A stretch of 25,722 nt of DNA from a virus. How positions within the stretch are numbered: position 1 is the stretch's first letter; each line of letters opens with the position of its first letter. The translations under genes and the position numbers were made by a program. Shown one piece after another: positions 1 through 25,722 of the stretch. A model generated the notes under the pieces. The model searched no databases. It was given only the letters and a program-made list of their open reading frames with translations, and was not told the DNA's origin. The stretch is taken from positions 1 to 25,722 of the IMG/VR virus record IMGVR_UViG_3300046517_000035; one strand, given 5' to 3'.

Positions 1-677
1 GAACCACCCCAAGTTTTCTTAACAGCATGCTACCAATCGGCGCGTGGGACCAAGGCTTTATGGCCCGCGTCATTATCGTCTTCTCTGACGAAGTGAAGAC
101 GCGAAAGGTGGATCTGTCTGCAACGGCTAAAGCAGAGAACGCGCAACTACGCGACGCACTCATCAACGACATTTTAATAATCGGCAAGATGTTTACACGC
201 ATGTCGTGGACGGAAACAGCTGTAAATGCTCTGACGTATTGGGCCGAAAGCGGCGACCTCGATGTTAATGAGCCACTAAGTCACCCAAGACTGCAACATT
301 ACAACGTCCGGAGATACGCACATTTATTGAAATTGTGTATGATCGCAACAGCGGATCGGGGCTCCATCATCATCGACTTGTGCGACTTCCAAACAGCCGT
401 GTCTTGGCTAACTGAAGTCGAGACATTCATGCCTGATGTCTTCAAAGCAATGACATCGGGCGGCGAGTTTCAAGTAATGGCCGAGTGTCATCATTATTTA
501 AAAATAAAGTGGGCAAAAGACGGCAAGCCGATCCCAAAAACATTCATTCACGGCTTCTTGCAGCAAAGACTTCCGCCGCACTCAGTCGAGCGCGCTTATT
601 CAGTTATGGTAAAATCCGGCATGTTCGTAGAAGCGCCGGGCGGCGGCGTTATGCCGATGGACACACCTTCTTTATGA
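1..677 (+). CDS. Replication primase/helicase-like ATPase, C-terminal fragment (5' end outside window)
   Basis: The reading frame is open from base 3 to the TGA at 675-677 and has no start in the window, so the first Met at 27 is internal. About 224 residues are visible. The segment reading TTPSFLNSMLPIGAWDQGFMARVIIVFSDE resembles the part of DUF3987-type primase/helicase ATPases where a hydrophobic 'GF.aR' stretch follows the ATPase core. It is followed by an LSHPRL...RRYAHLLKL helical bundle and a C-terminal winged-helix-like end (FLQQRLPPHSVERAYSVMVKSGMF). The Walker motifs would lie upstream and cannot be seen. This is the only plus-strand gene in the window and it converges on the virion operon, which suits a replication gene of the early region. 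The function is inferred from these motifs only; another AAA-type replication protein is possible. Confidence 0.5.
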   Translation, partial: TTPSFLNSMLPIGAWDQGFMARVIIVFSDEVKTRKVDLSATAKAENAQLRDALINDILIIGKMFTRMSWTETAVNALTYWAESGDLDVNEPLSHPRLQHYNVRRYAHLLKLCMIATADRGSIIIDLCDFQTAVSWLTEVETFMPDVFKAMTSGGEFQVMAECHHYLKIKWAKDGKPIPKTFIHGFLQQRLPPHSVERAYSVMVKSGMFVEAPGGGVMPMDTPSL

Positions 678-686
678 GGCTAAAAA

Positions 687-3600
687 TCATTGTAACTTCT
701 TCTTCAACAACTCTACCTGCTTCGCCTTGATATCGTTGTCTGTATGGAGCGACTGTGCCTCAATCTTATCGCGGCCGATTGCCCGACCTTTATCCCACAG
801 CTGTTCAATTATCTTCTTCTTAATTCCATCGGGCGCAGCGTTGTAAGCCGACGAATTGACAAACTGATCTACAAATGCCTTGCCCGCCTCGCCGGCCATC
901 TTTGCGTATTCGTCGTGTTGTGCCTCAGTCAATTCCACTCCACCTAACTTCTTTTCAACAGGCGCCTTGCCAATTCCAAGCCGCGACATCTCATGCCACA
1001 CTGGATCTTGGCTAGTCTGCGTCCACCCACTGAAACTATTCGGAAGTGGCTGCCCAGCTATGTCCCTCTTTGGAAATAAGTCTTCGCGCCAATGTAGAAT
1101 CTTCGACCGCCAAGACTCTACAATTCCATGAACCTCCCGCATCTCCGGATCCATATCCCTCGCTACTTGAGCAAAGAAATTTAACCACGGAACAGGAAGC
1201 GGCAGGTTCTCCATATAACTCTCGCCATACCGCTGCGGATCAATAATAGCTTGTACCAACGATGTAATGCCTCTAAGTGAAGTCTTTTGAAATAAGTTCT
1301 TACCCGCGTTCACAACAAGCGTGGCCGCTACTTTGGCTAATTCATCGTCCGTAGCGACTGCGTGTTTAACCGCCATTGCCATGTCCGCGGCCAAGCCAAT
1401 GTTAATTGAAATCGGATCAAGACGATTGAAAGGAATGAATGTGCCGCCGATAGCCGAAGCGTAAGGCTGCCATCCAGTTTGTCTTAACGTATTCTGTTGA
1501 TTATTGTCAATCGGCCCGCCATCCGTTATCAATCCATTCCAAGCAAAGTAGGCTGCCGCTCCCATAACAGTCGTGCCCATAAGAATACGCGCCTGCTGCG
1601 TATCAACTGCGGCCTGCCCATTCCGCCCACTCAAATTCTCTCTAGCCTCTTTCATAAAAAATCCAAGCGGACTGCGCTCCCCTGCATACTTAGCAATATT
1701 CACAGGCGTTCTTATAAAAGGAGCAATAAACTTCGCTACTACATGCGAATTAGCAAATGCTTGAATCGACCGCCCCGTCGGTCCTAGCGAATTAGTAAAA
1801 GTTTGGTAAGCTGCATGTTTCTTACCGAGCGCGATCATATCATCTGTCGGATCAGCGATTAACTGCTGCATCCGCACATTAAACTTATCACCAGTTAATC
1901 CTTCTAGTCTTGCTTTGACTCGCGCCTGCACATTTATTTCCTGGCGAAACGCTTCAGCTTTGAACCATTCATCTTCAGAGGCTAGAAGACGCGGACCAAT
2001 TCTAATGGCTCCTCCTAATTTGCCTGGAATTACATTAAATCTGCGCGCTTCCTGCGTGTGCTCCGCTGCTTCAATTAGGCTTTCATCTGCCAACATGCGG
2101 CCAGCCGCGAGGAATGCTTCCGGCATCCCTTGCCAGATCCCTGCAAGACGATCCGCCGCTTCTGCGAACTCAACTGCATGCGTTCCTTTAATTGCGCCTA
2201 ACGTAGCCGCGCCTAACGTTTCCACAGGACTGTAAAACATTACAGTCAAGTTGCCCGCGATGTTAGCTAACTGCGTTTTATAGCCAGATAACCAAGCACT
2301 ATAAAGAAGTTCAAATAAGTAGTCCTTCCACTGTGGCGCTTTCGCATCCCGGACAAATTTATTGATTGTCTTAGGATCGTCAAGCAGATTAACAGCCTGC
2401 GCCTCTTGTTGAAGTTCAGTTAGAGTCCGGGCCTGTCGCTGGAACAACTCATTTATCGGGCCTTTTTGAGCTAACTGAGCAATGAAACCGCCTTGGCCGA
2501 AATCACCTAGATCGCGAAAGGCACGCAAGGCCCGGCCGGCTTCAGCAGTGATTCCGCTAACCTGCCCTTGCACCATTAGCAACCGTTCGCGAGCCTTGCC
2601 ATACTCAATCAATTTCTTGGGATCGCCCCCGACCGCTTCCGCCGCTGCATCCCGAACCGCCGTCGCACTTTCTCCAAGCAGCTTCCGCGCCGCTACAATC
2701 TCTTCCGCGTTAAAAGTCTCACCCACCTTTCGCCTATTGATTTTCTTTGGGTCCATATTCAAGTCATCAGCCAAGTTCAATACTTGTGCATCCGAGATTA
2801 CGCCTCGCCGCGCATCGACGAATCCACCGTTCGCGGCTGCCGCTTCACGAATTGCATTGCTAACATCTTCTGGCGTGTTTAAATTCTCTACCCGAATGTT
2901 CCCAGCTTTATCAACTAAAGCGGTTTGTCCTTCAATGAGCCCGCTTGGGCCGACTTCGCTTTTTCCAACAGAAATATTTCCGCTTGGGTTGACCGGCTCA
3001 TTTGCCGCAGCAACGCCCTCTCCTGCGCCGGCAGGTTCTCCGCTAGGCTTTGGTTCTTCAGAAACTCTAACTCTCTGTGGGCCTCGTCTAGTCTCTCTTC
3101 TAACACGATTTACCTCATCATTTAAGAGCAAACCAACACGATCCCGCTCATCGCGGATTTCATAAGATCGCACTTCCGCTTCATCAATCGGCGTTTCCCT
3201 GGCCGAGCGCATGTGCGATTCATCGAACGATTCCGCGCCGACACGCTCAGGAGCAATAATCGGCTCTTCTCTTGGCTGACTTAACAGTCGATCATACACT
3301 CCCCGGATGTCATCATTGATCTTAACGCGTCCGGGAATGCCCTCAAACGTCTTATAGATTTGCGTCAACCAATCCTTGAATGTTTCAAATACTCTCCTCA
3401 ACTTCGGCGAAGGCGCATGCCCTTCCATTAAATATTGTTCCATGCCGCGAGCGAACATCTCTTGGCTTTTACGTACACCAGCGTCCTTAAACCAAGCCTT
3501 TAACGTTTCTACATCTGCACGTAAATCATCTTTAGCTTGCGGCCGCTCCGCATCTTTCATCAAGTCTGTAAGCCACTGGTGCGCCGATTCATGCAGAAAC

Positions 3601-5015
3601 GTAGATGCATCGGCGTTTTCAAACAAACTGATTATGTTGCGTGGATTGGCGAAGGTGAGTTTGCCCGGCGCATCTGGACTGCCTGCGCGTCCGACAATGC
3701 GTGGCGCATCTTCGTTAAATAACTGCTGCGCCGTCATATCAAGGCGGGCCGCCCGCGTGTCATAATACGCCTGCCACCAAATTGCACCCATCTGTGCTTC
3801 AGCACGCGGCCGCCCAGCCGCTTCCAATGCCCGTGCCACTTGCATCCGAATAGTCGGCCCACGCTGCGCCAGGTTAACTACATTCGGAGCTTCATTTGTA
3901 TTTGCGACTTCGCCAAGCGGCGCTACTTCAGCTGCTTCTTGACTATATGGATGTACTTCGGCCGCTGCCGGTTCTTCAAATGCGGGCAGCGGCATCTGCT
4001 CATTTCCCTTCCTATAAGCCTCACTTACATCCGGTGCAATATCCCTTAATTGAAAGTCCAAATCTTGTCGCGCATTTCGAGCGGCCGCCATAGCAGGTGT
4101 ATCAACTGACTGAATTTCGTCTAGCTCTTTTCTGGCAAGCTCTAAACGCAGTGCGGCTCGTTTCGTCAACCTGTCTTCAACGCCATTGACCTTGCCGAGA
4201 ATGTCATCAATCCGCGCCTGCGCCGGTGCATCTCGTTCCTTAGCCGCTTCGTCAATCCAATCCGTCAGCGCCGCTTTCTGCTCATGCAACTGATCGTACT
4301 TACCAAACAAATCCGGATTATTCATCCGTACTAATTCATGTACGTCGCGGGGGACAGTTGTTAACTCAGGTGCGGGCGGCAGAAATGGCTCAGGTACTTC
4401 AGAACTCGGCGCAAACGGCGTGCGGCGCGCAACTTCTTGTGCAGGCAACAATCCCAACTCACTTGCATCATTCAGCGTATTCACCACCCTCGGCGGCAAC
4501 GTAACTGGAAAGCCTGTAAAATGTCCAGCCGGGAATGCTTCCATTGCAGCCTGGAACGGCGGCACAACCGCACCAACGCCGCCGAGCATTGCATTAACTC
4601 CGCGCCATCCTACGTCTAAGCCGAGTGCGAGCGGGCGCATAACACTTTCATTTATCGTTTTAACTACACTTGTTTGCCCCTTCTCGAAATCATTGAAAAT
4701 GCCAAGATCGCGCATCTCCTTTACAGTCTTTTCAGACAAGCCCAACTCTTGCTGCCCAAAACCATGAACAGCCCCTTGACCGAATTTATTTAGAATCCAT
4801 CCAGTCGCGCCTTGGCTGAAGTGCTTATCCCAATACGCGCCATCTAACGTCATTGACGGATCGAGCGCGCCCTGCGCCTTGAATTTAATATCATCGAGTT
4901 CTTTTAGTGCTTGTTCTGGCGTCGGCAGGATCTTTGCAAGAGCTTCTTCTTCAGAGACAGGCTCTGGCGGCTTGAAAATATCGTCGTGCAGTGCGGGATC
5001 GTAAAGATCGCTCAT
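687..5015 (-). CDS. Large internal virion (ejection) protein, gp16-position, with HExxH metallopeptidase domain
   Basis: A 1442-residue protein, last gene of the virion operon, at the position and near the size of T7 gp16 (about 1300 residues), so probably ejected with the DNA into the host envelope. It carries a zincin motif: H475-E476-S-A-H479 in FLHESAHQWL, with E526 in RGMEQYLMEG as the likely third zinc ligand, followed by FKDWLTQIYKTFEGIPGRVKINDDIRGVYDRLL. This arrangement matches metallopeptidase domains of phage large polyvalent proteins. The C-terminal half has hydrophobic stretches around 898-934 and 1143-1215 and a FIAPFIRTPVNIAKYAGERSP segment typical of LPD38-like regions. No transglycosylase motif is seen, unlike T7 gp16. 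The start ATG overlaps the previous stop (ATGA). Substrate unknown: self-processing or host protein cleavage are both possible. Confidence 0.8.
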   Translation of the reverse strand: MSDLYDPALHDDIFKPPEPVSEEEALAKILPTPEQALKELDDIKFKAQGALDPSMTLDGAYWDKHFSQGATGWILNKFGQGAVHGFGQQELGLSEKTVKEMRDLGIFNDFEKGQTSVVKTINESVMRPLALGLDVGWRGVNAMLGGVGAVVPPFQAAMEAFPAGHFTGFPVTLPPRVVNTLNDASELGLLPAQEVARRTPFAPSSEVPEPFLPPAPELTTVPRDVHELVRMNNPDLFGKYDQLHEQKAALTDWIDEAAKERDAPAQARIDDILGKVNGVEDRLTKRAALRLELARKELDEIQSVDTPAMAAARNARQDLDFQLRDIAPDVSEAYRKGNEQMPLPAFEEPAAAEVHPYSQEAAEVAPLGEVANTNEAPNVVNLAQRGPTIRMQVARALEAAGRPRAEAQMGAIWWQAYYDTRAARLDMTAQQLFNEDAPRIVGRAGSPDAPGKLTFANPRNIISLFENADASTFLHESAHQWLTDLMKDAERPQAKDDLRADVETLKAWFKDAGVRKSQEMFARGMEQYLMEGHAPSPKLRRVFETFKDWLTQIYKTFEGIPGRVKINDDIRGVYDRLLSQPREEPIIAPERVGAESFDESHMRSARETPIDEAEVRSYEIRDERDRVGLLLNDEVNRVRRETRRGPQRVRVSEEPKPSGEPAGAGEGVAAANEPVNPSGNISVGKSEVGPSGLIEGQTALVDKAGNIRVENLNTPEDVSNAIREAAAANGGFVDARRGVISDAQVLNLADDLNMDPKKINRRKVGETFNAEEIVAARKLLGESATAVRDAAAEAVGGDPKKLIEYGKARERLLMVQGQVSGITAEAGRALRAFRDLGDFGQGGFIAQLAQKGPINELFQRQARTLTELQQEAQAVNLLDDPKTINKFVRDAKAPQWKDYLFELLYSAWLSGYKTQLANIAGNLTVMFYSPVETLGAATLGAIKGTHAVEFAEAADRLAGIWQGMPEAFLAAGRMLADESLIEAAEHTQEARRFNVIPGKLGGAIRIGPRLLASEDEWFKAEAFRQEINVQARVKARLEGLTGDKFNVRMQQLIADPTDDMIALGKKHAAYQTFTNSLGPTGRSIQAFANSHVVAKFIAPFIRTPVNIAKYAGERSPLGFFMKEARENLSGRNGQAAVDTQQARILMGTTVMGAAAYFAWNGLITDGGPIDNNQQNTLRQTGWQPYASAIGGTFIPFNRLDPISINIGLAADMAMAVKHAVATDDELAKVAATLVVNAGKNLFQKTSLRGITSLVQAIIDPQRYGESYMENLPLPVPWLNFFAQVARDMDPEMREVHGIVESWRSKILHWREDLFPKRDIAGQPLPNSFSGWTQTSQDPVWHEMSRLGIGKAPVEKKLGGVELTEAQHDEYAKMAGEAGKAFVDQFVNSSAYNAAPDGIKKKIIEQLWDKGRAIGRDKIEAQSLHTDNDIKAKQVELLKKKLQ

Positions 5016-7759
5016 CTTGTGGCATCCGGGGGAGTAAGTGTAGGACTGCTTCTGTGTATAAGCCCTTTAGCTACACCCAATTCCAAGTATCTATCTTTAT
5101 CTATAGTCCCGTCCCCATAAAGTTTCTTCAAATCATCTAGACTTTTTGCTGTCTCTACAGTCAACTTCGGCGGACCTATCTTGGCCGCCGGTGTCACCTT
5201 CTCACCAAAATTCGGCGCAAACTGCTTACTCTCCAAAATCTCCTTACTTCCTAAATAGTCCGGCTTCCCTTCTATAAACAAATCATTCGGATTCTTGTGC
5301 GCCGTCTTGTACTCTTGCACCTTTTCATCCACAAAATTCTGGTATCTCGCGAATCTTTGCTCACTCTCTGGCGCGGTGTATTCTTCGCCTACTTTGCCGT
5401 AAGCCAGTGCGGGCGCAATTTTAATCTTTGTCCATTGAAACAACCTAGCTTTTTGCGTGGCAATGTGCTTATCTGACTCATTGTTGGCCTCTTTAAAATC
5501 TGCTATTAATCCTTTTCGATCTGGTTCAGTCAAGTCTTGTCGAATATATGCATCGTTTATCTCTCTATCGTCAGTAAGTTTCTTTTCATTGTCATCAGGT
5601 AAATGAATGCGCTCAAACAAAAGCCGCCGGGTTCGCGCCGACACCGCCGAGGCCGGATCGGGCTTCGTCTGTCTTTCAATAAATCCAATCGCAGTACGGC
5701 CGGCCTCTGGTGACAAAATACCCTGTCTAGTTAAATCCGCTACTTCATCTGTAGTCGGGTAATTTGGCGAGTCAGATTTCATTCGACCTTGCAGTTCCGC
5801 CATCTTTGCTTCACTTACAGCCTTTTTCTGTTCTTGGACTATTCTGTACGCATGTTGAGCATCCGCGTAATCTTTATTCGCATCCGATCGGGCCATATTA
5901 ATCGCATTCTCCATACGCGCCGGATCGTTAGCGAACTCCTTTCTATAACCATCGAGCTTTTCTTTTAAACCAGGAATTACTGAATCTGGTAACTGCGCAT
6001 CTCCAGGCGGCGGTGGAATTGGTGTTACACCACTAATTACCTGGCCTTTTCCCGAAGTTTTTCCAGCGGTAAAACCAACCCTAACCCACTCTGGCGCGGT
6101 TGCGGCGGTTAAATCCGATCCCCACACGGCGGCCGGCCCGCCCCCAACATGAATGCCGTTTGGCCCCATGTAATCCGGATGCGCTCCGATGCCAGTTGCA
6201 CCCGCAGCGGCCGCGCCAGTAATGAATGCTTGCATCCGCGCTTGGTCTTCAGGCTTTCTCATATCCAAAAGTTGGCCAGTTTTGTTATCTCTTAATTGAA
6301 CATCGGCGGCACCGCCATGATCGTGTCGATGCGATCCAACACGATTCGTTCCCGACGACGGCTGTCCGCCCGAGAACACTTCAACTGAAACATCGCCAGC
6401 CGCCACTGCACCAGCATTCAACCACGCTTTAGTCTGTTCCGCCACCGGCAAATTCCGTGTGGCCCCGCCTTGCAATTCAATAACAGAACTTCCCGAATCC
6501 AACTGATGCGCCAACTGAATCGCACCGGAATCATTATAGCTTTTACTTTTGTTAGGATCGCCGCCAAGGTAGCCTTGCAACGCGCCGGCCCAAGATCCGG
6601 TCTTATCATGGAGTTCCTTCAAATACTTAGCTGCGCCAGGAATCGCCGAGTTTGGATCATCGGGGTTAATTCCACGCTCGGCCGCCGTGTCAGGCATAAA
6701 CTGAGCTATGCCCCGCGCACCTTTTAATGAAACTCCCTCCGTTTTAAACCCATTCTCGGCATGAAGAACTCTAGTCAAAAGCCCTTCCGGCACCCCATTC
6801 TGCTGTGCCGCCGACGCGATAATTCCTTTAAACTGCTGTGGCACATCAATAGCCGTCGCACTAATCTTTTGTCCTGTCCAGCCCGGCGGTGCAGGCATCT
6901 TACCTGTGTCAATCATTGCCTGCATAGTACCGGCGCGTGCTCTAAGCTGCGCCTCCAACTGCGGATACTCCAACTTATCCACAGCATCACTATTCTGATG
7001 CAGAAATTCCAAGGCCGCAACCGGATTCTTAACTGCTAAACTATCTGTCCACTGCTTTACAGAATCTGCGCGAATGCGCGCATGGCCGGCCAACTTCTGT
7101 TCTTCCCCACCGCCGCCGGGCTTTGCATCTATCTCATCATCGGATGCTTTTAGCCGTTTTTCCAAGCCAAGTATAAAACCTGGATAATCTAAATTAGCAG
7201 CCGCCGATGCTTGGCTTTGTTCCCCAAGCATACCTTTCGCCTTAGCAGTATTTACCTGATATTGTTTTGTCTCTGAGTCATAATGCGCGCCAACCTGCCC
7301 AAGCATGTAATTGACAGTTCGTCGTGTATCGTTGTCAAACATATGCTGTGTAATCGGCGATTCGAGCCCACCTTTGTACTTTTCGCGGAGAGCATTTAGA
7401 TCAGCATGTACTTGTGGGAAGGCCCGCATTGCCTCTTCACCATGCTTCCCGAAAAAACCAACGTTGCCCGGCTTTGACGGATCGCCATGCAGCACATTCT
7501 GCATTTCTGCTTCGAATTTATTTACTTGGTCGTCCGTAGCAACTTTGTTGTAAAGCTCCTGACGTGCAATAGCTTGCGTGGCTAGCCGATTTCCCGCTTG
7601 CTCAAATCCAGTCCCGAGACCTTCCAATGCCCGTCCGCTGCCTGCTCCGAATGCTTCTGGCGGCGACTGAATATCTTGATATGCATTGGGCACCTGAATT
7701 TGTGGCGTCTCACTAGGCACCTGTTGGTATGGATAGCCCGCTGCCGGTAAAGTTGGCAT
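5012..7759 (-). CDS. Internal virion protein with lytic transglycosylase and M15-like peptidase domains (gp15-position)
   Basis: A 915-residue protein. The start is taken at ATG 7759, which overlaps the previous stop as TAATG; the frame extends 17 codons further upstream, but that part would lie inside the gp14-like gene. The N-terminal third is helical. Residues around 315-400 form an SLT lytic transglycosylase: catalytic E335 in HAENGF, then SLKGARGIAQFMP and the GALQGYLGG end. Residues around 465-545 look like an M15/LAS zinc peptidase: H479-x-x-G-x-A-x-D486, and H537 in NGIHVGGG as the third ligand. The rest is helical with a PIPPPPG linker. It probably acts in the periplasm during DNA ejection, opening both glycan strands and peptide crosslinks. 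In T7 the transglycosylase is in gp16, so the activity sits in a different gene here. Domain calls come from motif reading only. Confidence 0.85.
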   Translation of the reverse strand: MPTLPAAGYPYQQVPSETPQIQVPNAYQDIQSPPEAFGAGSGRALEGLGTGFEQAGNRLATQAIARQELYNKVATDDQVNKFEAEMQNVLHGDPSKPGNVGFFGKHGEEAMRAFPQVHADLNALREKYKGGLESPITQHMFDNDTRRTVNYMLGQVGAHYDSETKQYQVNTAKAKGMLGEQSQASAAANLDYPGFILGLEKRLKASDDEIDAKPGGGGEEQKLAGHARIRADSVKQWTDSLAVKNPVAALEFLHQNSDAVDKLEYPQLEAQLRARAGTMQAMIDTGKMPAPPGWTGQKISATAIDVPQQFKGIIASAAQQNGVPEGLLTRVLHAENGFKTEGVSLKGARGIAQFMPDTAAERGINPDDPNSAIPGAAKYLKELHDKTGSWAGALQGYLGGDPNKSKSYNDSGAIQLAHQLDSGSSVIELQGGATRNLPVAEQTKAWLNAGAVAAGDVSVEVFSGGQPSSGTNRVGSHRHDHGGAADVQLRDNKTGQLLDMRKPEDQARMQAFITGAAAAGATGIGAHPDYMGPNGIHVGGGPAAVWGSDLTAATAPEWVRVGFTAGKTSGKGQVISGVTPIPPPPGDAQLPDSVIPGLKEKLDGYRKEFANDPARMENAINMARSDANKDYADAQHAYRIVQEQKKAVSEAKMAELQGRMKSDSPNYPTTDEVADLTRQGILSPEAGRTAIGFIERQTKPDPASAVSARTRRLLFERIHLPDDNEKKLTDDREINDAYIRQDLTEPDRKGLIADFKEANNESDKHIATQKARLFQWTKIKIAPALAYGKVGEEYTAPESEQRFARYQNFVDEKVQEYKTAHKNPNDLFIEGKPDYLGSKEILESKQFAPNFGEKVTPAAKIGPPKLTVETAKSLDDLKKLYGDGTIDKDRYLELGVAKGLIHRSSPTLTPPDATR

Positions 7760-8307
7760 TACAGCGCACTCCCGTAGCCTTGAACGCCTACGTTTTTGTA
7801 CCGCATCCACTTGTCTGCAAATGAAGACGCGCCGCCCAACAGCGAAGTGAAGACACCAAGTGTGCCTGCTGAGCTTGCATCCTTTGCCTTCATTGTGTCA
7901 AGTCCAGCTTGGGCGCCATAGTTGGAGGCTTGACTTTCGTAGCTCCGTTCTTGAAGCATAGCATTCTGCATAATCGTCTGTGTGTCGAGTCGGCCGACTT
8001 GTTGTGCGCTCTTCCTTACTTCGTCAGACGTGGAGCTTCCAACATCAATTCCACTCGCCCCCTGCGCCGCTTCGATACCGCCGAGTATCTGCTTATTCTT
8101 CATGTCATTACGCTGCGCCGCAACCGCCCCGGCCTGCGCCGCGTAACTCGCATTATTCTGCGCCGTGATCTGATTGTTTCGCGCCACCTGTGCCTGATAT
8201 CGCGCCGAGGCCGCCGTTGCCGAGGCAGTATTACTCGCGCCGATTGCACCTGTGATGCCGCCAATCGCCGAACCCGCTAAGCCGAGAATGCTAATAGGAT
8301 CAGCCAT
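7759..8307 (-). CDS. Internal core protein, T7 gp14-like
   Basis: A 182-residue protein with a glycine/alanine-rich hydrophobic N-terminus (ISILGLAGSAIGGITGAIGA), then a Gln/Ala-rich helical region (ASARYQAQVARNNQITAQNNASYAAQAGAVAAQRN) and a GASGIDVGSSTSDEVRKSAQQVGRLDTQTI segment. This composition and order is characteristic of T7 gp14-type internal virion proteins, which enter the outer membrane during ejection; T7 gp14 has 196 residues. Its ATG directly abuts the stop of the DUF2833-like gene (TAGATG), and its stop overlaps the start of the gp15-position gene. The position between gp13- and gp15-like genes supports the call. Confidence 0.8.
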   Translation of the reverse strand: MADPISILGLAGSAIGGITGAIGASNTASATAASARYQAQVARNNQITAQNNASYAAQAGAVAAQRNDMKNKQILGGIEAAQGASGIDVGSSTSDEVRKSAQQVGRLDTQTIMQNAMLQERSYESQASNYGAQAGLDTMKAKDASSAGTLGVFTSLLGGASSFADKWMRYKNVGVQGYGSAL

Positions 8308-8748
8308 CTACCGATTCCATTCAAATCTGCAAATCTGTTCATTAGATTCAATAATTTTAAAGCCAAGCCATTTCAGCCACTTCTTGCTCTGATCAAAATC
8401 ATTAAATACAACCCCTTCGATCCGCCGAAAGCAGCTTTTCAACAACTCAATTCCGTCTTTAGAATGCCGAATGAATGTAATTGGATAATAGTCAATTGAC
8501 TCGCCGCAGATCATCCACAGCCAGCATGAATCGGAGAACGTCGAGGCTGTCTCGGCGCCCCAGATGGCAACAATACGGCCATCGATTATTCCAGCATATG
8601 AATGAAAGCTGCGTGCGACGTACTGCGCGACCGCATGTTCGATTGAATCTTTTGTAAATACTTCATAGCTCTGGCGCTCGCGGTCGCGCAAGTTAGCAAC
8701 CAAGTCCATCGCATGTTCTAATTGTGCCGGAACAATCTCTACGTTCAT
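8308..8748 (-). CDS. GNAT-fold internal virion protein A-like (DUF2833, T7 gp13-like)
   Basis: A 146-residue protein with the pattern of a GNAT-like fold: an N-terminal VEIVPAQLEHAMDLVANLR, a central AGIIDGRIVAIWGAE strand pair, and a C-terminal FDQSKKWLKWLGFKIIE resembling the last helix and strand of N-acetyltransferases. The acetyl-CoA pyrophosphate loop (Q/RxxGxG/A) is not visible, so catalysis is doubtful and a structural role is more likely. T7 gp13 family proteins (DUF2833) show the same degenerate fold and sit in the same place, between the nozzle and gp14. The start overlaps the nozzle stop as ATGA. Confidence 0.7.
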   Translation of the reverse strand: MNVEIVPAQLEHAMDLVANLRDRERQSYEVFTKDSIEHAVAQYVARSFHSYAGIIDGRIVAIWGAETASTFSDSCWLWMICGESIDYYPITFIRHSKDGIELLKSCFRRIEGVVFNDFDQSKKWLKWLGFKIIESNEQICRFEWNR

Positions 8749-11393
8749 TTATCACCCATTGCCACTTCTGGTATAACAGCTAGGACAGAAATAGGCAAGC
8801 CCGGCGTGCCCTCAATACAAACTTGGCCAATCACATTATAACTTGGATCCATCCACAAACGCATGTCGCCTGTTACAAGCCCGCTACCGTTATAAGGAAG
8901 TACCTCTGCCTCGTCTGTATTCGACAGGCCCGTGCGCCACGGCTTCAGAGTATTAAACGAAGTACCAATCATTACACCCTGCGAATCCTTCACACGCACG
9001 GAGGCCGCCGCTACCTTCTTCCGCTTCCCCTGCATTGTCGTTTCGCCGCCCACATCCAAGTAAGTTGTCTGAAGCTGCGGCATAAACGGCTGTCCAACAA
9101 CAACTTGCGACCCCGGAGAGAGAAGCGTTATAGAACCCGCCGAAGGCACAAACGGGCCTTGCACTTCTCCATCAACCAATGCGTAAACAGCAAGGCCGTT
9201 CAAATGCGTTAAACCCGAGACTACACTTACATTCGCATCAAGCCGCCACTGATTCGCTGGTATATTCAAGTTAATCACAGGGAATGGATATACGATAGTT
9301 CCTAAGACGCGCTGTGTGTTGATAAAGGACGTAATTGTCGCTCGTCCTTTAGAAGCTCTTAGTGTCTTACCCACAGATCCTGAGTTAAAGATTGGTACGT
9401 TGGAATCCACTTGTACGGTCGTCGGGCCTGTATTTGTTATAATAATCGTCGCCGCCGGAAAAGTCGGCACTGTCGATAACGCAGAATCAAAACACCAAGC
9501 GTCATCTACTTGGTCATAAATACGATCACATAGACGTTCGATCCGCCGCGTTCCTAGACGGTTGACAACTAAGTAGACCGCATCTGTAGAACCCTCACGC
9601 ACAACCGCGACATCTTCAAAGATGCCGATTGTATCTCTATGTGTCCAACCAATTACTTCTTGGGCTTTCAGATAAGTGCAGCAGAGCAGAACTCCGTCAT
9701 CACGAACGGACCAGATCACTTTGTATGGCGTGTCTTGGTACGCCCAACTTACAATCGTCCTTGGATAAAACAAATGCGACGAAAGCACCGTTATATCCAC
9801 ACCAGTATAGATGTTAACAAAGAAGTTGTACTGCAAGTCGCGAATCAACGAACCTTCGCTCTGAACATAAAGAATGTCATAGTCGATCACAATCGGATCA
9901 ATGTCAGCCGCCCCGTAGTATGACTGCGGAACGATGACGGCGGATGTTGGCGTGACCGCTAAGGGATTGGCCGCGTTTGCGCTGCCGCCGGTCAACTGAA
10001 CAATCCCCGAATTTGTTCCAATCACCAGCCCGCCCGGCATTGATTGCATCCACACAATGTCATTCACTTGTTGCGATGCAATTGTGAACTCTAGTGCGTC
10101 GTTGTCGGAGACAGGATTGGATGTTCTAAAGTCATTGACATGGCCGGGGTGGCTTAGGAAGATTGTGTTAGGCTGATTAAGTGTTGATGCGTAAGCCTGC
10201 CGCTGTTGAAACAAACTAACTACATCTGGATCGAATCCGGTCGCAGGACTTAACGTAGCTGTAGCTGTAAATGTGGTGCCGCCTCCCACCGCTGCCAAAG
10301 TCGGCGCCGAGTAAAGGCTTCCACCATTAACAATCTGAATCCCTGTTATTGTCCCAACGCCAGCGGCCGTGTTATTACTTAACGTCGGAATCAAAAACGC
10401 CCCGCTTCCGGTCCCGTCTGTTACTGTTATGGTAGTCCCGCCAACCGGCCAATCCGCCGAACTCGCTGTAATTGTATACCCAATTATCTTACTTGCTATG
10501 AACGGATTGGTCGGATTCGGCGGCGACTGCGTAAAGTCAGGAATGATATTTGAATCCGCAAACACCGTGCCGTAGCTAAATCCAGCGTAGCCGTACTGTT
10601 CAGTCATCGACGGAACTTTGTCGCCCGGCGTCGGCAGCGATTTGTAGATTTTATAGAACGCTGCGTTCGCGACAGGCGTGAAGAAGACGGTGACAGTTCC
10701 TTGTGTTGTCCCGATGTCAATGCCTGCGGCCGTGACGAAAGGTACACTCGCGGCGCTTTCCGTTCCGCCCGTGTCAACACAAGTGACTACATACGAATAC
10801 CTTGTCTTCTGTGGATCAGTAGAACCTACTGGTAATGGTGAAATTGTTATAGCTGAAATCGTCGGGGCGGCCACCATCGTATTAGTGATTACTGTAAGCG
10901 TCCAGTTAGTGTCGGTGATTCTCGACAAGACGCGGCGGGAATAGCCGTGCCGCGTTATCGTTAGTTGATCCGCAACTTGTGAATACTTTAAGAACGGCAA
11001 GTCCACCTCTGCATAAGGTGTGGTTACCTCGTAAGGAACGCCCGGCGAGCTTTCGATGAACGCCGCATTTGACGAATTGGGATAACTTGCGCCGCCTGAG
11101 TTTTTAATGAATCGCAGCTTCAATGCACTAAAGACCAGCATGTACGTCTGGCCGACAGCGGCCGAGAACTGGAAAGGAATTAACCGAACCTTTCCAGCCG
11201 ATCCAGCCACTCCAATGTATTGTGTCCCGGGCGCACTAGATGCCCCGCCTTTATAATCAACGAAGAAATTCCGCATAAAAATCGCAGATTGGTGTACCTT
11301 AGCTAAATCAGTGCGGCCGTACAGCGCCGGGCTAATCTCACCGTTCGCGAACGAATTTGCAATTAACGAGATTAAGCTGTCGTCTTGCGCCAC
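8745..11393 (-). CDS. Tail nozzle protein (tail tubular protein B, gp12-like)
   Basis: An 882-residue protein beginning with GTG, directly after the TAA of the third adaptor gene. The N-terminal signature NSFANGEISPALYGRTDL followed by MRNFFVDYKGGASSAPGTQYIG is typical of podovirus tail nozzle proteins. T7 gp12 (about 790 residues) builds the lower tail tube. Two extra beta-rich regions appear inserted: a fibronectin-like one at about 170-250 (TRYSYVVTCVDTGGTESAAS...AAFYKIYKS) and a glycine-rich one at about 300-388 (DGTGSGAFLIP...IVNGGSLYSAPT). The region from about 400 (FQQRQAYASTLNQPNTIFLSHPG) onward looks like the beta-propeller core. The three genes before it encode the adaptor ring on which the nozzle would dock. 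Confidence 0.85.
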   Translation of the reverse strand: MAQDDSLISLIANSFANGEISPALYGRTDLAKVHQSAIFMRNFFVDYKGGASSAPGTQYIGVAGSAGKVRLIPFQFSAAVGQTYMLVFSALKLRFIKNSGGASYPNSSNAAFIESSPGVPYEVTTPYAEVDLPFLKYSQVADQLTITRHGYSRRVLSRITDTNWTLTVITNTMVAAPTISAITISPLPVGSTDPQKTRYSYVVTCVDTGGTESAASVPFVTAAGIDIGTTQGTVTVFFTPVANAAFYKIYKSLPTPGDKVPSMTEQYGYAGFSYGTVFADSNIIPDFTQSPPNPTNPFIASKIIGYTITASSADWPVGGTTITVTDGTGSGAFLIPTLSNNTAAGVGTITGIQIVNGGSLYSAPTLAAVGGGTTFTATATLSPATGFDPDVVSLFQQRQAYASTLNQPNTIFLSHPGHVNDFRTSNPVSDNDALEFTIASQQVNDIVWMQSMPGGLVIGTNSGIVQLTGGSANAANPLAVTPTSAVIVPQSYYGAADIDPIVIDYDILYVQSEGSLIRDLQYNFFVNIYTGVDITVLSSHLFYPRTIVSWAYQDTPYKVIWSVRDDGVLLCCTYLKAQEVIGWTHRDTIGIFEDVAVVREGSTDAVYLVVNRLGTRRIERLCDRIYDQVDDAWCFDSALSTVPTFPAATIIITNTGPTTVQVDSNVPIFNSGSVGKTLRASKGRATITSFINTQRVLGTIVYPFPVINLNIPANQWRLDANVSVVSGLTHLNGLAVYALVDGEVQGPFVPSAGSITLLSPGSQVVVGQPFMPQLQTTYLDVGGETTMQGKRKKVAAASVRVKDSQGVMIGTSFNTLKPWRTGLSNTDEAEVLPYNGSGLVTGDMRLWMDPSYNVIGQVCIEGTPGLPISVLAVIPEVAMGDK

Positions 11394-12167
11394 TTAGTAC
11401 ACTCCACCCGCATCTTCCACGCCCGGGACAGAACACCAACCGGTAGAAAAGCCGTCCCAATATGTTGAATACGACGTTCTACTTCTGATCCAATCTGGAG
11501 TGTGATCGTTGACCGTCCAACCTTCATTTCCATCGCGCGCCCGGGCCACTCCGAGACACTCCGCAGCGATTCTTAAGTTGTCGGATCTAATGACTTGTGC
11601 CAACTTCTTGTCGGGAATACACGGCATAGCCAGCCGCGCCGCAAGCAGGGCAACCATCGCTTGTTCAAAAAGTGGATCCCACGAATTGGGATATTGCATT
11701 AGCTTTGTATAAATCAGAGTCGCCTGTTGTACGTTCGTGACGATGCAGCGCGTCTGTTCTGGATCATGCCCTTCCGTTTCCTCCCACGCACCTTGCGCCG
11801 GAATCGGAAAAGAACCAACCAAGAACTTGGCCGGCGACCGATACGCAATCACCCCGCCCGGATTGGTATTGGGAATCCACCTAGCATGCACACAATCGAC
11901 CGGCCACTCATACATAAACTGCCAAGGACTCGGTGGTTGCACATTACTTACAGTCAAGTCGTTTAGCGACGCAAGTAAATTTAATGTCTGCTCCGCCCTC
12001 GCGAAGTTCCATTCCGCGCCACTCAAAAGCTGCCTCAATGTCGGCCAATAAATCCGCAGCGCCGCATTCGCCTGCGTCGTACCTTCTTGCAAGTCCCCGA
12101 TCTCGGCAACCCCGCATTCATCTAATGCGCGATTAACAATATCCTCAGGTATTTCTGGCGTTGCCAT
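11394..12167 (-). CDS. Tail adaptor (tail tubular protein A, gp11-like), third paralogue
   Basis: A 257-residue protein. It shares the family pattern NRALDECGV...L..GTTQANAALRIYWPTLRQLLSGAEWNFA and the signature PWQFMYEWPVDC with the two genes before it. It is the longest of the three, with an extended C-terminus (DGNEGWTVNDHTPDWIRSRT... to GGVY). T7 gp11 (196 residues) forms a dodecameric ring between portal and nozzle. The start overlaps the previous gene by 23 bases, and the stop abuts the nozzle GTG. It is probably the copy contacting the nozzle, but that is inference from order only. Confidence 0.8.
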   Translation of the reverse strand: MATPEIPEDIVNRALDECGVAEIGDLQEGTTQANAALRIYWPTLRQLLSGAEWNFARAEQTLNLLASLNDLTVSNVQPPSPWQFMYEWPVDCVHARWIPNTNPGGVIAYRSPAKFLVGSFPIPAQGAWEETEGHDPEQTRCIVTNVQQATLIYTKLMQYPNSWDPLFEQAMVALLAARLAMPCIPDKKLAQVIRSDNLRIAAECLGVARARDGNEGWTVNDHTPDWIRSRTSYSTYWDGFSTGWCSVPGVEDAGGVY

Positions 12168-12705
12168 CTTGCTGTGCCTGCATCTGATGCGGAGCTAAAC
12201 TCGGCGCTAACTTCTTAGCCAACACGGCGATGAACTGGACTGTGAAATCTTCATGCCACAATGTAGGATCATGCACTTCGGCGGTGTACGTCAGTACGGC
12301 TTTATCCACATTCGAAAGAATTGTTCTGATGCCACCAGAAAAGTTTACACGAAAGACGTTAGCTTGCGGCTTCCAGATTGGGTAGAAGAAGATTTGCTCT
12401 TTAATTTGAAGCGGAACCACACAGTCGTCAGGGAAGCCATACTCAAACTTCCAAGGCATCGGCGGATACAAAGGCCCCCAATCAATTCCCGGTTCGTACT
12501 GCGCCGGGGCCTGCCGAAGTAAAGTTAGCGTAATGTCCCGCGTTGCCCAATCCGGCTTGAGCATGTGCAGTAGTTCATCTCTAGTCTCTGCATAGCAATT
12601 AAGCGCAACTCTTGCCGCTGCCGAGCCTTCATAGATATTCCCTACATGCCGCTTATAGCCAATCAAATCTAATGACTGATTAACTAAAGTCTCAATAGTT
12701 GTCAT
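12145..12705 (-). CDS. Tail adaptor (tail tubular protein A, gp11-like), second paralogue
   Basis: A 186-residue protein with the adaptor pattern VNQSLDLIGYKRHVGNIYEGSAAARVALNCYAETRDELL..DWA and the signature PWKFEYGFPDDC. Its length is close to T7 gp11. It starts on an ATGA overlap with the first paralogue. Its C-terminus (APHQMQAQQDGNARNT) overlaps the third paralogue by 23 bases. It would act in the head-tail connector, either as a mixed ring with the other copies or as a stacked ring. Confidence 0.78.
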   Translation of the reverse strand: MTTIETLVNQSLDLIGYKRHVGNIYEGSAAARVALNCYAETRDELLHMLKPDWATRDITLTLLRQAPAQYEPGIDWGPLYPPMPWKFEYGFPDDCVVPLQIKEQIFFYPIWKPQANVFRVNFSGGIRTILSNVDKAVLTYTAEVHDPTLWHEDFTVQFIAVLAKKLAPSLAPHQMQAQQDGNARNT

Positions 12706-13238
12706 GAATCCCTCAGATCAGCTATCCCGGCGAACTGCAAGGCTTCAACCAACTTCTCTTTACTTCCATCCGTCCTATTCTGGAGCGCGAATGACAACGC
12801 ACTTCCAAGCAGACGAACAAACGCTTCAGTAAAGATGGAGTCCCAAAAATCAATATCAGGTGCATATGTGTAAATAATAAATATGAGCGGAGTGTTTGTG
12901 ACTATCGTTCTTATCACGCCGCCGCCAGATACATTCCACTCCACCGGAAGTGGATTAAGCGTAACAGTAGTCGCCGGAACCGCCTGTCGAATCCTGATGC
13001 AGTCATTTGGATAATTATAGGAAAACGCCCAAGGAAAGGCAACGGCCCCTCCAGCAACAACCGTCGCCTCTTTCATTGCAAAGTCGTAATCGCCCTCGCG
13101 CAACATGAAGTCGCGCAGAGGATTGAACAATATGTTAGCGTACAGTGCTTCAGTCGAGCCGTCTGTCATCGACGAAATCTGCGAACGGCTGCCGATCTCC
13201 GCCAATGCCCGATTCGTCAAGTCAACGTCAGTTGTCAT
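12702..13238 (-). CDS. Tail adaptor (tail tubular protein A, gp11-like), first paralogue
   Basis: A 178-residue protein. It starts TDVDLTNRALAEIGSRSQISSMTDGSTEA and continues LYANILFNPLRDFMLREGDYDFA, the classic N-terminal helices of the gp11/adaptor family, followed by the signature PWAFSYNYPNDC. The C-terminus (FVRLLGSALSFALQNRTDGSKEKLVEAL) is helical, as in T7 gp11. The start overlaps the preceding small gene as ATGA and the stop overlaps the next paralogue as ATGA. Confidence 0.82.
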   Translation of the reverse strand: MTTDVDLTNRALAEIGSRSQISSMTDGSTEALYANILFNPLRDFMLREGDYDFAMKEATVVAGGAVAFPWAFSYNYPNDCIRIRQAVPATTVTLNPLPVEWNVSGGGVIRTIVTNTPLIFIIYTYAPDIDFWDSIFTEAFVRLLGSALSFALQNRTDGSKEKLVEALQFAGIADLRDS

Positions 13239-13447
13239 TTAACAACCTTTTTTGCTTCAATAAGCCATTCCCATAACGTGCTTTTCTGTGCCTCGGCATC
13301 TTCGACTGTAGCCTTCATAAGTGCCTGTTGAAAAGCTACTTGTGCTTGAAGTGCTTGAACCATTTGTACGGCGTAGCGCGGATCTACCTGCTGCGCCAAA
13401 GCAGGCAGGCTGAACAACAAGAGCAGAATAAAAATTAACTTCACCAC
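13235..13447 (-). CDS. Small exported protein with Sec signal peptide, function unknown
   Basis: A 70-residue protein with an N-terminal signal peptide (KLIFILLLLFSLPALAQQ, predicted cleavage after ALA) and a helical remainder (VQMVQALQAQVAFQQALMKATVEDAEAQKSTLWEWLIEAKKVVK). There is no cysteine after the signal, so it is not a lipoprotein o-spanin. The start is GTG at 13447 (a second GTG follows directly), overlapping the previous stop, with GGAG nine bases upstream. It lies between the 510-residue exported protein and the first adaptor. A periplasmic role, for instance spanin-like or superinfection related, is possible but not shown. Confidence 0.65.
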   Translation of the reverse strand: MVKLIFILLLLFSLPALAQQVDPRYAVQMVQALQAQVAFQQALMKATVEDAEAQKSTLWEWLIEAKKVVK

Positions 13448-14973
13448 GTTGGAATACTCCGTGTAGTACCGTTATCGTTAATTTGAATCCACTTCGTCGG
13501 ATTGCCGGCCACCGGCGCGTTAGTCAAAGTAGCTGTGAACCCGGCGGCGCTATCAGTAAGACTAACACTCGTGTTAAGCAATGGTGATGCTTTAGTAAGA
13601 ATAAGATTGCTATTGACAGCTACGTTAGTACCGAAAAGCGAAAGTGTGGCAACACTAGCATTACCATAATTCTGAATTGTGTAGTTAGCATCGGAACCGA
13701 CTGTGAATGTTGATCCACTGCCGGACAGTACTATACGATTGTTTATGATTAAATTACTCTTGTCGGGCATTCGGACCGAGGCTCCTGTAGCCGCCCCGCC
13801 CGGACCAAGCAAAGTCAAGGCTCTGGCCGAATCTACAGCAGTGAATAATTCTAATCCGCCCGCCTCGCTAGCAGTCAACGTAAGACTGCCGAAAGTTCCG
13901 CCGGTATCATAAAATCCCATATTGATGTCTTGAGATTTTACACTATTGCCAAAAGAGTCCTTTGGGCTGATGGCCGCGAAGATATTAGTAGATCCAGGGT
14001 TAGCTTGAAGAAATACTGACCATTTTGCTGTATCGCCGACATGTGCGCCGACATTAACATCAAGACCTACTAGGCCAATAGCAACAGCCGAAGCGGGCTG
14101 CGATAATGAGGCACCAGCAAACAGCAGTCCATTTATGGTGGTGTGTGGCGAGGTCACATTGAAATCGAGTTCGTTATTCAATTCCTTGTCAGTACCGCCA
14201 CTGATTGCGCCAGTTGTCGTGTCGGTAAGCAGTGTATTTACACCCCAAACTTTGGCTCCGTTGGCCCGCGCTACCCCAGCCGCGAACAGGCCAACCGTAG
14301 CTGGAAAGCTACCAGTAGTTACCGCATCGCTTACAACATAAGAACCCACGCCGGTCACTAGGTTTACAGAAGTGGCGGCCGGGGCCACCGCAACGCCGCG
14401 TACCACATCGTATGTTGATGCAGTACACGGAAGTGTGCATCCCGACGCAGTAAACGTATAAGTAAGAATGTCACTAGATGTAAGACTTGTGTTATTACGC
14501 GAAGTGAATGCGGCCGCATCTGACGACAAGGTGGTTTTGATATCCGTAATCGCCGCTGCACCTTGCCTTAGCAGAGCACCTGTAGTGCTATTCCATGAAG
14601 CAATCTCGTTTAACACAGTAGGATTAGGCCCAGCTACATTTCCGCTTCCTGTGCCGTTGAAAGGATAAACAACTCCATCTATGGTAAAGATGGGCGCGGA
14701 ATTAGAGTCGTGGCCGAAGCACAACGAATGGTATGTACCGCCGGTCAACGCAGAGTTATAGCACAAACCAAGGCCGAGGTTGTCAGTAATTGAAAACGGG
14801 GCAGCACCTTGGCCGCGATTGTCCCCGGTCAGTCCGCCGATTGTACCAATGAAATGGTCGCCGACAAACTTGCCGATTCCGTCTTTAATGACCGAGCCGC
14901 TCTGCATAACCGCTGACTGCGCGAATGCAGACGAACTTAGAAGAAAGCAGAGTAGCCCAGCCGTCCACTTCAT
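13441..14973 (-). CDS. Exported beta-rich, fibre-like protein with Sec signal peptide
   Basis: A 510-residue protein that starts with a convincing signal peptide (LLCFLLSSSAFAQS, cleavage after AFA). The body is low in charge and rich in Ser, Thr, Ala, Gly and Asn. It has phage-fibre style motifs such as NPTVLNEIASWNSTTGALLRQG near residue 115-140, and repeated beta-strand segments in the C-terminal half (SNLIINNRIVLSGSGSTFTVGSDANYTIQNYG). It overlaps the 114-residue gene as ATGA. A Sec signal on a virion-module protein is unusual, since virion proteins normally assemble in the cytoplasm. It may be a tail fibre whose leader is not used, or a protein displayed by the infected cell. No enzyme motif was recognised. 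Confidence 0.65.
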   Translation of the reverse strand: MKWTAGLLCFLLSSSAFAQSAVMQSGSVIKDGIGKFVGDHFIGTIGGLTGDNRGQGAAPFSITDNLGLGLCYNSALTGGTYHSLCFGHDSNSAPIFTIDGVVYPFNGTGSGNVAGPNPTVLNEIASWNSTTGALLRQGAAAITDIKTTLSSDAAAFTSRNNTSLTSSDILTYTFTASGCTLPCTASTYDVVRGVAVAPAATSVNLVTGVGSYVVSDAVTTGSFPATVGLFAAGVARANGAKVWGVNTLLTDTTTGAISGGTDKELNNELDFNVTSPHTTINGLLFAGASLSQPASAVAIGLVGLDVNVGAHVGDTAKWSVFLQANPGSTNIFAAISPKDSFGNSVKSQDINMGFYDTGGTFGSLTLTASEAGGLELFTAVDSARALTLLGPGGAATGASVRMPDKSNLIINNRIVLSGSGSTFTVGSDANYTIQNYGNASVATLSLFGTNVAVNSNLILTKASPLLNTSVSLTDSAAGFTATLTNAPVAGNPTKWIQINDNGTTRSIPTW

Positions 14974-15314
14974 TTTACAGTCCTCTTTACCGGCGCACCA
15001 TCTGCGGCCGCCTCTTTACGTCGAGTGTTAAATCCAGGCACGTACTCTGTTTCGTAAGCATCGAGCGAGAGTTCTTCGATTGGATTCATCGAAGCATTAT
15101 TTGCTGTAATCCTTTCACGCTCCTTTTCAAGCATAGCTTCCGCTTCGTCATCCAAGGCGACCATCTCAAGTGTAGGCCACTTAATCGGATACGGCGTGCC
15201 ATCGCCGACAATGGTGCCGCGCTCCGGCCCGTGGAATTGTTCATTTTCTAAATCGCCCGGAAGGAGTTTATCTTCTGGAAGATAATGTGCGGTTCTAAGT
15301 CTATACTTTGCCAT
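14970..15314 (-). CDS. Phage structural-region protein, paralogue of the 168-residue gene upstream
   Basis: A 114-residue protein beginning KYRLRTAHYLPEDKLLPGD, then TIVGDGTPYPIKWPTLEMVALDDEAEAML. The segments YRLR..H, L..G, VG..TPY, PT..M and LD.E recur in the gene at 15395-15901, so the two are probably paralogues. It has a clear Shine-Dalgarno (AGGAG at 15321-15325, six bases before the ATG) placed directly after a terminator-type hairpin. Function unknown; the location between capsid and tail genes suggests a minor head or head-tail joining role. Confidence 0.65.
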   Translation of the reverse strand: MAKYRLRTAHYLPEDKLLPGDLENEQFHGPERGTIVGDGTPYPIKWPTLEMVALDDEAEAMLEKERERITANNASMNPIEELSLDAYETEYVPGFNTRRKEAAADGAPVKRTVK

Positions 15315-15394
15315 AAAAAACTCCTAAAAAGTGGCCCGGTTGATCTGAGGGGGTAATCAACCGGGCCTAGCACCTTTGGGGGAGCGCAAAGGTG
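15315..15394. other. Intergenic region with tandem hairpins
   Basis: This 80-base gap is the largest non-coding stretch of the minus-strand operon. It is occupied almost completely by two perfect inverted repeats and the ribosome binding site of the next gene. No convincing sigma-70 promoter was seen in it. Confidence 0.7.
15333..15367 (-). terminator. Rho-independent terminator-like hairpin
   Basis: A perfect 12-bp stem (GGCCCGGTTGAT paired with ATCAACCGGGCC) with an 11-base C-rich loop. Read on the minus strand it is followed by ACTTTTT, the U-tract of an intrinsic terminator. It sits between the head and tail gene blocks and immediately before the Shine-Dalgarno of the 114-residue gene, so partial termination could set the ratio of capsid to tail proteins. 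Confidence 0.75.
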
Positions 15395-15397
15395 CTA
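15368..15397 (-). terminator. Second tandem hairpin, overlapping a stop codon
   Basis: A perfect 11-bp stem (TAGCACCTTTG paired with CAAAGGTGCTA) with an 8-base loop. Its first arm on the minus strand begins with the TAG stop codon of the 168-residue gene. It directly abuts the terminator hairpin and has no U-tract of its own, so it may act as an RNA-stabilising or processing element rather than a terminator. Confidence 0.55.
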
Positions 15398-15901
15398 TCT
15401 GGATGCTCCGACAGTAGTAGATGCATTCGCTACGCCCGGGCCGCCGCCTGCATCTCCACCTTTAGTGGCAGCCGGTGGCGGAACCGGCTTCGGCCCTTTC
15501 CACTCTTTGTCCTGCGCCGCTGCCTGAGAAAAACTAACAGGCGCAGAACCTTCATCTACCTTCCGCTGGTCTTCCGCCTTCTTTTGCTGTTCCGCAAGAT
15601 TGACATTATCCCACGGTGCCTTCGCGCCATACAAAGCCATATGAACTTCGTTAACGCGGCGAACACCTTCCGCGTCAAGTCCTTCCATTGCATTCGTAGG
15701 CGGCCCCGGCCACATATAAGGCGTGTCGGTTCCAACCTCCGTTCCAGCGGAAAGTACGCGGCCCTCTGAATCAACATGATCCACACGCAGCCGGTAATGC
15801 CCACTGGACTTCCCGGCCGCGATATTCGCAGCTACATTAATAGGCGCGGCCGCCGCAGCCGCCGCCTTATTTGCGGCTACATCATCTTTAGCATCAGACA
15901 T
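15395..15901 (-). CDS. Phage structural-region protein (head region), paralogue of 114-residue gene
   Basis: A 168-residue protein: an Ala-rich N-terminus, a core GHYRLRVDHVDSEGRVLSAGTEVGTDTPYMWPGPPTNAMEGLDAEG (about residues 34-78), then a polar, Pro/Gly/Lys-rich tail (WKGPKPVPPPAATKGG) that looks disordered. The core shares YRLR..H, AGT.VG..TPY and M..LD.E with the gene downstream of the terminator. It has an excellent Shine-Dalgarno (AAGGAGG) five bases before the ATG. Its place after the cement protein suggests a minor head protein; function not recognised. Confidence 0.65.
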   Translation of the reverse strand: MSDAKDDVAANKAAAAAAAPINVAANIAAGKSSGHYRLRVDHVDSEGRVLSAGTEVGTDTPYMWPGPPTNAMEGLDAEGVRRVNEVHMALYGAKAPWDNVNLAEQQKKAEDQRKVDEGSAPVSFSQAAAQDKEWKGPKPVPPPAATKGGDAGGGPGVANASTTVGASR

Positions 15902-15902
15902 T

Positions 15903-16394
15903 TCATCCTCCTTGTCGATTGGCTAGAGCATATTCACCATGCAGGCGCTTTTCTGCATTTTTGCGTACTTCGACGGCTTCAATAAGGCTGTCAAAACGCC
16001 CAAGATTGTAGTGTCTACCATTAACGTTAATCTGCGCGAAGTATTTATTGCGTGAACAGTCGAAGGTCACACCGCGTACTCCAGTTTTACCTGTAGCTCG
16101 TGCTGCATTCATCATCTGTTGACTACGATTTACTTCACGCAGATTTGCCCATCGATTATCGGACGGATTACCGTTAATATGATCCACTTCAACAGGCCAT
16201 TCACCTGTTTGATGAAGCCATATAAGACGGTGGCTTTGATACAATATTCCATCGATGCGGATTACAACATAGTCACGACTTAAGCAACCTGCTGGTTTAC
16301 CGATATTGCAGCCGATACGGTTTTTGATCCAGTACAGATTCCCTGTATTTGGATCATACCTAAAAAGACTACGCACATCATCAACGGAAACCAT
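15903..16394 (-). CDS. HNH endonuclease with AP2 DNA-binding domain (homing type)
   Basis: A 163-residue protein. The HNH module shows H55 in SHRLIWLHQTGEWP, then VDHINGN (D71-H72), N80 and NLREV at 84-88. The C-terminal AP2-type DNA-binding domain spans about 104-156 (GVRGVTFDCSRNKYFAQINVNGRHYNLGRF...EAVEVRKNAEKRLHGEYA). This two-domain layout is typical of free-standing homing endonucleases of phages. It sits between the cement protein gene and the 168-residue gene, interrupting an otherwise structural block. Its last residues (RQGG) are encoded by the Shine-Dalgarno of the next gene. It is not needed for the virion and is probably a mobile insertion. Confidence 0.9.
   Translation of the reverse strand: MVSVDDVRSLFRYDPNTGNLYWIKNRIGCNIGKPAGCLSRDYVVIRIDGILYQSHRLIWLHQTGEWPVEVDHINGNPSDNRWANLREVNRSQQMMNAARATGKTGVRGVTFDCSRNKYFAQINVNGRHYNLGRFDSLIEAVEVRKNAEKRLHGEYALANRQGG
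15907..15913 (-). promoter_or_regulatory. Strong Shine-Dalgarno inside the HNH 3' end
   Basis: AAGGAGG, five bases from the ATG at 15901, decides the start of the 168-residue gene. The same bases encode the C-terminus of the HNH endonuclease, whose TGA at 15903-15905 lies between the site and the ATG. Confidence 0.8.
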
Positions 16395-16416
16395 TGTACA
16401 GAACCTTGCTGGTAAA

Positions 16417-16914
16417 CTAATTCGCCACGACTATTCCAGGAGGGTAGGATATTTGGTCTTGGCGATCAAGTACAATCGCCCCGAACAGCGTTCCTGTCGA
16501 ATGCGTTCCGACAGTAACGTACTCTAGCCGCAAGAAACGCGGCAGCACCATTGCTGCAGAAGGTGCAAGTGGAGTCGGCAGCAAAATTCTAGGCAAGTCA
16601 ACGTTAGAAAGATACCTGCCGATTAGAAGATTTGCTTCGGCGATTACACCAGAACTCCACATAGTAACGTAGGAACCCGGCACGCCGCTGCCGTTATCCG
16701 GCGCGCCTTCAAGCAGTACGTTCATTGACGTACCAACAGTGAAGGTTGCAGTAATCTGGATAAGCAGCTTCAGCGCCGGATCGTCGCCAACGCCCAAGTC
16801 ACGAGCATTAAGCAAGTCGATCACATTCGTGCTTTGCTGAGTACCAGTAGTCGGAGTGTCGGACGAGACAGTGCCCGCCGTGCCCGTGAATTGAAGTGCT
16901 CCATCGAGAATCAT
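16417..16914 (-). CDS. Capsid cement/decoration protein, Bbp16-like
   Basis: A 165-residue beta-rich protein: ILDGALQFTGTAGTVSSDTPTTGTQQSTNVIDLLNARDLG at the start, a central LKLLIQITATFTVGTSMNVLLEGAPDNG, and a C-terminal PRFLRLEYVTVGTHSTGTLFGAIVLDRQD. This matches the Bbp16 family, the cement protein that stabilises the BPP-1 capsid, and the gene directly follows the major capsid gene, as expected. TAAGGAG at the capsid stop supplies both the stop codon and the Shine-Dalgarno, with a 7-base spacing. Confidence 0.82.
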   Translation of the reverse strand: MILDGALQFTGTAGTVSSDTPTTGTQQSTNVIDLLNARDLGVGDDPALKLLIQITATFTVGTSMNVLLEGAPDNGSGVPGSYVTMWSSGVIAEANLLIGRYLSNVDLPRILLPTPLAPSAAMVLPRFLRLEYVTVGTHSTGTLFGAIVLDRQDQISYPPGIVVAN

Positions 16915-16921
16915 TTGTCTA

Positions 16922-16927
16922 CTCCTT
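16922..16927 (-). promoter_or_regulatory. Shine-Dalgarno overlapping the major capsid stop codon
   Basis: AAGGAG shares two bases with the TAA of the major capsid gene (16926-16928), seven bases before the ATG of the cement gene. It couples the translation of the two capsid proteins. Confidence 0.7.
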
Positions 16928-17969
16928 AGACGATACGAGCTTCGGTGTTCAAGATCGCATCAACCGTGCGAACCGGAACGCCTCGGAATGCAGTCACGAC
17001 ATGACCGTTGTACTGTTCCATCGTAAGCAAGACGTTCGTCTTATTCATGGCCTGTAGGTCAAGATAAGTGCGAACGACACGATTGCAGTAAATAACAGTC
17101 CGGCCCATCATCCCTTGAATGCTCGGCGCATCCGAAGTCTGCACGCCGCTCATCGTCGGACTAGTCGTCGGCAACCGATAGAAGCCGCGAATAAGTCCGT
17201 TGATAATGTTCGCCGCCGATGCACTGTTAAGCAACGTCACGTCGATGTTAGCGAGTCGGACGTTGTAACGCCAATCGCGAACGGTCAGGCCACACTCCCA
17301 CTTATAGTGATCTCTATAAGCCTGGAACAAATTGTTGCTACCGTCCGTAACCGGCCATTCGCCCATATCTTTGTGCTGCAAGCCAGTCATCTTACCTTTC
17401 GGGAAAATCCCGTGCGTGGTATTCGCGCCCCACGTTACGATCCAAATGGACGTATTCGTAGACGCCGTGCCAAGCATGTCGATGACATTAACAGCGGTCT
17501 GGGCCGTTGCAGTCGTCACTGAGTTATAACGCGGTGCAAATCCCATGAACCTTTCTGGATTTACCGCCGTGTTGCCATAGATCAGCGTCGATGCGACCTG
17601 CTGATTCATACCTTCCAAGAATGCATAAGTCTCGGAAAGGCGGAACTCAGCAGTATTGCCATTAAGATCGGCAATGTCCTTGTCCACTTCTGCGTAGACT
17701 TCCAGATCACCGCAGGTGTCGATGATCTGTGCAGTCGTGGACTTGGCGCGCGGCACACCATAATTGAGCAAGCGCCACGTTGCTTGCGGTAGGCCGGTTC
17801 GTACCGTCGTCTTATGTCCTGTTGGCAGATTCCCTTCCATTACAAGTTCGTCTAGAAGGATCTCATTCGTTTGCGACAAAAGCTCGACAATCGTCGCAAT
17901 CTTATAGTCATCGTCCAAACGCTTCGCCCAATCAGCGTAGGTAAGGACAGTCGTACCCAAGGTTGCCAT
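16926..17969 (-). CDS. Major capsid protein, BPP-1 Bbp17-like
   Basis: A 347-residue protein reading LTYADWAKRLDDDYKIATIVELLSQTNEILLDELVMEGNLPTGHKTTVRTGLP at the start, with TWRLLNYGVPRAKSTTAQI and a C-terminal NGHVVTAFRGVPVRTVDAIL. These are hallmarks of the major capsid family of BPP-1-type and related podoviruses, an HK97-like fold with a circularly rearranged topology. It builds the icosahedral head on the scaffold. It follows the scaffold gene and precedes the cement gene. TAAGAGG at the scaffold stop supplies the Shine-Dalgarno. Confidence 0.92.
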   Translation of the reverse strand: MATLGTTVLTYADWAKRLDDDYKIATIVELLSQTNEILLDELVMEGNLPTGHKTTVRTGLPQATWRLLNYGVPRAKSTTAQIIDTCGDLEVYAEVDKDIADLNGNTAEFRLSETYAFLEGMNQQVASTLIYGNTAVNPERFMGFAPRYNSVTTATAQTAVNVIDMLGTASTNTSIWIVTWGANTTHGIFPKGKMTGLQHKDMGEWPVTDGSNNLFQAYRDHYKWECGLTVRDWRYNVRLANIDVTLLNSASAANIINGLIRGFYRLPTTSPTMSGVQTSDAPSIQGMMGRTVIYCNRVVRTYLDLQAMNKTNVLLTMEQYNGHVVTAFRGVPVRTVDAILNTEARIV

Positions 17970-17981
17970 TACAAGTGCCTC

Positions 17982-18626
17982 TTATGAGAGTTTAGGACCG
18001 CCGGTGTGTGGACCTGTCGGACCATAAATTGACTGGCCCGGCGATGGTCTATCATTCGAGAGTGCGCCATTTGCCGCGCGTGCAGGCGGATTCCCGCTGA
18101 CCGATTCACCTTCAGAAAGGGCCTTTGCCCATCTGTAAAGTGTTCGCGCCACTGCCGGGTGATTACCTGCGCCCGTGTATTCAAGCGCCTCACGAAACTT
18201 CGGATCGGTCAACTCTGCGTTGTCTAGCACTTTTGCAACTGTTTGCAAGACACCATCAAGTTTTGCGCCTCCGATTTCAGCGTCGGCTTTGACTTCCTTC
18301 TGCCACGTTTCATTTTGCTTGTACCAATCCGCATATAATGCATCGGTACTCGCCTTGATCGCGGCAGTGTGTTGGTCAATCAAAGTCTGGGCTGCCTTGT
18401 GCGAAAGGCCCGCTTCCTTTGCAAGCCCTTCAAATGCCTTGAAAGTTTCATTCTCTTTGTCGAAACCTTCTGGTAGTGTGAGTTTAGCAGAATCATAGGG
18501 ATCAGCTTGCGGAGTAGCCGGAGCGGCTTCCGTTGTCGTCGCCGGTTCTGTCGTCGCCGCTGCTGTCTCCGTCGTTTCCGCCGGAATCGTCGGCGCTACC
18601 TCGGACTGCTGTTGCTGGGTTTGCAT
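17982..18626 (-). CDS. Capsid scaffolding protein
   Basis: A 214-residue protein placed just before the major capsid gene. It has a disordered N-terminus rich in Gln, Thr, Ala and Glu (about 1-45), then LPEGFDKENETFKAFEGLAKEAGLSHKAAQTLIDQH and charged helices (KASTDALYADWYKQNETWQKEVKADAEIGG). It ends in a Pro/Gly-rich tail. This is the usual layout of podovirus scaffold (gp9-like) proteins, which template procapsid assembly and leave before DNA packaging. The only Met is the first residue, with GAGAG just upstream. The first 125 bases overlap the Bbp19-like gene in another frame. Confidence 0.85.
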   Translation of the reverse strand: MQTQQQQSEVAPTIPAETTETAAATTEPATTTEAAPATPQADPYDSAKLTLPEGFDKENETFKAFEGLAKEAGLSHKAAQTLIDQHTAAIKASTDALYADWYKQNETWQKEVKADAEIGGAKLDGVLQTVAKVLDNAELTDPKFREALEYTGAGNHPAVARTLYRWAKALSEGESVSGNPPARAANGALSNDRPSPGQSIYGPTGPHTGGPKLS

Positions 18627-18861
18627 TTGATTCTCTCAACATCTGTAAGTAAAGGTCAGGGGAAGATTCCATAATATCGGCGGTAAGTCGGAGGCCGACA
18701 TTCCGGTGGCCCTCATTGAAAGCCATTGACAAGGCATTGGATGCAAAGGATGAAGTATAGATGTGGCAGGATGCAAGCAAATCATAAAAATACGACCGCC
18801 CGTCTGGGGTGGACATAAATTTGGCGAGTAGCTGAAGATGCTCACGGCGTTTCGATCTCAT
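18502..18861 (-). CDS. Bbp19-like protein
   Basis: A 119-residue protein. Residues 1-77 match the small Bbp19 family: RREHLQLLAKFMSTPDGRSYFYDLLASCHIYTSSFASNALSMAFNEGHRNVGLRLTADIME. Members lie beside the portal gene in BPP-1-type podoviruses; their role is not established. Residues 79-119 are an acidic Asp/Gly/Ser-rich tail encoded over the start of the scaffold gene in a different frame. The start overlaps the portal stop as ATGA. Confidence 0.75.
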   Translation of the reverse strand: MRSKRREHLQLLAKFMSTPDGRSYFYDLLASCHIYTSSFASNALSMAFNEGHRNVGLRLTADIMESSPDLYLQMLRESNANPATAVRGSADDSGGNDGDSSGDDRTGDDNGSRSGYSAS

Positions 18862-20534
18862 TGACTTCCGCGCCCCAGCATAAGTTGCAGTGCATTCGCC
18901 CCGCCGCCTACATTAGTATTTGAAAGTGTCTCGGCGCCTTGCGCAAGTCCTTGCCCGGCCTGCATTGCCTGCTGTTCTGCCTGCTGCTTCGCCTGCTCTT
19001 CGTCCATCGCCTTTACTTGTTCATCAGAACGGATCAAGCGTGCATCGACGCCGAGTGCTTCGCCGTAAACATCCATCGTTTGGTATTCGTCTAGCTTGTT
19101 AAGAATGTTAGGTTTAACTCCTGCGATAGAACCGGCGAAGGCCCACAGCTTTTCGATTCCGGCGGTTGCCAAGCCCCGTTGGGCCATAGCAAGCATGGAC
19201 ACATAGTCTACTTGAATATGAGTCGGTGCGCCAGCTAGTTTTGCCGGGGGAGGCGGTAGCAGCCCGCCCCGCCACATAATGCCCCAAGTGCGATCAATCG
19301 CCGGACCTAAGCCCTCCCCTATGATCCTTTCAAGAACCGGCCCAAGCAAGACTAACTTCTCTTCGCGCCTTGCATCAATTTCAGTAGCGGTGCGAACGGT
19401 TTGAAGGTCAGTAATGCCAGTAAATAAATCATTGTGGAAAGTAATCTTAATCCTATTCTGTATCTCCCGAATGTCCTGCATCATCTCGCCGATTTGCGGC
19501 TGCACTTGATAAATCGGCTTCATGCCTTCGCGGCCCGTCAGCAGGCCTGCGACATACGTTACGCCGCCGGGCAGCAAAGATGCAGGTTGGTTCTTCAATG
19601 AAACGTCCGCTTGCATCGGCGGATTGACCATCTTGTCAATCGCTTGTCCTTTGCGCCGCGTTTCTTGTTGAAGTTGTTTGGTGTCGCCGAGTGCATCCAT
19701 CCCGGGCGAGCGGCCGTATGGATCATTACCAGACGTGTCCCACCGGGGATTGACGCACGGCCACTCATAAAATCCTTGCGCCCGTAGCACTCGATCATTC
19801 GTACTACCTTGTTCCCAATACACTTCGCGGAAAGGAAAACGCTTCGGCACCTGATCAAAGTTGTCTTTATTTGCTTCAATTACATGACACACAAGTTTTT
19901 CTTGCGTAGATAAGCTCGCTTGGGCGCCCGGCCCCACACTCTGCTTTACATCTTGACTTACATTCTCGATCCCAAACATACCAACAAGCTGGCTCATCGA
20001 CATTGTAAGTTCGCGGGCCACCGTCCTGACTTGCAGCTTATGATTCAGATCAAAGAAGTACTCGCCCGCGCACGGATTATAACAATGAATAACATTCTCG
20101 AAGTCTTGGTAAACAATAATACATGCAGTCCCGAACACAACCAAGTCGAAATACATTATGGCAATTGCTTGGTAGAAGTTAGATTCTTGGAAGACGCGCA
20201 TCATCCGGCGATTGCATTCACCAAGCCAGATAGCTACATCAATGTCATCTTCCATATTCTCGATCTGGAGTTTAAACCACGGCCGCGTCGGACTTGAGAT
20301 GCCGGCTGTCATTCCAGAGGCTAAGACGCGAGCCGCAAGTGTCGCGGATGAATCAATGATGTTATTATTGATCGGCGAGCCTCGATTCATCTGATTGGCA
20401 ATTACCAACCAACGATAGCGCCGGGGCAGAATGAAGTCGGCTAATTCTCTCCAGTGTAACCACCAAGAATAACGCTTGATACGCATACCCGCGAGCAGGC
20501 CGTCACAATGCGTTCTGAGGGCTTCGGCGCTCAC
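18858..20534 (-). CDS. Portal (head-to-tail connector) protein
   Basis: A 558-residue protein of the podovirus head-tail connector family (T7 gp8-like, 536 residues). It starts at GTG 20534: SAEALRTHCDGLLAGMRIKRYSWWLHWRELADFILPRR is the family's standard N-terminus, and the GTG lies two bases after the stop of the 47-residue gene. The frame is open 84 codons further upstream, but that extension is Arg-rich antisense-like sequence inside two other genes. Further family motifs are ARVLASGMTAGISSPTRPWFKL, FGTACIIVYQDF and the Gln-rich C-terminus (EEQAKQQAEQQAMQAGQGLAQG). It forms the dodecameric ring through which DNA is packaged and ejected. Confidence 0.93.
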   Translation of the reverse strand: MSAEALRTHCDGLLAGMRIKRYSWWLHWRELADFILPRRYRWLVIANQMNRGSPINNNIIDSSATLAARVLASGMTAGISSPTRPWFKLQIENMEDDIDVAIWLGECNRRMMRVFQESNFYQAIAIMYFDLVVFGTACIIVYQDFENVIHCYNPCAGEYFFDLNHKLQVRTVARELTMSMSQLVGMFGIENVSQDVKQSVGPGAQASLSTQEKLVCHVIEANKDNFDQVPKRFPFREVYWEQGSTNDRVLRAQGFYEWPCVNPRWDTSGNDPYGRSPGMDALGDTKQLQQETRRKGQAIDKMVNPPMQADVSLKNQPASLLPGGVTYVAGLLTGREGMKPIYQVQPQIGEMMQDIREIQNRIKITFHNDLFTGITDLQTVRTATEIDARREEKLVLLGPVLERIIGEGLGPAIDRTWGIMWRGGLLPPPPAKLAGAPTHIQVDYVSMLAMAQRGLATAGIEKLWAFAGSIAGVKPNILNKLDEYQTMDVYGEALGVDARLIRSDEQVKAMDEEQAKQQAEQQAMQAGQGLAQGAETLSNTNVGGGANALQLMLGRGSQ

Positions 20535-20536
20535 AA

Positions 20537-20680
20537 TCAGCGGCCTAGCAAAAGGTAAAGAACTAGAATAACCAAAAGAAGGCCGCCGATCCCGAAGCCG
20601 CCGTTGTAGCCATACTGTGAGTAGCCCCAGCCGCCGCCGAACAGCAGCAGCAGAACAAGGACAACTAAGATGATGTCCAT
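20537..20680 (-). CDS. 47-residue two-helix membrane protein (DUF3309-like)
   Basis: A short gene easily missed between the holin and the portal. The product begins MDIILVVLVLLLLFGGGWGY, continues SQYGYNGGFGIGG and ends LLLVILVLYLLLGR. The two hydrophobic helices (about 3-14 and 34-45) with a Gly/Tyr-rich connection resemble DUF3309 proteins. The ATG overlaps the holin stop as TAATG, and the stop lies two bases before the portal GTG, so it fits the operon exactly. It may assist lysis (pinholin-like or antiholin), but this is inference from its place and topology. Confidence 0.75.
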   Translation of the reverse strand: MDIILVVLVLLLLFGGGWGYSQYGYNGGFGIGGLLLVILVLYLLLGR

Positions 20681-20973
20681 TATGCTGGCAACTTAGGCGG
20701 AGGAACAAGCATCGGCGCAGCAGCCGCCTGCCGGAGCGCCCGCTGCGCCTGTATCTTTTGCCACAACGACCAACAACCAGATGCAATTATCATCGCCATG
20801 CCGACACCCATCTGAATGTCACTGGCCGATACTGTTTGCGCCCACATGAAACCTGCGCTCCCAGCCGCTACCAATAAGGTACGGACTAATGCAGTCGCAA
20901 GCGGCACATACGCCTGCCACGTTTCCGGCAGTTGCGCCGTATTGATATTTGTTACTGAAGGTTGGTCAGACAT
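20680..20973 (-). CDS. Putative holin
   Basis: A 97-residue protein with two predicted transmembrane helices (about 23-45 and 55-72: ATALVRTLLVAAGSAGFMWA and MGVGMAMIIASGCWSLWQK) and a basic, Ala/Pro-rich C-terminus. It resembles small two-helix holins of alphaproteobacterial phages, which permeabilise the inner membrane. It begins with the Shine-Dalgarno TAAGGA formed by the stop of the coiled-coil membrane protein. Its stop overlaps the 47-residue gene. No endolysin is visible next to it. Confidence 0.68.
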   Translation of the reverse strand: MSDQPSVTNINTAQLPETWQAYVPLATALVRTLLVAAGSAGFMWAQTVSASDIQMGVGMAMIIASGCWSLWQKIQAQRALRQAAAAPMLVPPPKLPA

Positions 20974-20984
20974 TAGAAGAATCC

Positions 20985-21419
20985 TTACACCGGCTTCAAG
21001 TGTTCAGTAAGCCATATCAACGCGCCTATAACGCCGCCGATTATTCCTACAAATGCCGCCCCGGCGATAATAACCATAGAAAACTTCTTTCCGAAAGCTG
21101 AGAGACCCGCACGTTGTTCTTTATCTGCAATTACAGAACGCAAATCCGGCCGCATTTCATTAAAAGCCGCAATAGAAGCGAGAATCAATGGTAGATCCTT
21201 TAATGCCTCTAGAATTAGAGCTAACTTATTAACGCACTGCGCCTCGGCCGCTACAAACTTCTGCATTTCATTGTTCATTCCGTGCATTCCGGCCCGGATC
21301 GTCGTTGTGTCTTCTTTCAATGCAGCTATTCTGGTTTCTAGAATAGCCACTCGCTCGCCCATAGCATTGACTGTGCGTGCATCGGGCACTGTTACTTTTG
21401 GTTCTCCTGATGAAATCAT
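20985..21419 (-). CDS. Coiled-coil protein with C-terminal membrane anchor
   Basis: A 144-residue protein. The N-terminal part (about 18-75) has heptad-like helices (MGERVAILETRIAALKEDTTTIRAGMHGMNNEMQKF). Residues about 113-136 form one transmembrane segment (MVIIAGAAFVGIIGGVIGALIW). The shape resembles holin-accessory (XhlA-like) or spanin-like proteins, and the holin follows directly. Start on an ATGA overlap with the poly-proline gene. Family not recognised with certainty. Confidence 0.6.
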   Translation of the reverse strand: MISSGEPKVTVPDARTVNAMGERVAILETRIAALKEDTTTIRAGMHGMNNEMQKFVAAEAQCVNKLALILEALKDLPLILASIAAFNEMRPDLRSVIADKEQRAGLSAFGKKFSMVIIAGAAFVGIIGGVIGALIWLTEHLKPV

Positions 21420-21637
21420 TGTCCGAATAAAGACTTCCTTTGTGAAGTGCGCTGATCCATTGCGCCTTGCGGGGAAGTTAGGATGGACGCGCCAAGGCCG
21501 GCCAACGGCCCATTCATACTTGGAAGTGATGGTGCCGCAGCCGCATACGTCGGCGGATTTGCAGGTGGCGGCGGAGGCGGGGGTGGAGCCGCTGAAGAAC
21601 TACCGCCGCCGCCAAACAACTTACTAACAAAGCTCAT
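21416..21637 (-). CDS. Small poly-proline phage protein
   Basis: A 73-residue protein: SFVSKLFGGGGSSSAAPPPPPPPP, then an Ala/Pro-rich stretch and a C-terminal LTSPQGAMDQRTSQRKSLFGQ. The start is taken at ATG 21637, which overlaps the previous stop as TAATG; the frame is open 20 codons further, but inside the previous gene. Small Pro-run proteins ending in a basic 'RKSLxG'-type motif are common near podovirus head genes. Their role is not established. Confidence 0.6.
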   Translation of the reverse strand: MSFVSKLFGGGGSSSAAPPPPPPPPANPPTYAAAAPSLPSMNGPLAGLGASILTSPQGAMDQRTSQRKSLFGQ

Positions 21638-22218
21638 TAGTATTGTCCATAATAAACGACTGCCTGCACTGCCACGCCCGCCGATGTAAACAAACAAAGT
21701 TCTTGGGATTCCGGAGTCATCAAGCCGCGAGAGAACGAACTAGTGTCGGCAACGACAGTCTGTGCAACCATCTGATATGCAGGCGACATAGCAACGCCGT
21801 TTGTCGCACAGGCAGTGCCGGTTCCATACTTCAACGACACATTGACAGTCCCGCCTGATACGATTGTATAGCCGCACACGTAAATTCGGCGGCCCGTTGC
21901 GAGTGCAACTAACTGCGTCGCCCCGTTCGTCGCTGCATCATAAACGACGTATTGATTGCAAGTGACGGGCGGCCCGGGCGGCATATTTACAGGCTGAGCA
22001 TACGCGGCAGATGCGAATAAAAGCAGCAACGCGGCAGCCGCAGGAATCTTGTAATCCTGTCGAATGCGCCCACCCCCGCCACATCTATCGCATGTCTGCT
22101 GCCGCCGAACATCAGTCGGATCTAATTCGCCGTTCTGCAACTTACGGATCTCCTCTTCCGGGCGCGGCATTAAGCCAACTCCACTACACTTATCGCATTC
22201 TTTGGTGGCTGGTTGCAT
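21637..22218 (-). CDS. Zinc-knuckle (CXXCXGXG) protein with internal signal-like segment, function unknown
   Basis: A 193-residue protein in one continuous frame. Residues 8-15 (CDKCSGVG) and 43-50 (CDRCGGGG) are two DnaJ-type CXXCXGXG units that could bind one zinc. Residues about 58-75 (IPAAAALLLLFASAAYAQP) look exactly like a Sec signal peptide, preceded by basic residues. The rest (76-193) is a beta-rich domain (CNQYVVYDAATNGATQLVALATGRRIYVCGY...GTGTACATNG...). A good Shine-Dalgarno (AAGGAG, seven bases) supports the ATG at 22218, and no usual start codon lies just before the signal-like segment. It may be a cytoplasmic zinc domain fused to an exported domain, or a protein with a second, unusual start. 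Confidence 0.65.
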   Translation of the reverse strand: MQPATKECDKCSGVGLMPRPEEEIRKLQNGELDPTDVRRQQTCDRCGGGGRIRQDYKIPAAAALLLLFASAAYAQPVNMPPGPPVTCNQYVVYDAATNGATQLVALATGRRIYVCGYTIVSGGTVNVSLKYGTGTACATNGVAMSPAYQMVAQTVVADTSSFSRGLMTPESQELCLFTSAGVAVQAVVYYGQY

Positions 22219-22225
22219 TTAACCA

Positions 22226-22231
22226 CTCCTT
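22226..22231 (-). promoter_or_regulatory. Shine-Dalgarno at the 1027-residue gene stop
   Basis: AAGGAG overlaps the TAA at 22230-22232 and lies seven bases before the ATG at 22218. It fixes the start of the zinc-knuckle gene upstream of its signal-like segment. Confidence 0.65.
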
Positions 22232-25200
22232 AGAACGTATTCTGATAACCCCAATTTGGGAAACCCAAGAAACTAGTTCCATTCACTGCTAAGCGCGTAG
22301 CAGAGTCCGCTAAAACATTTGTTAGCCCTGTGGCACCCACTGCGATCAAGTAGTTTTGCGCGGCATTGCTCCATGCGAGATAGTTGTCCGGGCCTGTGCC
22401 AACCGGGCATTTACCGGATGCCGCATCTGGAGGCGTTGCCCAAATAATCCAAGGCCCGCCAAGACCTGCTATACCAGTTCTGCCCGAGCTTGGCAGTCCC
22501 GATCCAGTCGTATTAGTCGGAGTAATTACCGATCCACCCGGCGATGCCGACAAGTCGAAACTGTTTCCTGACACATTAACTGCATAGTACGGAACATCCG
22601 CAGTAAATCCAGCTGGCACCGCATTTGCTGCGGTCGGATCGAATATCCATTTATCTCCTGTTGAAATAACAAGGCCGGAAGACAGTCCAGTTACCGTAAA
22701 GGCTCGCGCCCCGGTTGTCCACGTCAATGTTGAAAACATGCCAGCGGCGGTAACGCCAAATTCTGCGTCACTACTGATGGGCGCTGCGTACCCACTGCCA
22801 TACGCTCTTGGAGCCGTCGTCATGTGAGAGTATTCAGTATAGAAATGATACCCCCCGAAGGTGGTGAGATAATATGCCAAGAAATTAGCTCTGTCTTGCA
22901 CATAAGCTATTGCAGCAGCATGCTGCCGATTACTAGTCGCAGACATACACATTACAACATCGAAATAATTTGCCATGAATGTGAAGCCGTTAACCATCGT
23001 CATACGACCGGCGGCCCCATCATTAACAGCAAAGTTACCGACTGAAACATAATAGGCATTCATGACGGCAGCGGTATTACATAACCCGATCACTGCCAAG
23101 TCATCGTCCGCACCGTCGAGAATGTATTGAAGAATCTGCGAACCGTCGGGATGCACCGCGCCTCGGCAGAATTGCGCTGCATGCTGGCGGTCTCTTGTTC
23201 CCCATGAAGATGTTCGCAGCCAGCCTTGCCCTGAGTTAATGGGAATAATGCCGTACTTAGTTACCGGGTAAGTGATATTTCTATTACTTGGTACTGTCAC
23301 TGACGTAGAGAAGTTAGCTTGCTCGAATAGCGTATCGTAAAACTCTGGCGAACCATAAACAAGTGTAGGGTAGTAAGCGTAGGAAGGTTTGTGCGAATTA
23401 GTTGACTCTACCCACTCAAATACATTATTGCCGGTCGGCGGCGCAGTAAATGTGCTGGCATTCACGCCATCCCAATAAACGCCAGTGGCGGCGGCGGGCA
23501 TTCCTGTGTAGGATTGATTACGTAGATTAAGAAGTTGGCGCGTAGCACGCTGCCGCAGCATTCCGTGGAACGCTCCCGCAAGCCCGATTGCACGGACTGC
23601 TTTCTCCCCGCCTGCACTTTGGTTAAAGAAATGCCTGGCTGTATAAGCTGGTGTAAGCCCAAGGTTGTCGCTGCTACCAGTTGCACCAACATCATCGTTC
23701 ATCGGACCGATAGATACCGGATTCCAATCGTACGATGCAGCCCACGTCGCGTTGTTATCAGTAACTCCGACTAAGCCTTGATTCCACGGCGGAATAAGGC
23801 CGGTTGAGTGAAGATAAGGTGCGTTATATTGACAACGTGTTGTATGGTCGGCCGTTAGCGAGCCGGCGCCCTGGAAGAAATTCCATTTGGCGTTGACGTT
23901 GTGTGTATAGATCGTGCCAAAGTGCAGGCAAGTTGGCACGGGGTTAAAGGTCATTACGCCGGTCGCATCGCCCGCCGCCGTGACGTAACTGCTACTAACA
24001 TTGTTCGATGACTTGCATAATTGGAAGGTTGTCGTGGCGTTTCGAGTAGCCGCCCAATAGATGCGTGTAGTGCTAATAGCGGTATCGGCGGCCCCGCCCG
24101 CAACAGTGACGTAACCGGGGATAAGATTGCCCCCCGCACCGCCGGAATACCAATGTGAGACATTTCCGGTAACGGCCGCTGTGAGATTCTTTGAGGCGGC
24201 CGTCGAAGTGAATGTCTGTGGCGTCGCCGGCCACACTAGCGGAATTGTAGTTGGCCCCGCACCGTGTTGTGTGCTAAGCGACGAAAAGGCCCGCCAATTC
24301 TTTACTGGCGAATCGACGTTGTACCAAGGCTGGCAGATGCGTGCAATGTGCCGGAAGCCGCCGAGGGCACCTAAAGAATCGGTCAACGCTGCGATGTAGT
24401 GGTAGCAAAAAAGTTGGCCGTGCGGTGTGCCGCCTGCCGTTGCTGCAAACTCAGTTTCAACACGCCACACTGTTCCGGCCGCGCCATCCAAATAAACATA
24501 CTGTGCTAGATTGTTGGCATCACTTTTGAGATAAGCGTTCCAGTTGCCGGTTAGGCCAAAGTTAGCGCCTGCGCCAACGCCGCTGATCTGGAGTACTTCT
24601 GTATAGACTTCAGCAAGTGTACGTGCGCCCGCCGCTGGATGCGTCCCGCCGTTCCAAATCTGGTAGACAACAGAAGCACTGCCTGCAATTGAGACTGTCG
24701 AACGGAACATACAAGCGGCCCAACATAAGGAGCCGTCCGGATAATAACTGGCATTGACTGCGGGAGTTGACGATTGCGGCTGCACCGTACCGCCCGGTTC
24801 CTTAATTACAAACCAAGTCCCGGCCGGAACGTCGCCTTGCGCAAAAGACATTCCAACAATGTCTGAAATGAAATTGGCAGCCTGCGTCGAGCCCGATGTA
24901 TTTACTAATGTAAGGCTGCTGATCTGGGTGTTACCCGAAGAGGAACCGACGATGGTGAATGGCTGTGTGAATGGCGAGCCGATTGCGCCGGGCATCGTGG
25001 CTACGATGTTGATTGCATACGATCCAGTGGCAACAGTACCGCTCGTCTTGAGAGTTGTCCCAACAATTTGAAAACTGGCCGCATCGGTTCCAGTTAAACT
25101 GAGTGTGCCAGTAAACGGCGCACCGGCTGCCATCTGCACAACAATGGAACCGACTGTAGTTCCGGTTGGGGCACCCCCGGTAAACGTAGTGTTACTTAAC

Positions 25201-25313
25201 GTGATGCCGGTAATCTGAATAATTGGAACACCAGTACCGCCGCCACCGTGAAAGAAGAACACCGGTAGCGCCGATTGCATAATCCTGCGGCGAGTGATCT
25301 GAAACGCCGACAT
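22230..25313 (-). CDS. Putative tail spike/fibre (receptor-binding) protein
   Basis: A 1027-residue protein. After a basic N-terminus (QITRRRIMQSALPVFFF) comes an Ig/cadherin-like domain at about 30-125 (ITGITLSNTTFTGGAPTGTTVG...DAASFQIVGTTLKTSGTVATGSYAINIVAT). The long central region is rich in aromatic residues and histidine (FCYHYIAAL, EFYDTLFEQANF, WGTRDRQHAAQFCRGAVHPDG) and could be a glycan-binding or glycan-cleaving alpha-helical domain. Two small beta modules of similar type appear to be inserted (about 394-456 and 863-938). It lies next to another fibre-like gene, which suits a receptor-binding appendage. No catalytic residues were identified; the depolymerase idea is inference. Confidence 0.6.
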   Translation of the reverse strand: MSAFQITRRRIMQSALPVFFFHGGGGTGVPIIQITGITLSNTTFTGGAPTGTTVGSIVVQMAAGAPFTGTLSLTGTDAASFQIVGTTLKTSGTVATGSYAINIVATMPGAIGSPFTQPFTIVGSSSGNTQISSLTLVNTSGSTQAANFISDIVGMSFAQGDVPAGTWFVIKEPGGTVQPQSSTPAVNASYYPDGSLCWAACMFRSTVSIAGSASVVYQIWNGGTHPAAGARTLAEVYTEVLQISGVGAGANFGLTGNWNAYLKSDANNLAQYVYLDGAAGTVWRVETEFAATAGGTPHGQLFCYHYIAALTDSLGALGGFRHIARICQPWYNVDSPVKNWRAFSSLSTQHGAGPTTIPLVWPATPQTFTSTAASKNLTAAVTGNVSHWYSGGAGGNLIPGYVTVAGGAADTAISTTRIYWAATRNATTTFQLCKSSNNVSSSYVTAAGDATGVMTFNPVPTCLHFGTIYTHNVNAKWNFFQGAGSLTADHTTRCQYNAPYLHSTGLIPPWNQGLVGVTDNNATWAASYDWNPVSIGPMNDDVGATGSSDNLGLTPAYTARHFFNQSAGGEKAVRAIGLAGAFHGMLRQRATRQLLNLRNQSYTGMPAAATGVYWDGVNASTFTAPPTGNNVFEWVESTNSHKPSYAYYPTLVYGSPEFYDTLFEQANFSTSVTVPSNRNITYPVTKYGIIPINSGQGWLRTSSWGTRDRQHAAQFCRGAVHPDGSQILQYILDGADDDLAVIGLCNTAAVMNAYYVSVGNFAVNDGAAGRMTMVNGFTFMANYFDVVMCMSATSNRQHAAAIAYVQDRANFLAYYLTTFGGYHFYTEYSHMTTAPRAYGSGYAAPISSDAEFGVTAAGMFSTLTWTTGARAFTVTGLSSGLVISTGDKWIFDPTAANAVPAGFTADVPYYAVNVSGNSFDLSASPGGSVITPTNTTGSGLPSSGRTGIAGLGGPWIIWATPPDAASGKCPVGTGPDNYLAWSNAAQNYLIAVGATGLTNVLADSATRLAVNGTSFLGFPNWGYQNTF

Positions 25314-25315
25314 CG

Positions 25316-25722
25316 TTATGGCACCGACGCTACATGGAAGGCAATAGTCGGCGCTTTAGTTCCTGCTACGTTTACGAAAGCGGTTGGCGCAGATATACTA
25401 GTGAAATTAGGCCATGTGCCGAACGTACCAGTTGTTGAGATAAACTCAACGAACGGGGAGGAAGTTACAATGACGTTAGCGGCAACTGAGTCGCCTATTG
25501 TGGATGCACCACCAGTATTGGTGGATGAATAGGCAGTAACAGCCACAACGGTATTATCTGCTTGAACACAAAACCAATAAGGTCCGGCTGTGAGCGGCGT
25601 GCTTGCAACACTGCCCGTTACAACTCCAAGCGATGTTGTAGTAAGATTTCCAGTGTTGATAACGAGAGTCCCAGGGCGGCCCCATGCACCCGCAGCGTAA
25701 ATACCAAGTTGGATATTGTTAG
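25316..25722 (-). CDS. Fibre/appendage-like protein, C-terminal part (5' end outside window)
   Basis: The frame is open from the right edge to the TAA at 25316-25318, giving about 134 residues. A GTG at 25546 could be read as a start, but the upstream codons continue the same type of sequence (LGIYAAGAWGRPGTLVINTG, then PLTAGPYWFCVQADNTVVAV), so this is the end of a longer gene. The 'IYA..G.PG.LV..TG' and 'L.aG.YW..vQ' pattern is that of beta-sandwich C-terminal domains of phage tail fibres and appendages. It precedes the putative spike gene with a two-base gap. Confidence 0.6.
   Translation of the reverse strand, partial: NNIQLGIYAAGAWGRPGTLVINTGNLTTTSLGVVTGSVASTPLTAGPYWFCVQADNTVVAVTAYSSTNTGGASTIGDSVAANVIVTSSPFVEFISTTGTFGTWPNFTSISAPTAFVNVAGTKAPTIAFHVASVP

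Follow-up and report, generated by a model that had tools for sequence, protein, structure and literature searches.

What does a podovirus do with three adaptor genes in a row? T7 has one adaptor gene and one adaptor ring (PMC6702177). The window, by which we mean the whole 25,722-base virus record that was analysed, belongs to an epsilon15-like podovirus and has its late genes on the minus strand, and three consecutive minus-strand ORFs, here named A1, A2 and A3, lie between the capsid block and the nozzle gene. A1 (12702..13238, 178 aa) overlaps A2 (12145..12705, 186 aa) by 4 bases, A2 overlaps A3 (11394..12167, 257 aa) by 23 bases, and the start of the nozzle gene adjoins the end of A3. A sequence-only reading of this DNA had called the products three consecutive gp11-like adaptor paralogues of 178, 186 and 257 residues and had set them against the single adaptor gene of T7; both statements agree with what is reported below.

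The nozzle protein (8745..11393, minus strand, 882 aa) is a homologue of epsilon15 gp12 and Carin1 gp36 (phrog_376, 4.3e-150) and was also matched by BLASTP to the nozzle positions of loci L012 and L014. The major capsid protein (MCP; 16926..17969, minus strand) is of the epsilon15 gp7 type (PF20911, GP7, 3.3e-132), and the 642 aa portal protein (18858..20786, minus strand) matches PF12236 at 8.2e-138. The late genes also include a protease, a gp14-like internal protein (PF24072), a transglycosylase and a 1442 aa internal virion protein. The site of the adaptor genes, between the portal and capsid genes and the nozzle gene, is that expected of a T7 gp11-type adaptor. Directly upstream of A1 is a gene for a 510 aa fibre-like protein (13441..14973, minus strand; phrog_32740, tail fiber, 4.4e-07), the start of which resembles a signal peptide. 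In a single-sequence search its homologues were found in 14 loci with adaptor arrays; the remaining hits were all on contigs that are overlapping copies of array contigs, and none was in a single-adaptor locus. Two further minus-strand genes were recorded: a homing-endonuclease-like gene with HNH_3 and AP2 matches (15903-16394), inserted just downstream of the capsid cement gene, and a gene upstream of the portal gene (22230-25313) for a 1027 aa protein with only a sub-threshold match to a PcRGLX-like domain and no PHROG.

All three adaptor candidates matched phrog_394 ('tail protein'), A1 at 5.5e-29, A2 at 1.7e-20 and A3 at 3.8e-32, and none matched a Pfam family at E ≤ 1. In pairwise BLASTP, A1 and A2 share 28% identity (54.7 bits, E 2e-14), A1 and A3 29% (57.0 bits, E 8e-15), and A2 and A3 29% (61.2 bits, E 3e-16); the best scores from 1000 shuffles of each pair were 23.9, 23.5 and 24.6 bits. 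The pairwise HMM comparison that the sequence-only reading had proposed as a check gave E-values of 4.3e-20, 2.7e-17 and 1.7e-23 for the three pairs. We conclude that A1, A2 and A3 are true paralogues of the T7 gp11/epsilon15 gp11 adaptor. The motifs that had been cited for this relationship fared unevenly. PWxFxYxxPxDC is present in all three, at residues 69 (A1), 84 (A2) and 81 (A3), and NxAL...G is exact in A1 and A3 but reads NQSLDLIG in A2, while the supposed arginine-rich helix region is unremarkable, with two to three arginines in residues 30-60 of each protein. A search of the 25,722-base record for additional adaptor copies found none.

AF2 models were examined for A2 (mean pLDDT 91.6) and A3 (mean pLDDT 82.1, with residues 231-257, the last 27, below 50). 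The best structural match of both was the connector of Cobetia phage Carin1 (8ck1_E), with a VIA Z of 16.6 and an rmsd of 2.4 over 159 aligned residues for A2, and a VIA Z of 19.2 and an rmsd of 3.7 over 197 aligned residues for A3. The LME-1, cyanophage and T7 adaptors followed, with a VIA Z against T7 gp11 (6r21, 7box) of 9.3 for A2 and 12.1 for A3, and the crAss001 ring chains were weaker (7qoj_F; Z 7.5 and 6.9, respectively). Profiles of the three also matched 8ck1_E, at 1.2e-17 (A1), 9.3e-32 (A2) and 2e-42 (A3), the A2 and A3 profiles containing some rows of other families or of single adaptors. As modelled, A2 and A3 have the adaptor fold, a helix bundle with a beta 'fibre dock' domain, and profile homology indicates that A1 probably belongs to it too. 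An unrelated fold in one or two of the three had been named in advance as the outcome that would speak against paralogy; instead, both models are adaptors and the A1 profile points to the same solved connector. The core is of similar length in all three, and the ends differ. A1 consists of the adaptor core with a shortened last helix and lacks the C-terminal tail, A2 lacks both the fourth helix and the tail, and A3 is a full adaptor with a long last helix and a conserved C-terminal tail, NEGW..DHTPDWIR...EDAGGVY.

Among all loci fetched, 46 contigs carry at least two adaptor genes, and the order of the genes is fixed throughout. Some of these contigs nearly duplicate one another, and in about nine of the arrays the contig ends within the first or last gene. 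The arrangement is A1-A2b-A3 in 33 of the 46, A1-A2a-A2b-A3 in 11 and A1-A2a-A2a-A2b-A3 in two. Extra copies always belong to the middle family, and the first and last genes are never multiplied. Relatives of A3 in IMG/VR gave the same picture, with A1, A2 and A3 in the same order in 7/7. Loci were also collected by MCP: 33 of 80 span the interval from capsid to nozzle (the other 47 do not), and 30 of these have one adaptor and three have arrays, of three, four and four genes. No two-copy intermediate was found in the 33 loci with both MCP and nozzle, nor did any emerge from a second scan at E<0.1 with the HMMER filters switched off. A relative of A3 was also found on seven bacterial genome contigs, of which six, Burkholderia and Herbaspirillum among them, have one adaptor; the seventh, a 3.7 kb contig from a Patescibacteria MAG, carries three. 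When 50,697 GenBank phage records were searched by tblastn with five queries, no matching record had more than one adaptor place, although a second copy of 20-30% identity could escape such a search; the records matched, at one place each, numbered 12 (A3), 6 (A2), 99 (A1), 23 (A3 of L028) and 53 (A2 of L028). With the portal as query, no related viral contig was found.

Some arrays contain other genes. A forward-strand ORF of 73-74 aa lies between A1 and A2a, inside the ring-gene array, in relatives with four and five copies (L090 1820-2041 and L086 3840-4064; Pfam Acb2_Tad1_hairpin, 5.4e-10 and 1.5e-08), and from the name of the family it is likely an anti-CBASS or anti-Thoeris sponge gene. 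In L017 (871-2730), approximately 1.9 kb is inserted between A1 and A2, with three forward-strand ORFs besides A1.

As the models used to label the families in the 46 contigs were built from rows labelled by position, a tree provides an independent test of the labels. In a tree of 78 adaptor proteins, the first (16), middle (20) and last (14) families, to which A1, A2 and A3 of the window belong, each form one side of a branch, with support of 99/97, 100/100 and 100/100, respectively, and the same was seen with 100 rows. All of the extra copies from four- and five-gene arrays fall in the middle clade. Single adaptors are placed between the three families, and the branching order of A1, A2, A3 and the singles (82/85) is not settled by this tree. 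The MCP tree has 57 rows, 45 of them with a single adaptor and 12 from array phages; the latter form one side of a branch (SH-aLRT 95, by a quick method) and are nested among the former. The contigs of L028, L030 and L182, the deepest arrays, include no capsid gene and are absent from the MCP tree, and same-contig duplicates, truncated rows and most epsilon15-like singles were dropped from the adaptor and MCP trees. As the array is nested among single-adaptor phages, the single adaptor is likely the older state and the array appears to have originated once within the sampled set. On the A3 tree, in which the copy number is known for 27 rows, at least four changes in this number followed. Judged from these trees and gene orders, the array is ordered and old as a trait, and not a one-off.

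Homology, fold (from models for A2 and A3 and a profile for A1), invariant order, expansion of the middle gene only and a single nested origin together form the basis from which we infer how the proteins are arranged, including ring formation, stacking and stoichiometry. With fixed ends, a middle that can be multiplied and an order that does not vary, a stack of homomeric rings is the simplest model. We consider it quite probable that three different adaptor-fold proteins stack in this way between portal and nozzle, as a multi-ring barrel with fixed ends and an expandable middle. Each of A1, A2 and A3 would form its own ring, presumably dodecameric, and the rings would pile up into a barrel in place of the usual one-ring adaptor. 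A1 and A3 would not be multiplied because each meets a unique partner, the nozzle or the portal, and the A2 gene could be duplicated because its product would contact only other rings. In the relatives, each additional middle gene (one or two) would then lengthen the barrel by one ring. Of the arrangements suggested by the sequence-only reading, stacked rings are thus the best supported; a mixed ring is less so, given that copies number three, four or five while the ends stay fixed.

Which end of such a stack would face the portal was approached through the contacts known from T7. According to PMC6702177, the T7 adaptor holds the portal clip with its C-terminal embracing helix and with the end of the helix before it, and its alpha1-alpha2 loop touches the nozzle through acidic residues; contacts like these are described for the P-SCSP1u adaptor (PMC10575957). 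The array families were compared region by region with 31 single adaptors, with significance assessed by 223 circular shifts. Similarity to the singles in the C-terminal module was 0.34 for the last family (A3), 0.04 for the first (A1) and 0.01 for the middle (A2), and the first-minus-last difference was the lowest of the 223 shifts. In the alpha1-alpha2 loop it was 0.40 for the first, 0.29 for the middle and 0.26 for the last family, the highest of the 223 shifts, though this signal had been noticed in the table of regions before it was tested and was weaker with narrower limits (0.027 for 19-30) or against 12 far singles (0.050). In L028, L030 and L182, the deepest arrays, the loop of A1 does not resemble that of the singles, and A3 is also single-like at its H3-H4 turn, on the nozzle side. 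These comparisons suggest that the portal and nozzle docking faces, united in a single adaptor, have here been divided between the two end rings. As A3 keeps the C-terminal module that would grip the portal and A1 keeps the single-type nozzle loop, we tentatively favour the ring order portal-A3-A2(n)-A1-nozzle, as somewhat better than an even chance.

The order of the genes points the opposite way, with A1 on the side of the portal gene and A3 beside the nozzle gene. The same stack built in gene order, portal-A1-A2-A3-nozzle, would follow this arrangement directly, and in single-adaptor relatives too the adaptor gene immediately precedes the nozzle gene. However, it would place next to the portal a protein that has lost the C-terminal portal module, and next to the nozzle one that has lost the single-type nozzle loop, and we regard it as rather unlikely. 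The earlier proposal that the longest copy sits by the nozzle agrees with gene order in the same way, but the conserved surfaces and the T7 contacts point to the other end. The fullest form of the preferred stack, with ring order inverse to gene order, goes further. In it the number of genes would set the length of the barrel, with A3 as portal cap and A1 as nozzle cap enclosing a stackable middle of one, two or three tandem copies, and the docking faces of a single adaptor would have been split between the end rings independently of the crassviruses. This combination is possible, although we place it a little short of an even chance.

Departing further from the preferred stack, A3 might be the only working portal-to-nozzle adaptor, A1 and A2 having moved to roles on the outside such as a fibre-docking collar. 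Only A3 has the full C-terminal module common to single adaptors, and the fibre-like gene (13441..14973), whose product can be imagined as a docking partner, adjoins A1 in the window and has its homologues in array loci. Yet A1 and A2 retain the whole adaptor core, the match of A2 to solved connectors spans residues 2-175, and the single-type nozzle-facing loop is retained by A1 and not by A3, all of which makes this explanation improbable. We give slightly less weight still to a single 12-subunit ring in which A1, A2 and A3 alternate, four of each, breaking the symmetry for attachment of fibres or nozzle. The copies share a fold and a similar core length, and an equimolar 12-mer fits three or four kinds of subunit, but not the five encoded by two of the contigs. 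Expansion confined to the middle family with order kept also argues against a mixed ring. So does a comparison with the T7 adaptor, which PMC6702177 describes as monomeric without the portal and as having more contact with the portal than with its neighbours, whereas the module that grips the portal in T7 is lacking in A1 and A2. From the tandem arrangement one might suspect duplicates that are recent, redundant and without roles of their own, or an artefact of assembly, but these are hardly credible for families that are approximately 28% identical, form separate clades and recur in 46 contigs.

The known systems close to A1, A2 and A3 include the Carin1 connector gp37 (PDB 8ck1) and gp11 of Salmonella phage epsilon15, which belong to the same adaptor family, have the same gene neighbourhood and gave the best profile and fold matches; unlike the window, each of these phages has one adaptor gene. 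T7 gp11 (PDB 6r21, 7box) shares the helix bundle and beta domain. The single adaptors of the sister clade (L108, L135, L139 and L140) come from close relatives in the capsid tree and differ in being encoded by one gene and in having the fibre-dock domain interrupted, between beta strands, by an insert of approximately 90 aa. The clade adjacent to the arrays has thereby enlarged its adaptor by a different route. Single adaptors of approximately 363-384 aa are found in L108, L109, L116, L124, L135, L139, L140 and L165, and the insert was seen in the four inspected. The 363 aa adaptors of L108, L135, L139 and L140 had been considered as two fused adaptors, but each is one adaptor with an insert. 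Likewise, the 652 aa 'tail tubular protein A' of MW202478.1 (L015, 6729-8687) was considered as a fused triple array and rejected, as its adaptor occupies only residues ~421-649; a long repeat-rich N-terminal region is fused to this one adaptor domain.

Paralogous adaptor rings forming a tail barrel are a kind of structure already known from the crassviruses. PMC10172136 describes PhicrAss001 as having five stacked dodecameric rings built from four paralogous ring proteins of adaptor fold, gives the number of ring genes in many crassviruses as three and not four, and regards a barrel of several rings as a hallmark of the crassviruses, other podoviruses having been seen with one ring only. Another paper (PMC11784390) mentions 'one to three dodecameric adaptors' in podophages, with the GP4 structure and the crassvirus atlas as its sources, and GP4 or another solved podophage may thus have more than one adaptor ring. 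No description of a tandem array of three to five genes in an epsilon15-like lineage, expanding only in the middle, was found in the literature searched. The array resembles the PhicrAss001 barrel (R1-R4, PDB 7qoj/7qog) in that a single podovirus encodes a set of paralogous, putative ring proteins with the adaptor fold, and in that the number of these genes varies among relatives. It differs in that the ring genes of PhicrAss001, gp43, gp40, gp35 and gp34, are described there as not forming one adjacent block, whereas those here are strictly tandem, and in having arisen among single-adaptor relatives in an epsilon15-like lineage, where only the middle family expands. The A1, A2 and A3 profiles found no match to crassvirus ring chains at E ≤ 1, and the capsid and portal are of epsilon15 type (PF20911, PF12236). 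For these reasons the array is not classed with the crassvirus barrels, although its products may function in the same way. The natural series of one, three, four and five ring genes with fixed ends offers a way to test how short tails are lengthened, and it bears on how identical folds are ordered in a stack and how portal and nozzle faces are split between paralogues. If the stack is correct, rings were multiplied independently in the epsilon15-like lineage, and the multi-ring barrel of the crassviruses would be one instance of a recurrent solution.
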